A stretch of 64,000 bases of DNA from an uncultured Ignisphaera sp. (GTDB lineage: Archaea; Thermoproteota; Thermoprotei_A; Sulfolobales; Ignisphaeraceae), in the NCBI GenBank assembly GCA_938074605.1, contig CALJEI010000002.1, forward strand, positions 248,001 through 312,000, in the 5' to 3' direction. The notes under the pieces were generated by a model. That model saw only the letters and a program-made list of their open reading frames with translations. It had not been told where the DNA came from and did no database searches. Below, piece after piece: positions 1 through 64,000 of the stretch; positions within the stretch are counted from its first letter, which is position 1, and each line of letters starts with the position of its first letter. The position numbers and the translations under genes are program-made.

Positions 1-80
1 GAAGAAAAGGAGTAGAAAGAATGGAGTAAAGAGAATGCTTAGAGTAGAAATTGATAAAACTTCAAAAAGGGAGTTGTAAG

Positions 81-1490
81 ATGTTTGTTAAAACTATTGT
101 TTCGATAGGTCCATCAAGCGGTGATGAGAAAACCATAAATGACATGATTAAAGTAGGTGTAAATGGGTTTAGAATTAACTTTTCACATGGTTCTCCAGAA
201 GAGTGGAAAAGATATGTAGAGCTTATTAGAAGTGGTGAAAGTAGATATGGAAGATTTGTAGCTTTAATAGGTGATTTACAGGGGCCGTCACTTAGAGTCG
301 GTATTATTAAAACGCCGATCACTGTAAAGAAGAGTGATGTTATTAAGATATTTCTGGGAAGAGAAAGCGATGGCGGATCACAATTTGCTGTACCTATGCC
401 AATACCTAGATTTTTTGAATACATAGATGTTGGCGATATTCTTGCAATGGATGATGGAAGGACGAGACTTCGTGTAATTGATAAGGGTAGCGACTATGTA
501 GAGGCTGTTGTCCTTACAGACTCAACTATAACATCTAGAAAAACTATTGTTATCCAGGGAAAGGATGTCGACCTACCGCCTATTAATGAGAATGATATGG
601 CTAATATCAAATTTGCACTTGAAAATGATTTTGATTATATAGGTCTTAGCTATGTTAGAACAGCTGAAGATGTAGCATTATTAAAAGATGTATTGAGAAG
701 ATTTAACGGTGATGATATAAGTGTAATTAGTAAAATAGAGACTCGAAGTGCAATAAACAATCTAGATGCCATAGTTCAAGAAAGTGATGTAATTCTTGTA
801 GCGAGAGGAGACCTAGGGACAAATTTTGGTTTAGAGGAAATACATATGCTTCAGAAACGCATTATAGAGAAATGTCTAAAACATAGAAAGCCAGTTATAG
901 TTGCTACACAGCTGCTTGAATCCATGACCGAAAGACCTATTCCAACAAGAGCTGAGGTAGTAGATGTTAGTATTGCTGTTGAGGCTGGTGTAGATGCTTT
1001 AATGCTTACTGGAGAAACATCTATTGGTAAGCATCCCCTGGATGCAGTTCTCTGGCTCAAAAAAATAATTGAATTTGTTGAAAAGAATGTTTTGTTAGAA
1101 AATCTCAATGTGATTGCAATGTATGCTAGAAAGAATCTAGATGCAATACAATTAAAATTTGTAAAGGGAGTAGTTGAGCTTACTGAGGATATAAATGGTA
1201 AATTGATTGTATTTAGTATGCATGGTAATACAGCAAAAAGAATTTCCTCACTTAGACCTATGATACCAGTTTATGTAGGTTCACAAAATATAAAGGTACT
1301 TAGAAAACTTTCAATATTATGGGGACTTCATCTATCATATGTAGAGTCTCAAGACTATGAAGAAGGTCTAAGAAAAACTTTAGCAAAAGCTATTGAACGG
1401 GGTTTTGTAGGTTATGGTGATTATGTTGTATTAACATATGGGTTAAGGGAACCTAGGCAAAGAGTTGAAATACAGCGTATAACTGTCTAG
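81..1490 (+). CDS. pyk: Pyruvate kinase
   Basis: Transfers phosphate from phosphoenolpyruvate to ADP, giving pyruvate and ATP in the last step of glycolysis. Family motifs are clear: the N-terminal substrate motif FRINFSHG near residue 30, the catalytic lysine in SKIE at residue 218, VARGDLG, and MLTGETSIGKHP. The B-domain lies between the two halves of the barrel and a C-terminal allosteric-type domain follows; 469 residues is normal for the family. I choose the ATG at 81 rather than the in-frame TTG at 51 because family members begin with a short stretch before the TIVSIGPSS strand and a GGGAG precedes the ATG. The gene converges with the VWA gene, and the two 3' ends overlap by 4 nt. Nothing upstream within the window shows how it is regulated. 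Confidence 0.96.
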   Translation: MFVKTIVSIGPSSGDEKTINDMIKVGVNGFRINFSHGSPEEWKRYVELIRSGESRYGRFVALIGDLQGPSLRVGIIKTPITVKKSDVIKIFLGRESDGGSQFAVPMPIPRFFEYIDVGDILAMDDGRTRLRVIDKGSDYVEAVVLTDSTITSRKTIVIQGKDVDLPPINENDMANIKFALENDFDYIGLSYVRTAEDVALLKDVLRRFNGDDISVISKIETRSAINNLDAIVQESDVILVARGDLGTNFGLEEIHMLQKRIIEKCLKHRKPVIVATQLLESMTERPIPTRAEVVDVSIAVEAGVDALMLTGETSIGKHPLDAVLWLKKIIEFVEKNVLLENLNVIAMYARKNLDAIQLKFVKGVVELTEDINGKLIVFSMHGNTAKRISSLRPMIPVYVGSQNIKVLRKLSILWGLHLSYVESQDYEEGLRKTLAKAIERGFVGYGDYVVLTYGLREPRQRVEIQRITV

Positions 1491-2803
1491 GCCTTTACAA
1501 CAGATAGAATTTCTTTTTCACTCAACTTCACGACCTTGAAATAATCACTACTTATATTTCTTAAATCTTCATTCTCACCCATAATCATTACAGTTATAAG
1601 TCTTGTCTTTGTATGCTGTAAAGCTTTTTTAACCAAGCTTCTAGCAATTCTATCTTCACCATCTGTAATTAATATAACTTCATTTAGTTCCCTTGATCTA
1701 AGTTTAGCTATATCATTACATGCTGTTATTAGGGCTTTGGAAATATCTGTTCCTCCACCGTTTTTAACCATAGCAATGTATTCTACTAACTTCATTACTT
1801 CTGAAGGTCTTGCACTAGGACCTACTTTAAATAATTCGTATGGTTCTGAGTCAAAGAATCTAATGTAAAAGAATCTACGTTCCGCTCTACTCTTCATAAA
1901 TAATGCTAATGCAGTAGCTTTAGCCCATAGGATTTTATTACCGTCCATACTACCAGACTTATCAACTAGTAGATATATGGGGCCTATATTCATGTATATA
2001 GCCTTTTCAAAGAGAAGAAGATTATCATCAGCAAGTTTTATATAAAGATATAGCTGTGGGTATGCAAACTCTGTATATACTATTCTTTCTATATCCGATC
2101 CCCTAGTATATCCCTCAATCTCTCCCCTTTGATATGGAATTTTCCTCTTTTTCGTTACAGCTGTAACATCTGGAACCTTAGCTAGTATCGCTAGTATATT
2201 TCTGATATCAGTATTTTTAACCAACTTAATGACGCTCACTACATCATCCTCAAGATTAAGAACATGGCCTACCCCAGCCTTGTACCCATAAACAAAATGC
2301 TCTACATCCTTTATGGTTTCAGCACTCTCTAATGTTTTCTTAATAGCTCTTTTAACTAAACTTTCTACATTTCTACCTTCATTTTTGTCACCTTCCCCGG
2401 TATCCTTATTTTGATCTTTACCACTACTTTTATTTCTTCCCCTATCTTGCAAAAACATTCTATCTCCATTATTTTCAAATTCCTCTACAATATTCATTAG
2501 AAATAGTGTTCCTAAGGTAATAGATGTAAAACTATCTGCTACAGTATAGAGCCTTAGTTTTCTAGCATCCTCATCAGTCAACATTGTTTTGATCATTCTA
2601 TAGTGTTTTTCAGCACCCATAGAGACTTGAGACATGTCATTTAAACTTGGAAATGGGAGGTATAGTGAGTAGTAAACATCAATTGCTAAATCTAGTGAAA
2701 TATCTCCACGGTTTTTCAATTTCTTTATATTATCAAGAATCTTTTGACCCTTATAACGCGTAAATGGATCTTGATAATCTATATGTTTTAATACCCCTGG
2801 CAT
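1487..2803 (-). CDS. VWA-domain protein, partner of MoxR ATPase
   Basis: Protein of 438 residues with a C-terminal von Willebrand factor A domain. The metal-ion-dependent adhesion site DKSGS begins near residue 281, followed by the downstream T of GGGTD and the D of ITDGED. The N-terminal half is helical, with a Lys/Asp/Gly/Asn-rich flexible linker around residues 120-145. It starts 1 nt after the MoxR stop and has a clean GGGAGG SD, so the two are translationally coupled. MoxR-VWA pairs (RavA-ViaA and CoxD-CoxE types) are known as chaperone or metal-insertion machines; the substrate here is unknown. Context (peptidase, ABC permease and surface protein upstream on the same strand) suggests a role in maturing or handling an envelope complex, which is inference. 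Confidence 0.85.
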   Translation of the reverse strand: MPGVLKHIDYQDPFTRYKGQKILDNIKKLKNRGDISLDLAIDVYYSLYLPFPSLNDMSQVSMGAEKHYRMIKTMLTDEDARKLRLYTVADSFTSITLGTLFLMNIVEEFENNGDRMFLQDRGRNKSSGKDQNKDTGEGDKNEGRNVESLVKRAIKKTLESAETIKDVEHFVYGYKAGVGHVLNLEDDVVSVIKLVKNTDIRNILAILAKVPDVTAVTKKRKIPYQRGEIEGYTRGSDIERIVYTEFAYPQLYLYIKLADDNLLLFEKAIYMNIGPIYLLVDKSGSMDGNKILWAKATALALFMKSRAERRFFYIRFFDSEPYELFKVGPSARPSEVMKLVEYIAMVKNGGGTDISKALITACNDIAKLRSRELNEVILITDGEDRIARSLVKKALQHTKTRLITVMIMGENEDLRNISSDYFKVVKLSEKEILSVVKA

Positions 2804-2804
2804 A

Positions 2805-3968
2805 TTACCTCCCTTCCATTTTCTTCTTTATCTTTTCTAGAACTTCATTAATGTTCTCCACAATCTCAGCTCCCTTTTTATGCACCTTCTCATCATTCGT
2901 CTCCCTGATCATTGATAATACTCTATCCCTTGTAGATTCAAGATCTCTATATATCTCAAGTAGCCTGTACTCTATAAATCTTGAGTTTATATTCGGAAAA
3001 GATATAATGTAATTATTAACCTCCCTTATGCTGACAGCTATCTCCTCAAGCTCTCTTAGGTATCTATAGGATGTCTTCAATTCTTCAGAAAGAATTATAT
3101 TGACTCTTTCAAAATCATCTATATCGTGAGGCACTATGAATTTTAATGCCGCTAAGTCCTCCTCATTGGCTATCAATCTATTATTAAGTATGGCATGTGC
3201 TGCTATGACTTTTAATGCTTTTCCTTTCCTTCTATCTGTAATATGAAGATTTTTTGATTCAAGTATTGAAAATATTTTCAGTAGTTTGGTTTCAATAGCA
3301 TTAAGATTAACCGTGTATATCAATTTATTTATATTTTCTATAGTGGCTCTATCCAATGTTATTTCAGGCTGTGGGTAACCATATCTCTCAATATCCCATG
3401 AATACTTTAGAAGATCCCTCCACATATCCTCTGACAGTGGCTTAACATAGTGTCTTAGTAGAAATCTGTCATAGAGGGCTTCAAGCTCAGGATCTTGAGG
3501 TACTTCATTGCTTGCACCAAAGAGGCTCCAAAGCATAACTTTAATCTCCGTATAACCATCGTAAAACAGTCTTTCATTCATAATGGTAAGTAGTGTATTT
3601 AGAATGGCTGAATTAGCTTTAAATATTTCATCTAGAAATACCACCTCAGCTTCTGGTAGCTTGCGAACCGTAATTCTTACATATCTTCCTTCTTTTAATG
3701 CATTTATATCTAAAGGTCCAAATAGTTCAGCAGGCTCTGTATATTTTGTTAATAGGTAGGTGAAGCATCTCATATTAAGAAGCTGTGCAGCCCTTCTAAT
3801 TAATGCACTTTTGGCTGTACCTGGCTCACCAATAAGCACGGCATGTTCTCTTGTAAGTAAAGCTAATAATATAACCTTGGACTCCTCCTCTCTACCAACA
3901 AATGGTTTAGAGAGCTCGCTATGTATTTGTGGGACCAATTTTAAATAATTTAGATAACTTTCCTCCAT
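2805..3968 (-). CDS. MoxR/RavA-family AAA+ ATPase
   Basis: AAA+ ATPase of the MoxR class. Walker A GEPGTAKS lies near residues 47-54, Walker B VVFLDE near 109-114, sensor 1 in FGASNE, and an arginine-finger region in ALYDRFLLR. The C-terminal third is a helical lid followed by a charged coiled-coil-like tail. The ATG at 3968 sits about 25 nt downstream of TATATA at 3991-3996 and would be leaderless; an in-frame ATG at 3980 has no SD and lies too close to that TATA box. The MoxR-VWA pair may therefore have its own promoter inside the five-gene run. It likely remodels a protein complex together with the VWA partner immediately downstream. Confidence 0.88.
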   Translation of the reverse strand: MEESYLNYLKLVPQIHSELSKPFVGREEESKVILLALLTREHAVLIGEPGTAKSALIRRAAQLLNMRCFTYLLTKYTEPAELFGPLDINALKEGRYVRITVRKLPEAEVVFLDEIFKANSAILNTLLTIMNERLFYDGYTEIKVMLWSLFGASNEVPQDPELEALYDRFLLRHYVKPLSEDMWRDLLKYSWDIERYGYPQPEITLDRATIENINKLIYTVNLNAIETKLLKIFSILESKNLHITDRRKGKALKVIAAHAILNNRLIANEEDLAALKFIVPHDIDDFERVNIILSEELKTSYRYLRELEEIAVSIREVNNYIISFPNINSRFIEYRLLEIYRDLESTRDRVLSMIRETNDEKVHKKGAEIVENINEVLEKIKKKMEGR

Positions 3969-4001
3969 ATTAGTCATCATGTTGTCTGTCTATATACTAT
4001 T

Positions 4002-5576
4002 TTAGCAATACTGCTTAAAGAGTATATATGCTAACAGTTCTAAATTAAAATCAGTATTTCTATAACATTCACTGCGATTTTTGAATTCAATGTCTGTAGG
4101 AATATATACCAAATTCTCATCACATCTAATAAACTCTATACCCTCCCGTATGCCAAGCTTCCTACCTATATCTTTACTTACATAAGCTGTACTCACTATT
4201 CTATTAAATAGATTTATAAAATATGTATACTTATGCCTTTCCATACATCTTTTAGATTCATTAAATATTTTGCATATCCTATATAGGTTTAACAGTAGCT
4301 CAGACGAAAGAGTCCTTTGTATAATACCTTGGATATCTTCGTTCACTATGCTGCACACATTAATATGCTCATTGCTCTTACTGATAGCAGTGTACCTATC
4401 GATTAACATGTATACGTTCCTAATTGTGTTTAATATAATCTCTATGTTAATATTATTGACATAATCTCTATCACTATGATAAATGCCTTCATTTAATACC
4501 CTTTTAAAGGTATTGAAGGTTATTGAAGGTATACCAGCTAATGTAAATGGAAAAGAGTCAAAAACAATACTATCATGCTCTAATACAATATCTTTAGAGT
4601 ACAACCTAATTGTATTCCTTATAATAGTATTTGATGTTGAAGCTGTTAATGGTTCCCTATATATAACGTCGATGTTAATAGTCAATATTGTATTGTTTAC
4701 AATTTTGTCCGCATGATTATTGATATGATGTTTTGAACCTACAAGCCAATAAAATGATGTTATATCATCTGGAAATCCTTCTTCTGCAGTAAAGGAAGCT
4801 AGTACAATATTATTATTTGTATTGCTATCCCTAAGAATTTTTGGGAGAACCGTAAGAATTGAAACACCTATAATATTATCACTGCCTCCACTTAACCAAT
4901 GATCGTGATGGGCTGTTATATAGATGCGTCTATCGTCATATCTCCTATTCAGCTCTGCAACAACATTATATCCGTACGATTTAAATGTTTCTGTTTTAGC
5001 ATATACCCTACCCCCAACTAATTTATTAATATCGCCTATGTCCCTTCCTACGTGTATAACTGGGATATGTAACTGACTGGCTCTCCTATATAGGGCTACG
5101 ACATTATTTAATACTACAATTCTTCTAAGGCTCATCCCTTTATCTTTAATAATTATTAGCCGAGGTCTATGTTGGGCAAGAATATATGCAACTGTAGCTA
5201 TATCGTCAGGATCGCTTGGCATATCAATTAAAACAATTTTATCAAATACATTATCTGTTACCTCTTTGTATACTAATTCATTTAAATCTATGTCGACGAT
5301 TTTACTATGGTTTATTTCTTCATCTATAATCCCTTGATAAGGAGGATGTACAGTACATGGATAACTATGACTCCCTTTTTCTACTACACATATTTCTTCA
5401 TACCATGATGTAACAGGAACATGTTCTATCCGGAGCTCATCTGTATAATTCTCCAGATGTCCTCTGATAATTTCTATGACTTGTTTTTCTCTATTTGTCC
5501 CTGCAATTATTTCACCAATTCTTTCTATTTCACTAGCAGTACTTAAAATATTATTGATGATTGTATTAGCTATCAA
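4002..5576 (-). CDS. M28-family zinc aminopeptidase-like protein
   Basis: Predicted co-catalytic di-zinc peptidase of 524 residues. The M28 ligand set is recognisable in order: H223 and D225 in AHHDHW, bridging D233 in GSDN, the E265-E266 pair in TAEEG, D303 in NIDVIY, and H367 in GIYHSD. Residues 60-200 resemble the protease-associated-type insertion of this family. I see no signal peptide or membrane segment, so it is probably cytosolic. The start is TTG at 5576, with GGTGA about 7 nt upstream. It lies 34 nt downstream of the ABC permease and 33 nt upstream of the MoxR start, on the same strand. M28 members cleave N-terminal residues or carboxypeptide substrates; the substrate here is unknown. 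The sequence is quite diverged outside the metal site. Confidence 0.78.
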   Translation of the reverse strand: MIANTIINNILSTASEIERIGEIIAGTNREKQVIEIIRGHLENYTDELRIEHVPVTSWYEEICVVEKGSHSYPCTVHPPYQGIIDEEINHSKIVDIDLNELVYKEVTDNVFDKIVLIDMPSDPDDIATVAYILAQHRPRLIIIKDKGMSLRRIVVLNNVVALYRRASQLHIPVIHVGRDIGDINKLVGGRVYAKTETFKSYGYNVVAELNRRYDDRRIYITAHHDHWLSGGSDNIIGVSILTVLPKILRDSNTNNNIVLASFTAEEGFPDDITSFYWLVGSKHHINNHADKIVNNTILTINIDVIYREPLTASTSNTIIRNTIRLYSKDIVLEHDSIVFDSFPFTLAGIPSITFNTFKRVLNEGIYHSDRDYVNNINIEIILNTIRNVYMLIDRYTAISKSNEHINVCSIVNEDIQGIIQRTLSSELLLNLYRICKIFNESKRCMERHKYTYFINLFNRIVSTAYVSKDIGRKLGIREGIEFIRCDENLVYIPTDIEFKNRSECYRNTDFNLELLAYILFKQYC

Positions 5577-5609
5577 ATAATTTCACCTAAAATTAATTAC
5601 CTTATTACT

Positions 5610-6827
5610 CTATTCATATCTTAATGCAACTGCTGGTGGTATTTTAGATGCTCTATATGCTGGAAAAATTCCACCTACTATTCCTATTAGTATAGTTAAT
5701 CCCATGGTTCTCATTATCAATTCAATAGTTATTTTAGGATTGGCTCTTATTACTAGTGATGCTTCTGGAGAAGCTCTTAATTCAAAGCCTACTGTTGCTA
5801 ATGAGTAACCTCCTACCACACCAAGTGTAATACCTATAGCTCCACCAATTAAGCTCATAATAATGCTTTCCATTAAGATCATAACCAATACATATTCACT
5901 TGTAAAGCCCAGTGCTTTAAGTACACCTATTTCTCTTGTTCTCTCAATAACCGATGTTATCATAGTAGCTGCAACACCTGCTACAGCAACTGCAAATGCC
6001 GATAGGCTTGCCGCAAAGGATATAAAGCTCATTGCACTTGTAACGGAATTTACAATATTTGCTATTCCTTGAAATGATATTATTTCAGCTGAATTTCTAT
6101 ATATGTCCCTTAGATCACCAACAATTTTTGCTACATCATCACTACTTCTAGCCAATACAAATATCCCACTCCACTGATTTAAACCAAAGAGTCTATGTCC
6201 AGCCTCTAATGGAAGAAAGATTGTTGTATCTGGGCTTAAAATAAATGCTCCACCAAATTCTTTAAGAATTGCTGAAATCATTACCGTTGCTCTTCTAATA
6301 GTGTTTCTACCACCCTCACTCCTCATAAAGGTAATGGCCACTGTATCACCAATACCACACATTTTTATACCATCTTTAAAGGCGATTTGATATCCTATAA
6401 CAGCCTTTACATACTCCGAAGCTACAGGTATACTTCCTTCATATATCTCAATACCCTTTACTGCTTCAAATACAATATCTATTGGTATGGCGTATATAAA
6501 GACAATTCTATTCTCTCCCCCTACTCTAACCTGAGCCTGTATAGAATAGAATGGCTCAGCTCTAACTACATTATCAATTGACCGTATGACATTTAGATCG
6601 CTTTCTGTAAACTTATATCCTGATGATGGAAACAATACTATTGCATTCTGACCTAGTCCTTGAATCTGCTCTATAACGTAATCAGCATACCCATCAACGA
6701 CACTAGATATCATTACTAATGCCAAGGGCCCTATAGCTATACCTATAATTGTTAGTGCTGCTCTAATTTTTCGCTCAGTTAATGCCCTAAATGCAAGAAT
6801 AGCTATATCTATAAAAAAGTGAATCAT
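5610..6827 (-). CDS. MacB/FtsX-type ABC transporter permease
   Basis: Integral membrane component of a MacB-like ABC system, 405 residues. It has one N-terminal membrane helix after a short basic segment (ALTERKIRAAL), a roughly 220-residue extracellular MacB periplasmic-core-like domain, then the FtsX module of three C-terminal helices, with ERTREIGVLKALGF between the first two and the terminal PAYRASKIPPAVALRYE typical of the family. The chosen ATG at 6827 has AGGGATGA just upstream; an in-frame TTG at 6848 would overlap the giant protein gene. It begins 4 nt after the stop of the 1.5-thousand-residue surface protein. No ATPase gene is in this run; the MacB/LolD-like ATPase at 13769 is the obvious candidate partner (inference). 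Such systems typically act as mechanotransducers or lipoprotein/peptide exporters. Confidence 0.88.
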   Translation of the reverse strand: MIHFFIDIAILAFRALTERKIRAALTIIGIAIGPLALVMISSVVDGYADYVIEQIQGLGQNAIVLFPSSGYKFTESDLNVIRSIDNVVRAEPFYSIQAQVRVGGENRIVFIYAIPIDIVFEAVKGIEIYEGSIPVASEYVKAVIGYQIAFKDGIKMCGIGDTVAITFMRSEGGRNTIRRATVMISAILKEFGGAFILSPDTTIFLPLEAGHRLFGLNQWSGIFVLARSSDDVAKIVGDLRDIYRNSAEIISFQGIANIVNSVTSAMSFISFAASLSAFAVAVAGVAATMITSVIERTREIGVLKALGFTSEYVLVMILMESIIMSLIGGAIGITLGVVGGYSLATVGFELRASPEASLVIRANPKITIELIMRTMGLTILIGIVGGIFPAYRASKIPPAVALRYE

Positions 6828-6831
6828 TACT

Positions 6832-9800
6832 TCATCCCTTATATGCAAGCTGCTGTAAGGCGACTCTCTTCATATATTTATAGAATACAAAAGCCATTGC
6901 TAATAAAAATAGTGATACAGCTATTATAACAAATATATGGGCTGATTGTAAGGATTGTGTTTGCGGTTGTGTATATGTAGCTGTGGGTGCTTCTATTGCA
7001 ACATATAATTTACGTTCCAATACATTTTCAACATAATATTCATCTCTATAAACTATATATAACATTATAGTATCCGGCACTTCCTTCACTCTAGCTTCAA
7101 TTCTAAATACAGATTGTGAAGCAGGATCTATATCCCCAATTAAAGTTGTGGTCAAGTTGCCATCTATATTAATCTTAGCTTCTACACTTCTAGCTGTAGC
7201 AATACCATAGTTGACTACAACACCTGAAACCCTCAGTATATCTCCAGAAATAACTGCTCTTACATCCTCTAACCTTAAATCAATAAATGGTTCAAGCAAT
7301 ACTGAAATAGATGTATTGAGATACTGCATAAACCCTGAAACATCACGATATACTATAGTTACTCCAAATGGCACCGACATATATCTCATATATGTTTGCG
7401 CTGCTCCCATAGTTACAGCTATAGGATTGTAGATGAGGGTATATGAGATATAAACCACGTCATTTGATGGTAGGACATCGATATACTTAACATTACCATC
7501 AGGCAGTAGCATGGAGGTATGTGGTATTAAGTATATATATACATTGTATAGCGGTGATGAGCCTATATTTTTAATCCCCATGTTAAGTAGTGATGTACCA
7601 TTAGATACCTTTATCTTTATAGGCGTATATATATCGATTATCTTTGTTGAACCAATGACCACTATGTCTATCTCTAAGGGTATTCTTCGGATACAACTCC
7701 AATGATCAATAAAATTAAGGTATGCTGTTGCAGAATATGTCCCCGGCCTGTCTACTAATACATTAAGTTTTATATAGAAATAAAACAGATCACCGTGCCT
7801 AAAACTCTGCTCCATACCACCTTGTTGAAACATTTGTGAAACATAGTTCATAATCAGCTGCTGATAGCTTGCCGGTGATATTCTTGAATATTCAATTAGG
7901 TTTATGGTTGTGGCAGGCACTTTTGCATATGATTGATTTGTTGCAGAATATGTGAATCCCTTTGGAAGATACAACTCGAGTACTGCCCCCTTAACTAAAG
8001 GATTGTAGTTATTCCTAATAGTCACTGCTAACACAGTTCCATAAGTACCTGGTTCAGGCATAGCTCCAATCCACTGCACCGATACGATAGTAACACTATT
8101 ATTAAGATCATTTACCAAAATATTGACTGGATGTCTTTCAGTAACAGCTGTATTGGGAGTTCCACTCTCAACTACATATTCTATTACTAGTGTAGCATTA
8201 TATCTACCAGGCTTAATGCCATCCACACTTATTTGGAAAGTTGCAGTAAATTGTTGAAGACTGCCTATAGGGCCTGGTATATATGATATCGCCTTATCTT
8301 CCCCCTTTGATGAAAAGCCTTTTGGTAAATTCAATATTAGTTTGACTCCAGATACCCTATATGGCCACCTATTTACAACTGTTATAAAATATGTAGCATT
8401 CTCTGTATGGGGGTATGTTGGCCAGTTATTCGTCCATCCCCAATCTATTACCTCTAGCCCTTTACCACTAGCACTACCATCTATCTGTAAATCAATATCA
8501 TATCCTATACTATCGTTAATATTAGCTCCATATAGTGTAAATATATAGTTTATATTTACATGAAATCCTACAATACCTATTGAAACATTTAATAAATCTG
8601 CATATAATGTTGCTGAACAACTTCCACCTACATTTAATATTGGTGTACATACCGCCCTTCTATTGATTAGGGTAATACCGTTATTTCTAGGCTCTATCTC
8701 TATCTCTACACCACTAACGGGATAAGGCCCATTGTTTATAACAACTAGAGTTAGTGGTACATTACGCTGGCCCTCTAAAGCTCTTATGGGCGTCTGAATA
8801 CCCCAATACCATGTCGTCAGCCTTACGATTGGTCTATAGTATTTATACGATGCTACGGCTATGGGGATTTCTAGTGTGTCACTATATATGGCAATAGCAT
8901 CTCCACTCCAAATCCCATATTCAATCTCCATTATAATGCTATAGTTATAGGGTTGTGATAATGGTTCAACATCAATATTTAGTGTAAGTGTACAAGTGCC
9001 TGCAGCTGTAACACCATATGGACATGTGCCTGTAACGTCATTAACTTTAACAGTATGTGGAGTATAATACGCTTTAGGCCTTATCCATGCAATAGAATAA
9101 GGCTTGGTATTAATTAAATCAACATTTATAAGAATGTTGCGTGCTGATGGTAGAAGAGGTGCATATGTGCCACTATACTGAGTATGGACTGCCCCAATAA
9201 CGAATACCTTTAATTCAGGGAGAAGGTCTAGTTCCAATACATAGCTTTCTCTAGCTATATAACGCATTCCACTACTTTGAATTATGCTGGTAATCAATAC
9301 ATTAGCAATTATTTTGCTATCGGTTTTATTTACTTCAATATCGGTAAAAGTTACTGTGAATGTATTACCATAGTTTATATAACTTGTAATTGTTGCTATA
9401 GATCTATTCCTTCCATCTATGAACTTAGCATTTACTCCATCGAATTCCAGCTGAATTACTAATGTTTCTATTGTATCTATATTAAAAGATTGAAGCGTTA
9501 AATATGCTGTAGCACCACTTGTTTTCGGCGATACTATACCGTACCTCCATCCTTTGTCAATTAGCGTCATATTCAATTTAGGATTATGTATTGGTAGTAA
9601 GAGGGTATATGTTCTATCATACCAAAAACTCTGTGAACCTATACACAATGCTTTTAATCTTAATACTACTGGATAAACACCCTCACTATATGCTATGATA
9701 TCTATGTCTGGTACCTCAACATATATAGCCTGTCCATATCTGAAGACTCCACTTACAACAGTAGTAAGACTTCTATTAAGTGATTGAAATATCATTTGCT

Positions 9801-11529
9801 TTGGTAGATATACTGTAAGCGTGGGATTATGTATTGTATACCCTGGTTCAATCACCATAAAGTATATGTACAGCCTTGAGCCTATTGAATTTATGTATAC
9901 CCTCCTCGATAGCCACCCATATTCAATAACATTTAGTATAGTTTTATTGGGCGGTGTAGCCACTGTTATTATTAATATATAGCTGTTTTGAAACCTATAA
10001 AATGTATTAACATCTGCCACCGAAATACCACTAACATTTAGCTTCACCTTATATACACCAGGTTCTACCTCATTACCTATTGAAATGGGTGAAAAGACCA
10101 CTGTATTTCTACTACCCCTTGCTATGTTGATACCTGTTAATTTTATTGTTCTTGGATAGAAGTTTATGGGAAGCTCTAGTGTTGCCACAAGATCTCTTAC
10201 ATCAACTACATCATAGTTTTCAAGCACTATTGCAAGTCTGGTATTCTCAGAACCTGGATACACTTCTCCATCAATCCAGTAGACGTCTGCCACCATTAGA
10301 TTGACATGTGGCTTATCTATTGAAACAGTAAAATAGTATTTATTTTCATACCAGAACTCTGCGCCATTATCATCACCAAAAATTATAAGCCTTAATTCAA
10401 TGTTAACTCTATCTATGGCACCTATAATTAATGGAGGTGAATAAAGTGTTGCTATATCGCCATAGTTTAGTATTCGATTATATGTATTGACAGCATTTTT
10501 TGTTTTATTAATGAAGCTAGCTTCTGGTGTTAGTATCGTGAAGTAGGCTATCATACTTCTTATTGTTTTAAAATCCTTATTTATTACCGTAACATAGAAT
10601 CTTGTTTGAATAGTTTCTTCAACGACCCTTACACTCTCAAATCCGTAATCGAGAATCTCAAGATTAACCGGTGGTGCAGATGATAGTGTAATACCAATGG
10701 TTTTTGTTGTACTAGAATTATATACTATATTATCATCAGTACTCATTGTGGCATATAGCGTTAGTCTGGCGGTATACAAGATATCTGGAATAGCATTAGG
10801 GTTTATTGATATAGGTCCTAGAGACACTGTAGCTGTTGCATGCTTATTTAAAGTAGGTACCCTAAATCTTATGTTGTTAGGTGTAAATATATTGTATTGT
10901 AAATTTGTAATACCATCAGCCTGTAATATTATTGCATTTCCACTATTTCTTAAAACAATATATAGATAAACATTTTGTGAACCTGGGTATGCCTCTGGAG
11001 ACCAGTACCAATCAACAACATCTATACTAAGCTCTGGATATGGCTCAACTAAAATGTTAATTCCCTCCACAGTTTCTGTAAGAGTCAATCCATTATCAAT
11101 CTTATGATAGTATATTATCATTGTAATAGAATGGCTGCCGAGAGTAACATCTAACCCAATATCCAGCCTATATCTAAAGACAATTACATCATATTGTTTC
11201 ACGATATTGATTATAGTATTATCTAATGAGTATGGCGGAGAACACTGTGAAGCCCCTCTAGACGGGGTAATTCCACTTGGAAGCTGCAGACATGCTGCAG
11301 AAATAGATATATCGTCGCTAGATATATATTTTATATTAACATTTAGTTCAACATTTCTACTTCCAGGATAGATACTATCTGTTCCAGCTGATGATTTATA
11401 GGTATATGAAATTAATTCGAAATTAACACCTTGTGCTACTGTATAATGTAAATAAATTTCAATAATTGAAATGCCTAGTATAGCTATTAATAGCAATGAT
11501 ATTATGCTTTTTGCCAAAGCTTGCAACAT
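6832..11529 (-). CDS. Giant membrane-anchored extracellular repeat protein
   Basis: Protein of about 1565 residues with an N-terminal signal/anchor helix (SIISLLLIAILGISIIEIY), a very long beta-rich extracellular region, and a C-terminal membrane helix followed by a short basic cytoplasmic tail (YKYMKRVALQQ). The ectodomain is built from roughly a dozen diverged modules of about 110-150 residues. Each opens with a (V/I)xDxxW-like strand, then a YPGSxN-like turn, then a strand such as LYIVLRN. This resembles S-layer/CARDB/NEW3-type immunoglobulin-like repeats (COG1361-like). Many N-x-S/T sequons fit archaeal glycosylation. ATG at 11529 follows GCGTGATA; GTG at 11538 is an alternative. It is the first gene of the run with the MacB-like permease, so it is probably the extracellular receptor or structural partner (inference). 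Confidence 0.8.
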   Translation of the reverse strand: MLQALAKSIISLLLIAILGISIIEIYLHYTVAQGVNFELISYTYKSSAGTDSIYPGSRNVELNVNIKYISSDDISISAACLQLPSGITPSRGASQCSPPYSLDNTIINIVKQYDVIVFRYRLDIGLDVTLGSHSITMIIYYHKIDNGLTLTETVEGINILVEPYPELSIDVVDWYWSPEAYPGSQNVYLYIVLRNSGNAIILQADGITNLQYNIFTPNNIRFRVPTLNKHATATVSLGPISINPNAIPDILYTARLTLYATMSTDDNIVYNSSTTKTIGITLSSAPPVNLEILDYGFESVRVVEETIQTRFYVTVINKDFKTIRSMIAYFTILTPEASFINKTKNAVNTYNRILNYGDIATLYSPPLIIGAIDRVNIELRLIIFGDDNGAEFWYENKYYFTVSIDKPHVNLMVADVYWIDGEVYPGSENTRLAIVLENYDVVDVRDLVATLELPINFYPRTIKLTGINIARGSRNTVVFSPISIGNEVEPGVYKVKLNVSGISVADVNTFYRFQNSYILIITVATPPNKTILNVIEYGWLSRRVYINSIGSRLYIYFMVIEPGYTIHNPTLTVYLPKQMIFQSLNRSLTTVVSGVFRYGQAIYVEVPDIDIIAYSEGVYPVVLRLKALCIGSQSFWYDRTYTLLLPIHNPKLNMTLIDKGWRYGIVSPKTSGATAYLTLQSFNIDTIETLVIQLEFDGVNAKFIDGRNRSIATITSYINYGNTFTVTFTDIEVNKTDSKIIANVLITSIIQSSGMRYIARESYVLELDLLPELKVFVIGAVHTQYSGTYAPLLPSARNILINVDLINTKPYSIAWIRPKAYYTPHTVKVNDVTGTCPYGVTAAGTCTLTLNIDVEPLSQPYNYSIIMEIEYGIWSGDAIAIYSDTLEIPIAVASYKYYRPIVRLTTWYWGIQTPIRALEGQRNVPLTLVVINNGPYPVSGVEIEIEPRNNGITLINRRAVCTPILNVGGSCSATLYADLLNVSIGIVGFHVNINYIFTLYGANINDSIGYDIDLQIDGSASGKGLEVIDWGWTNNWPTYPHTENATYFITVVNRWPYRVSGVKLILNLPKGFSSKGEDKAISYIPGPIGSLQQFTATFQISVDGIKPGRYNATLVIEYVVESGTPNTAVTERHPVNILVNDLNNSVTIVSVQWIGAMPEPGTYGTVLAVTIRNNYNPLVKGAVLELYLPKGFTYSATNQSYAKVPATTINLIEYSRISPASYQQLIMNYVSQMFQQGGMEQSFRHGDLFYFYIKLNVLVDRPGTYSATAYLNFIDHWSCIRRIPLEIDIVVIGSTKIIDIYTPIKIKVSNGTSLLNMGIKNIGSSPLYNVYIYLIPHTSMLLPDGNVKYIDVLPSNDVVYISYTLIYNPIAVTMGAAQTYMRYMSVPFGVTIVYRDVSGFMQYLNTSISVLLEPFIDLRLEDVRAVISGDILRVSGVVVNYGIATARSVEAKINIDGNLTTTLIGDIDPASQSVFRIEARVKEVPDTIMLYIVYRDEYYVENVLERKLYVAIEAPTATYTQPQTQSLQSAHIFVIIAVSLFLLAMAFVFYKYMKRVALQQLAYKG

Positions 11530-11717
11530 AGTTATCACGCTAGCTATCGTCTTTCCATATCGCTTAAAAAACCTTTAAGTTAATAAGTACATGCTATTGT
11601 TTGATGTTATTCTATAGAGGTGTTAAAAAATTTTATATAACCTAATATATCTATCTAAATATAGCATAATACAAACTTCATTGCAGCAATAATGTGTGTT
11701 ATGAATGGGGGCAGAAG

Positions 11718-12008
11718 ATGAGTAGTAGAGGTAGTGAGGAGCTTGTTGTAATAAGTGTTACTGGTGCTGATAAACCAGGTATTGTTGCTGGAATTACTGC
11801 TATTCTTGCTAAACATAATGTAAATATCGTTGATATAGCACAGACTGTAGTGAGAGGCATATTTAGTATGATTATGATTGTAGATCTCTCAACAGGAAAT
11901 ATAACTTTACCTAAGCTTAGGGAGGAGCTCTATATAAAGGGTAAAGAATTAGGTGTTGAAGTTAGTGTTCATCATATAGATGTATTTAAGGCTATGCAGA
12001 GGGTGTAG
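11718..12008 (+). CDS. ACT-domain protein (UPF0237 family)
   Basis: Small protein of 96 residues consisting of a single ACT domain. The first strand (VVISVTGADKPGIVAGI) and the typical helix-strand continuation (NVNIVDIAQTVV) are evident. ACT domains bind small ligands, usually amino acids. Members of this family are found next to UPF0210 proteins, exactly as here (3 nt apart), and are proposed to be regulatory subunits. The ATG at 11718 is preceded by a run of five G; an in-frame GTG at 11694 is less likely. A TATA-like ATATAACCTAATATAT lies near 11635-11650. Confidence 0.85.
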   Translation: MSSRGSEELVVISVTGADKPGIVAGITAILAKHNVNIVDIAQTVVRGIFSMIMIVDLSTGNITLPKLREELYIKGKELGVEVSVHHIDVFKAMQRV

Positions 12009-12011
12009 TAT

Positions 12012-13400
12012 ATGCCTAGAATCATCAGCCCTGAAGAAATAAGTGAAGTTCTTGAAATGCTACTGTTTCACGACCTTGATATAAGATCAGCAACTTTAAG
12101 TTTAAATCTCCAGGACTGTATCTCAAGAATTGAGGATGAGATTCTTTCATGTATAGAGGAAAAGGTAAGTCTATATTCAAAAAAACTTGTTAAAGCTGTT
12201 GATAATGTGTCTAAAAAATATGGTGTAAAGATTGTAACCAAAAGAATTGCCGTAACTCCAATATCAATTATTATTGAGCCATTAGCTAGAAAAAGCTTTG
12301 AAGAAGCTAGCAATGCTGCTATAAATATTGCTAAATCTTTAGATAGAATTGCTATATTAAACGGCATTGACTATATTGGTGGTTATGCCGCATTTGTTCA
12401 TAAGGGTTTTACACAAGGCGATAAAGTTGTAGTAGAAACACTACCTAAAGCTTTAGCTTTAACACAAACTATTGCCGCTATGATTAATGCTGCTTCTACT
12501 GCTACAGGTATCAATGTTGATGCTATAAAAGATGTAAGTAGAAAAATTCTTGAAATTGCACATAGTACGCCAAAGGGTATTGGATGTACGCGATTTACAA
12601 TTATGGCTAATGCACCTGAAGACAATCCGTTCATGCCAGGTGCATATCATGGTCTTGGAGAACCAGAGGCTGCTATAAATATTGCTGTAAGTGGTCCTGG
12701 GGTTATAGAGGCTGCTATAAACAGACTAGATGAAAAAATAGACATGAGAACACTACATGATACAATAAAGAGAGCAGCTTTTAAAATAACACGTCTTGGT
12801 GAATTGGTTGGAAGAGAAATTGCAAAAGAATTAGGAATACCATTTGGTATTGTTGATCTTTCCCTTGCGCCATCGCCAAAGATAGGCGATAGCGTTGCAA
12901 GGATTTTGGAGGCTATGGGTCTTGAGTATGCAGGTGCACCTGGTAGTATTGCTGCACTGTATATTCTTACAGATGCTGTTAAGAAGGGCGGCACTATGGC
13001 AACATCAAGTATAGGTGGCTTAAGTGGAGCATTTATCCCTGTAAGTGAGGACTGGGGTATGTTGCGAGCAGTTGAAGTAGGAGCTATAACCATAGATCGT
13101 CTGGAGGCAATGATGATGGTATGTAATACAGGTATAGATATGGTTGCTATACCAGGTGACACACCCATAGAGACTATAGCCGCAATAATTATAGATGTTA
13201 TGGCAGCAGCTATAATGCTTGATAAAACCCTTGGAGTTAGACTAATACCTGTACCAGGGGCAAAAGCAGGCGATAGAGTTGATTTTGGTGGATTATTGGG
13301 CTCAACAATTGTTATGGATGTTCCTAAATTTAACTGCAAGAAATTTATAGAACGTGGAGGCCTTATACCTCCATCGATAAAGAGGCTAGATAAAGGTTAA
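12012..13400 (+). CDS. UPF0210 (DUF711) family protein, PFL-like fold
   Basis: Protein of 462 residues belonging to the conserved UPF0210/DUF711 family, whose fold is related to the pyruvate-formate-lyase/ribonucleotide-reductase barrel. Family features include Gly/Ala-rich segments such as YHGLGEPEAAINIAVSGPG, FGIVDLSLAPSPKIGDSV and the C-terminal PGAKAGDRVDFGGLLG. I see no obvious glycyl-radical motif, so catalysis by radical chemistry should not be assumed. It is translationally coupled to the ACT-domain gene upstream; the pairing is widespread in bacteria and archaea, but the reaction is not established. Length is normal for the family. Confidence 0.87.
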   Translation: MPRIISPEEISEVLEMLLFHDLDIRSATLSLNLQDCISRIEDEILSCIEEKVSLYSKKLVKAVDNVSKKYGVKIVTKRIAVTPISIIIEPLARKSFEEASNAAINIAKSLDRIAILNGIDYIGGYAAFVHKGFTQGDKVVVETLPKALALTQTIAAMINAASTATGINVDAIKDVSRKILEIAHSTPKGIGCTRFTIMANAPEDNPFMPGAYHGLGEPEAAINIAVSGPGVIEAAINRLDEKIDMRTLHDTIKRAAFKITRLGELVGREIAKELGIPFGIVDLSLAPSPKIGDSVARILEAMGLEYAGAPGSIAALYILTDAVKKGGTMATSSIGGLSGAFIPVSEDWGMLRAVEVGAITIDRLEAMMMVCNTGIDMVAIPGDTPIETIAAIIIDVMAAAIMLDKTLGVRLIPVPGAKAGDRVDFGGLLGSTIVMDVPKFNCKKFIERGGLIPPSIKRLDKG

Positions 13401-13768
13401 GATTAACAACTATTTAAATTATTTGTCTTTAATAGTAGTATTAACTCATTTATGTAGACTATATAATATGTCTACTGGTTAGTCCACAATATTAAAGCTT
13501 CCTAAACATATTTTTACCCAACATAGATATGCCGCATCATTCATTTGACGTCTTACTACATTTTACTTTCTATTAAATTCCTCCAAATCTATTCTTTTCT
13601 GTTATCTTCCACATCAATACTTTTACTTCAATGTTATCACAAAATTTTTATTAAAGCTTTACCTTATCAATATATTAAAACTTGAAGATGTCTAGTCTAT
13701 TATCTGTAGAAAGATGTTATAGTTTTTCAATACACTTGGCAAATGCTATATGGTAGGGTGGCTAAGAG
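13401..13768. other. Intergenic region, no gene seen
   Basis: About 370 bases of AT-rich DNA between the UPF0210 gene and the ABC ATPase gene, both on the plus strand. I find no open frame with coding character and no RNA-like structure. It has several T-rich tracts (for example around 13500-13620) that could terminate transcription from upstream. It must hold the promoter of the ATPase, but several TATA-like stretches (near 13660-13680) make the choice uncertain. Confidence 0.5.
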
Positions 13769-14491
13769 GTGAAGAAGGAAATTATAAGGATTGAGAATGT
13801 ATCGAAGATATATAGGACAGGGGATATTATAACCTATGGCTTAAGAAGAATTGACATGACAATATATAAAGGAGACTTTATAGCTATTATGGGTCCATCA
13901 GGTTCAGGAAAAACAACTCTTTTAAATATTATTGGTCTTCTTGACAGACCATCATCTGGAAGTGTATTCATCGATGGTATAAATGTAGTTACATTTAGTG
14001 ATAGACAGCTAGCATGGATTAGGAATATAAAGCTTGGGTTTGTCTTTCAACACTTTAACTTAATAAATAGACTTACTGTATTGGAAAATATTGAAATGCC
14101 GCTAATAGCTAGGGGTATACCAAGAAGTAGAAGAGTTGAATTAGTTAAAGATGCTCTATTAAAAGTTGGTGGAGAATTAAGTTGGCTTCCAAAGAAGCCA
14201 TTACAGCTATCAGGTGGACAGCAGCAAAGAGTCGCCATTGCCAGGGCGATAGTAGGTTCACCTGAAATTATACTAGCTGATGAACCTACAGGCAATCTTG
14301 ATAGAGCAAGCGCAAAAACCATTATAAACACATTTTCAGAATTAAATAAATACGGTCATACAATTATTATGGTCACCCATGATCCTGAAATGGCAAATTG
14401 TACCCAAAAAATATTTATGATTAGAGATGGTGTGATAGTGGATTTAAAGAATCCTGAAATTGATAAATGTATTCTAAGAACTGTAATATGA
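13769..14491 (+). CDS. MacB/LolD-type ABC transporter ATP-binding protein
   Basis: Nucleotide-binding subunit of 240 residues. Walker [10 protein letters not shown] lies at 42-50, the Q-loop in FVFQHFNL near 92-99, the ABC signature LSGGQQQR near 147-154, Walker B plus D-loop in [11 protein letters not shown], and the switch histidine in VTHD. The [15 protein letters not shown] and DEPTGNLD forms are characteristic of the MacB/LolD/FtsE subgroup, which pairs with FtsX-type permeases. The only such permease in the window is at 5610-6827 on the opposite strand, so the two probably form one transporter (inference). Start is GTG at 13769, after GGGTGG. No permease gene adjoins it downstream. Confidence 0.92.
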
Positions 14492-14713
14492 TGGAGTTCT
14501 ACACCTTAGCATAATGCCATGGATTATGAAAAATATTTATAATACTATTTAACTCTAACTCTGTTTCTAGAACCATTAACTTAATTAATTGATATTTTAC
14601 CCATCTAATCTAGAGGTAATAATTGATCATTATTAAATTCCCCTCATCTTTATTTAAACTATGTATGGTTAAAATAATGGAGGAGCATAAAAGAGTATCC
14701 TAGGTCTATTAAT

Positions 14714-14801
14714 TGGCGCCGGGGGCGGGATTTGAACCCGCGTGGGGTGTTCCCCCACCGGCTCTCCAGGCCGGCCCCTTAGACCACTCGGGCACCCCGG
14801 C
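14714..14801 (-). tRNA. tRNA-Ser (GGA)
   Basis: Read on the minus strand the 88 nt fold as a class II tRNA. The acceptor stem is GCCGGGG with CCCCGGC, the anticodon stem CCGGC/GCCGG closes the loop CTGGAGA (anticodon GGA), a long variable arm pairs GTGGGG with CCCCAC, and the T arm is GCGGG-TTCAAAT-CCCGC. The discriminator is G, and CCA is encoded in the genome. It lies downstream of rps10 on the same strand. Confidence 0.97.
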
Positions 14802-14866
14802 TCTATGGGTGGAAGCTCAGATGAACTCTGTTTAACATCTAGAATAATTTATTGAAATTAAAAATT

Positions 14867-15181
14867 TTATCTTCTTTTAATTTCAATTTCTATATATACG
14901 TTTTCAGGTACTCTTACCCTCATTATCTGCCTAATTACATGTTCGTTTGCCTCAATATCGATAATTCTTTTATGTATTCTCATTTCCCATCTATCCCATA
15001 CCTTTGAACCTTCACCATGTGGAAGTCTTGGAAGTGGTATTAACAGTTTTTTAACTGGTAGCGGTACAGGTCCCTTTACCTTCACACCTGCTTTTTTGGC
15101 TATATCTATTATTTGTGTTACTACATAGTTTAAATTATCTATGTCTACGCTCCAAAGTCTTATTCTTACTATGGCTGACAT
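14867..15181 (-). CDS. rps10: 30S ribosomal protein S10 (uS10)
   Basis: Protein of 104 residues. The archaeal S10 pattern is clear: [14 protein letters not shown] at the start, GPVPLPVKK near residue 40, then [20 protein letters not shown]. It is part of the small-subunit head and binds 16S rRNA. It is the last protein gene of the rpo-ribosomal-tuf series, 63 nt after tuf, the usual archaeal tuf-rps10 order. ATG start at 15181. Confidence 0.97.
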
Positions 15182-15244
15182 GCTTCACTTCCATCTCTCA
15201 TTTTTAGTAAAAAGTTTTACTATTTTCTCTATCTTGTTGTTCTG

Positions 15245-16597
15245 CTACTTTCCTCCTACCTTTGTTGGCTTTAAATCCATTACAACTCCTATTCCAACAG
15301 TCTTACCCATATCTCTCATCGCAAATCTTCCAAGTGGTGGAAAGTCGCTATATTTCTCAACAACCATAGGCTTTAATGGTTTAAATCTAACTATCGCTAT
15401 ATCTCCTTGTTTTAAGAATGGCGGATTCTTTTCGGCTATCTGACCTGTTCTTGGATCTACTCTTGCAACTATTTCAACTATTCTACATGGTATACTGGCT
15501 GTATGGGCATGTATTACAGGTGTGTAGCCAGGTGCTATGGCTGTCGGGTGCCATACGATCATAACTCTAGCTGTGAACTCATCTATAACTGTTGGTGGAT
15601 TTGTTGGATGTCCTGCAACATCTCCTCTACGTACCTGCTCTTTTGAAATACCCCTGACATTAAAGCCTATGTTGTCTCCAGGTAGTGCCTCCTCTAGCCT
15701 CTGATGATGCATCTCTATACTTCTAACTTCGCCTGCCACATTAGGTGGCATAAATATTACTGTATCGCCAACTCTTAGCTTTCCTGTTTCAACTCTACCA
15801 ACAGGTACCGTACCTACACCGGAAATAACAAATACCTCTGATATTGGTATCCTCAGCGGCTTATCTATAGGCTTTGGTGGTATTTTAACGTTGTTTAAAG
15901 CCTCTATAAGGGTTCTTGCACCATTCACTCCATACTTCTTCTTGATCTCTTCAATCTTTTGATTATTCCACCACGGCATGTTATCGCTATATTTAATAAC
16001 ATTGTCTCCAACCCATCCAGATGCTGGAAGAACTGTTACGGTATCTAGTCTGTATCCTGAAATTCTTAAAAACTTTATTAGCGTCTCTAGAACTTCAGTA
16101 AATCTCTTCTCAGAATATGGAGGTTCTGTTGTATCCATCTTAGTAATGGCAATTATTAGCTGGTCTATCCCCATAGTTCTAGCCAGCAATATATGTTCTC
16201 TTGTCTGACCCTCTGGACTCATCCCCGCCTCAAAATCACCCTTCTTTGCTGAAACAACAAGTAGTGCGATATCAGCCTGACTAGCACCTGTTATCATATT
16301 CTTTACAAAGTCTCTATGCCCAGGGGCATCAATTATTGTATAGTAGTAGTTATCTGTTTCAAATTTTCTATAAGCTAAAGTTATTGTAAGTCCTCTTTCT
16401 CGCTCCTCCTTCAATCTATCCATTAGCCATGCATACTTTTCACTTTCCTTACCAGCTTTTATAGCAGCTTCTAAAGTCTCCTTCCATGTTTTTTCATCGA
16501 TAGCACCAATCTCTACTAGCAGTCTACCTACTAGCGTACTTTTTCCATGATCTACATGTCCTATTATGACAAGATTCAGATGTGGTTTTGCACTCAT
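15245..16597 (-). CDS. tuf: Translation elongation factor 1-alpha (EF-Tu/aEF1A)
   Basis: GTPase that delivers aminoacyl-tRNA to the ribosome, 450 residues. G1 GHVDHGKST is near residues 13-21, G2 in RGLTIT, G3 DAPGH, followed by the two beta-barrel domains ([36 protein letters not shown]) and the terminal [19 protein letters not shown]. The G4 motif, normally NKxD, reads TKMD (ACT AAG ATG GAT), a point of interest because that Asn contacts the guanine base. The protein is slightly longer than the crenarchaeal norm of about 435. It is preceded by a 136-nt gap after rps7, which may contain an additional promoter, and is followed by rps10. Confidence 0.96.
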
Positions 16598-16733
16598 GAC
16601 TGTTCCCTATGCAACTGTTTAGACACATTTAAACAATTGTTAGTCTAGACTTATAAGTGTATTGTTGCACCATCTCAATTTCTAAGATGTTAACTGTGTA
16701 TCATACTAAATTAAAAATTTCCTGGAGGATACT

Positions 16734-17348
16734 TTACCTTGAACTTAGTGCTATACGTTCTATTTCCTCCTTCCTTTGAATGGCATAGCTTTTACTATCA
16801 TAATTAGCTGCAGCTATTATCTCATCAGCTAGACACTCCTCAATAGGTTTTGCTGATCTGAATGAACAGAGATACGAACCCTCAGAAATATGTCTTATTG
16901 CAAGATCTACTCTTCTCATTGGCGAAATATCTACTGCTACATGATATACTATACCACCATACATTATTCTAGTTGTTTCCTCTCTAGGAGCTGCATTCTC
17001 TATTGCTCTCACGAATATCTGTAGAGGATTTTCTTTTGTTTTTATATATATTAAATCAAATGCTGTCTTTACAATATTGTATGCCAGATGTTTCTTTCCT
17101 AAATTCTTCGCTTTCCTCATCATCCTATTAATTAGCCTCTCAACAATTGGTACCTCAGCTTTTCCAAATCTTCTATGTGCATGTCTACCTGCTGTATGAG
17201 GTATGACGACAGGTTTCAATGATATATATTTTTTTAAACTTGGATCAAGAACAACCAAATCCCTATAACTCCATTTACCAAAAAGTTTTAATTCATTTAA
17301 GCTAACCATGATTTCAGACAGCGGTACAGTTTCTTGAATTGACTCCAT
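16734..17348 (-). CDS. rps7: 30S ribosomal protein S7 (uS7)
   Basis: Protein of 204 residues, the long archaeal form of S7, which nucleates assembly of the small-subunit head. Recognisable segments are [60 protein letters not shown] and the 3'-proximal [10 protein letters not shown]. It starts 5 nt after the rps12 stop, as in other archaeal str-like operons. Confidence 0.97.
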
Positions 17349-17353
17349 AATAC

Positions 17354-17797
17354 CTACCTCAAAGGCTTCTGCTTCTTACCCTTAAGAAGCTCTGTTAAAG
17401 CTACACCATTTACTGCTATAACTTTAAACTTGACGCCTGGTATATCACCCATCGACTTACCCCTACTCCCCCCTATGCCAACCACTAAAACCTCATCATG
17501 TTCATCTATAAAATTTAGACCACCATCATATGGTACAAATGCTGTTATAACCTTACCATTCTTAACAAGCTGTACCCTTACACATTTTCTTACACCTGCA
17601 TTTGGCTGTCTTGCCTCAACACCTACTTTTTCCAAAACTATTCCTCTAGCCATTGGCGCCCCTTCTAATGGATTAAACTTCTCCCTCAGTTTAAGCTGTC
17701 TTATCCTATAATCTCTCTGACTCCATCTGAATTTCAGCCTCTTAGTTATGAGTTTACGTGCTGCAAATAGTCCTGAGGGTGCCTTTTTACCAGGCAT
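17354..17797 (-). CDS. rps12: 30S ribosomal protein S12 (uS12)
   Basis: Protein of 147 residues at the decoding centre. It has the diagnostic uS12 sequences [22 protein letters not shown] and [18 protein letters not shown] and the loop [18 protein letters not shown]. Length matches archaeal S12/eukaryotic S23. It has an upstream GGAGGAGAAC SD and is tightly coupled to rps7. Confidence 0.98.
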
Positions 17798-17885
17798 TGT
17801 TCTCCTCCTCCATCAGTTGTAATACCTCTTTATCTAGTTTTACATTAAAGTATATTATAGCTACATTTTAAGCTTTTTATTAGAA

Positions 17886-18347
17886 TTAGACTATAACTAC
17901 ATTGTCTATAAAATAGTATCTTCTTAGGAGGAGTCTTGCCTTTGCAACGTTACGTCCATTCTTTCCTATAGCAATACCCTTGTCCTTTGGATCTACATAG
18001 ACATACACAGTATTTTTCTCACTACCTTCAACAAGATGTACTCTATATACCCTTGTTGGCATAAAGATACTTTTTATAAAACTCTCAAGATTGTCAGCCC
18101 ATCCCACAATCTCAATCTCTCTATTTATCAACTTACTTAAGTACTTTGTATTGACACCCCTCCTACCTATTGCTTGACCTATTTTATCACTATCAACTAT
18201 AAACACCACTATACCAAGATCGTCCATTATTACACAGTCCTTAGGCGTAACCCCCGTAATATCCTGGAATAGTGACATGTACCTCATTTCCTCCATGGTA
18301 AACTTTACATTTAGCTGTGGTTTTATTTCAGTAGCTCTTGCAGCCAT
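17886..18347 (-). CDS. nusA: NusA-like KH-domain transcription factor
   Basis: Archaeal NusA homologue of 153 residues containing two KH domains and no N-terminal RNAP-binding or S1 domain, as is usual in archaea. The KH core motifs are IGQAIGRRGVNTKYLSKLINREIEIVGW (split here by description: GRRG in KH1 near residue 80) and GIAIGKNGRNVAKARLL in KH2. It follows rpl30e by 12 nt, the conserved archaeal rpoA2-rpl30e-nusA-rps12 order. Start at ATG 18347, with GGTGATATTCAA upstream. Likely role: RNA binding linked to transcription elongation/termination. Confidence 0.92.
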   Translation of the reverse strand: MAARATEIKPQLNVKFTMEEMRYMSLFQDITGVTPKDCVIMDDLGIVVFIVDSDKIGQAIGRRGVNTKYLSKLINREIEIVGWADNLESFIKSIFMPTRVYRVHLVEGSEKNTVYVYVDPKDKGIAIGKNGRNVAKARLLLRRYYFIDNVVIV

Positions 18348-18359
18348 TTGAATATCACC

Positions 18360-18680
18360 TCAATATGTTTTAGCATACTTAATTAGTATGTCAGCTGGTA
18401 CTTGCCCTAGGTCTAAGATACCCATTAAGGTTACTAAAAATGGTTTACCGATTAATGTTCCTAAATCTTTGTTACTCCCTGGAAACTCTATAACTGGTAT
18501 GCCAGACAACTTTGCATAGTATGCTATATCCTTTTTAATATTCTCAGGTGTGTTAGACGCTATTACAATGAATTTTAGCTGACCAAGCTTGGCTTTTTTT
18601 ATAGTTTTATTTGATCCTACCACTATTCTTCCTGATCTTGCTACATGCCTCAATATTGTATCTAATGATTGAGTTGATAT
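18360..18680 (-). CDS. rpl30e: 50S ribosomal protein L30e, AUA start
   Basis: Archaeal L30e, 106 residues. The core RSGRIVVGSNKTIKKAK, the SGIPVIEFPGSNKDLGTLIGKPFLV segment (GSNKDLGTLIGKP) and the C-terminus match the family. An in-frame TTG at 18653 would delete the first nine residues, including the ISTQSLDTIL helix start that aligns with the normal N-terminus (MSQSFEGELKTLLRSG in Sulfolobus, from memory). A perfect GGTGAT at 18686-18691 lies 5 nt before ATA at 18680-18678, whereas the TTG has no SD. In-frame upstream of the ATA there are only AGT, TAT and then a TGA stop. I therefore assign AUA as the initiator. It is 23 nt downstream of rpoA2. Confidence 0.85.
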   Translation of the reverse strand: MSTQSLDTILRHVARSGRIVVGSNKTIKKAKLGQLKFIVIASNTPENIKKDIAYYAKLSGIPVIEFPGSNKDLGTLIGKPFLVTLMGILDLGQVPADILIKYAKTY

Positions 18681-18685
18681 ACTAT

Positions 18686-18691
18686 ATCACC
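18686..18691 (-). promoter_or_regulatory. SD site GGTGAT that sets an AUA start for rpl30e
   Basis: GGTGAT on the minus strand, complementary to the 3' end of archaeal 16S rRNA, separated by five bases (ATAGT) from the ATA codon. The spacing is the normal one in this window, as for ATG genes with GGTGA, and supports initiation at ATA rather than at the TTG 27 nt further on. Confidence 0.75.
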
Positions 18692-18703
18692 TTCTACACT
18701 TTA

Positions 18704-22521
<3,818 letters not shown>

Positions 22522-22526
22522 TGTAC

Positions 22527-22533
22527 ATCCCCC
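22527..22533 (-). promoter_or_regulatory. SD-like GGGGGAT ahead of the AUA start of rpoA1
   Basis: Purine-rich G-run on the minus strand in the 15-nt gap between the rpoB stop and the proposed ATA start of rpoA1, with a 5-nt spacer identical in length to that of the rpl30e AUA start. It is a weaker match to the anti-SD than GGTGAT but is the only candidate. Confidence 0.55.
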
Positions 22534-22536
22534 ATA

Positions 22537-25500
22537 CTATCCAATAAAATATCTATATTTATCCGATAAAACTAATCTTGGTTTTATACCCATACTCATT
22601 AGCTCCTGAATCAGTAGCTTAAATGCATAGGGTACTGTAATTGAATTGAGTGTGCCCTTATCGCCATGAATTGGACATTCATATGTCTCCTTCTTCTTAT
22701 TATACCAGCCAACAAATCCGCATAATTCACATACATGTATCACAGTCTTATCAGAACTTTCAAGCATTCTCTCCTTAAGTAGAGCTGAGGCACCATGCCC
22801 TATGATGGCATCCCTCTCCATTTCACCAAATCTTAGTCCTCCTTCTCTAGCTCTACCTTCTGTAGGCTGTCTAGTAAGTAGCTGTACTGGTCCCTTTGAT
22901 CTTGCATGAATCTTATCAGCAACCATATGATGGAGCTTCTGGTAATATACTATCCCTATAAATATTGGCTGTCCTATTAGCTCCCCTGTCCTACCATCGT
23001 ACATAGGCTCTGTACCGTCAATAGGATATCCTAGTACTAGGAGCTGTTTTTTCAACTCATCTATATTCTCTTCAAAAAATGGGGTTCCATCAACCAACTT
23101 ACCACGTAGTGCTGCAACCTTTCCTGCTATACTTTCCATGAGCTGTCCTAGTGTCATTCTAGATGGTAGTGCATGTGGATTTATTATGATGTCAGGCGTG
23201 ATGCCGTCAACAGTATAGGGCATATCGTACTGGGGTATCAATGCTCCTATAACACCCTTTTGCCCATGTCTAGAAGCAAACTTATCTCCTATCTCTGGAA
23301 TTCTTAAATCTCTAGTTCTAACCTTTATAAGCTTATGACCTTCAATTGTAGTTGTTATAAGTACTGAATCAACCCAACCAATTTCGCCATGTCTGACTGT
23401 TATAGATGAGTCCTTTCTTCTTTGTGCCAATATGCCATAGCCTTTGTATTCTTCAATAAATCGTGGAGGACTTGTCTTACCTATCAATACCTCACCACCC
23501 TTAACAATAATTTCTGTTTTTACAATACCATCTTCGTCTAGCTTCATATATGCTTCTCTTCCTCTATAGCCAAGTACCTTGGGATCTGGGATCTCTATTC
23601 TATCCTCTTGTCCTCCCGCATACTTTAGCTCCTCTGTTGAGTAGAGTCTAAAGAAGTTAGATCTAGCGAGCCCCCTATCAACTGACGATCTATTCATTAT
23701 TAGTGCATCCTCCATATTGTACCCTGTATAGCTCATGACAGCTACAACCATGTTTTGACCAGATGGTCTATTGTTATACCCTATTACTGATAGTGATCTT
23801 GTTTGAACTAAGGGTATCTGGGGATAGTGTAGTAGATGTGCTCTTGTATCAACTCTTAGCAATAGATTAGCCATATAGAAGCCCAGCGCCTGTTTAGCCA
23901 TGGCAGACTGATAGGCGTTTCTCGGTGATTGGTTATGTTCGGCATATGGTATTGTTGAGGCAGCTACCCCCATTATTGTTGGAGGCCATATCTCAACATG
24001 TGTTGTTTCATCTGTTGCTTCTTCAGGATGTACTGCTATTAATGCATTTTCTTCCTCTTCTGCATCTAAAAGTTCTATAACTCCCTGCTTAAGCAGTTCC
24101 TCAAAGGATAGACTTCCTTCTTTAAGCCTAGCTATATGCTCCTTGGAAATCTTTAGTTTGCCCTTCTCACATACTAGCAATGGACGAAGTATCCTACCTT
24201 GATCACAATTGATATTAACCTCATTAATGTACTGTGTTTTGTAGTGAGCTACATTAACCTCATAGTGTAACTTACCATTTCTTCTCATGCTTCTTAACTC
24301 ATATACAAGCTTCTCTGGCTCTGGATGATAGCCTATTAGTGTACCATTTAGATACACCTTTCCCCAACTCTTTATAGATTCGTAGCTCAGCTTGCCTTCC
24401 CTAAGCTTATTGAACACCTCTACCACTCCTACTACCCCCATACTGTATAGCAAGATCTCAACAGCTTTCTCATCCACGCCTACAGATATTGTAGACATTA
24501 GAGCAAGATTCTTTACTAAACCACAGTTTGGCCCTTCAGGTGTTTCAAATGGGCAGAGCCTACCAAACTGAGTTCCATGTAGATCTCTTGCTTCAAAATG
24601 TGGCTGGCTCCTACTTAATGGAGATATTACACGCCTCATATGACTTATTGATGAGAGCCAGTTTGTACGATCTAGTATCTGTGAAACTCCTGTTCTCCCA
24701 CCTACCCATGTTCCTGTGGCCATCGCATGCTTTATCCTCTCTGTTATTATATCACTTCTAACATATAGAGCTATATTGAATCTTCTTTCCCTTAGCTTTA
24801 TACGCTCCAATTGATACCTTAAATCTCTTATGAATACCTTAAATGTAACCCTAAATAACAATGCTAGCATGTCTCCCGCCAATTTAATTCTTTTGTTTGC
24901 ATAGTGATCCTTATCATCTACAGGTCTACGCCCAAGCACAAACTCTATGAGTTTGCATGCCATTTGACCTAAGAATAATGCCTTTCTAATTCTATCCTCA
25001 GACCTAGTACCTATATGTGGCAAAAGGTATCTATCCAACACAAATTTAGCTCTCTCAATTCTACTCTCCCTCGATTGCCCAATAGCTATTCTCGAACCTA
25101 TATAATCGAGTGCATCATCTACAGTAGCAATATCGCTAGATTGGATAAATGATGCAAAGAGCTCCCTCTGTATCTCAGGGTCTGGGGATACAGCCAACGC
25201 TATATCGATATCCCTCTCAAGGCCAAGCGCCCTCATAAGAATTACAAACGGTATTTTTCCAGGTATTGCTGGAAACGATATATGTAATGTTCCATCCTTA
25301 TGTTTATCTAGCATTATTGGAACTCTATACCCTATTGTTGATGAAACTACTTTTGCAGTATGGGTGACGTTAAGCCCCTCCTGACCATAATCAACAATGA
25401 CTTTATTTGGCGCTAGATCTTCTTGTGCCACTATTATTCTCTCAGTTCCATCTATAATAAAATAGCCTCCTGGATCCTTTGGATCTTCACCTATTTTTAT

Positions 25501-25989
25501 AAGCTCCTCTTCACTCATGTTAGAGAGTGGATCCTTATTTGATTTAACCATAAGTGGTATCTCTCCAATATAGACTTCTATAGGAGTTCCTGGTATCTCA
25601 TTTTCATATGGCACTAACGTTATATATATTGGTATAGAGTATGTGAGATCTCTATGTCTACACTCCATAGGTGTTATATATCTATTTATACTTCCATCCA
25701 CTTCTCTAACTTGGGGTTCGCCAATTCTATAACCCTTTATAACAACCTTAAAGCCAGGTATAGATGTTTCTATAACTGGCTCTTCTAGTATTATATCGCC
25801 TAATATCTTTGAAATAAAGTTGTTATATGACTCTATATGGTGTTTTGTTATTCCCTTTTCTTTAATAAATAGCTCAATTATAGCCCATCTCTCATCTTGG
25901 GGGATAATCTTTGATTCAAAATGTGGTGTAGGTATAGGTCCTAGGGATGAATGTACCTGCGTTCTATCTGATATTGAAATACTGCTCAT
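22537..25989 (-). CDS. rpoB: DNA-directed RNA polymerase subunit B (RpoB/Rpo2)
   Basis: Undivided second-largest RNA polymerase subunit, about 1150 residues; methanogens split this gene, so the intact form supports a crenarchaeal origin. Conserved landmarks are QFGRLCPFETPEGPNCGL, GQNMVVAVMSYTGYNMEDALIMN (GYNMEDAL), GDKFASRHGQKG, RTGELIGQPIF and the C-terminal zinc finger CELCG...CPIHG. ATG at 25989 is preceded by GGGTGAG with good spacing; a GTG at 25998 overlapping the rpoH stop is an alternative. It lies between rpoH and rpoA1, the standard archaeal order. Confidence 0.98.
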   Translation of the reverse strand: MSSISISDRTQVHSSLGPIPTPHFESKIIPQDERWAIIELFIKEKGITKHHIESYNNFISKILGDIILEEPVIETSIPGFKVVIKGYRIGEPQVREVDGSINRYITPMECRHRDLTYSIPIYITLVPYENEIPGTPIEVYIGEIPLMVKSNKDPLSNMSEEELIKIGEDPKDPGGYFIIDGTERIIVAQEDLAPNKVIVDYGQEGLNVTHTAKVVSSTIGYRVPIMLDKHKDGTLHISFPAIPGKIPFVILMRALGLERDIDIALAVSPDPEIQRELFASFIQSSDIATVDDALDYIGSRIAIGQSRESRIERAKFVLDRYLLPHIGTRSEDRIRKALFLGQMACKLIEFVLGRRPVDDKDHYANKRIKLAGDMLALLFRVTFKVFIRDLRYQLERIKLRERRFNIALYVRSDIITERIKHAMATGTWVGGRTGVSQILDRTNWLSSISHMRRVISPLSRSQPHFEARDLHGTQFGRLCPFETPEGPNCGLVKNLALMSTISVGVDEKAVEILLYSMGVVGVVEVFNKLREGKLSYESIKSWGKVYLNGTLIGYHPEPEKLVYELRSMRRNGKLHYEVNVAHYKTQYINEVNINCDQGRILRPLLVCEKGKLKISKEHIARLKEGSLSFEELLKQGVIELLDAEEEENALIAVHPEEATDETTHVEIWPPTIMGVAASTIPYAEHNQSPRNAYQSAMAKQALGFYMANLLLRVDTRAHLLHYPQIPLVQTRSLSVIGYNNRPSGQNMVVAVMSYTGYNMEDALIMNRSSVDRGLARSNFFRLYSTEELKYAGGQEDRIEIPDPKVLGYRGREAYMKLDEDGIVKTEIIVKGGEVLIGKTSPPRFIEEYKGYGILAQRRKDSSITVRHGEIGWVDSVLITTTIEGHKLIKVRTRDLRIPEIGDKFASRHGQKGVIGALIPQYDMPYTVDGITPDIIINPHALPSRMTLGQLMESIAGKVAALRGKLVDGTPFFEENIDELKKQLLVLGYPIDGTEPMYDGRTGELIGQPIFIGIVYYQKLHHMVADKIHARSKGPVQLLTRQPTEGRAREGGLRFGEMERDAIIGHGASALLKERMLESSDKTVIHVCELCGFVGWYNKKKETYECPIHGDKGTLNSITVPYAFKLLIQELMSMGIKPRLVLSDKYRYFIG

Positions 25990-25994
25990 AACAC

Positions 25995-26258
25995 TCACCC
26001 TGGGACAACATATCTATATACTATAACCTCCCCTCCCGTTGGACTCTTTCTAACTATCTTCACTATATCACCTGGTTTAGCACCAATAGCTCTAGCCACT
26101 GGATCACTAGCTCTTAGCCACGGAAGCTGCTCTGGTTTAATCCCATACTGCTTAAGAATCTTTATGCCCTCATCAATGTCCACTATAACATGTTTAGGTA
26201 CAAGTTCATGCTCCAATATCTTTACGTCAATAGAGGAACTTTTCTTCTTTGATACCAT
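25995..26258 (-). CDS. rpoH: DNA-directed RNA polymerase subunit H (Rpo5)
   Basis: Small RNA polymerase subunit of 87 residues, homologous to the C-terminal domain of eukaryotic Rpb5. The characteristic [37 protein letters not shown] (core: [13 protein letters not shown]) and the terminal VYRYVV are present. It is the first gene of the transcription-translation cluster. The N-terminal lysine/serine tail is typical. A TATA box lies about 75 nt upstream. Confidence 0.97.
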
Positions 26259-26332
26259 TAACTACACCAATCACTTTCTAAAGGGTATAGGCAACTTTAA
26301 CAACTTTCTAAGTAGAGCTTAATGAAGTAAAG

Positions 26333-26341
26333 TATTTATAA
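26333..26341 (-). promoter_or_regulatory. TATA box of the rpoH-rpoB-rpoA operon
   Basis: TTATAAATA on the minus strand, about 75 nt upstream of the rpoH ATG. Transcription would start near 26310, giving a leader of about 50 nt that ends in GGTG ahead of the ATG. It is the best TATA match in the gap between rpoH and the divergent tRNA-Lys. Confidence 0.5.
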
Positions 26342-26382
26342 GCTCATTTTCTCAACATCAATAGATGTAGCTTCATAAAACC

Positions 26383-26390
26383 TTTTAAAT
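26383..26390 (+). promoter_or_regulatory. TATA box of tRNA-Lys
   Basis: TTTTAAAT preceded by a purine-rich AAACC-type stretch, centred about 30 nt upstream of the first base of tRNA-Lys, as expected for an archaeal tRNA promoter. Confidence 0.45.
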
Positions 26391-26415
26391 AGGTAATGGA
26401 TATCAAAAGCAAGAG

Positions 26416-26512
<97 letters not shown>

Positions 26513-26553
26513 CAAAACAATAAAACCTTCCTATAATAGTATTATAGATAGAG

Positions 26554-26627
26554 GCCGCCGTAGCTCAGCCCGGTGGAGCGCCGGCCTCGTAAGCCGGTGG
26601 TCGCGGGTTCAAATCCCGCCGGCGGCT
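26554..26627 (+). tRNA. tRNA-Thr (CGT)
   Basis: Acceptor stem GCCGCCG/CGGCGGC, D arm GCTC...GAGC, anticodon stem GCCGG/CCGGT-type closing loop CTCGTAA (anticodon CGT), T arm GCGGG-TTCAAAT-CCCGC, discriminator T as usual for archaeal tRNA-Thr. CCA is not encoded, unlike its neighbour. No intron. It lies 41 nt after tRNA-Lys and may be cotranscribed. Confidence 0.96.
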
Positions 26628-26740
26628 CTAAATAGTTAAATTACAATCAAATCATACATTGTTTAAACATTAGATCCATTATTAAGGTGAATTAAATTAT
26701 ACTCACAGTCTTCTTAGAAAATAGTTAATACTTCCATAAT

Positions 26741-26752
26741 GATAGTACTATC
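26741..26752. repeat. 12-bp perfect palindrome GATAGTACTATC
   Basis: Perfect palindrome in the non-coding region after tRNA-Thr. Its left half GATAGTAC recurs at 26799-26806 next to the left arm of a longer inverted repeat (26793-26803). It may be a remnant of transposon end structure or a protein site. Confidence 0.4.
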
Positions 26753-26792
26753 CCCATCCTAAATGAAGAGTTGCTGGTTTTCATCGCTAAAG

Positions 26793-27291
26793 AGTGGTGA
26801 TAGTACGAAAAATATAGCGGTCATTGGCTTGAGTAATAGCTCTAACTATAGTTTTTGGAGAACCCCATATAGGTTCCTCATAACGTTAATTCATTAAATT
26901 CTTATGAAAGACAAAAGTAACAGCAGAAGGCGAAAGCTCATCACATGGTTTTCTAAGGAGGTCATTAACAAACACTATGAAGAATGTACTGACTAAAGTA
27001 GTACTAAACACGAAGGTTTATTTCAGAAAGGATATGCTAAGCACAATTGATTATAGCCATAGAGGCTATGTATAGGTATGTTCGTTAATTCAGAGAGTTA
27101 TATCAACGAAGTATTCCCAGAATTTGTCATATAAATGTGGTAAAGAGGGAGTATGTATAAAAATTTGCCTTTAGAAACAAGATTTGTTTAAAGTGTTGTA
27201 GAGCATGTCTTAGTTAGCTAGGTTGATTACACTAAATTAAAGGATTAATATTGATGACGAGAACCCTTAATATAGTATAGCTATCACCACT
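26793..27291. repeat. 11-bp inverted repeats bounding a decayed element
   Basis: AGTGGTGATAG at 26793-26803 is matched by its exact reverse complement CTATCACCACT at 27281-27291. The 499-bp span encloses the degenerate transposase-like reading frames, so the repeats may be element ends. IS200/IS605 elements lack true terminal inverted repeats, so if these are ends they may belong to a different or composite element. Chance occurrence is possible. Confidence 0.35.
26904..27235 (+). pseudogene. Degenerate IS200/IS605-type orfB (tnpB) remnant
   Basis: No intact frame exists, but pieces in shifting frames resemble TnpB. One is a basic start SRRRKLITWFSKEVINKH, like the helix preceding the RuvC motif region. 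Further on, in other frames, comes KYSQNLSYKCGKEGV, like the TSQ-C-x2-CG zinc knuckle with one cysteine lost, followed by RNKICLKCC, like the second half of the zinc ribbon. Several stops and frameshifts separate them. The order and spacing of the zinc-ribbon pieces are right, but similarity was judged by eye only. It sits downstream of two tRNA genes, a common insertion area. Confidence 0.4.
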
Positions 27292-27354
27292 AAGTCTTCT
27301 CGAGGTCGAAAGCACTATAATCAACAAGAATTCTTTAATTTTTAGTTTTTAAAA

Positions 27355-27828
27355 TTATTCAAGTGTTGTAGAAAGAACTTCATTCTTTAAATCTTCAGCG
27401 AATTTCTTCAATTTCTCTGCTATCTCAGGATATTTAATGCCCAAAATTCTTAAAGCAAGAAGAGCTGCATTCTTGGCATTGCCTATAGCTACTGTGGCCA
27501 CAGGTACACCGTAGGGCATTTGAACTATTGAGAGAAGAGAGTCTAGGCCATTTAGATGTTTTGAAGGTATGGGAACGCCTATGACTGGTAAATGTGTTAG
27601 TGCTGCAACTACCCCAGGTAAGTGTGCTGCTCCACCAGCACCTGCAATAATAACTTCAAAGCCTCTATCAGCTGCTGATTTAGCGAATTTAAATGTGTGT
27701 TCAGGTGTTCTATGAGCAGAGATAACTTTAGCTTCAACTTCTATACCAAATTGTTTAAGAAGCTCAACAGCTTCCTTCATATACTCCCAATCACTTTTAC
27801 TACCCATGATAACAGCTACTCTAGGCAT
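27355..27828 (-). CDS. purE: N5-carboxyaminoimidazole ribonucleotide mutase (PurE)
   Basis: Protein of 157 residues catalysing the carboxylation/rearrangement step that yields CAIR in purine synthesis. Signatures are [10 protein letters not shown] at the N-terminus, SAHRTPE near residue 40 and [13 protein letters not shown] near residue 65. The length and MGSKSDW motif fit class I PurE, which normally depends on PurK, yet no purK lies in this window; it may be elsewhere, or this enzyme may act on AIR directly. ATG at 27828 is preferred over a TTG at 27840. It is divergent from purC with a 210-bp shared regulatory region containing repeated ATGTA half-sites. Confidence 0.96.
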
Positions 27829-27852
27829 TTTAATTACCAAAGTAACAAAGTT

Positions 27853-28009
27853 ATGTAATAGATTTTATAAAGCTTACATTTATTTAAACGATTTAAAATA
27901 TATACAACTATGTAAATAAAGAGCGATGTTGGGGAGGATTCAAGTGATAGCCATTGCAAACCATGAATCATAATTTACATATTTATGTATATTACATTTC
28001 AACTATGTA
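27853..28009. promoter_or_regulatory. ATGTA/TACAT half-site cluster between purE and purC
   Basis: Seven copies of ATGTA or its complement TACAT occur in about 160 bp, at 27853, 27875 (reverse), 27910, 27976 (reverse), 27985, 27993 (reverse) and 28005. Three are arranged as alternating inverted half-sites, TACAT-ATTT-ATGTA-TAT-TACAT (27976-27997), just upstream of the purC TATA box, and ACTATGTAAAT occurs twice as a longer direct repeat. This looks like an operator for a regulator of the divergent purine genes; no such regulator gene is adjacent. Confidence 0.5.
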
Positions 28010-28011
28010 AA

Positions 28012-28018
28012 TTTATAG
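28012..28018 (+). promoter_or_regulatory. TATA box of purC
   Basis: TTTATAG about 25 nt upstream of the ATG at 28039, consistent with a leaderless purC mRNA. No SD precedes that ATG. Confidence 0.45.
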
Positions 28019-28038
28019 CTTATATACCAGTTACACAT

Positions 28039-28815
28039 ATGATGAAAATGTGGGCTAAGATGAAAAATCTTCAGCTTATCTATGAAGGTAAAAGCAAATA
28101 TGTCTATACTCTAGATGAAGATACTCTCGTGATGGAATTCAAAGACGATGTTACAGCTCTTGATGGAGCAGTTAAAGCTGTTGCCATAGGGAAGGGCATT
28201 ATTGCTGCACAACTTTCTGCATACTTCTTTAAATTTCTCAAAGATAGTAATATTAAATCACATTTCCTAAGCTACGACGGTTGTAGAAGAATCATTGTTA
28301 GAAAACTCGATATAATACCGATTGAGGTTATCATTAGAAATTATGCCTATGGGTCATTGTTAAAGAGAATGCCCTTGTACGAACCGTTGCAGAAGCTAGA
28401 TCCCCCGCTTATAGAGTTTCATTATAAGGATGATACTCTCCACGACCCTTTAGTATTAGAAGAAGATCTAATACATGCAAAAATCTTAGATAAATCTACA
28501 ATCGATGAAATTAAGGAGATGGGCCTAAGGGTAAATGAGTTGTTAACAAGGTTCTTCGAATATAAGAATCTAAGGTTTTTAGATATTAAACTAGAGTTTG
28601 GTAGATCTAAGTCAGGCGAAATCCTTTTAGCTGACGAAATCTCTGGAGATACCTTTAGAGTTCTTGACCAGAACAACAATCATTTAGATAAAGAGATTTT
28701 TAGGAAAACAAAAGATGTTGGGCTTCTCCTTAAAGCATACTTAAGGCTAGCCGAGGTAGTTGGGCTAGATGTCGGAAACATCCTTACATTTTGTGGAAGT
28801 AGTCATAACCAATAA
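28039..28815 (+). CDS. purC: Phosphoribosylaminoimidazole-succinocarboxamide synthase (PurC)
   Basis: Ligates aspartate to CAIR with ATP to form SAICAR. The N-terminal YEGKSKYVYTLDEDTLVMEFKDDVTA region (YEGKSK), IPIEVIIRNYAYGS (I-I-R-N) and the LADEISGDTFRV segment (LADEISGDT) are characteristic. About 258 residues from ATG 28039, which fits a leaderless start behind the TATA box; ATG at 28042 or 28060 are alternatives and the family usually starts only a few residues before YEGK. It is the first gene of the plus-strand purine operon, and its end overlaps purS. Confidence 0.96.
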   Translation: MMKMWAKMKNLQLIYEGKSKYVYTLDEDTLVMEFKDDVTALDGAVKAVAIGKGIIAAQLSAYFFKFLKDSNIKSHFLSYDGCRRIIVRKLDIIPIEVIIRNYAYGSLLKRMPLYEPLQKLDPPLIEFHYKDDTLHDPLVLEEDLIHAKILDKSTIDEIKEMGLRVNELLTRFFEYKNLRFLDIKLEFGRSKSGEILLADEISGDTFRVLDQNNNHLDKEIFRKTKDVGLLLKAYLRLAEVVGLDVGNILTFCGSSHNQ

Positions 28816-29035
28816 GAAAGGTGTTAAAGACCCAGAGGGAGATACTATCCATAAGCATCTCATACTGAGGAAAGGGTACGCCGAGGTCCTTGGGGTTAGA
28901 ACAGGGAAATACATACTATTTTCAGTAAATGCCAGAAGCGCTGAAGAAGCTGTAAAGAAGGTTAAGGAGATTTGTGAAAAACTTCGGATATACAATCCTA
29001 TTATTCATGATATCGAGGTGAGAATCTCTGCCTAA
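28769..29035 (+). CDS. purS: FGAM synthase subunit PurS
   Basis: Small structural subunit of the three-part formylglycinamidine synthase (PurSQL), 88 residues. The VVITNKKGVKDPEGDTI opening and GKYILFSV middle match PurS. The ATG at 28769 gives a 47-nt overlap with purC. A GTG at 28793, which would start just before the first beta strand, is a plausible alternative, but neither has a convincing SD. The gene ends inside the purQ start region. Confidence 0.9.
   Translation: MSETSLHFVEVVITNKKGVKDPEGDTIHKHLILRKGYAEVLGVRTGKYILFSVNARSAEEAVKKVKEICEKLRIYNPIIHDIEVRISA
29015..29021 (+). promoter_or_regulatory. SD site GAGGTGA that sets a CUG start for purQ
   Basis: Strong SD inside the end of purS, six bases before CTG at 29028-29030. 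No ATG, GTG or TTG lies at suitable spacing in the purQ frame. Confidence 0.75.
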
Positions 29036-29717
29036 AATAGCTGTACTAAAGTTTCCTGGAACTAACTGTGATGAAGATGTACACCACGTTCTAAGAAATA
29101 TTATAGGTCTATATTCAGAGATTGTATTGTACAAAGATTTTTCCCTAAATGATTGGGATGCTTTAATTATCCCTGGAGGTTTTAGCTACGGTGATTGGCT
29201 TAGGGCTGGCGCTATAGCAGCTAGAACCCAAGCTATAGAAAAATTAAAGGATGCAAAAGATATGCACATACCCATCCTGGGGATATGCAATGGGTTTCAG
29301 ATACTCGTAGAGGGAGAACTTCTACCTGGAGCTCTTCTACCAAATGAGAATAGCAAGTTTGTATGTAGATGGATAAAAACATATGTTGAGAAGCCAAGAG
29401 GTCCTTGGCTCTCCCTCGTTGAGGAGAAACAGGAAATAGACATGCCTGTAGCACATGCAGAGGGAAGGTACTATGTAGATGAAGAAACCTATAGAAGTAG
29501 TTTACTGAAATCCCCCATAGTAAGATATGCCCCAGGACACAATCCTAATGGAAGTATATATGATATAGCAGGTGTTGGTTCAGAAGATGGATTAATACTC
29601 GGACTTATGCCCCATCCTGAAAGATCCTCTGAGGATATCTTAGCCCCCCGAGGGTTTAGAGCAAATGGTAAGATTCTATTCGAGAGCCTTGCACATTCCC
29701 TAAAGAAGGGGTGGTGA
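29028..29717 (+). CDS. purQ: FGAM synthase glutaminase subunit PurQ, CUG start
   Basis: Class I glutamine amidotransferase supplying ammonia to PurL. The nucleophile elbow GICNGFQILVE, the substrate motif GGFSYGDWLRAGAIA and the C-terminal HPERS are present. The first canonical in-frame start (TTG 29127) would cut off the indispensable first strand KIAVLKFPGTNCDEDV. The frame runs upstream to CTG at 29028, with a perfect GAGGTGA six bases before it, and then meets TGA two codons further up (TGA GAA TCT CTG). Starting at CTG gives 229 residues, the normal family length, and an 8-nt overlap with purS. I therefore assign CUG as initiator. Confidence 0.92.
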   Translation: MPKIAVLKFPGTNCDEDVHHVLRNIIGLYSEIVLYKDFSLNDWDALIIPGGFSYGDWLRAGAIAARTQAIEKLKDAKDMHIPILGICNGFQILVEGELLPGALLPNENSKFVCRWIKTYVEKPRGPWLSLVEEKQEIDMPVAHAEGRYYVDEETYRSSLLKSPIVRYAPGHNPNGSIYDIAGVGSEDGLILGLMPHPERSSEDILAPRGFRANGKILFESLAHSLKKGW

Positions 29718-29718
29718 A

Positions 29719-31917
29719 ATGCCTCTAACATCTGAAGAAGTTAAAGAAATAAGGAAGATTCTTGGCAGAGAGCCGACCACTGAAGAATTAGCTATGTTTG
29801 AAGCACAGTGGAGTGAACACTGCTCCTATAAAAGTAGTAAACTATTGCTAAAGTTTTTGCCAACCAAAGGTAAACATGTTATCATTGGCCCAGGTAGGGA
29901 TGCTCCTGCCGTTAAGGTTTTCAAAGATTGGATAGTGGTATTTAAGATTGAAAGCCATAATCATCCATCGGCTGTCGATCCATATAATGGAGCAGCCACA
30001 GGGATTGGAGGCATAGTTAGGGATATTCTATCTCTAGGTGCAAAACCAGTAGCACTCCTAGATATGTTATACATGGGTAACACAAGAAACCCACATGCAA
30101 ACTGGCTAATAAGGGGTATAGTGAAGGGTATAAGCGACTATGGTAATAGGATAGGGATTCCAACAGTAGCTGGCGATACATGGTTTGATGAAGTATTTAA
30201 TGTCCAACCTCTTGTAAACGTTGCCTGCGTAGGCATCGCTAAGTCTAATGACATTATTCTTTCATCACCACAACCAGGAGACCTTATCATATTAATGGGG
30301 AATGCCACTGGTAGAGATGGCCTACTAGGTAGTAGCTTTGCCTCTAAACCTCTCTCAGAAGATGTTGATAAAGATATTGGGGCAGTACAGGTAGGGGATC
30401 CACTAACTGAGAAACTGTTGATAGATGCTATACAAATTCTTGTTGCTAAAAAAGCTGTTAGATACATAAAGGATTTAGGGGGAGGTGGATTAACAACAGC
30501 TTTATGCGAAACAGCGGCAGACCATGGGCTAGGAGCTGTAATAAACCTCGAGAAATTGCATACAAGGCAGCATCTGACACCCCTTGAAATACTTGTGTCT
30601 GAGAGTCAGGAGAGGATGCTTATAGTTGTTGATGAGAGTAAGCTTGAATTGGTCGACGAAGTTTTATCTAAGCTAGATGTTCAATATAGTGTTATAGGCT
30701 ATTTCACAAATGATGGATTGATAAAAATTTTCTACAATGGGGCTAAAGTAGCAGAAGTACCTTCAAAAGAGCTTGCGAAACCAAGGCCTATTAGAAGAGC
30801 CTCTATACCACCACTAGAGGCTTTGAAGGGTTTAAAACCTTTCTATCAACTACCTCCTGAACCTGACTATAGAGAAGCAATCATTAAGTTAATTTCATCT
30901 CCTAACATAGCATCTAAGAGATGGATATATGAGCAGTATGACCATGAGGTAGGTGTTAGAACCGTAGTTAAGCCAGGTTTTGGGGATGCAGCTGTTCTGA
31001 GGTTCTTAGACAATAGCTTAAGGGGTATAGCTGTTAAAGGGGATGCCAACCCTAGGTACACAGCTCTAGATCCATTCAATGGTGCAGCAAATGCTGTTGG
31101 AGAATGCTTTAGAAACCTCGTAGCTGTGGGGTCAAAACCTATAGCTATTGTTGACGAGCTTAATGCTGGGAATCCAGAAAAACCTGATCATTTCTGGTAC
31201 TTCGAGATGATGCTCAAAGGAGTTGCCTGGATGGCTGAGGAGCTTAGAGTACCCGTCGTAGGGGGGAAGGTAAGTTTTTATAACGAGGATCACATGGGGA
31301 GACAGATAAAACCTACGACAACCATTGTTGGTGTTGGTAGGGTAGAGGATGTATCGAGGGTTATGACGATGGAATTTAAGGAACACTCCTCCTTAGTAGC
31401 TATTGTAGGTGTTACCTATCCTGAGCTTGGAGGAAGCGAATATCTATATAGAGTCTTCGGCCTTGAGGAAGGTGAGATACCTAAACCTAGACCAGCATCA
31501 GAACTTAGAAATGCTAAGTTCATTCGTAGAGTTATTCGCTTGGGCTATGCTAAAGCTGTTCACGATATTAGCCTAGGAGGCTTAGCCATTGCATTAATTG
31601 AGATGGCTGTAGCAGGAAGAATAGGTGTTGAAGTAGATATCTCAAAGGTGTATACGAGAGGGGTTCAGAGATTAGATGAGGTTATTTTCTCAGAAACCCA
31701 GGCGAGGTATGTTGTAGAAATCGATAGTAGGTATGTTGATGATTTTAAACATTTAGCCGAGAGAATGGGTGTAAACATAAGCATAATTGGTAGAGTAGCT
31801 GATTCAAATCAAATTGTATTCTCTTTTGGGCCAAATAATTTAGTTAATCTAGATCTCTTCACAGTAGTTGATATATACAATAGTATTCTAGAGAAAGAGG
31901 TAGAGGGTGAAGTATAG
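29719..31917 (+). CDS. purL: FGAM synthase large subunit PurL
   Basis: ATP-dependent synthase subunit of 732 residues, the short form that needs PurS and PurQ. It contains WSEHCSYKSSK near residue 30, ESHNHPSAVDPYNGAATGIGG near residue 85, and the duplicated AIRS-type halves ending in a second GGLAIALIEMA region. ATG at 29719 is preceded by GGTGGTGA and starts 1 nt after purQ ends. Product FGAM is the substrate of PurM encoded further down the operon. Confidence 0.98.
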   Translation: MPLTSEEVKEIRKILGREPTTEELAMFEAQWSEHCSYKSSKLLLKFLPTKGKHVIIGPGRDAPAVKVFKDWIVVFKIESHNHPSAVDPYNGAATGIGGIVRDILSLGAKPVALLDMLYMGNTRNPHANWLIRGIVKGISDYGNRIGIPTVAGDTWFDEVFNVQPLVNVACVGIAKSNDIILSSPQPGDLIILMGNATGRDGLLGSSFASKPLSEDVDKDIGAVQVGDPLTEKLLIDAIQILVAKKAVRYIKDLGGGGLTTALCETAADHGLGAVINLEKLHTRQHLTPLEILVSESQERMLIVVDESKLELVDEVLSKLDVQYSVIGYFTNDGLIKIFYNGAKVAEVPSKELAKPRPIRRASIPPLEALKGLKPFYQLPPEPDYREAIIKLISSPNIASKRWIYEQYDHEVGVRTVVKPGFGDAAVLRFLDNSLRGIAVKGDANPRYTALDPFNGAANAVGECFRNLVAVGSKPIAIVDELNAGNPEKPDHFWYFEMMLKGVAWMAEELRVPVVGGKVSFYNEDHMGRQIKPTTTIVGVGRVEDVSRVMTMEFKEHSSLVAIVGVTYPELGGSEYLYRVFGLEEGEIPKPRPASELRNAKFIRRVIRLGYAKAVHDISLGGLAIALIEMAVAGRIGVEVDISKVYTRGVQRLDEVIFSETQARYVVEIDSRYVDDFKHLAERMGVNISIIGRVADSNQIVFSFGPNNLVNLDLFTVVDIYNSILEKEVEGEV

Positions 31918-33303
31918 ATGTGTGGAATAGCGGGGTACATAGGTTCTAGCGATGCTGTGTCAATGATAATCTCTCTCCTCCTAGAGTTACAACATAGAGG
32001 GCAGGAGGCTAGTGGTTTAGCTATAGCATTGAACAGAGGATCCATAAGTGTAATCCATAGCAAAGGACTCATATCCGATGTATTCAACGGTAAGCTAAAT
32101 GATGAACCATCTAGGGATAACAATGTATTTGGTGGTATTGGACATGTTAGATATTCTACATCGGGTGGATACATGAACTCAGAGGTTCAACCCATTGTTT
32201 TAGGAGACAACAATTTTAAAATAGCTATAGCTTTTAATGGCACTATAGCTAACTATGATAGCTTAGCAAAAGAATTTGATATAAAGAGGGTGAGCTGTGA
32301 TACTATAGTTCTTGCTGAGTTAATATATAGGCTTGCTAGAGAAGCAGGCAACGACGTAGTTGAAGCTTTAAAGATCTTACCAAACTATGTTGTTGGAGGT
32401 TATAGCATAGCCATTCTAACATCTGAACCAAGGGTTGCTATCGCTCGTGACCCCTACGGGTTTAGGCCATTAGCAATAAGTTATATAGGTGAGGAATTTC
32501 TTTTCTCCTCCGAGACCGCAGCTCTTGAAACTCTAGGCTTTAGCTCATGGAAAGAAGTTTTACCTGGAGAAATAATTTCTTTCAATGGATCATCACTAGA
32601 GTCAACAAAAACATCGGTATCCGTTCCTATATCTCCATGTGTCTTTGAGTATGTATATTTTTCGCGTCCAGACTCTGTATTCAATGGTGTTAGTGTTTAT
32701 ATAGCTAGAGTTAAAATGGGTGAAGAACTTGCCTCTAAAGCTCCAGCCAACTGTGATATAGTCATACCTGTACCTGATAGCGGTAGAGCTGCTGCAATAG
32801 GATTTAGTAGAGCATCTGGTAAACCAATTGATGAAGGTATCTATGCCAATAAATACGTTGGAAGAGGCTTTATTGCCCCTCCTATGATAAGGGATACTAT
32901 TTCTAAGCTTAAGTATGGTTTTGTTAAAAGCATTATAAGTGGAAGGAAAATTGCCTTAGTAGATGATTCCATTGTACGTGGAACGACTTTGAAAAGTATT
33001 ATAAAAAGACTTAAGCATGCTGGGGCTAAAGAAGTTCATGTAAGGGTTGCTAGCCCACCATTCAAATACCCTTGCTTCATGGGTGTAGATGTTACATCAA
33101 GAGAAGAGCTCCTTGCATGGAGAATGGCAAGCATAGATGATATTGCTAGATCTCTAGAGGCTGATAGCATTGGATATAATACAGTTGAGGGTCTTCGAAA
33201 AGCAGTTGGTATACCATCAATATGTAGTGCATGTTTTACAGGTTTATACCCATTTCAAGGTATTGACATAGAAGATCTTGAAAATATGTTTATTAGGTGG
33301 TAA
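31918..33303 (+). CDS. purF: Amidophosphoribosyltransferase (PurF)
   Basis: Committed step of purine synthesis: PRPP plus glutamine to phosphoribosylamine. Cys2 after the initiator Met (MCGIAGYIG) is the N-terminal nucleophile after Met removal. IGHVRYSTSG and QHRGQEASG are the glutamine-binding motifs, and ALVDDSIVRGTTLKS is the PRPP loop. Cysteines in ISPCVF, YPCFMG and SICSACF occupy the positions of the [4Fe-4S] ligands of the B. subtilis-type enzyme. 461 residues. It abuts purL directly and has a GGGTGAAG SD. Confidence 0.97.
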   Translation: MCGIAGYIGSSDAVSMIISLLLELQHRGQEASGLAIALNRGSISVIHSKGLISDVFNGKLNDEPSRDNNVFGGIGHVRYSTSGGYMNSEVQPIVLGDNNFKIAIAFNGTIANYDSLAKEFDIKRVSCDTIVLAELIYRLAREAGNDVVEALKILPNYVVGGYSIAILTSEPRVAIARDPYGFRPLAISYIGEEFLFSSETAALETLGFSSWKEVLPGEIISFNGSSLESTKTSVSVPISPCVFEYVYFSRPDSVFNGVSVYIARVKMGEELASKAPANCDIVIPVPDSGRAAAIGFSRASGKPIDEGIYANKYVGRGFIAPPMIRDTISKLKYGFVKSIISGRKIALVDDSIVRGTTLKSIIKRLKHAGAKEVHVRVASPPFKYPCFMGVDVTSREELLAWRMASIDDIARSLEADSIGYNTVEGLRKAVGIPSICSACFTGLYPFQGIDIEDLENMFIRW

Positions 33304-33306
33304 ACT

Positions 33307-34578
33307 ATGAGTGGATTACTTACTGTATATGCATTTGATGAACTTTGGAGTCTACCAAATATCGTTAGATATGGGTTAATAGCTTTACAGCATAGAGGGT
33401 CACAAAAATATGTTATTTGTTTACCTAGCAATGGTGTTAAGTGTATAGAGGGAGAAGATATAGAGATATCAAATTATGCTATAGATCATTTAGCAGTGTT
33501 AGCTAGTTATAGTGATAAAGAAGATAACATATTCTATGTAGAGTCAGATAATGATAAGAGTATTGCTGTTATTGCTGAAAGATCTTGGAGTAAAATATAT
33601 GAATTCACACATGAACTTTTAAATGAGATGAAAAAAGGTGAAAGTAGTTTAGAAGCATTTAAAACTACGATACTAGCCTTCAATAAAGAATTTGATGAAG
33701 CCATCCCGTCACTTCAGATAATTACAAACTTTAGAGAGGTTATCGCTTGGCGGAATTTCCACGGGCTTACACCACTTGTTCTAGGTAGCTATGGCTTTGA
33801 TATGGCTATAGTATCCTCTGAGTCAATAGCTGTAGATATTCTTGGGGGGGATGTAAAGAAGTTTTTAGGCCCTGGCGAAGGACTCTACATGTCGAGGTAC
33901 TTAACTAAGTCTTTTTTAATAGATAAATATATTGATTGTGGTCTATGTCTCTTTGAGATGCTGTATTTAGCGAGACACGATGCTATTATCAATGGTGTAA
34001 GTGTTTATGAGTTTAGAAAAGCCATCGGTAAGGAGCTGGCTCAGTATCTTGATAAGGAGGTAGACATAGTAGTTGGTGTACCTGAAACGGCTTTACCATA
34101 TGCTATTGGGTTTGCACAAAAAATTGGTAAACCCTTTGAATTAGCCTTTGTAGCAACAGGTGGTAGAAGAAGATCTATGTTGCTTGGAGATCCTTTTGAA
34201 AAAATGGTAGCTATACATCTTAAGATGAATCCCATTAAATCAATTTTAGAGGGTAAAAGGATTGCTCTGATAGATGACAGCATGGTTACTGGAGCGACGC
34301 TAAAAACAGTTTCACAAATCCTAAGGTTTAGAATTGGTGTTAGGGAGCTACATTTATTTATAGCTTCACCACCCCTTGCATCGATTTGTCCATTCATGGT
34401 AATGAAGCTCGATGTCCAAAATCTATTAGCTGCTAATCTATCAAATGATTTAGCTAAAAGCTATCTAGAAGTAGATTCCCTTCACTGGCTCTCTAAAGAT
34501 AATGTAAATCAAGTTGCTAAGAGGTTTAGTTTAAAATTCTGTGGTAAATGCTTTGGGGTAGATTTCTTTGGTGGGTGA
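33307..34578 (+). CDS. PurF paralogue lacking the catalytic cysteine
   Basis: Protein of 423 residues, clearly a duplicate of PurF (RYGLIALQHRGSQ, FLGPGEGLYMS, ALIDDSMVTGATLKT, terminal FCGKCFG) but starting MSG instead of MCG. The glutamine-hydrolysing nucleophile is therefore replaced by serine, and the HVRYST motif is absent. The phosphoribosyltransferase half keeps the acidic DDS PRPP loop with changes (T-G-A-T instead of R-G-T-T), and several of the cluster cysteines remain. It lies 3 nt after purF and before purD. It is likely a non-glutaminase partner of PurF or an ammonia-using or regulatory PRTase (inference). Similar second copies exist in some other Crenarchaea as I recall. Confidence 0.88.
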   Translation: MSGLLTVYAFDELWSLPNIVRYGLIALQHRGSQKYVICLPSNGVKCIEGEDIEISNYAIDHLAVLASYSDKEDNIFYVESDNDKSIAVIAERSWSKIYEFTHELLNEMKKGESSLEAFKTTILAFNKEFDEAIPSLQIITNFREVIAWRNFHGLTPLVLGSYGFDMAIVSSESIAVDILGGDVKKFLGPGEGLYMSRYLTKSFLIDKYIDCGLCLFEMLYLARHDAIINGVSVYEFRKAIGKELAQYLDKEVDIVVGVPETALPYAIGFAQKIGKPFELAFVATGGRRRSMLLGDPFEKMVAIHLKMNPIKSILEGKRIALIDDSMVTGATLKTVSQILRFRIGVRELHLFIASPPLASICPFMVMKLDVQNLLAANLSNDLAKSYLEVDSLHWLSKDNVNQVAKRFSLKFCGKCFGVDFFGG

Positions 34579-34584
34579 GGTAAC

Positions 34585-36075
34585 TTGAAGGTTCTCTTGA
34601 TTGGCTCAGGTGGAAGGGAACATGCTTTAGCTAAACTTATTAAGAGGAGTTTGCTTGAGCCTAGACTGTTCATTGCCATGGATTATAGAAACCCAGGGTT
34701 GGAGAGAGAAGCTATAGAGAGAAATGGAATGGCATATATAGTTAACTTAATAGATCCTATGGCTATTGCTAAAGTAGTTGAAGAAGTTTCACCAGATCTA
34801 ATCATCATTGGTCCAGAGGAGCCTCAGTTCCATGGTGTAGTAGATGCTCTTAGGGAGAAAGGCTTTACAGTCTTTGGAGCCTCTAGGAGATGTGCTGAAA
34901 TAGAGAAAAGCAAGGTCTATGCACGAACCCTTATGTGGAGGCATAGCATCGATGGAAGACTCTACTTTAAAGCTTTTAGAAGTATCGAGGAGGCAAAGAA
35001 ATTCATTGAGTTTGCAGGCGATATCGTCATAAAGCCTGCTAGGCAAGCAGGCGGTAAAGGTGTTAAGGTTCTTAAGGATGCCCAGGCCTATTTAGCGAAG
35101 GATAGGCTAGAGGTTAAGAAGAACTATGTGGAGAAACTATTTGCGGAAATGGATAGTTATAAAGATATAGACTATAAGATACTCGTTGAGCAAAGAGTTG
35201 AAGGAGTAGAATATACTGCTATGGTTGTAACAGACGGCGAGACAGTGTTACCGCTACCACTTGTACAGGATCATCCACATGCTTTTGAATTTGACATAGG
35301 GCCTGAAACAGGTGGTATGGGGAGCATACAGGGGCCAGGCTGGTTACTACCCTTTGTAACCTTTGATGAATATAGAAAGACATTTGAAATAATCTCCAAC
35401 GTATTAAAAGTTCTACAAACAGAAGTTAGAGAACCATATGTAGGCGCATTTGCTGGGCAGATGATGTTAACAGGGTTCTGGGGTCCTACGGTAATAGAGT
35501 TCTACAGTAGGTTTGGAGACCCTGAGTTATCCAATATTATCCCGGTAGTTGAAAGCGATTTCCTTGAAATACTCGATAGAGCTGCCAATAGAAGGCTGTC
35601 TAGCGTTAAGCTAATGATAGATGAGAGTATTGTGACAATAGTTAAAGCTATTGCACCAGCTGGTTATCCAGACAACAGGAAGCTTGCTTCTGGACATCCC
35701 GTGTATATCGATGAGGCTAGGATTAGGGAGATAGGGTGTGAAACGCTATATGCAAGTGTTGAACGTAGAGCTGATGGAAAGCTTTACACCAAAGGTTCGA
35801 GAGCTATAGAGATAGTCTGTAAGGGTGATAGTTACGAGGAGGTATACAAGAAGAGTGAGTTAGCTGTTAATTTTGTCTATTCCCTCGATGGACATCCATT
35901 ATTCTATAGGAGAGACATAGGGTCTGAGGAGCTGTTAAGCAATAGAATGAGAATAGCGGAGAAGGTTAGAACTGTCTATAGATCTAGAGTAGCAAATGGT
36001 TTACTAGGTAAGATGCTGGTGTGGATCCCTGGAGAAGGAGTTTTTGACAACCCCTTAATAAGCTTCGTGAGGTGA
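34585..36075 (+). CDS. purD: Phosphoribosylamine-glycine ligase (PurD)
   Basis: ATP-grasp enzyme joining glycine to phosphoribosylamine. It has MKVLLIGSGGREHALAKL at the start, IIGPEEPQFHGVVDALR, the ATP-grasp KPARQAGGKGVKV, and FYSRFGDPELSNIIP for metal binding. At 496 residues it is longer than bacterial PurD because of a C-terminal extension. TTG at 34585 is preceded by GGGTGAGG, and the next canonical start would lose the dinucleotide-like first strand. It sits 6 nt downstream of the purF paralogue. Confidence 0.96.
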   Translation: MKVLLIGSGGREHALAKLIKRSLLEPRLFIAMDYRNPGLEREAIERNGMAYIVNLIDPMAIAKVVEEVSPDLIIIGPEEPQFHGVVDALREKGFTVFGASRRCAEIEKSKVYARTLMWRHSIDGRLYFKAFRSIEEAKKFIEFAGDIVIKPARQAGGKGVKVLKDAQAYLAKDRLEVKKNYVEKLFAEMDSYKDIDYKILVEQRVEGVEYTAMVVTDGETVLPLPLVQDHPHAFEFDIGPETGGMGSIQGPGWLLPFVTFDEYRKTFEIISNVLKVLQTEVREPYVGAFAGQMMLTGFWGPTVIEFYSRFGDPELSNIIPVVESDFLEILDRAANRRLSSVKLMIDESIVTIVKAIAPAGYPDNRKLASGHPVYIDEARIREIGCETLYASVERRADGKLYTKGSRAIEIVCKGDSYEEVYKKSELAVNFVYSLDGHPLFYRRDIGSEELLSNRMRIAEKVRTVYRSRVANGLLGKMLVWIPGEGVFDNPLISFVR

Positions 36076-36081
36076 AAGAAC

Positions 36082-37302
36082 TTGATGTTTAAGAAGAGGG
36101 AGTTCTTAACAACACCTATGTTCGGTAGCTCAGTAAAAGTAATGCTCCTAGGCGGTGGCGAGTTAGGTAAAGAGGTAGCTATAGAGGCCCAGAGGCTAGG
36201 GGTGGAAGTTGTTGTAGTTGATAGATATGATTGGGCTCCAGCGATGCACGTAGCCCACAGAAGGTATATTATAGATATGCTCAACCCTAATGCTGTTAAA
36301 GCCTTAGTAGAAAGGGAGAAACCCGATGTTATAATACCTGAGGTAGAAGCTATATCATATGAAGCTTTAGAAGAACTAGAGTCCAAAGGCTTCTTTGTAG
36401 TTCCTAACGCTAGAGCTGTTAAGATAGCTATGAATAGAATAGAGCTTAGGATGTTTGCAGCAGAACAGGTAGGCTTACCAACAACAAAGTACGCTTTTGC
36501 ATTAAACTCGGATGAAGCTGTTGAAGCATGCGATAAGGTTGGATACCCATGCTTAATAAAGCCAGAGATGAGCAGTAGTGGACATGGGCATGTGAAGATC
36601 TTAGAGTCCAATCCAAATAACATTAAGAAGGCATATGAATATGCAGTTAGTCATGCAAGGGGTAAGAGTAGAAGGGTTATTATTGAAGAATTTGTGGATT
36701 TAGAAACAGAGTTCACAGTACTCACCTATCGCTATGTAAGTGACAAAGGGGTTGAGACAGAGTCTTGCGAACCTGTTGAGCACTGGAGGTATGGAAGGTA
36801 TCACTACATAGAATCGTGGCAACCCTCAACAAAGTCTAGTGCTATACTAGAGAAAGCTAGGGAGATAGGTATTAGGATTGTTAATGCTTTAGGGGGTCTG
36901 GGGATATTTGGGGTTGAGGTGTTCTTAACCAAAGATGGAAGGGTGTTGTTCAGTGAAGTAGCTCCAAGACCTCACGATACAGGTATGGTTACTATGGCTA
37001 GCCAAGAGTTAAGCGAATTTGCTATACATGTTAGAGCCGTCCTTGGTCTACCAATACCAAAGCCTCGACTGTTATCATCAGCGGCTTCTATAGCTATTTA
37101 TACTGATAAAGAGAATCTATGGGCTCCGAGGATCAAAGGAGTTTATGAAGCTATGAATATAGAGGGGGTTGACCTTAGGGTATTTGGCAAACCGTATACC
37201 TATAGAGATAGGAGAATGGCTGTAATTTTAGCGAGAGGTGGAACAGTTGAAGAAGCATTAAATAAAGCTAGAAGGGCAGCGTCATATATAGTCATTGAGT
37301 GA
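36082..37302 (+). CDS. purT: Formate-dependent GAR transformylase (PurT)
   Basis: ATP-grasp enzyme of 406 residues that makes FGAR from GAR, formate and ATP, replacing folate-dependent PurN. It matches PurT rather than PurK: VMLLGGGELGKEVAIEAQRLGVEV near residue 20, YDWAPAMHVAHR, KPEMSSSGHGHV and the diagnostic EVAPRPHDTGMVTM. TTG at 36082 and ATG at 36085 follow GTGAGGTGAAAG, and either may be used. Its stop overlaps the start of purM. Confidence 0.95.
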   Translation: MMFKKREFLTTPMFGSSVKVMLLGGGELGKEVAIEAQRLGVEVVVVDRYDWAPAMHVAHRRYIIDMLNPNAVKALVEREKPDVIIPEVEAISYEALEELESKGFFVVPNARAVKIAMNRIELRMFAAEQVGLPTTKYAFALNSDEAVEACDKVGYPCLIKPEMSSSGHGHVKILESNPNNIKKAYEYAVSHARGKSRRVIIEEFVDLETEFTVLTYRYVSDKGVETESCEPVEHWRYGRYHYIESWQPSTKSSAILEKAREIGIRIVNALGGLGIFGVEVFLTKDGRVLFSEVAPRPHDTGMVTMASQELSEFAIHVRAVLGLPIPKPRLLSSAASIAIYTDKENLWAPRIKGVYEAMNIEGVDLRVFGKPYTYRDRRMAVILARGGTVEEALNKARRAASYIVIE

Positions 37303-38324
37303 TGCTTATGGATAACTGGAGCTATAGTAGAGCAGGTGTTGATTTATTTAAGCATAGGTCTATGCATAAGCATGCTCTTAAGCTGATTGAGGATCTAAAT
37401 AAGGAGCTAGGCTACGACATAAATGGGTTGGGAGGCTATGCAGCATCGATTAAGTTAAACAATAGATCTATTGTTCTTCATGTGGATGGTGTTGGCACTA
37501 AAACTATAGTGTTACAAAAGCTAGGCAGGCTAAGAGTAGCTGGATGGGATTGTATAGCTATGAATGTAAACGACGTTGTGTGTGATAATGCAAAACCTAT
37601 TGTTGTTGTTGATTACATAGCTATGCCCTATTCCAATGAAGAGATATTTAGGGAGGTTATCGAAGGTATTACTGATGCTGCTAAGGTAGCTAAAGTAGCT
37701 ATTCTAGGTGGTGAAACAGCTATTCTACCAGATCTTGTAAGCGGTGTTGATGTTGTATGTACTGTGCTAGCAATAAAGGAGAAAGAGAAAATTAATAGAG
37801 TTGAAATAGGAGATATAGTTGTAGGCATATCTAGCTGGGGTCTCCATGCAAATGGCTACAGCTTAGTAAGAAAAATCCTTGAAAGCAAAGGGTTGAGCTA
37901 CGAGGCTACAGTAGAAGGTATAAATTTAGCTGAAGAACTAGCGAAACCTGTAGCTATATACTCTAATCTAATGCTTGAACTTCAAGAGAAAGAATTAGTT
38001 AAGGCTGCTGCTCATATAACTGGGGGTGCTTTCTTGAAGCTAAAGAGGATAATTCGCCATGATATAGATCTAGTGCTGGAAATACCAGAACCTCCAAAGA
38101 TATTCAATGTAATTATGAAGTTAGGTAATGTACCCCTAAATGAAATGTACAAAGTTTTCAACATGGGAGTGGGAATGGTCTTAATAATCAATGAAAATAA
38201 TCTAGACATAGTTAAGAAAATAATTGAGAAATATGGCTTCACATTCTATAAGCTAGGTAAAGTTGTAGAAGGGAATGGTAAAATAATTCTAAACATAAAC
38301 AATAGGGCAGTAGCTACACTATAG
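37299..38324 (+). CDS. purM: Phosphoribosylformylglycinamidine cyclo-ligase (PurM)
   Basis: AIR synthetase of 341 residues, converting FGAM to AIR. Features: YSRAGVDLFKHRSMHKHA, LHVDGVGTKTIVLQ, AMNVNDVVCDNAKPI, GGETAILPD and AHITGGAF. The GTG start at 37299 overlaps the purT stop (GTGA); ATG at 37302 or 37308 are alternatives. It is the last gene of the purine operon. The product AIR is the PurE substrate made from the divergent gene. purB and the last two IMP steps are not in this window. Confidence 0.96.
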   Translation: MMLMDNWSYSRAGVDLFKHRSMHKHALKLIEDLNKELGYDINGLGGYAASIKLNNRSIVLHVDGVGTKTIVLQKLGRLRVAGWDCIAMNVNDVVCDNAKPIVVVDYIAMPYSNEEIFREVIEGITDAAKVAKVAILGGETAILPDLVSGVDVVCTVLAIKEKEKINRVEIGDIVVGISSWGLHANGYSLVRKILESKGLSYEATVEGINLAEELAKPVAIYSNLMLELQEKELVKAAAHITGGAFLKLKRIIRHDIDLVLEIPEPPKIFNVIMKLGNVPLNEMYKVFNMGVGMVLIINENNLDIVKKIIEKYGFTFYKLGKVVEGNGKIILNINNRAVATL

Positions 38325-38806
38325 TTTCTCTGACTCCTCTAGGTAGATCTATTAATTTCTTCAATGAATATTCCATTAGAAAGTTTATTGATAATAGATC
38401 AGTAAAAGAACTAATCAAGCCACTAATGGATAGAATGAAGTCATTTAAACTAGCTAAATTTAGTACATAACATTATCTTTCCTAACATGAACTTCCTAGC
38501 AACATGAGGTATATCAAAATATGTTAACAGATATATAATTTACATCTCTTCCGACTCGAACTGGCGGTTTTACTCCATGGCAGATGATAAAACATGTTTT
38601 AAGTTATTACCATGTGCATGGTAAATCAACGGTTTTCATTGTAAAATGGGTCTTGAAGAAGGTAGTGTATGTAATAAACATCATTATTATATGAAAGCAT
38701 CTTTTTATGATAAGCTTGAACACTTTATTAAGAAAGCCTCTAACACACTTAATGCGAATTCAAATAAAAAAGAATTGATTGATATAAAAATGTGTATGAT
38801 GTGGTT
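38325..38806. other. Intergenic region after the purine operon
   Basis: About 480 AT-rich bases between purM and the convergent MFS gene. The only coding-like stretch is a plus-strand open frame at 38330-38470 (about 46 codons, reading FFNEYSIRKFIDNRSVKEL in its middle) that lacks ATG, GTG or TTG at its head and could start only at CTG. It has no SD. I cannot assign it. The rest shows no RNA or repeat. Confidence 0.4.
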
Positions 38807-39979
38807 TTATACCTTTGGTAAACCAAACATCATTAAACCTCCAATGAGTTCTATGACTGCTGCTATAAGGATTGTTGTCCCAAGACCAACTGCTGCTATT
38901 AGTGCTCCTGCTGCAAATCCGCCTACAATGGACGCTATAGAGATGGCAAAGAATATAGCTGTAATTGCTACTGATACTAGCTCTGGGCGAACACTTCTAG
39001 ATGCAACGTAGCTTGTTCCTGGCATGCCTACAACACCAAAGAGTGTTACTATCCAGAAGAGTACTGTATAGGCCCACATACTTCCTAAGGCAGGATACAT
39101 TATGAAAGTAACTATAGCTGAAGCGAGTATGGCCATTATAAGACTTCTTCTGCCACCTAGCTTATCTACAACTGGACCCCATATGTACGTACCAACACCA
39201 AGCATTATTGATGCTACACCCATTGCAAGTGAGTATATCTCTGGAGGTGCCCCATATATAACGCTAAGTACTATTGATAGTGATGGATACATTAAGTTCC
39301 AGCCAATTAAATAGATACATATTGCTATAGCCGTCCAATATACACCTCTAGCACTCCATGCAGCAGCGACATCAGAAGCCTTCATAGCAGGTAGCTGAAC
39401 CCTAGGAACTCTAACAGGTAGTAGAAGGAGGAGTGAAATCAGTGTTAATATAGCTGCAAGGAAGTAGACAGGTTGATAACCTCCAAGAGCGGCTGCAATC
39501 ATACCTGCAAATAACTGTGACACACCCATACCCAACATCATAGACCCTCCGAGAAAGGCAATAATCGTACCCCTTCTCTCTGGAGGTGCTATTAATACCC
39601 CCATCGCCAAATACAGAGATGTGAAGGCAAATACTATACCAGCAATGGTTCTATAGATAGCTAGTTCAGTCCAACTACGTGCAATACCAAGTAATGCATT
39701 AAATATTATTCCAAGAACCAAACCTATAGCCACAATCTCCTTCCTTCTGCCTGTTTTATCAGCTACTATACCTATAGGTAAGAGAAGAATTAATGCTGAA
39801 ATCGATGGAAGAGCCAAAATCATTGCCGTAGCTATAGCTTCGGAGGCCCCCATTTCTAAAGCATGTACTGCCAAAAGTGGCGCATATATACCAAAACCTG
39901 CACCAGCTATAAGGGCTGAAACTGCAAGCAATACTGCAGGTAATAGTGTTGGCTTAGGTTGAATTGTAGTACTCGACAT
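38807..39979 (-). CDS. Major facilitator superfamily transporter
   Basis: Polytopic membrane protein of 390 residues with about 12 hydrophobic helices in two halves. The MFS loop motif appears as GIVADKTGRRKE after helix 2 and as VVDKLGGRRS in the second half. It is Ala/Ile-rich and otherwise shows no substrate signature. It is on the same strand as, and about 340 nt downstream of, the URO-D-like methyltransferase/corrinoid gene pair, so it could import their methyl donor (inference). Start is ATG at 39979, with GGAGGTGG just upstream. Confidence 0.88.
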   Translation of the reverse strand: MSSTTIQPKPTLLPAVLLAVSALIAGAGFGIYAPLLAVHALEMGASEAIATAMILALPSISALILLLPIGIVADKTGRRKEIVAIGLVLGIIFNALLGIARSWTELAIYRTIAGIVFAFTSLYLAMGVLIAPPERRGTIIAFLGGSMMLGMGVSQLFAGMIAAALGGYQPVYFLAAILTLISLLLLLPVRVPRVQLPAMKASDVAAAWSARGVYWTAIAICIYLIGWNLMYPSLSIVLSVIYGAPPEIYSLAMGVASIMLGVGTYIWGPVVDKLGGRRSLIMAILASAIVTFIMYPALGSMWAYTVLFWIVTLFGVVGMPGTSYVASRSVRPELVSVAITAIFFAISIASIVGGFAAGALIAAVGLGTTILIAAVIELIGGLMMFGLPKV

Positions 39980-40317
39980 TTTTCCACCTCCACTGGCCGT
40001 TATATTAACAGTTATTTATAAATATTTATGAAAATTAAGGGATAGTTTACTCCTAAAATGAATTGTATAAAAAAACAGTTTTATATATGAATGTAACTAG
40101 CATACAGCTACACCATACTATTCTTAAGGATTGGAATAGCATTCTTTAATTCCGTTGAAATTATTAAACAATGCTAGAACTTCTTTTAACGCCATTATTA
40201 TGGTTACCAATTTTCAATGTAAATAAATTGTGGTTAATCATTATATGACATGTTTACGCTCTAGGATACATAATGATTATTTAAAAAAGAAATTATGGTG
40301 ATTATATTATTTTAGTT
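39980..40317. other. Intergenic region, promoter of MFS gene
   Basis: AT-rich stretch of about 340 bases between two minus-strand genes. TTATAAATA-type sequence near 40012-40025 on the minus strand could be a TATA element of the MFS gene. No gene or RNA seen. Confidence 0.4.
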
Positions 40318-41601
40318 TTAATAGACACCATATTTTAGTGCAGCATTAATGTATGCTCTTACATTAGCTATAGGTGTACCCTTAGGCAATTCGTTTACGC
40401 CAGGCGATAATATGAATCCTCCCTCAGGCTTTATCTTATTTAGGAGGTTCTTTATATACTCATCGATTTTCTCAGGGGTTCCTCCAACAATTAGCGATGT
40501 TGATACTCCACCCATTACTGTTGTATGTCCTTTAAGCTTTTCCCAAACCTTCATAAAGTCTCTTGGTCTTTCAAACCAGGCTACGCCCCAGCCCTTAGGA
40601 AGCTCTAGAATTGTGTCAACATGTGGTAGATGGTCTCCTTCAAAGAATACAAAACCCTTATAGCCTTTTCCAACAAGTGTTTCAATAATTTTCTTTAGAT
40701 ATGGCCAGTAGAATTCATTGTAGAGTTTTGGTGGCAACATTTCATTTAGGTGTAGAGGTATAAAGAATTGTGTAAGTGGTGGTATTGGCGGTATAGCAGT
40801 AGCAATCTTAAGTATGGGTTCTATAAGTGATTCACATGCAGCTTTAAAATCATCTGGATGCCTCCTCATATCAAGCATGGCCCCAGTTGGATGTCGGAGG
40901 AAGTCACCTATAACATCTGCTGGTACGTATGCGTTTGTTATTGGAAATACCGTGCTTCCCCTCTTACCAATTTCTGTAAATAGTTGCATTTGAAATGATG
41001 TTATTCTTTGCATAGTCATACCAACTCTTATCCATGCACCATTCCATTGTGGAGATCCCGGAACCCCTAGACCTGGGCATACTCTCGGTAGAATAGTACT
41101 GTGTATAAATTCTATGGGATTTTCTATAAGCTTTTTATATTCTTTAGGCTCCATAAATTCTCCTCCCCTAAATTGTGGGTGCATATCCTCCTTAATCTCC
41201 CTACCTGGCCACTGACTCCATTTATCCTTTATTATATCATGTACAGGTCCTGTCAAGAATCTAATAATATTTGAGAAGTCCGGAAAGTCGGCGAAAGCAA
41301 GAGCGAGTATAAATCCTTCAAGCATCATTGGCGCAAATACTATACCCCAATCGCTTGGAAAGTCGTGCACAAATTTATAGATTGCTGGAGGTATCTTTTC
41401 TAAGTTATATGATAAATCATACCATGAGATCCCAGTATATTGGCAGAGAAAGTCTCCACCAACACCAGCCACAGGAACTCTATCAGGAACCTTTAACTCA
41501 ACAGCTTTTAAGAATCTCTCAGCTTTTTCCTTGGCAACCACATCAGGCTCTTTTTCATGTCTTTCAATCCAGAAATCTATTGGCTGTTTTTCTACTGCCA
41601 T
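40318..41601 (-). CDS. URO-D-superfamily methyltransferase-like protein
   Basis: Protein of 427 residues with the uroporphyrinogen-decarboxylase TIM-barrel fold (PDRVPVAGVGG near the N-terminus; YWPYLKKIIETLVGKGYKGFVFFEGDH; HTTVMGGVSTSLIVGGTPEKI near the C-terminus). Coupling 6 nt downstream of a corrinoid protein gene identifies it as a corrinoid-dependent methyltransferase rather than HemE. The zinc motif H-x-C...C of MtaA/CmuA-type enzymes is not present; the equivalent positions read FEGDHLPH and GGVST. It may therefore use other ligands or bind a methoxylated or other non-thiol substrate. Substrate unknown. Confidence 0.82.
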   Translation of the reverse strand: MAVEKQPIDFWIERHEKEPDVVAKEKAERFLKAVELKVPDRVPVAGVGGDFLCQYTGISWYDLSYNLEKIPPAIYKFVHDFPSDWGIVFAPMMLEGFILALAFADFPDFSNIIRFLTGPVHDIIKDKWSQWPGREIKEDMHPQFRGGEFMEPKEYKKLIENPIEFIHSTILPRVCPGLGVPGSPQWNGAWIRVGMTMQRITSFQMQLFTEIGKRGSTVFPITNAYVPADVIGDFLRHPTGAMLDMRRHPDDFKAACESLIEPILKIATAIPPIPPLTQFFIPLHLNEMLPPKLYNEFYWPYLKKIIETLVGKGYKGFVFFEGDHLPHVDTILELPKGWGVAWFERPRDFMKVWEKLKGHTTVMGGVSTSLIVGGTPEKIDEYIKNLLNKIKPEGGFILSPGVNELPKGTPIANVRAYINAALKYGVY

Positions 41602-41607
41602 TCTATA

Positions 41608-42258
41608 TCACCCAATTTTTCTTTTTTCTTCTATCCATTTAAGCATTATTCTTATTCCTGTTGCTGCATCATTTGTCCATGCATCTGCTTCTATATATTC
41701 TTTAGCATATTCATCAACTCTACCACCACCAATAATAATTTTTACTTTATCTCTTAATTTAGCCTCTTTTATAGCTTCAACAGTTTTCTTCATAGATTCT
41801 ATTCCAACTGTTATTAAACATGACATTCCAACTATATCTGGGTTGTACTGTTTTATTGCTTCTACAAACCTTCCTGGCGCTACATCTACGCCTAGATCTA
41901 TAACTTCAAAACCTGCTGCTTCAGCCATAGTAACAACAATGTTCTTACCAATATCATGAATATCCCCTTCAACAGTACCTATAACAAATTTTCCTATAAC
42001 CTCTCTAGCCCTCCCCATAGCTCTAAGTTTTTCTCTAGCCATATCAGATATTGTTTTAAGTATTTCTCCAGCCATAACTAGATCGGCTATAAAGTATTCC
42101 CCCTTCTCATATTTTTCACCAATAACCTCAGCAGCCCTCTTAAGATCGTTAAGGATGGCCATAGGATCTTCAACTTCTAAACGTTTTTTAGCTAAATCAA
42201 TAGCCTTTGCTTCATTAAGATCAATAATAGCTTTAACAAACTCTTCAATAACAGACAT
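41608..42258 (-). CDS. Methyltransferase cognate corrinoid protein
   Basis: Cobalamin-binding methyl carrier of 216 residues. The N-terminal four-helix cap is residues 1-85, and the Rossmann-like B12 domain contains the cobalt-ligating motif D-x-H-x-x-G as GDIHDIGKNIV, then GMSCLITVG and the IIGGGRVDEYA segment (GGG). Start at ATG 42258 is supported by GGAGGT eight bases upstream; an in-frame start 75 nt further up would add an unlikely hydrophobic leader. It precedes the URO-D-like protein by 6 nt and would accept the methyl group from, or donate it to, that enzyme. No corrinoid-reactivating ATPase (RACo/RamA type) is in this window. Confidence 0.93.
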   Translation of the reverse strand: MSVIEEFVKAIIDLNEAKAIDLAKKRLEVEDPMAILNDLKRAAEVIGEKYEKGEYFIADLVMAGEILKTISDMAREKLRAMGRAREVIGKFVIGTVEGDIHDIGKNIVVTMAEAAGFEVIDLGVDVAPGRFVEAIKQYNPDIVGMSCLITVGIESMKKTVEAIKEAKLRDKVKIIIGGGRVDEYAKEYIEADAWTNDAATGIRIMLKWIEEKRKIG

Positions 42259-43077
42259 ACATAACCTCCAAAATAAGGAGAGGCAAAACAGGATATATAA
42301 GGCTTCTTCCATAGATATGGATAGCCTAGCCATATATTAGGTCAATATTTTGATTATATTTTTAATTAATCTATGAATTGATTTTCTATAAAGCTTTTCT
42401 TTAATTTATTTGTAATACATCTAACAATTAACCTATCATTATAATCTTTGCAATTCTTTTAGATCATATTATGTCAATCCTTTTAGCTAGCCCACTATAA
42501 TTCATTCTATTTTGTTTTTACTCTAACTATTGCCTTATATTTTCCGCTTATACCTCAAGATGCCATTTATCTTGCTAAATGATGAATATATTTGCTTGTC
42601 ATAGAGAGCTTTACATTTTATTGCTTCACAGAAATTGGTTATGGGTTTCTAAAACACATTTTCACAATAATGCTATTTTAACAAATACGATGTTTTATAT
42701 GCCACCTCTCTTACGTATAGAGACAACATTGTGTATTATTGAACAATTCTAATGCGATAAACCATAGCTCTTCTAACATAATAGTATTAACCAATTCACA
42801 TGTCTTCTTAACTTAAGAAGGCTATAAAGCATTCCATAGTTTCCTCTATAAGTTTTTGCAATTTTCACTAAACACAATCTATACAACTATGTTTAAATTT
42901 TTGAATTTTACTGCTAACACGGATAACTCACTCTATATTAGTCTATATTTATATGCCATCAATATTGGCTTTCCAAAGACGACTTAAATCTTTCCTACGC
43001 TCCATTGAATAGATCTACATACAATGGCGGATATAGTAGTGCATAAAATAATATTTAATATTTGTTTAATAGGAAGG
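42259..43077. other. Long AT-rich intergenic region, no gene seen
   Basis: About 820 bases. No open frame with coding character on either strand. A lone box-C-like ATGATGA near 42583 has no partner box D. Divergent or tandem promoters of the flanking minus-strand genes must be here. I see no repeats or tRNA-like structures. Confidence 0.5.
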
Positions 43078-43428
43078 CTATTTTTTAATTAAAGCCACTA
43101 CTGCTCCAATTATAAAGCCTATAGATATAGGTCCTATGGTGAGAAGCCCTAACATTATAGCAAAGCTTTTTGCAACCTCAATAACGTTGCTGATGGTCCT
43201 AAATACCTCAGCTGTAGAGGTTCCTAGGCTCCACACAGATAAAAATGTACCTAAAATTAATATTGCTATAAATGCTAGTATGTATTTTATTGCCTTTATA
43301 GATATATAGCCTAGGGCTAGCCCTAGGAAAAACTGTATTGCTATTACAATAGCTGTTTGTGGATCTGAAAGAGCGCTAGCTAGCATCTCGTTTATGCTAG
43401 GTGGAGTTATAGTTACACTCATGCCCAT
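43078..43428 (-). CDS. Small hypothetical membrane protein
   Basis: Protein of 116 residues with three strongly hydrophobic segments (about residues 24-45, 47-68 and 88-112) and a short basic end (LIKK). I do not recognise a family. It stands alone, divergent from the 43500 gene with about 70 nt between starts. The Thr/Pro-rich N-terminus is not a signal peptide. Coding is supported by the clean start and consistent hydrophobic pattern. Confidence 0.65.
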   Translation of the reverse strand: MGMSVTITPPSINEMLASALSDPQTAIVIAIQFFLGLALGYISIKAIKYILAFIAILILGTFLSVWSLGTSTAEVFRTISNVIEVAKSFAIMLGLLTIGPISIGFIIGAVVALIKK

Positions 43429-43499
43429 ACATCCCCTACAACTTTTGCTTATAAAGGTATATATGTTTATTATATTTGTTACACTATAACAGCTATACC

Positions 43500-44837
43500 A
43501 TGGTATTATTTATGAAGTTTAACGATATATTAAATGTATCTGGTTTTAAATTTAGAATACTCTTTTACAAACCTGGATATACGCCACATTACGCAGAACA
43601 TATTATTGATCCTAAAGACAATAGAGAGAAGCTTGTTATGGCTGATCCACACAATAGATTTAGTGTTATAATTTACGATATTGCTAAGGAGTTTATTGAG
43701 GAAGAGATAAAGGTACCCGGAGGCTTTATTCCAAATCCTCATACCGCCCATATAGCTATAGAGGAAATTCCTGCAATTAATGTAGAACCAGGCGATATAC
43801 TGTGTTCTGATAGAGCTGGTAGATGGATATTGATAGATAGAGATTCACATGAAGTTAAATGGAGTTTAGCTTTAGACGATTCTGAATGGCCTCAGGACAT
43901 ACTACCATCATCTGATGGCAAGGGTGTTATAGTTACAGATTATGGTGCTAGTGGCTATGGTGGTTTTGTAAGAAAGGTGTTTTTCAATGGTGTAACTGTG
44001 TGGAGTATTCCAATTTTTGGAGCGGCAAAGATTTCTAGGGTATTTGGTTCAACAACTAGTGGTATTCATAGTAATTCATTTGGCGGTAACTATATAGTTG
44101 TACAAAATGGTGTTTTCTCAGGTATATATGAATTGGATGAAGAGGGCTCTATTGTATGGCAGTGTCCTAAAGGGGTTGGAAGCACAAATAATTTTTGGCT
44201 CTTTAAACCCCATAGTGCATTTAGGATTGGCCTTGCTGAATCTGGTGGAAATCTAACTGTTGTTGGCCTTGAAGCAGGTGGAGGTATAGTTGCTATAGAT
44301 TATTTTTGTAGACCTAGATGGGGAGTAATGTCGACATACACCATCTATCCTATCCATTACTATAGACCAAGTAGATATGGCTTAATGGAGACCTCACATG
44401 TATTTCCAACACTTAGGGGGACTGTAGCTGCTGTAGATTGGAGGGGATATGCGGGCTCCATAGTTATTGAATTGCTTGAAATCCCCAAGGCACCACTATC
44501 ATGGTTACTGGCATGGGATTTAGATCCCGGTCCTAGGGGTATCTGGCTAGATCCACCATTAGAGGTACTGGATTTTGATTTTATTACTATAACGCTAGTC
44601 AATATAGGCGAGAATTCTGTAAAATGGAGGCTATATGCATCTGCTCAACCCATTCTCATGGAGGAGTATTTTGATAGCATATGGCGCAATATATCATCAG
44701 GAATATTAAATGGTGGTGACACAATATCGATTGAGGTAGATAATAGGGTGAAACGCTATGCCTTTCTAAGGCTTAGAGTTGAGAGAGGTATAGAGGATGT
44801 ACCATCGAAAGTTAGAGCTATTGTAACTTGGTACTAG
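43500..44837 (+). CDS. Hypothetical protein, probable beta-propeller
   Basis: Protein of about 445 residues that I cannot assign. It contains repeated strand-turn patterns such as GRWILIDRDSHEVKWSLAL, SGIYELDEEGSIVWQCP and GGIVAIDYFCRPRW, reminiscent of PQQ/WD-like propeller blades with a D-x-(D/E)-x-x-x-x-W spacing, followed by a C-terminal beta domain. No signal peptide is visible, so it is probably cytoplasmic. ATG at 43500 lies about 30 nt after ATTATATT (43466-43473), suggesting a leaderless start; ATG 43512 and an upstream TTG are alternatives. It converges with the zinc-ribbon gene, overlapping 4 nt. Confidence 0.75.
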   Translation: MVLFMKFNDILNVSGFKFRILFYKPGYTPHYAEHIIDPKDNREKLVMADPHNRFSVIIYDIAKEFIEEEIKVPGGFIPNPHTAHIAIEEIPAINVEPGDILCSDRAGRWILIDRDSHEVKWSLALDDSEWPQDILPSSDGKGVIVTDYGASGYGGFVRKVFFNGVTVWSIPIFGAAKISRVFGSTTSGIHSNSFGGNYIVVQNGVFSGIYELDEEGSIVWQCPKGVGSTNNFWLFKPHSAFRIGLAESGGNLTVVGLEAGGGIVAIDYFCRPRWGVMSTYTIYPIHYYRPSRYGLMETSHVFPTLRGTVAAVDWRGYAGSIVIELLEIPKAPLSWLLAWDLDPGPRGIWLDPPLEVLDFDFITITLVNIGENSVKWRLYASAQPILMEEYFDSIWRNISSGILNGGDTISIEVDNRVKRYAFLRLRVERGIEDVPSKVRAIVTWY

Positions 44838-45040
44838 CTCCTTGCATTAAATCTTATCTCAGTATATCCACACCCCATACATATATTTAGCTCTATGGCT
44901 GAATATCTCTTTAGCAATTTTTCTATCTCACTTCTAACACCCTTTGATATCGCTATAAGCAAGGGCATAGGTAACTCAGATGGCAATTGAAATCTGTATG
45001 TATCCATACCTTCAAAACCACACCTTGGACATGTGGCCAT
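44834..45040 (-). CDS. Small zinc-ribbon protein
   Basis: Protein of 68 residues with two CxxC knuckles (CPRC near residue 4 and CMGC near residue 55) separated by a helical stretch with PSELPMPLLIAISKG. This is a single treble-clef/zinc-ribbon-like unit of unknown function. ATG at 45040 is set by GGTGA five bases upstream. The 3' end overlaps that of the 43500 gene by 4 nt. Confidence 0.75.
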   Translation of the reverse strand: MATCPRCGFEGMDTYRFQLPSELPMPLLIAISKGVRSEIEKLLKRYSAIELNICMGCGYTEIRFNARS

Positions 45041-45466
45041 GGTTTTCACCAATTCAATTCATTACTACAAAATCCTTATAAACTTTAATAATAATTTTTC
45101 AATAACCACAAAACTTCTTAAAAAGGTATAGTATGTTACTCCAAAGATGATACCTATCACAAATCTCTATCATAGTGTAGCTTATGGAATACCACACTAA
45201 ATATGTATTTATGTAAAAGTAAAATCTGTACTACGATCCTAAAAACAGTAATCTACCACTAATAAGTCGCATCATATAGATAAAGACAAAGTAATTTTAT
45301 AAATGCTTCTTATACCATGTTATAACATAGGTAAAACCATCTGTTTAACACATAGTATAAGTTTAAGAAAATTAGAGCTTATGCTCTTATAGCTATTGCA
45401 AGATTTACTTAAAACATTTACTATACACTGTATAGGAATAGACTTATTACTGATCTTAAATGGCAA
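45041..45466. other. Intergenic region, no gene seen
   Basis: About 425 AT-rich bases between two minus-strand genes. It should carry the promoter of the zinc-ribbon gene, with TATA-like stretches near 45060-45090. No coding frame or structured RNA recognised. Confidence 0.45.
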
Positions 45467-46351
45467 TTAAATGTCTACTCTCCTTACAGATTCTATCAAT
45501 TCTCTGCTATACATCTCTAGAAGTTCTCTGTTAAACCACTCTTTGTATGCATTTTCTGTTTTTAATGCAGCTGCTACAACGCCTCTAGCAACAGACTCAA
45601 GTGTGTTCATGTCCATAGCCTTAAAATAGCCAGTAACAGCAAGTAATATATCACCTGCCCCAACATCATCGATACTTTTTACTGAAAGTGATGGAATATA
45701 TAGAGCTTCACCATTGCTCACTAGATAGAGTCCTCTATAGTCTAGGCTTACTAAAAACACTGTTTTACTAGCTGAGCTGAGATCCTTAACATGTTTGATA
45801 ATGTCTGCCTCTCTATCGGTAAAGCAGAATTCCTTTATATTACCATGAACAATATCTACATTAAGTAGTACCTCTTCTGAACCCCACTTCCATACGCATT
45901 TTATGGCGTCATCATAACGCTCTCTTACAAATCCTTGAATGTCGATTGCTGTAACCTTTGAATTGAATTCTTTGACGTAGGCTATCTGGTGCTCAAGAAT
46001 TTCATTCATTATTGGTGTTATATATACTATGTCAAATCTATACATTTTTGTATACATTTTAACTGCCTCTATATCTATTGTTGGACTTGCCCCTCTAAAG
46101 CCTACTGCCTTACCATTACTTATAATAAATATGGGTGTATTATCTGCCCCTAGCTCAATAACCTTTATTCCATAGAGATCTAAAATGCCTCTAATTAAAC
46201 CCCTAACAGTGTCTGCTATATGGGTAGCAATATATACTTCCACATTGAGGTATTCAGCTAGCGCCCTACCACCATAGTATCCAGAGCCTCCAACCCTATA
46301 TCGACCATCTATATCATCAATCGTTATATTGCCTATAAAAACTGCTTTCAC
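45467..46351 (-). CDS. PfkB/ribokinase-family carbohydrate kinase
   Basis: Kinase of 294 residues. The PfkB C-terminal signature appears as DDVGAGDILLAV, with catalytic base D234 in GAGD. The N-terminal GG motif is in RVGGSGYYGGRALAEYL. ATP transfers phosphate to a sugar, nucleoside or polyol; specificity cannot be read from sequence. The gene follows an iron-ADH gene by 4 nt, so the pair likely acts on one polyol or sugar alcohol, oxidised by the dehydrogenase and phosphorylated by this kinase (inference). Confidence 0.87.
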   Translation of the reverse strand: MKAVFIGNITIDDIDGRYRVGGSGYYGGRALAEYLNVEVYIATHIADTVRGLIRGILDLYGIKVIELGADNTPIFIISNGKAVGFRGASPTIDIEAVKMYTKMYRFDIVYITPIMNEILEHQIAYVKEFNSKVTAIDIQGFVRERYDDAIKCVWKWGSEEVLLNVDIVHGNIKEFCFTDREADIIKHVKDLSSASKTVFLVSLDYRGLYLVSNGEALYIPSLSVKSIDDVGAGDILLAVTGYFKAMDMNTLESVARGVVAAALKTENAYKEWFNRELLEMYSRELIESVRRVDI

Positions 46352-46355
46352 TAAA

Positions 46356-47525
46356 TTACACCAGATAGAGAGCCTTTAGATATACATCTCTAATAATCTC
46401 TCTAGTTACATCTATGGGTGCCAGTTTTAATGCGTATGACAATGCCTTTTCAATAGTTTCAGTAATTCTATCAATATCATCAATGGTAAATCCGTAGCTA
46501 CTTAACCTCTCACTAAATCCAACTAATTGCTGAAATCTTCTTACAGCTTCACCCACCTTTACATTATCACTAGGGTCTGGCTGAATCGATGGGTCTAAAT
46601 GTCTTAAAACTCTATACAGATTTTCATACTCACTAGCATATAGGTATGTTAGGGCCGCTGGACCTAGCATAGCGAGACCTGCACCATGTGGTAAATTAGT
46701 ATTTAAGCCACTAAGCACATTCTCTATAGCATGTATTAGATGTGCCCTGCTATTATCTATAGCTATACCTGCTAGCATAGAGGCGTAAAGTAGCCATGAT
46801 CTACCATCTATATCATTTAGATTCTTCACTACTTTAGGAAGCCATTCACTAATTATCTTAACAACTTCTTCAGCTATAGCCACTATATATGGTGAGGAGT
46901 TTCTACTACAGGCAGCTTCAACAGCATGGTAGAAAGCATCAAGTGTTGTATAGATTGTCTGATTAAGTGGTAGTGAAAGTAGATACCTTGGATCGTCAAC
47001 ACTTATAATAGGATACATAAATTCAGAGGCTAAACCTATCTTTGTCCTAGGCTGATCTATGGTTACAACAGCATATCTATTAACCTCAGAACCTGTACCG
47101 TGAGTTAGATTAACAGCTACTAGTGGTAGAGAACCGCAAAAGCTCTGTGAATCAGCTATATAGTTTTCTACAACACCACCACACTCAGCAATAACACTAA
47201 CAATTTTTGCTACATCAATAACACTACCACCACCAATAGCTATAATAGCGTCAGCTCTAAACCTCCATACATCTACCGAAACCTCGTTAACAGTATTTGT
47301 AGAGGGGTTAGGCAAAACCCTATCATATATCCTATAGGATATCTTATACCTATTCAATATCGCCACTACATCATCTAAGGCTCCACTAATCTTTGCCGCA
47401 CTACGACTCGTGATAATATATACCCTCTTTACATTTGATACAAAACTCTCTATATTACCTATAGAATTAATGCCGAAGTAGTCCACAGTTTTCCCACTTC
47501 TAACACTACAACTCTTAAGCTTCAT
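46356..47525 (-). CDS. Iron-containing (group III) alcohol dehydrogenase
   Basis: NAD(P)-dependent dehydrogenase of 389 residues. Features: nucleotide loop AIGGGSVIDVAK near residue 95, HGTGSEVNRYAVV, and metal ligands spread over TLDAFYHAVEA and HAIENVLSGLNTNLPHGAGLA (H...HG). The fold is shared with glycerol/G1P dehydrogenases, but the family-specific sequences do not point to those. ATG at 47525 has GGTGA seven bases upstream, contained in the five preceding in-frame codons (ATG at 47540 is the alternative). It is coupled to the PfkB kinase downstream. Confidence 0.87.
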   Translation of the reverse strand: MKLKSCSVRSGKTVDYFGINSIGNIESFVSNVKRVYIITSRSAAKISGALDDVVAILNRYKISYRIYDRVLPNPSTNTVNEVSVDVWRFRADAIIAIGGGSVIDVAKIVSVIAECGGVVENYIADSQSFCGSLPLVAVNLTHGTGSEVNRYAVVTIDQPRTKIGLASEFMYPIISVDDPRYLLSLPLNQTIYTTLDAFYHAVEAACSRNSSPYIVAIAEEVVKIISEWLPKVVKNLNDIDGRSWLLYASMLAGIAIDNSRAHLIHAIENVLSGLNTNLPHGAGLAMLGPAALTYLYASEYENLYRVLRHLDPSIQPDPSDNVKVGEAVRRFQQLVGFSERLSSYGFTIDDIDRITETIEKALSYALKLAPIDVTREIIRDVYLKALYLV

Positions 47526-47540
47526 GCCATTTTCACCCAT

Positions 47541-48072
47541 AGATCTATAAGATAGTCAAATACCCTATTTTAAGTTTACTACGAAATCGTTAACCAGTAA
47601 CATAACGTAGATGTAATTCGTAGGATGCCATACTATTTATCTGAATTAAACTATCGTTTTATAGGAGGCTTCAACTAAATGACATAGACTATATATTGAA
47701 TCCGTTAAGCTTCTACACCAAATTTAAGTAATTTACTGCTCTTTGAATATAAATCCAATCTATGTATTGTATTAGAGATTCCCCTGTCTTATATTCGTCT
47801 AATACTCGGTATAATTGGGTATAGCAATCTCTAAATCTATGTAGCTTATTACACATTGTTTTATTTATATACTACTCATGATAAGAGTAATGAATAGGCA
47901 TGTATTTGGATTTTTCATAAAGAGTGTAAATGGTTGTAGATGATGGAGGAACTATAGCAGCTTAATGGTCTATCCCTGGAGTTTTTATGGTATCTATTGA
48001 AAGGTAAGCTTAATTAAACTGATTAGGATATTTCCTGTTAGGCTATAGTTGAATATTTGTGGTGAAGTTAGA
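47541..48072. other. Intergenic region with a possible tiny minus-strand ORF
   Basis: About 530 AT-rich bases. The only coding-like stretch is on the minus strand at 47713-47856 (47 codons, ATG start, beginning MCNKLHRFRDCYTQLYRVL), with TATAAATA just upstream of its ATG. Composition looks protein-like, but there is no SD and the length is short; I leave it unassigned. Nothing else seen. Confidence 0.35.
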
Positions 48073-48369
48073 GTGGAAAGATTTGGTCGTGAGGTTAGAA
48101 CTCTTATGCGTATACTTCTAGAAAATATTACGCTAAATTTTGATAAAAATTTAGTCTTGAATTCTGATGGTAGAAGGCTTCTATCGCAGTTACTCAGATA
48201 CCTATTATATGAACACCATGAATATATGTATATTGCCAATGAGGTTAGAAGAAATCCAACAATAGAAAATATCATTAAGCTTGCAAGAATTATTCTGCCA
48301 TCCAGTGAAGTTAGTGAGATTCTAGATCTATACTTTAAAGGCCCATATAAATATACCATAGATAAATAA
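48073..48369 (+). CDS. Hypothetical helical protein
   Basis: Small predicted protein of 98 residues, mostly helical (RRLLSQLLRYLLYEHHEYM; IENIIKLARIILPSSEVSEI). GTG at 48073 has GGTGA 7 nt upstream; TTG at 48049 is the alternative. No family recognised. A minus-strand frame covers the same DNA but lacks a good start and has a less protein-like composition. It lies in an accessory area of small genes between a metabolic pair and a regulator. Confidence 0.5.
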   Translation: MERFGREVRTLMRILLENITLNFDKNLVLNSDGRRLLSQLLRYLLYEHHEYMYIANEVRRNPTIENIIKLARIILPSSEVSEILDLYFKGPYKYTIDK

Positions 48370-48468
48370 AAATAGGAATGCCATAGCAGTTATTAACATT
48401 ATGAAGTATAAAGGAGGAACGTAAATCTCTCTAAATCAAAATCGATATACCAATAAACTTACAGTATA

Positions 48469-48672
48469 TTAACAATCCTTTCCACAAGTCTTTTCAATAT
48501 GTCTCACTAAAATGTTGATAATGGTATCTACAGCGTTTGAAGAATACACCTTAGACACAACATCCCTAATACCACCATACTTAACAAGCTCTACAAAACT
48601 TTTACCAGAGAGTATTTCTATAAGCTGCACAAAGCCGGGTATAATATTGTTAGAAATCCTCCTTATACACAT
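48469..48672 (-). CDS. Hypothetical small protein with C-terminal cysteines
   Basis: Predicted 67-residue helical protein ending IEKTCGKDC. ATG at 48672 begins MCIRRISNN; an in-frame GTG at 48711 would place the N-terminus inside a strong GC-rich hairpin (48688-48722), which looks more like a regulatory or structural element. Unrecognised family. Divergent from the pilin-like mini-gene at 48855. Confidence 0.45.
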   Translation of the reverse strand: MCIRRISNNIIPGFVQLIEILSGKSFVELVKYGGIRDVVSKVYSSNAVDTIINILVRHIEKTCGKDC

Positions 48673-48687
48673 CTCATAACTCTCTAC

Positions 48688-48722
48688 ACCTACCACCTGC
48701 GCACACCCCACAGGTGGTAGGT
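48688..48722. repeat. 12-bp GC-rich inverted repeat (hairpin)
   Basis: ACCTACCACCTG (48688-48699) and its exact complement CAGGTGGTAGGT (48711-48722) enclose an 11-nt loop. A further CTCT/AGAG pair extends the stem after a 2-nt bulge. It is conspicuous in this AT-rich background and lies 16 nt upstream of the ATG of the minus-strand small gene. It could be a 5' UTR structure, terminator, protein-binding site or relic of an integrated element. Confidence 0.75.
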
Positions 48723-48854
48723 AGAGCTAGGGAGAGTTATACATTTTCACAAAAATAAGATGGTTATTAACATAATAAAAAAGTTTAAAAACTCTTTAGC
48801 AAAACTCAGTAGGCACTCCTACTTGGAGGTAGAACGTCTCCACTAGTAAGGGTA

Positions 48855-48959
48855 ATGGTCTTAGCGGTAGCTATAGTTATTGCAACAGCAGCCACCTTAA
48901 TGACAGGCATGTATCTAGCTAATTTAGAGTACCTCATATTAACACCAGAAAAAATGTAG
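48855..48959 (+). CDS. Mini membrane protein, pilin-signal-like
   Basis: Short frame of 34 codons, MVLAVAIVIATAATLMTGM then YLANLEYLILTPEKM, a single membrane helix. The frame is open upstream to 48813 and reads GGRTSPLVRVM before the helix, which resembles the class III (type IV pilin/archaellin) signal: basic residue, small residue, S-P-L, then a hydrophobic core. No canonical start covers that part. It could be a truncated pilin relic or a true mini-protein with a non-canonical start. An SD-like GGAGGT occurs at 48825-48830. Confidence 0.35.
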   Translation: MVLAVAIVIATAATLMTGMYLANLEYLILTPEKM

Positions 48960-49072
48960 GATCCACCTCACTTTTAAAAAGACTATAATGAAGCTTCTCA
49001 ACACCCCTTATGGGGGTAGAGAATAAAAAGAAGATATATAACTTCTCTTTTAACATATTTAAGAGTTAGGAG

Positions 49073-49079
49073 TTATATA
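49073..49079 (+). promoter_or_regulatory. TATA box of the 49101 regulator gene
   Basis: TTATATA centred 25 nt before the ATG at 49101, which has no SD. The spacing indicates a leaderless transcript and decides for this ATG over the TTG at 49092. Confidence 0.5.
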
Positions 49080-49100
49080 CTAGCTATACCGTTGATAACA

Positions 49101-50243
49101 ATGGGTAATGATTTTATTGTGAGGGCACGTATCCTTGAGAAAATATATATTGAAAGGACTGTTACGTCTACGAGACTTTCTAAAGTTATTGGAATAGATT
49201 ATAAGAAAATTATGTCTATGTTTAATATTCTTAGGGATCGCTATGGAATATACGTATGGACTGATGTTCTACAAAGCAAACTAGGTTTAGGTTTAGTGAC
49301 AGTACTTCTAAAGGGTCTTAAGCTTAGACCCCCCAGAGATCCTAGTATTTGGAGCGAAATTGCCATTAGACTTCCATATCTACGTTCTATTACTTGGACG
49401 CCTACTGGTGAGTTACATATAGTTTTTCAGAGTCCTTTAAGGACGGATATTATAGGTGTTGAGGATGTTAAAGAGAATATAGCATTTATACAGAAGTTTG
49501 ATTTTGTTTTAAGATCTAAACCATTAATAGAGCTTCTTAATATGTTTGTCGATTTAGAGTTCAAAGAACTTGTAGAAAAAGGACTGGATATAGCTATGGA
49601 GCATAGCTATAGGATAGATAGAGAGTATGTTTTATCTCCTAGAAAATTTGATGGTCTTGACCTTGCTATTCTAAATATTCTAGAGCCCCATCCTGGGATA
49701 ACTTTAAGGGGACTAGCACAAGAGGTCAATAAGGCTCTAAATAAAGCTTATTCTGTAGCAAGTATAGAATATCATTTAAATAAACATGTTGAAAATATGG
49801 TTCTCGGCTATAGGATTTCAAATTACGCTCAAAGCTATAGACTATCCGAAACAGTATCTTCTATAGTTCTTAGCTGTAGAGATCCCCTAGAATTTTGTTC
49901 TAGGACCATATCACACCCCTTTATAGTATCTTGTGTTGGTAATAGTTACAATAATGTTGCTGCAGTCAATATCTGTGCCCCATCTGAGTACCAGGGATCT
50001 TTTACACTTAGATTTATAGAAAAAAGCACGTCATATGGATGTAGTGAAGCTCTAGCAAATATTCAATATCTAGCTGTACCACCATATATAACCATATTTG
50101 CCGTCCCTAGACCCCGACCTAAGGAGTATACCCAAGATTTGGATGAGGCTAGGATAGAATATGATCCTCATGCAAGAGCCTGGAGTGTAGTCATAGACCT
50201 TAGACAAGTTGTTAACACTCTTACCAATTATCTAGGTTCTTAG
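49101..50243 (+). CDS. Predicted winged-helix regulator, two HTH regions
   Basis: Protein of 380 residues with two apparent helix-turn-helix regions. One is near residues 10-50 (ILEKIYIERTVTSTRLSKVIG and following) and the second near 190-245 (AILNILEPHPGITLRGLAQEVN and following). The C-terminal 120 residues contain several cysteines (SCRD, EFCSRT, VSCVG, NICAP, YGCSE) and may bind a metal or ligand. No specific family recognised. It lies between the accessory small-gene region and the phosphate-uptake locus; whether it controls either is unknown. Confidence 0.65.
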   Translation: MGNDFIVRARILEKIYIERTVTSTRLSKVIGIDYKKIMSMFNILRDRYGIYVWTDVLQSKLGLGLVTVLLKGLKLRPPRDPSIWSEIAIRLPYLRSITWTPTGELHIVFQSPLRTDIIGVEDVKENIAFIQKFDFVLRSKPLIELLNMFVDLEFKELVEKGLDIAMEHSYRIDREYVLSPRKFDGLDLAILNILEPHPGITLRGLAQEVNKALNKAYSVASIEYHLNKHVENMVLGYRISNYAQSYRLSETVSSIVLSCRDPLEFCSRTISHPFIVSCVGNSYNNVAAVNICAPSEYQGSFTLRFIEKSTSYGCSEALANIQYLAVPPYITIFAVPRPRPKEYTQDLDEARIEYDPHARAWSVVIDLRQVVNTLTNYLGS

Positions 50244-50332
50244 CAATAGATTATAAAGCTATTCAATTGCTGCATTGTATTACGTTTTACAATACATAGT
50301 AAATTATAGCTATTCTCATAATATATCCTATA

Positions 50333-51373
50333 TCATCTTTCATCCTCTATGTTAAACTGGTTAAAATGTGGTGCTACTATACTTCTAACTGCTGTCATAT
50401 CTATAACCTCTTCTGCTATATCTATACTCCTAGCTAGAATTCTTGCAATAGCATCTAAAATTCTTGTAACTACTGGTTGTTTTGCCATATCTTCACCGTG
50501 TATCTTTCTTAACTCTTCCTCTATAACCCTTAGCCTCTCAACCTCCCTAATGACATTTACAGCATTCTCTTTATCACCAGCTATAAATGCTTCAGCAACT
50601 TTCTTAAATACATTTAGAGCACTTCTATATACTTCAAGTATGTATTTCGGTATGTCAGATAAGCTTAGTAGTGTTAGTGAAATGTTTACAGCATGATCTG
50701 CAAATCTCTCAATGCTTTTAATGAACAATGATATGTATATAGAATCTATATAGTTTAGCCCTCTTCTACCCATTTCATATGGATCCATTAACATGCTTAT
50801 GAGTTGGCGCAGTGCTAAGAGGTAAAGTTTATCAACAAGATTATCCCTAGCTATAACAGCCTCAAGTAAACTTTTATCACCTAGTTTTTCAATATATGTA
50901 GCTATATCTTCATGCATTGATGTAGCTATTCTAATCATCCTCTTCATAACACTAGTAATATCACTTAGATTAGGATCTACAACTATCTGTAAAGTAATTG
51001 ACGAAATATCTTCATCAACAATCTCTAAACCCATTAATCTCTCCCTTGAAAGAGCTATAGCTTCATCAACGACTTCCCTTCTAATCCCTTTGTACACTAT
51101 CTTTATATTTATTGCACCTGCTATATATCCACCTATAATCTCCCTTACTATATCATGAACACCATAATTTACATTAACTGTAACCACATATTCCTTTGAA
51201 AAGGTAGTTATGTGTTTAGAAGGTATATAGAGTCTTATGGAGAGATCTGGAAGTATTTCTAATGCTGCCTCCATTTTAGGTTCTAGACCAATTTCCTTAG
51301 CCCATTGTGTAGGAAGGGATATTATATACGTTGAGCTACCTATGCGTTGAACTCTTCGTTTATATACACGCAA
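50333..51373 (-). CDS. AbrB-PhoU fusion, phosphate uptake regulator
   Basis: Protein of 346 residues: an N-terminal SpoVT/AbrB-type swapped-hairpin DNA-binding domain (KRRVQRIGSSTYIISLPTQWAKEIGL; GSSTYIISLPTQW near residues 12-24) followed by PhoU-type three-helix bundles from about residue 130 to the end. This fusion is common in archaea beside phosphate transporters, where it represses or tunes phosphate uptake. It is divergent from the PiT gene with about 160 nt between, where both promoters must lie. It appears intact although its neighbours are broken. Confidence 0.88.
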   Translation of the reverse strand: MRVYKRRVQRIGSSTYIISLPTQWAKEIGLEPKMEAALEILPDLSIRLYIPSKHITTFSKEYVVTVNVNYGVHDIVREIIGGYIAGAINIKIVYKGIRREVVDEAIALSRERLMGLEIVDEDISSITLQIVVDPNLSDITSVMKRMIRIATSMHEDIATYIEKLGDKSLLEAVIARDNLVDKLYLLALRQLISMLMDPYEMGRRGLNYIDSIYISLFIKSIERFADHAVNISLTLLSLSDIPKYILEVYRSALNVFKKVAEAFIAGDKENAVNVIREVERLRVIEEELRKIHGEDMAKQPVVTRILDAIARILARSIDIAEEVIDMTAVRSIVAPHFNQFNIEDER

Positions 51374-51532
51374 TATATCACCTACGCCTTTAGTATACTA
51401 CTCAAAATTTATTTCAATATGCGGTATATATCTTTATACTACATGTGTATAATATGGTTATGGATGTGTATACATCATATAGAGAATGTTTTCAAGTTAA
51501 GGCAACATATCATCATTAACTTGGTGTAGAAT

Positions 51533-52517
51533 GTGGACACATTAATTATAGTAGGCCTAGGAATCTCTGCCCTTGTAGCACTTGCAATTGGGGCAAATGA
51601 TCTTGCAAATTCTATTGCTCCAGTAGTTGGTTCAAAGATTCTAAGCTATAAATATGCTCTACTTCTATTCTTTATCTCTCTATCTTTAGGTGCTCTTCTA
51701 CAAGGGTAGAGGTGTTGTAAGTAATATAGAGATTCTAGGAGCTATTTCAGCATCGATAGCTGCATTTATATGGATAATGATGGCATCCATAAAGGGTATA
51801 CCTATATTAACAACTCATAGCATTGTTGGTGGTGTAATTGGTGTTGGAATAACATATATGTTTATTGAAGGAAAAACATATTGTATGAATCTTAATGTTA
51901 TTGGTAAGATATTATTGAGCTGGATAACATCACCTCTCTCCGCCATGGTCTTAGCAATATCTCTTTACCTCCTAACAGAGAAAATATTTAATCGCTACGG
52001 CAATAGATGTATAACCACGTTAGCCCTTGCTATAGCTGCATTAGCTGCATATAGTTTTGGCGCTAATGATGTTGCTAATGCTATAGGCGTCTATATCTCA
52101 ATAACCTCAGATACTCTTGGCATACCAGATCTTATGGCAATGAGATTTCTAGCAATATTCTCTGTGTTATTCATTGGTTTAGGTGGTGCTGTACTTGGTA
52201 GAAAAGTTGTTGAAACTTTAGCATACAAAGTAACGAGACTGGATATAACAACTGCTATATCAGCTAATGCTGATGCTATTGCTGTATGGCTTTATACAAC
52301 AATACCCTATCTTCTCTTTGGCTATGGAATACCCATATCAACAACCTACGTTGCTGCTAGAGCCATTATTGGTGCTGGTATAGCTAAATACAGAAGTTTA
52401 AAGGCAATAAATATAAAGACGATATTGTTTATAATGTTTGCATGGATTATAACACTTCCATTAACATCATCACTTGCAATAGCTATTTATTTCCTCCTAA
52501 AATATTTACTGCTATAG
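51533..52517 (+). pseudogene. pitA: PiT-family phosphate permease split by a +1 frameshift
   Basis: The N-terminal part (GTG 51533, GGTG SD upstream) encodes a first helix and the PiT signature GANDLANSIAPVVGSKIL, then reaches TAG at 51707 directly after CAA GGG. The rest of the protein, starting RGVVSNIEILGAI and including the second signature FGANDVANAIGVYIS, continues in the +1 frame to 52517 without further stops. Removing one G from the GGG at 51704-51706 restores a continuous protein of about 327 residues, a normal PiT length. The context GGG-TAG could also permit programmed +1 slippage (GGG to GGU in the P site with a stop in the A site). It is followed by an equally damaged DUF47 gene. 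Confidence 0.85.
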
Positions 52518-52578
52518 GTAAAGCTATATAACGTTTTGGCTATGGATATCAAAAGAAAGAAGAAGAGAAGTAATTAAA

Positions 52579-53191
52579 ATGTGTATAGACCACATTTCTA
52601 AGATTGTTACTGTTGTAGACTATGGTGTAAAGGTTCTAGAAAGCTACTCTACCAATAACATTAATGAGCTAATGAATTAGTGGAAAGAGGTATTTAAGGG
52701 TGAGAGAGGCTGATGATATTAAAAAATTAATATTTGAGCTATCAAGTGAGGTGTTTCACCCAATAGATAGAGAAACCATACTGCGATTAATATTGGGATC
52801 AGACGATATAGCTGCTTATACAAAGGCCTGGAGTAGAAGGATTATAATATTATCTTCCATGCACGCACAAATCCCTGACACCATAATTAGAAAAATGATA
52901 GAAATGAGTAAAAAGGTCTTAGAGGCTACAAAAATGGTAAGAAAAGCAATTGAAAAGCTTGTAGAAGAACCAAAGGTTGTTCTAGAAATTGCAGATAGAA
53001 TAGAACGTATTGAGGAGGAAGTTGATGATATAAGAATTGAGGTTTTTAATAAAATAGTAGCCTCTTGCGATTCACTAAAGACCTCGGCTTGCATGCTCTG
53101 TAAAGAGCTTATGGATTCTATAGAGAATGCTGCAGATAAATGTGAGGATGTTGCAGATACTCTTAGAAGCTTAGCATTACTAGCAATATAA
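52579..53191 (+). pseudogene. DUF47 (PhoU-like) Pit accessory protein, disrupted
   Basis: DUF47 proteins accompany PiT transporters. The first helix is encoded from ATG 52579 (CIDHISKIVTVVDYGVKVLES, shown in part) but stops at TAG 52678. A stretch reading WKEVFKGER follows in that frame, and the remaining three-quarters (READDIKKLIFEL, then FHPIDRE, ending ENAADKCEDVADTLRSL) is in another frame, open from GTG 52700 to 53191. At least one stop and one frameshift separate the parts. A truncated 163-residue protein from GTG 52700 could still be made. It lies 60 nt after the broken PiT gene. Confidence 0.75.
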
Positions 53192-53346
53192 CTCACTCAT
53201 CCAAATTCAACAACACTAAGTATTTTTAATCTGTAGTCCAAGGCTAAAATGTTATAGCATATTTCCTACTGATGGTAATTAATATAAAAAATGTTTTATT
53301 ATGATTAAGTAAATGTTATGGAGTGATATCTATATAGTTTTGACAC

Positions 53347-54483
53347 TTATGCTTCTATAGGACTCCCAATAAGTGTCTTTAGAAACGATATTCTTTTATA
53401 TATTGGTGGATGAGTTGATAATATCTCTTCTAAGCCTATGAATGGTTCTGATAATGCGTATATAAATAGTGTTTTTATTTTACTATCTTCAATCCATCTC
53501 TTTACTCCATAACTTCTATAAAATCTGTCTAGGGATTCTAGTGCGCTTATCATGGCATACGGTGATGATACTTTAGCCCCATGTGCATCTGCATAGTATT
53601 CTCGTAACCTAGATAATGCTAAAACTGCAAGCTGAAGTAGTATACTTACTACTATTAGTGCTATACCGACTATAAATAAAATGACTCCCCCTGTCCCTTC
53701 CCTCCGCCTACTACCACCGTCACGATAACTCGATAGCATTCCCATAAACATCATAAATCTTCCAAGGAAGTATATAACTGATGGAAATAACCCAAAGATC
53801 ATAATTACGGCATTATCCCTATGCTTATGGTGTCCAAGCTCATGTCCTATTATTGCCTCCAGCTCATCTTTACTTTTAATACTTTTCAATAAACCACTTG
53901 TTATTGCAACATATTTTCCCATGATGGGGGATGAGTATGCAAATGCATTTGGAATAGGTATTTCAGAAATCATGGCCTTTGGAGACTCCATGCCCGCCCT
54001 TCTAGCAATAGAGTCTACAATTTTTTGAAGTTCTGGATCATATCTACATCTATATGATAGATTTATTATAGCTGGTGATATAAGCCATGATATAGCTGAC
54101 GGTATCGCTGCAAAAAGTAAGGCAAGAATCCCCATGTACAATAGTATAGTTGGTGATATAATATAGCTGATCATAGCTACTATGAATATTGTTGCTGCTA
54201 TAATTGCCGTTGCTGTTGAGAACATAGATGACTTTAAGTGGTCAAGGCTAATTGGAATTCTGTGTCTAATAATTTTTTCAAAGCTTATACCTGCAGCTAT
54301 CAATGTTATCATTGCAAGAGTGTATGCAGCTATATCAATAAGCCACCAGCTCCAGAAAAATGGAAAGAGACCTACCTCTCTACCTAATGCAGGTAGCAAT
54401 ATAGATAACAGTAGCTGAATTATGGTGAGAGTCACTAATGCTATAGCAATAAGACTTAATATAACTAGTATTTTACTACGCAT
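53347..54483 (-). CDS. htpX: HtpX-like M48 membrane metalloprotease
   Basis: Zinc protease of 378 residues involved in membrane protein quality control. The zinc motif HELGH is at 214-218, and the third ligand is in RLREYYADAHG. There are four or five hydrophobic segments: two N-terminal, two central, and one following the active site. A Gly/Arg/Ser-rich loop (SYRDGGSRRREGTGG) follows the active-site helix. ATG 54483 is set by GGGGGAGA upstream; a TTG 39 nt further up would add an unlikely Cys/His-containing leader. Single gene, convergent with the DUF47 remnant. Confidence 0.92.
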   Translation of the reverse strand: MRSKILVILSLIAIALVTLTIIQLLLSILLPALGREVGLFPFFWSWWLIDIAAYTLAMITLIAAGISFEKIIRHRIPISLDHLKSSMFSTATAIIAATIFIVAMISYIISPTILLYMGILALLFAAIPSAISWLISPAIINLSYRCRYDPELQKIVDSIARRAGMESPKAMISEIPIPNAFAYSSPIMGKYVAITSGLLKSIKSKDELEAIIGHELGHHKHRDNAVIMIFGLFPSVIYFLGRFMMFMGMLSSYRDGGSRRREGTGGVILFIVGIALIVVSILLQLAVLALSRLREYYADAHGAKVSSPYAMISALESLDRFYRSYGVKRWIEDSKIKTLFIYALSEPFIGLEEILSTHPPIYKRISFLKTLIGSPIEA

Positions 54484-54597
54484 TTCGTCTCCCCCATGGC
54501 AAAGATACTTATTATTTAACACCTAATAAATTTTAATAGACTTACCACTCTATATTAGATATAGGTCTCTAGCCTTAAATAGCAATAAGATCAAACC

Positions 54598-54885
54598 ATG
54601 AACTTACTGGAGATTCATATGAACTTAAGATGTCTTCAAGATTATATAAAAGATAAATATCTAGGTAAGGATAGCTCTAGGGGGTTGTATGCAACCTTTA
54701 CATGGTTAGTTGAAGAAGTTGGTGAACTTGCAAATGCAATCCTAAGTAATGATAGAGATAACATTGAGGAGGAAATAGCTGATGTTATTGCATGGACTCT
54801 TAGTGTTGCAAATTTACTTAATGTAGATGTTATAAAGGCTTTTACTAAGAAGTATAGAGGGTCGGAAGTCTGTATAGAAGAATAA
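54598..54885 (+). CDS. MazG-like nucleotide pyrophosphohydrolase
   Basis: Protein of 95 residues with the MazG metal-binding pattern E-E-x-x-E...E-x-x-D: LVEEVGELANAI around residue 37 and EEEIADVIAW around residue 58. It hydrolyses NTPs or dNTPs to monophosphates; single-domain members are often house-cleaning enzymes. ATG at 54598 or 54619. It faces the CDF gene, with 3' ends about 20 nt apart. Confidence 0.9.
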   Translation: MNLLEIHMNLRCLQDYIKDKYLGKDSSRGLYATFTWLVEEVGELANAILSNDRDNIEEEIADVIAWTLSVANLLNVDVIKAFTKKYRGSEVCIEE

Positions 54886-54906
54886 AAATAAAAGAATATA
54901 TCTTCA

Positions 54907-55842
54907 TTACCGTCTATCTCTCTTAGTCTTCCTTAGTTTTCTCAATAATTCTTTATGTGTTTTAGGTGAGGAGTCAGGTCTTTTAGGCTCTATCACAAGG
55001 TATTGCACCCCTTCTACAAATCTTCTTATATCACTTTTAACATCATCTATTACCTGCTCTATTTCTGCTAAACTTAATTCTGGATCTACTTCAACTTCCA
55101 TAAAAACTGCATATTTTTGTGGTTCTATAGTCAATGTCTTTATGGTATTAACATCCCTTATAGCTGGATTTGACAGCGTTATCTTTACAATTCTTGCTAT
55201 AGTCTCTGGAGATGCTGCTCTATTGACTAATACATCAATATTCTCTTTAGCTAACTTAACCATATAGATAGTCAACATTGTATTTAAAATCATTGATGAT
55301 ATTCCATCAACCATATTACTCCATTTTGATAAAAAGAGTGTTGTTAATGCTACACTTTCTCCTACAACATCATATATATTCTCTACAAGTACTGCCTTAA
55401 GCAATGGATTTGAATATCCAGCTGCATCCAAGTAAACTTTTATATCCTTAAATGCAAGTATTGCTGATGTAAAGTCGAATATCATTGCTATAGATATTAA
55501 TAGTATTCCAAATGAAATATTTTCTATAATTTTTGGCCTTAAAAAAGCTTGTAGCCCTTCAATAAAGCCTATAGTTACAATTGAGCCTAAAGCAATTATG
55601 GAGAGAGCAAATCCGAAAACATAAAGATACATTTTTCTACTAAATACATAGTACTCCTCCCCACTAAGAGCTACACGATTCCCAATATAGGCTAAGCCAC
55701 TATTTAAAATATCGCTAAGGCTTCTGAGAGCTTCAATAAATAATGCTGTCGACTTAGTTACTATAGATGCTACTATCTTTAGAATAAAGAGTATTATATT
55801 GAGTAGAAATGAGATAAATACACTTTTAAGATTTAAATCAAT
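54907..55842 (-). CDS. Cation diffusion facilitator transporter, AUU (or AUA) start
   Basis: CDF-type divalent metal/H+ antiporter, about 311 residues, six helices plus a cytoplasmic C-terminal domain (SLAEIEQVIDDVKSDI). The first canonical start (ATG 55632) would remove helices 1-2. The same frame continues upstream without stops through SVFISFLLNIILFILKIVA, SIVTKSTALFIEALRSLSDILNS (the conserved helix 2 S-x-x-x-x-E-x-x-x-x-x-S-D) to ATT 55842-55840 and ATA 55845-55843, and then TAG at 55854-55852. No ATG, GTG or TTG occurs in between. AGGGG at 55849-55853 is 6 nt from the ATT and 3 nt from the ATA, so AUU is favoured. The second metal motif of helix 5 is D-x-x-x-E-like (ENIYDVVGES), unlike the typical HxxxD, so the metal is uncertain. 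Confidence 0.82.
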   Translation of the reverse strand: MDLNLKSVFISFLLNIILFILKIVASIVTKSTALFIEALRSLSDILNSGLAYIGNRVALSGEEYYVFSRKMYLYVFGFALSIIALGSIVTIGFIEGLQAFLRPKIIENISFGILLISIAMIFDFTSAILAFKDIKVYLDAAGYSNPLLKAVLVENIYDVVGESVALTTLFLSKWSNMVDGISSMILNTMLTIYMVKLAKENIDVLVNRAASPETIARIVKITLSNPAIRDVNTIKTLTIEPQKYAVFMEVEVDPELSLAEIEQVIDDVKSDIRRFVEGVQYLVIEPKRPDSSPKTHKELLRKLRKTKRDRR

Positions 55843-55902
55843 TATAGACCCCTAAAATTTTTTACTAACTATGCTTATAAGCCTAAATAATATCATCTTA
55901 AT

Positions 55903-56751
55903 TTAATAAATTATAAATTTATTTAAGAGAAAAGCAAATAACCCAAGAAAGACTGCTATTTTTAGAAGTCTTGTAGCTCTAAGGGCATTACTTGGAGATA
56001 AATCTCTTGCTACATATAGTGAAAGTAGCACCGTTACATCTACTCCTACTGCAAGTGTTAAATATACAATTGAATAGTTGAAGAATAAATATGGAATGAA
56101 ACTTACTACAATTAATAGTAAAAAGACTATAAAAGCAAATACATAGGCTTTAGATACACCATATACTGTAGCTAGAGTCTTTACATTCATCATCTTATCA
56201 CCCTCAATATCTTCTATTCCCTTTAAAAATTCTCTACCAATATTAAGAAGAAATGCAAATAGCGATGCGATTAGGACATCTATATTTAGCGTTGATGCAA
56301 CTCCTCCAAATATTATCGATAAACCAACAAGAAATGCTACTACTATGTTACCCAATAACATAATGTGTTTAAACTTATATGAATATAGATAAACTAGAAG
56401 GGCCGCAATAAGTGCTATGAAGCCATTAGCATAAGATAGATAGAAAGCTATTAAAGTACCAATAGCTAGCAGTAATATAGATACTCTATACGCCATTGTT
56501 GCTGAAACTAATCTTGATGGAATTGGCCTCCAGGGCTTATTTATAGCATCTACATATCTATCAAAATAATCATTTACTATATTACCACCTGCACCAAGAA
56601 CTATACCTACCATGAATGTTATAATCATATCTAAAAGACGTGTTCCTCCACCTAAAACATATCCTACTATGGTAGCTATACCCAATGCAATATCATTTCC
56701 AATTCTTGCTATATTAAGCCATGCTCTAACTTTATTAGTAATTGAAGTCAT
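55903..56751 (-). CDS. UbiA prenyltransferase, probable DGGGP synthase
   Basis: Polytopic prenyltransferase of 282 residues with the two aspartate-rich UbiA motifs, NDYFDRYVD at residues 60-68 and a GIEDIEGDK near residues 178-186, and eight or nine membrane helices. In archaea this subgroup adds the second geranylgeranyl chain to geranylgeranylglyceryl phosphate for ether-lipid synthesis. The neighbouring geranylgeranyl reductase gene, 24 nt upstream on the same strand, supports that role. ATG 56751. Confidence 0.9.
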   Translation of the reverse strand: MTSITNKVRAWLNIARIGNDIALGIATIVGYVLGGGTRLLDMIITFMVGIVLGAGGNIVNDYFDRYVDAINKPWRPIPSRLVSATMAYRVSILLLAIGTLIAFYLSYANGFIALIAALLVYLYSYKFKHIMLLGNIVVAFLVGLSIIFGGVASTLNIDVLIASLFAFLLNIGREFLKGIEDIEGDKMMNVKTLATVYGVSKAYVFAFIVFLLLIVVSFIPYLFFNYSIVYLTLAVGVDVTVLLSLYVARDLSPSNALRATRLLKIAVFLGLFAFLLNKFIIY

Positions 56752-56775
56752 TGTTTATTTAACACCATTAATCTC

Positions 56776-58131
56776 TTAAAAATTTTGGTCAATCCATTTT
56801 CTAACCTCTGAAAATAGTTCTCTTTCCTTGTTTCTCCATTTTTCATAATTTTGGACGCTGATAGGAAAGTTTATATATAGTTGATATGCTTTATCCATAT
56901 ACTGTTTAAGTTTATAGAGCTTGCCTATAAATGATGGTACTCTTACTAGAGATATTAATGCTGCAACTCTAGCAATTATAGAGTGTGATAACCATCCCTT
57001 ATAACCCATGTTATATACATCATCTCCAGAGATTAATTTAGATTTAAATACATAATTGAGATCACTATCGCTCATTCTCTGTAGAAATATTCGTAAAACG
57101 TCAAGAGAGGCTTGTTTAGCTCCATAAATTTTATGATACTCTATATGATAGGGCCATAGATTTTCAATTGAGGGTTCATCCTTTGAAAGTACTTCAACTA
57201 TTGTTTTAGCAGCAGCCATGCTACTAATTAACGCTGATCCTATACCCCCTCCATGTATGGGATTAGCAGTTGCAGCTGCATCTCCTACTACTACAAATCC
57301 GTTCCATACCATACATGGTATGGGTCTTCTTGTTGGAACCATTCCTCCCCCACTATGCAAAACCTTATATATTTTGTTGTAGAATCTCCTTCTTATGAAC
57401 TTCTCATAATTTATGCTTGGATTTACTATACTTTCTCTCCACTGAATTCCCAATCCAATATTATATATATTATCACTTTTTGGAAATAACCACCAATACC
57501 CTCCAGGAGCTATTTCAGTATTTAGAAATATGTATGCATATTCTTTTTCTACATCAAATTCCCCTAAGACTATCTCTCTATAGGTAACATTATAGTCTTC
57601 TTTAGGAATTGGTTCAGAAACCCACCACTCTTTAGGGAGACTTCTTCTAACAACTGCTGATACACCACTAGCATCTATGACAACTTTAGAGAAGAACGTC
57701 ACATTTCTATTATTTTTATCTTTAGCAACTATCCCTCTTACCCAAGAGCCATCAATTATAGGTTTTATAAAAACATGTTCAAGAAATGCTTCTGCACCGC
57801 TATTTACAGCCATTCTATACAATCTTACACCAAAATTTTTTCTATTTAACGCAACACCCCTACCATTAACAGTAATAGTATTGCTTTCATCAGGTGAAAC
57901 TATCTTTACTCCTTTATAAAACCCCTCTGCATCGAATCCTATCACAGGCATCTCAAGGCCTAACTCTATAAAGTGATGTTCGCCAATGGCATCACCACAT
58001 GTTTTTTCACCTATCTTTTCCTCATTCTTCATTTCAATAAATGCCGTTTTAAATCCTGCCTTTGCAATAATGTATGATGCATACAGCCCTGCAACTCCTC
58101 CACCAACAATAGTAACATCATAGTGGCCCAT
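56776..58131 (-). CDS. Geranylgeranyl reductase family flavoprotein
   Basis: FAD-dependent reductase of 451 residues that saturates isoprenoid chains of ether lipids. FAD motifs are VTIVGGGVAGLYASYIIAKAG (GxGxxG near residues 10-15) and GDAAATANPIHGGGIGSAL near residue 290. The family-specific residues KTCGDAIGEHH (C of CGD) are present, and a hydrophobic pocket region follows. The gene is followed by the UbiA gene. ATG 58131 with GGAGGATGAA SD. Confidence 0.93.
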   Translation of the reverse strand: MGHYDVTIVGGGVAGLYASYIIAKAGFKTAFIEMKNEEKIGEKTCGDAIGEHHFIELGLEMPVIGFDAEGFYKGVKIVSPDESNTITVNGRGVALNRKNFGVRLYRMAVNSGAEAFLEHVFIKPIIDGSWVRGIVAKDKNNRNVTFFSKVVIDASGVSAVVRRSLPKEWWVSEPIPKEDYNVTYREIVLGEFDVEKEYAYIFLNTEIAPGGYWWLFPKSDNIYNIGLGIQWRESIVNPSINYEKFIRRRFYNKIYKVLHSGGGMVPTRRPIPCMVWNGFVVVGDAAATANPIHGGGIGSALISSMAAAKTIVEVLSKDEPSIENLWPYHIEYHKIYGAKQASLDVLRIFLQRMSDSDLNYVFKSKLISGDDVYNMGYKGWLSHSIIARVAALISLVRVPSFIGKLYKLKQYMDKAYQLYINFPISVQNYEKWRNKERELFSEVRKWIDQNF

Positions 58132-58269
58132 ATTTCATCCTCCTGTTTAGTAAGTAAATGCCGCTAGAATTTAACTTTTATCAGACCTCACGAGGCTCCT
58201 CATACAGCTCACCTTAAACTTCACTATTTAAAATTCAATACAATTATATTCTCTGTCAATATGAATAGT

Positions 58270-59292
58270 TTAGTGCTTCTTTAAGAGACATACAAAGTAT
58301 CCTTCCATATTATGTATATGTGGCCATATTCTTATACATCTACTTACTGCAGTATTGAACTTTAATTCTCTAAATTTTACTAAACCTTTTGACCATAAAT
58401 TTAATTGAGGTTCAATTATTTCTATATCATCTACATACTCTAAAACTTTTGATACAACATATTCATTTTCTTCAGGGGCTATACTACATGTAGTATATAC
58501 AATAGTACCACCAGGTTTTACAAGTTTTATTGCAGAATAAAGTAATTCTATTTCTTTTTTAACAAGTTTTGCTAAAATTTGTTGAGGAGTCTTTATCTTT
58601 CTGCTACGATCAAACATTATAGCCCCCTCTGCACTACATGGAGCATCTAGCAATATATAATCAAATTTTATACTTATTTTCCTTGGTAACTCTATTGCAT
58701 TTTCAGCCAATACTATATGTGATTTTAAGCCCATTCTATACAAATTAGATAATAGAGCTGCCCCTCTTTTAAGCGATATGTCATTTGCTACTACTACACC
58801 CATGTCGTTTATTAAAAGTAAAATGTGTATAGTCTTACCACCGGGGGCTGCACACATATCTAAAATATACGTATTTTGTATTGGGTTTAAGACTAGAGGT
58901 GGTACTAGCGATGAAGCATCTCTATACACATAGTATAGACCTTTTAAAAATTCATGTATAGAGCCTAATGATGGTGATTGTGGTTGGAAGACTACCTTAT
59001 AGCAGTATTTACACCAAGGAATTCTTTTTAATGTAAATCCTAGCTCTTCAAGTCTGTGGATCAGCCATTCACAACTTATGTATATGTGATTACATAAAAT
59101 TGTTGGTTCAAAATTAAAGTGTTCAAATGTATTTAGCAATTTCTCTGTCTCTGCTACCCCCAACATATCAATATATCTCTGAATCATATATGGAAGATAG
59201 CCATAATTTCTAGCCAGTATAAGAGCTTCATTTGATACACTATCTATTCGTATTTCATTAAATATATCAGTATAAGAAATTCTTATATCCAT
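58270..59292 (-). CDS. NOL1/NOP2/Sun-family RNA m5C methyltransferase
   Basis: SAM-dependent cytosine-5 RNA methyltransferase of 340 residues. SAM motif I is DMCAAPGGKT, motif IV DAPCSAEGA (the PCS cysteine), and motif VI TTCSIAPEENE (the TCS catalytic cysteine). There is no PUA domain, but an N-terminal RNA-recognition-like region with cysteines near residue 98 (WCKYCY). Target (tRNA or rRNA) not determinable. ATG 59292. A putative C/D box RNA lies immediately upstream on the same strand. Confidence 0.93.
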   Translation of the reverse strand: MDIRISYTDIFNEIRIDSVSNEALILARNYGYLPYMIQRYIDMLGVAETEKLLNTFEHFNFEPTILCNHIYISCEWLIHRLEELGFTLKRIPWCKYCYKVVFQPQSPSLGSIHEFLKGLYYVYRDASSLVPPLVLNPIQNTYILDMCAAPGGKTIHILLLINDMGVVVANDISLKRGAALLSNLYRMGLKSHIVLAENAIELPRKISIKFDYILLDAPCSAEGAIMFDRSRKIKTPQQILAKLVKKEIELLYSAIKLVKPGGTIVYTTCSIAPEENEYVVSKVLEYVDDIEIIEPQLNLWSKGLVKFRELKFNTAVSRCIRIWPHIHNMEGYFVCLLKKH

Positions 59293-59298
59293 TATAGT

Positions 59299-59358
59299 TC
59301 AGCCGCGGGTTCCTCGTTCACATTCCTCTACTTCACACCTTGTAAGCTTCATCATCAC
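59299..59358 (-). ncRNA. Putative C/D box guide sRNA
   Basis: On the minus strand a box C GTGATGA (59358-59352) and box D CTGA (59302-59299) are 60 nt apart, a typical archaeal C/D sRNA length. Internal boxes are imperfect (D'-like GTGA and C'-like ATGTGAA). The segment before box D reads GAACCCGCGG, which is complementary to CCGCGGGTTC as in T-arm-like sequences. It overlaps no gene and ends 7 nt from the nol1 ATG. Degenerate internal boxes make this tentative. Confidence 0.35.
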
Positions 59359-59401
59359 TTATTTACTCCCTAATGGTATAAGGTAAATAAATCTTGTTGA
59401 T

Positions 59402-61358
<1,957 letters not shown>

Positions 61359-61631
61359 ATGGATTTTATCACTCTATTAATATTAACTACATCAATGCTT
61401 AGCATAGCCGTACTAGCAACATTGAGTAGTATAAAAAAAGAATCTAAACAATTAAAGAATTCCACGATAACAACAAATGAAGTTAATACGATTAAGAGTG
61501 GATATGCATATACAGTTGACATGGGGGACTCGCTGCTAATTGTTGCTGTAATAGATAAGAATAGTAGTAGTGGAATTATGTTTGCATATAAAAATCCGCT
61601 AGAGGTAAAAAATGTTGCAGATAGAATCTAG
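61359..61631 (+). CDS. Small hypothetical membrane-anchored protein
   Basis: Protein of 90 residues with an N-terminal membrane helix (LLILTTSMLSIAVLATLSS) followed by a Lys/Asn/Thr-rich soluble part. It overlaps the next gene by 20 nt, so the two are translationally coupled. ATG 61359. Unrecognised family. The pair probably forms one small membrane complex (inference). Confidence 0.6.
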   Translation: MDFITLLILTTSMLSIAVLATLSSIKKESKQLKNSTITTNEVNTIKSGYAYTVDMGDSLLIVAVIDKNSSSGIMFAYKNPLEVKNVADRI

Positions 61632-62355
61632 ATCTAGTAACTTGAATACACTTTATTTTGATACACTTATCATATTCTTCTTTTCCTTAAATATATTACT
61701 TCATTTATTAAATAAATTCACAATAGAGGAATGCAGCATAAGCTTTTTAATTCAAGGAGTACTAGTTTCGATAACAATGCTTTTATATCAATATTACCGC
61801 TTGACCATTACTAGCAAAATGATGACTATCTTAAATGTACTTACAATATTGAATCTCTCATTAATAAACATGCTACTCTCATACATGCTATATACAGATA
61901 GCATTTTTATAGCGTTTATATTTAATATTGGTTTTGTACTCCTACTACAGAGCTTTATTGTAAAATTTGATAATGTCAATGAATATATTGTGTACTGTCT
62001 TGGCATTGCATCTATGGCCATTAATTTATTCAGTAATCGAATTGAATCTATTCTTGTTGCATCAATAGCTATAGTCATACTATATCTAAATAATAGATTA
62101 TCAGAGTATTGTACACATACAGTTAAAGTTCTAATGCTATATAGCATACTGTCAACATTTTATAGTCTACCTTACATCACCTTTATTACATCTTCAATCT
62201 TGCTATCAAAATCATATGGTTATTTAGAACCCCCACTCGATATCTCTGTAAATTGCACACCGTCGTATGGATTAAAATCATTTATATACACCATTACATC
62301 CTTTACTCTAGTTTCAATACTCACTAAACTTGGAATTATAGTATCCTTTATTTAA
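61612..62355 (+). CDS. Hypothetical polytopic membrane protein
   Basis: Protein of 247 residues with seven or eight hydrophobic helices and few charged residues. It is Ile/Leu/Ser/Tyr-rich, with CIASMAINLFSNRIESIL-like middle and YGLKSFIYTITSF near the end. The layout recalls small membrane subunits of respiratory-type complexes, but no signature residues are visible, so no function is given. ATG 61612 lies inside the preceding gene; the SD-like TAGAGGTAA precedes it by a few bases. Confidence 0.65.
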   Translation: MLQIESRSSNLNTLYFDTLIIFFFSLNILLHLLNKFTIEECSISFLIQGVLVSITMLLYQYYRLTITSKMMTILNVLTILNLSLINMLLSYMLYTDSIFIAFIFNIGFVLLLQSFIVKFDNVNEYIVYCLGIASMAINLFSNRIESILVASIAIVILYLNNRLSEYCTHTVKVLMLYSILSTFYSLPYITFITSSILLSKSYGYLEPPLDISVNCTPSYGLKSFIYTITSFTLVSILTKLGIIVSFI

Positions 62356-62388
62356 AATTATGAACATCAAATGAAGATGTTCACAATA

Positions 62389-62655
62389 TTAGAAGCTGTC
62401 TTTAGAATCCTCCCCACGACTCCAGATCACTTCTCCTCTTACATCTTCTATCATTACAACTCTGTGTATAGGTATAGCTATTATAACTGTTCCATTATTG
62501 ACATATACATAATGATTATCTACAGAGTGAATATATTTGAATGGAATTCTTTTAAACCCACTTACGTCTAGTCTATCAACTATAACTAAATAATAGTTCT
62601 CAAGCGCTTCACGATATTTCCACAAAATTCTGTTTATAGCATCTCTTATTCTCAT
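62389..62655 (-). CDS. UPF0248 (DUF504) family protein
   Basis: Small protein of 88 residues. The archaeal UPF0248 pattern is seen: N-terminal IRDAINRILW, central VDRLDVSGFKRIPFKYI and C-terminal IAIPIHRVVMIED, likely an RNA-binding-like beta fold. Function unknown. Convergent with the hypothetical membrane protein gene. ATG 62655. Confidence 0.85.
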   Translation of the reverse strand: MRIRDAINRILWKYREALENYYLVIVDRLDVSGFKRIPFKYIHSVDNHYVYVNNGTVIIAIPIHRVVMIEDVRGEVIWSRGEDSKDSF

Positions 62656-63159
62656 TTTATCACATTATTCAAAATTTAATTAGCAAGTCCTTTATAGACA
62701 TAAATAGTATAAGAACTTTACTTACTTTTAATCATTCATCCTTGTAACCATCCATAAACCTTAGAACTGAATATTTTCTATTTATTTAAATGTATTATTA
62801 AGGTTTCTATATCTCTATTCCAGTTATCCTATCTACATTGCTTAACAGACGTGCAGAAGGTTCTAAACTTTGTTTTCGTTACGATTCTATTGATAGAAAT
62901 AGAATAGTTCTCCATTACATTAAAATGATGCTTAAGGATGTATCATAGACATTAGGGTTAAACTCTATGTTTAAAATAGGTATCTAGAAGTTATTAAATA
63001 ATATGCTTTTTAATTCAAAACATTTAAATTGTGGCACCTACATGGCAGCATAATGCATTTGTTTTTGAGTAATAGGAGTAGTAAGGTTAATATTGATAAT
63101 TCTAGCAACATATTAAAGCCTATACTAAAATTGTATTCCCTAGGTAGAGGTGCCTAAAA
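62656..63159. other. Intergenic region upstream of AOR-like gene
   Basis: About 500 AT-rich bases between divergent genes. No coding frame or structured RNA found. Several TATA-like stretches (near 62776, 62997, 63110) precede the plus-strand gene, which has an SD and hence a leader. Confidence 0.45.
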
Positions 63160-64000
63160 ATGTTGGATTATAAAGTGCTACGTATAGATGTTAATACAGG
63201 AAATTGGACTATTGAGTTATATAAGACACCTGAAGTGTTAGGGCCTATAGATGCTGGTATTGTCATACATGAGAAGTTGCAATCATGGAATAAAGATGTG
63301 TTTGATCCCTCTAATGCGGTAGTTATTGGTGCAGGTATTTTTGCTGGCAGTAAGCTCTTTGGTACTCATAGGCTTGTTGCTATTTTTAGAAGTCCTGAAA
63401 GTAAGGGATTACACATATCTGCAATGGGTGGTGCTGCCTATAGATTTATTGGTTGTGGAGTTCACGCTATATCAATTGAAGGTCGAAGCGAAAAACCTGC
63501 AATAATTATCGTTAAAGGTGGTAGCCAAGGAGTAGAAGGTGTAGAGCTAAAATATATGGAGTATGAAGAGTTAGAAAAGGTGTACAATGGTTATAAAGGT
63601 AAGATAGGTGCATATGCATTAATAGAGCATATATTGGATGTTTATCGAGATGTTATAGCAACTTTAAAAGCTAGACCTATAGTTGTAGGACCTGCATCTT
63701 GGAAGACAATCTATGGTGCATTGATTTCCATAGACGTAAACTTTAATAAAATGAGTATTGCCGAAGGTAGTGAAGATTTTGCTGCAAGAGGAGGTATTGG
63801 CTCTGTCCTCGCACAAGCACACAATGTAGTTGCCATTATTGCTGGGGGAGGTTATAAGCCACAATTGCCAATAGAATTTACAGATGCAGTAAAATTGTTC
63901 AATCTTTTAGCTCCACTGCTTGGGAAAAACTATGTATCATCTGTAAATGAGGCTACCATAAAATACCGTTTTGATTCAAAGATTGGCGCTGGAGGTACCT
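63160..64000 (+). CDS. Aldehyde:ferredoxin oxidoreductase family protein, 3' truncated by window
   Basis: N-terminal 280 residues of a tungsten/molybdopterin AOR-family enzyme, open to the window edge. It begins MLDYKVLRIDVNTGNWTIE, typical of the family's first strand. SPESKGLHISAMGGAAYRF (S-x-G-G) and FAARGGIGSVLAQAHNVVAI, equivalent to the A-G-R-G-G-x-G-A-V-M stretch, support the assignment. The usual GG-x-G-x-x motif after the first strands is replaced by GPIDAGIVIHEKL, so it belongs to a divergent branch. The Fe-S cysteines would lie beyond the window end. ATG 63160 with GAGGTG seven bases upstream. Confidence 0.85.
   Translation, partial: MLDYKVLRIDVNTGNWTIELYKTPEVLGPIDAGIVIHEKLQSWNKDVFDPSNAVVIGAGIFAGSKLFGTHRLVAIFRSPESKGLHISAMGGAAYRFIGCGVHAISIEGRSEKPAIIIVKGGSQGVEGVELKYMEYEELEKVYNGYKGKIGAYALIEHILDVYRDVIATLKARPIVVGPASWKTIYGALISIDVNFNKMSIAEGSEDFAARGGIGSVLAQAHNVVAIIAGGGYKPQLPIEFTDAVKLFNLLAPLLGKNYVSSVNEATIKYRFDSKIGAGGT

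Follow-up and report, generated by a model that had tools for sequence, protein, structure and literature searches.

The window, a 64,000-nt stretch of the 1.63-Mb genome of an uncultured Ignisphaera sp., carries on its minus strand five open reading frames that encode, from upstream to downstream, a giant ectodomain protein, a MacB-like permease, an M28 metallopeptidase, a MoxR AAA+ ATPase and a VWA-domain protein (Table 1). A preliminary description of this DNA had proposed these five genes on one strand with gaps of 4, 34, about 30 and 1 nt, and all five reading frames were confirmed; the gaps, read from the giant to the VWA gene, are 4 nt (with the permease ATG at 6827), 33, 21 and 1 nt, the third widening to ~30 nt if a later MoxR ATG is used. 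Its family assignments also hold in Pfam searches. The extent it gave to the unit is right for the five genes but too narrow, since a cognate ABC ATPase that belongs with them lies outside it, on the plus strand beyond the giant.

Table 1. Features of the locus, in window coordinates.
Feature	Position	Strand	Basis or remark
VWA-domain protein	1487-2803	-	Pfam VWA E=1e-10; conserved motif columns
MoxR AAA+ ATPase, RavA/bpMoxR type	2805-3980	-	Pfam bpMoxR 9e-65, NCBIfam, RavA match
M28 metallopeptidase, predicted cytosolic	4002-5576	-	Pfam Peptidase_M28 3e-16, conserved columns, no TM
MacB-like Type VII permease	ORF 5610-6848, ATG at 6827 (gene 5610-6827)	-	Pfam, NCBIfam, PDB sequence matches, hydropathy
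Giant ectodomain protein	ORF 6832-11538, ATG at 11529 (gene 6832-11529)	-	Hydropathy, structure models
Giant, C-terminal TM anchor	about 6880-6936	-	Followed by a ~15-residue basic cytosolic tail
Giant, N-terminal signal/hydrophobic stretch	about 11449-11505	-	
ACT-domain gene and DUF711 gene, outside the system	11694-13400	+	Mark the inverted block between giant and ATPase
Cognate ABC ATPase, MacB/LolD/FtsE class	13769-14491	+	Orthologue identity, co-occurrence, adjacency in relatives
tRNA-Ser (GGA)	14714-14801	-	Directly past the displaced ATPase

The permease has the layout of a Type VII ABC permease, in which TM1 is followed by an extracytoplasmic MacB_PCD domain and then by an FtsX domain containing TM2-4. 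In Pfam, MacB_PCD matches with 69.9 bits (cut-off 27, 5e-19) over residues 31-248, that is, between TM1 and TM2, and FtsX with 62.5 bits (cut-off 25.5, 5e-17). The four main hydropathy peaks fall at about residues 33-51, 283-301, 320-338 and 377-395, and weaker peaks at 115, 269 and 307 also exceed the threshold. Sequence matches in the PDB are to MacB, LolCDE and YtrF, and the closest named relative by permease is an Ignisphaera metagenome-assembled genome at 82% identity. The ABC ATPase matches the LolD/MacB/FtsE models, and its orthologues form a clean class at 58-83% identity, with paralogues at 51% or less.

The giant, of ~1565 residues, has one hydrophobic stretch at each end by hydropathy, in agreement with the membrane-anchored ectodomain initially described. 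Modelled by AlphaFold2 as two halves, with alignments of relatives (mean pLDDT 89.1 and 86.3), it is predicted to consist of ~12 tandem Ig-like beta-sandwich domains, ~6 per half, a count that is our interpretation of the strand order in the models. Besides the C-terminal TM helix, the models contain a short helical insert at about residues 1214-1238; away from the two ends, a single helix of ~17 residues is present. The protein carries 18 N-glycosylation sequons. It has no Pfam match above the curated cut-offs, scoring 12.8 bits against a cut-off of 22.7 in the CARDB/NPCBM_assoc test, and sequence searches found no solved homologue; a homologue from another family (G033), with 59 bits for NPCBM_assoc and 34 for CARDB, exceeds both Pfam cut-offs. 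Foldseek searches with the models returned nothing functionally specific (TM no higher than about 0.3), the matches being generic Ig arrays such as those of ciliary central-pair proteins and alpha-2-macroglobulins. By our estimate, ~12 domains of ~4 nm each could span some 40-50 nm, and crenarchaeal stalks have reported lengths of 20 and 70 nm (PMC5744192). Membership of the SlaB/tetrabrachion stalk family was considered and rejected: the C-terminal TM segment is present, but the models are without a long coiled coil.

The three downstream products retain their characteristic motifs: Walker A (GEPGTAKS) and Walker B (FLDE) in MoxR, a complete MIDAS in the VWA protein (D281-K-S283-G-S285, T352, D381), and a metal/catalytic set in the M28 peptidase (H223-x-D225, D233, E265-E266, D303, H367), whose HHD, D, AEE, NxD and YH columns are conserved in at least 95% of aligned homologues. 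Hydropathy revealed neither a signal nor a membrane segment in any of them. Being predicted cytosolic, they could reach only the ~15-residue tail of the giant and cannot mature its extracellular part, as had originally been suggested for MoxR-VWA with the peptidase. In the loci of relatives, too, MoxR and VWA lie side by side, and with these motifs the two qualify as a MoxR-VWA pair in the general sense. Such pairs act on client complexes and remodel them via the VWA MIDAS (PMC9976466). We infer that, among the local candidates, the M28 peptidase is the most probable client or partner of this pair. In one relative of family f2 (G056, L087:7862-10111), MoxR carries an intein-like insert just after Walker A (residues 101-408; Pfam Intein_splicing 43 bits, LAGLIDADG_3 29.5 bits), and a similar insert in a second f2 genome (G028:C52) is suggested by a split match.

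The pair resembles RavA-ViaA in that MoxR matches RavA over ~280 residues and adjoins a VWA protein with a complete MIDAS. However, the NCBIfam equivalog scores are 174.5 against a cut-off of 681 (RavA) and 28.9 against 500 (ViaA), the MoxR match does not extend past residue ~300 of the 498 of RavA, whose LARA region is C-terminal, and neither LdcI nor respiratory-complex genes adjoin the MoxR-VWA genes of the window. Likewise, a score of 218 bits against PF20030 recalls the MoxR-vWA-beta-propeller ternary (bpMoxR) systems, but these ternary/conflict systems differ in their third component, since no beta-propeller gene occurs among the scanned neighbours and an M28 peptidase is present instead.

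The order giant-permease-M28-MoxR-VWA is kept in 11/11 genomes of the genus Ignisphaera, and very probably the cluster exists in the cultivated type strain, I. aggregans AQ1.S1. In one of the 11 (G010), a contig break divides the cluster, with the ATPase and the first part of the giant on one and the rest on the other. Because this order persists even though the giants are mostly only 41-47% identical between species, it reflects more than chance, and the outer flanks of the cluster differ among the 11 genomes. A same-strand ABC ATPase gene lies directly upstream of the giant in 9/11 of them, and most relatives have the order ABC-giant-permease on one strand. The arrangement in the window is different. 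With the giant's strand as reference, the order in G009 is ACT and DUF711 in the same orientation as the giant, then an opposed PadR gene, the ABC gene and the giant, whereas the window and G008 have ABC, DUF711 and ACT, all opposed, followed by the giant. Hence, positions 11694-14491 of the window bear the signature of an ACT-DUF711-ABC block inverted relative to G009, with the relatives' PadR gene missing, and the comparison of the two orders indicates that block inversion removed the ATPase from the operon and that PadR was lost. In 13 relatives the PadR gene, assigned by Pfam, and the ABC gene are divergently oriented, which hints weakly at a stress or xenobiotic response; the hint is weak because no PadR gene adjoins the window's copy and many relatives lack one. 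The sole PadR detected elsewhere in the window's genome is closer to a different PadR than to those of the operon.

Each protein was used to search 60 relatives, and co-occurrence was counted in the 47 near-complete genomes. With presence called by bit-score thresholds chosen after viewing the gap between orthologues and paralogues, the giant and the orthologous permease and ABC ATPase are all present in 30/47 and all absent from 17/47 (phi 1.00). For the giant and MoxR-VWA, by comparison, both occur in 27 genomes, only the giant in three, only MoxR-VWA in 13 and neither in four (phi 0.18), and phi for the giant and M28 is 0.37. Gene order follows the same division. Giant and permease adjoin in nearly all loci, with the ABC gene immediately upstream in most, whereas MoxR-VWA is present in nearly all relatives and, outside the Ignisphaera family, lies at a locus unlinked to the giant. 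M28 directly precedes MoxR in 16/17 loci of the Ignisphaera family (f1) and in 0 loci read outside it. Among 80 loci of the named collection, found with a permease alignment profile, seven have M28 and MoxR after the permease; six of these are the ones nearest to the genus and the other is the g5 locus. Protein-distance correlations are 0.96 for MoxR and VWA, 0.88 for giant and permease, 0.87 for VWA and permease and 0.62 for MoxR and giant, but these are not independent tests, as they share one species tree. Thus, of the single complex first envisaged, the giant-permease-ATPase unit stands (adjacent genes, perfect co-occurrence), and membership of MoxR-VWA and M28 is not supported; similarly, the genes that were to be scattered in relatives if the proposal failed are indeed dispersed, and differ in phyletic pattern, once the family is left, but they stay together within the genus.

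The ABC-ectodomain-permease arrangement extends well beyond the genus. Searching with a profile built from the giant detects homologues in 217/398 genomes of the phylum, and a complete shorter module, with an ectodomain of ~490-890 aa, is present in 13/17 further loci read across it. The window's own genome encodes a second, paralogous module of ABC ATPase, CARDB ectodomain and MacB-like permease (G000:C2:233580-239226, L122), ~9-14 kb before the window start; its ectodomain, of 1230 aa, exceeds the Pfam cut-offs for CARDB/NPCBM_assoc.

Type VII ABC systems turn ATP hydrolysis into work outside the membrane, and each is defined by its partner protein (PMC5985334, PMC12646458). The Ignisphaera module shares with MacB, LolCDE, FtsEX and YbbAP a permease with FtsX and MacB_PCD domains and four TM segments by hydropathy, a separate ATPase of the LolD/MacB class and a dedicated extracytoplasmic partner, here the giant. 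It differs in that this partner is an anchored Ig-like array of ~1565 aa, as against the adaptor MacA, LolA, EnvC or TesA, and in that the module is archaeal, without an outer membrane. The Gram-positive MacAB/YknXYZ systems are comparable in having an ATPase, a MacB-like permease and an anchored extracytoplasmic partner in one operon, likewise without an outer membrane, but the giant is several times longer, all-beta and Ig-like, and matches no MacA-type adaptor family. The locus does not qualify as a MacAB-TolC tripartite pump, which requires a MacA/HlyD-type adaptor and TolC: no adaptor match was found in the giant or among the scanned neighbouring genes.

On this evidence, we favour, with a probability of roughly 0.72, a Type VII ABC machine whose extracytoplasmic partner is the giant and, at the same locus, a distinct MoxR-VWA/M28 module, two ATP-driven modules that would have been joined in the Ignisphaera lineage. 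In the first, made of the ABC ATPase, the permease and the giant, two ATPases would power two MacB-like permeases, and the stroke would perform work outside the membrane. The giant, anchored in the membrane and lying between it and the S-layer, would be the permease's partner and fill the role that MacA, LolA, EnvC or TesA has in bacteria. The analysis shows gene content, gene order, co-occurrence and a predicted class of fold; a physical complex, the direction and substrate of its work and any link between the two modules are inferences. The most likely task would be to clear the membrane or quasi-periplasm of compounds that are hydrophobic or peptides, by extraction or expulsion, regulated in a number of relatives by PadR. 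The second module would be a cytosolic remodelling pair, MoxR-VWA, with M28 as its likely partner in the Ignisphaera family. Some observations count against this reading: Ig-like arrays are generic and the Foldseek matches are unspecific, and the five-gene order in 11/11 genus genomes could mean that the two modules are functionally coupled.

One may argue that the giant serves chiefly as a structural protein of the surface, an S-layer stalk or adhesin, which the permease and ATPase extract, position or assemble in the manner of LolCDE or of an ABC system for surface assembly. Its tandem Ig-like array, its sequons and its C-terminal anchor are consistent with this, as S-layer stalks of crenarchaea end in a C-terminal TM helix (PMC5744192), and Foldseek gave one weak match to an S-layer protein (7ptp, TM 0.16-0.18). 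We nevertheless consider this unlikely. Unlike SlaB or tetrabrachion, the giant has no coiled-coil stalk; its homologues vary from ~960 to 1680 aa between lineages, the shorter ones missing middle stretches, and the membrane-proximal part is retained in nearly all. Moreover, a lattice protein would not need strict co-occurrence with one permease and one ATPase, and the giant's paralogue in the same genome belongs to the second ABC-permease module.

A single trans-envelope machine, with ABC ATPase, permease and giant acting outside and MoxR-VWA-M28 docked on the cytosolic face to remodel or recycle it, appears improbable. The conserved order with its short or overlapping gaps between changing flanks would fit such a machine, as would genus g5 of the same family (G014), where both modules share one locus with three ORFs between them. 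In another genus of the family, g2 (G011), however, the two modules are on separate contigs among unrelated genes, the giant offers only its short tail to the cytosol, and the three downstream proteins have neither a signal nor a TM segment. We therefore do not adopt the five-part machine as the main reading, since the phyletic patterns differ and, outside the family, so do the loci. Also improbable is an elaboration confined to Ignisphaera, in which six proteins would form a trans-envelope machine with the long Ig array as lever or conduit from the permease toward the S-layer, ABC and MoxR as two different ATPase motors on the cytosolic face, and M28 processing the passing material. Anti-phage defence was dismissed, as the PADLOC matches were only generic or partial (FtsX/LolE-type TM part, ABC ATPase domains).

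The genus-specific cluster is thus better read as a local joining of two modules than as one machine, which corrects the earlier single-machine interpretation. The module of ABC ATPase, ectodomain and permease, by contrast, occurs across Thermoproteota. No description of an archaeal COG1361/CARDB ectodomain paired with a MacB permease was found in the open-access literature searched, and the ABC-giant-permease triple appears to be undescribed. The giant Ig-like array, which never occurs apart from its permease and ATPase in the near-complete genomes compared, is a candidate Type VII partner class for archaea, and through it one can test how such machines are used beneath the S-layer in archaea that have no outer membrane.

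Follow-up and report, generated by a model that had tools for sequence, protein, structure and literature searches.

Position of the purQ start codon

The purQ gene of the window, by which we mean the whole 64,000-nucleotide stretch of Ignisphaera DNA analysed here, raises a simple question: at which codon does its translation start? The sequence-only reading had claimed that the frame lacks a canonical start codon at the N-terminus, that a CTG inside the 3′ end of purS follows a perfect Shine-Dalgarno (SD) sequence, GAGGTGA, by six bases, and that the codons before this CTG are TCT, GAA and a stop TGA. The bases agree on each point. Between the in-frame stop (29019-29021) and a TTG at 29127-29129, no ATG, GTG or TTG occurs in the purQ frame of the forward strand, and this first canonical codon lies 33 codons into the conserved protein. 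The CTG (29028-29030) is in frame with the N-terminal PKIAVLKFPGTNCDED and the rest of PurQ. Read from this codon, purQ (29028-29717, forward strand) begins LPKIAVLKFPGTNCDEDVHH, comprises 229 codons including the start and runs to the stop codon at 29715-29717.

The SD sequence (29015-29021, forward strand) is separated from the CTG by the six nucleotides GAATCT and pairs over 7 nt, without mismatch, with the 16S rRNA tail of the same genome, GGATCACCTCC. It is embedded in the purS codons GAG GTG AGA, and its last three nucleotides form the upstream stop TGA, which begins 9 nt before the CTG. From the codon use of the window's genome (G000), the purS Glu-Val-Arg would be spelled GAG GTG AGR by chance in 4.3% of cases, and CTG represents 0.42% of interior codons. 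A gap of 6 nt is the commonest one for ATG codons preceded by an SD run of at least 6 (25/70, in four stretches of 400 kb from the genus). Three of the features that SD-led initiation at a near-cognate codon would call for are found at purQ: an SD complementary to the 16S tail at normal spacing, no canonical codon at the conserved N-terminus, and a codon one base off AUG at a column where relatives carry canonical starts.

The identity of the protein and the extent of its N-terminus were evaluated by family searches. PurQ (phosphoribosylformylglycinamidine synthase I) scored 246.8 bits against NCBIfam TIGR01737 (cut-off 177.8; E value 1.7e-73) and 251.9 bits against NF002957 (cut-off 212), and the matches cover nearly the full length (residues 3-223 and 3-225, respectively). 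Furthermore, an alignment with the PurQ chain 3d54_D, from T. maritima, pairs residues 2-226 of the window's protein with residues 3-212 of that chain. Because this alignment begins at residue 2, the CTG gives a normal PurQ N-terminus, while the use of TTG 29127 would remove 33 conserved residues; the earlier claim of a normal-length protein is thereby upheld.

The purC-purS-purQ-purL genes are tightly packed. The ATG of purS (28769-29035, forward strand; TIGR00302) lies inside the end of purC, giving an overlap of 47 nt (28769-28815), and its stop codon TAA (29033-29035) falls within purQ, giving an overlap of 8 nt (29028-29035). purL (29719-31917, forward strand) starts with ATG. In both purS and purL, used as controls, canonical start codons are available at the N-terminus in 11/11 genomes of the genus. 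Two PurF-like genes follow in tandem in the window (31918-33303 and 33307-34578). The cysteine that follows the initiator methionine of PurF is catalytic; the first of the two proteins begins MCGIAG, and the second begins MSGLLT, without the usual cysteine at this place.

The purQ start column in related genomes

Sixty genomes were searched for PurQ; 30 gave any match and 26 a PurQ locus, of which one (L026) was left out of the column counts on account of its unclear start, so that the counts refer to 25 loci. An alignment of related species, which the sequence-only reading had proposed as a check, showed the same CTG in a second Ignisphaera genome (G009) and ATG, GTG, ATA or ACG at the homologous column of its neighbours. 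A PurQ locus is present in each of the 11 genus genomes, and in five of them this column holds a near-cognate codon: CTG in G000 and G009, ATA in G004 and G007, and ACG in G008. The others have GTG (G001, G002, G003, G010) or ATG (G005, G006). In other genera of the same taxonomic family the column holds ATA in G011 and GTG in G013. Three genomes of family f6 have ATC one codon later, where the SD, GGAGGTGA, has moved along and the gap is again 6. In family f11, ACG stands at gap 6 in G027, and three further genomes have GTG or TTG. Altogether, near-cognate codons occupy the column in 10/25 loci (CTG 2, ATA 3, ACG 2, ATC 3), and ATG, GTG or TTG in 15/25.

The gap between the best-scoring SD and the start is 6 in 24 of the 25 loci. 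The purS/purQ overlap is 8 nt in 11/11 genus genomes and 20-38 nt in some other genomes. Since the overlap length varies outside the genus and the gap stays at 6, what is kept constant seems to be the SD. The ten near-cognate starts all have a gap of exactly 6 and are preceded by SD runs of 5 (one case), 7 (six) or 8 (three), with a mean of 7.1; the fifteen canonical starts have runs of 2 to 8 (mean 5.3), a comparison that is fair for purQ within the genus, the column being set by alignment. The two species of the genus with ATG have a purQ SD run of only 3. On a 13-tip tree built from five proteins (two outgroup rows from PurQ alone), with 4 of 10 inner branches well supported, the near-cognate or canonical state changed at least five times and the codon itself at least seven times.

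These observations bear on a further suggestion, that coupling, by helping a weak codon, may keep PurQ in stoichiometry with PurS and PurL. The comparison gives no support to a special stoichiometric role of the weak codon: in sister species the purQ column holds ATG behind a weaker SD, and near-cognate codons are also seen at the starts of unrelated genes such as those for ValRS and a Rio2-like kinase.

Candidate near-cognate starts in other genes

We then surveyed 793 ortholog-tested genes in four stretches of 400 kb (204 genes from G000, 217 from G006, 249 from G007 and 123 from G009). In 68/793 genes, homology extended upstream beyond the first canonical start by at least five codons, and in 23 of these 68 an SD run of at least 5 placed a codon at a gap of 5-7 before any canonical start. 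Near-cognates account for 12 of the 23 SD-placed codons, where the background share would be 17.7% (p = 2e-4), and CTG, ACG or ATA for nine, where it would be 7.2% (p = 2e-5); in both tests the rows are not independent, purQ being counted three times and ValRS twice. At a gap of exactly 6, 11/14 SD-placed codons are near-cognate, by a hand count of the survey rows. When AAG and AGG are left out, the cases amount to 10/793 genes, or about 1%; since short overhangs escape the survey, this figure is a minimum.

The same variation among the 11 genus genomes was found in genes whose names reflect our reading of their sequences and not family searches. At the predicted start, ValRS has ATA in five genomes, ATT in one, ATA directly before ATG in one, and ATG in four. 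For the Rio2-like kinase the codons are ACG (5), CTG (1), GTG (2), TTG (1) and ATG (2), and for an XPF-like nuclease ATA (2) and ATG (9). A CysK/ThrC-like enzyme, present in 10 of the 11 genomes, has CTG in one, CTG with an ATG two codons on in another, ACG in two, GTG in four and TTG in one; the remaining start is unclear and was left out of the SD comparison. That comparison is biased outside purQ, those cases having been found partly by their SD. In several of the ValRS, Rio2-like and CysK-like cases, a canonical codon (ATG, GTG or TTG) stands in frame only a few codons away. In the ValRS genes of G004 and G010 an in-frame ATG overlaps the SD, in the Rio2-like gene of G005 an in-frame TTG lies upstream, and in some cases of G006 and G007 an in-frame GTG or ATG lies 4-5 codons inside. 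purQ is the cleanest near-cognate case.

Two further counts define how rare such starts are. When the homology filter was dropped, a looser tally gave no enrichment, near-cognates forming 18/83 of the non-canonical SD-placed codons, which is about background. When the start columns of canonical SD-led orthologs (236 genes) were mapped and the SD was kept, 67 codons were canonical, 3 near-cognate and 8 other, and only the XPF-like case among the three is clean. By these counts, near-cognate starts are a small minority and rare per gene. The best reading of the survey is that they would be tolerated at about 1% of genes, the CUG of purQ being real but not special to this gene.

Two other frames drew attention in the same genomes. 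An ABC-transporter-like frame of G007 (269185-270199, reverse strand of the joined stretch L101-L120) runs for 63 codons before any canonical start and carries GGTGG-TTATCC-ACG near its beginning, possibly a further ACG start. A CimA/LeuA-like gene (L238-L247; for instance G000:C2:154721-155914, minus strand, outside the window) is without a usable canonical start in 8/10 genomes. It has a conserved in-frame GTG GTY TAG AAA, in which the AAA, five bases after GGTGG, is invariant in 10/10 genomes; in G009 and G001, AAG and CAA replace the TAG. Candidate readings are initiation at AAA, readthrough of the UAG or recoding of another kind. The gene, with its AAA after an in-frame UAG in 8/10 genomes, is perhaps an even more extreme start case.

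The initiation machinery

The gene for aIF1 (SUI1) is present in 11/11 genomes of the genus, which rules out its loss as a cause of relaxed starts. A tRNA search of the window's genome gave 48 matches, and one initiator-like gene, with anticodon CAU, was found among the loci examined; no second initiator tRNA was seen among them. The T arm of this initiator tRNA-like gene (L315, G000:C16:14820-14885, minus strand; loop CTCATAA) seems to be interrupted by an insertion that is probably an intron. The genome also has two tRNA-Gln(CTG) genes (L309 and L310, G000:C10:63566-63638 and 82721-82793), identical apart from the called end, and a further tRNA gene lies a few bases after the second. In the available part of a study on Pyrococcus abyssi, the arrest signals of 30S-mRNA-aIF1 complexes depend mainly on the strength of the SD, with at most a marginal effect of AUG (PMC6237735). 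Such SD-dependent arrest signals fit starts at near-cognate codons placed by an SD.

Alternative explanations

Several rival explanations of the missing canonical start were weighed. Relative to purS, the purQ frame is displaced by +1, and the SD stands just upstream of the purS stop, an arrangement that loosely resembles RF2 frameshifting; ribosomes shifting by +1 near this stop would produce a PurS-PurQ fusion for which no start codon is needed. Such an event requires no near-cognate codon, yet all the non-canonical codons at the column are near-cognates, and 15/25 relatives have an ordinary start there. Moreover, a conserved shift site was not found at the purS stop, which ends at +8, +20, +35 or +38 from the purQ start with varying codon and context, against an SD gap fixed at 6 in 24/25 loci. 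We consider the frameshift very improbable, and give no more credit to a functional, shortened PurQ made from an internal canonical codon. TTG 29127 does open a frame of 196 amino acids, but the 33 residues lost would be those that align with relatives and, from residue 2, with 3d54_D, and it is the upstream site that has the SD and the upstream column that carries the ATG or GTG of the relatives.

Still less probable is an error of sequencing or assembly that hides an ATG, GTG or TTG. The window's genome is in 17 contigs and a single wrong base at 29028 would suffice; nevertheless, ATA, ACG and ATC occur at the purQ start of other independent genomes, and the CTG recurs in G009, a single contig that we take as the finished chromosome of Ignisphaera aggregans. 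For that chromosome the available part of the genome report gives an error rate below 1 in 100,000 (PMC3035270). The least probable explanation, in our view, is that the transcript is edited or that the codon is read by a second initiator tRNA of different anticodon. By C-to-U editing, ACG would become AUG and CUG would become UUG. Changes of this kind are known from plastids, but no change at a C could convert the AUA or AUC starts to AUG, GUG or UUG, and among the loci examined from the 48 tRNA matches there was a single initiator-like gene, with CAU.

A model for purQ initiation

We conclude that purQ is very probably translated from CUG 29028 by SD-directed initiation, with the ordinary initiator Met-tRNA on a near-cognate codon, and that it is one case of a habit of the lineage. 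Directly visible in the DNA are the lack of a canonical start, the SD with its gap, the homologous column with the codons of the relatives, the CAU tRNA and the aIF1 gene. From these, initiation by the ribosome at CUG 29028 is the most likely event. The perfect SD, at the commonest gap of 6 nt, would place the 30S subunit on purQ, and the initiator tRNA (CAU) would accept CUG by pairing with two of its three bases, the strong SD compensating for the weak codon. PurQ would then begin Met-Pro-Lys-Ile-Ala-Val, methionine presumably being inserted at the CUG. The start and stop codons of purQ and purS overlap by a few bases, as is expected of translational coupling by overlapping cistrons. Ribosomes terminating purS a few bases on may therefore aid initiation at purQ, as in ordinary overlapping cistrons, and coupling of purQ to purS is plausible from this arrangement.

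The wider habit in Ignisphaera would be that a strong, well-placed SD lets CUG, ACG, AUA, AUU or AUC serve as starts, which are gained and lost over time. With somewhat better than even confidence, we propose that in this lineage, to which three genomes of another family add AUC at purQ, spacing from a strong SD is the main determinant of start-codon choice, so that these codons start essential genes (ValRS, the Rio2-like kinase, PurQ) and repeatedly replace AUG or GUG; gene callers restricted to ATG, GTG and TTG would mis-start such genes. If this is true, some Crenarchaeota discriminate between start codons far less strictly than annotation presumes, and gene finders with that restriction would truncate or drop conserved enzymes begun at CUG, AUA, ACG or AUC. 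Judged by their sequences, the start codons of this lineage look unusually relaxed.

Comparison with known systems

In E. coli, infC starts at the near-cognate AUU behind an SD, is essential and is autoregulated by IF3. The purQ gene resembles it in combining a near-cognate codon with an SD and differs in that no autoregulatory loop is suggested. In the open-licence literature searched, which gave partial coverage, we found no crenarchaeal start at a near-cognate codon described, be it AUA, ACG or AUC. The available part of a review on archaeal initiation names only three start codons, AUG, GUG and UUG; it contains none of the terms near-cognate, non-AUG, CUG and AUA (PMC7531240). purQ would be like the SD-led GUG and UUG starts described there in its SD, spacing, Met-tRNAi and position in the operon, and would differ from them in the codon, which is CUG, AUA, ACG or AUC (PMC7531240).

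CUG starts are already known in archaea: in the accessible text of a Ribo-seq study on Methanosarcina mazei, they make up 5% of the unannotated small ORFs (PMC11456600). Both M. mazei and the species of the window would thus be archaea using CUG, predicted from sequence in the present case; the M. mazei starts belong to small ORFs, whereas the gene here encodes a conserved metabolic enzyme whose relatives carry AUA, ACG or AUC (PMC11456600). Among closely related prokaryotes, weaker start codons are paired with stronger SD sequences and switches to CUG or AUU are rare, according to the part of Belinky et al. (2017) available to us (PMC5622118). The same tie between a weaker codon and a stronger SD appears at purQ. 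Their count, in that part, is 2 switches from AUG to CUG among 61,358 ancestral AUG starts, whereas purQ alone would have undergone at least seven codon changes on 13 tips (PMC5622118).
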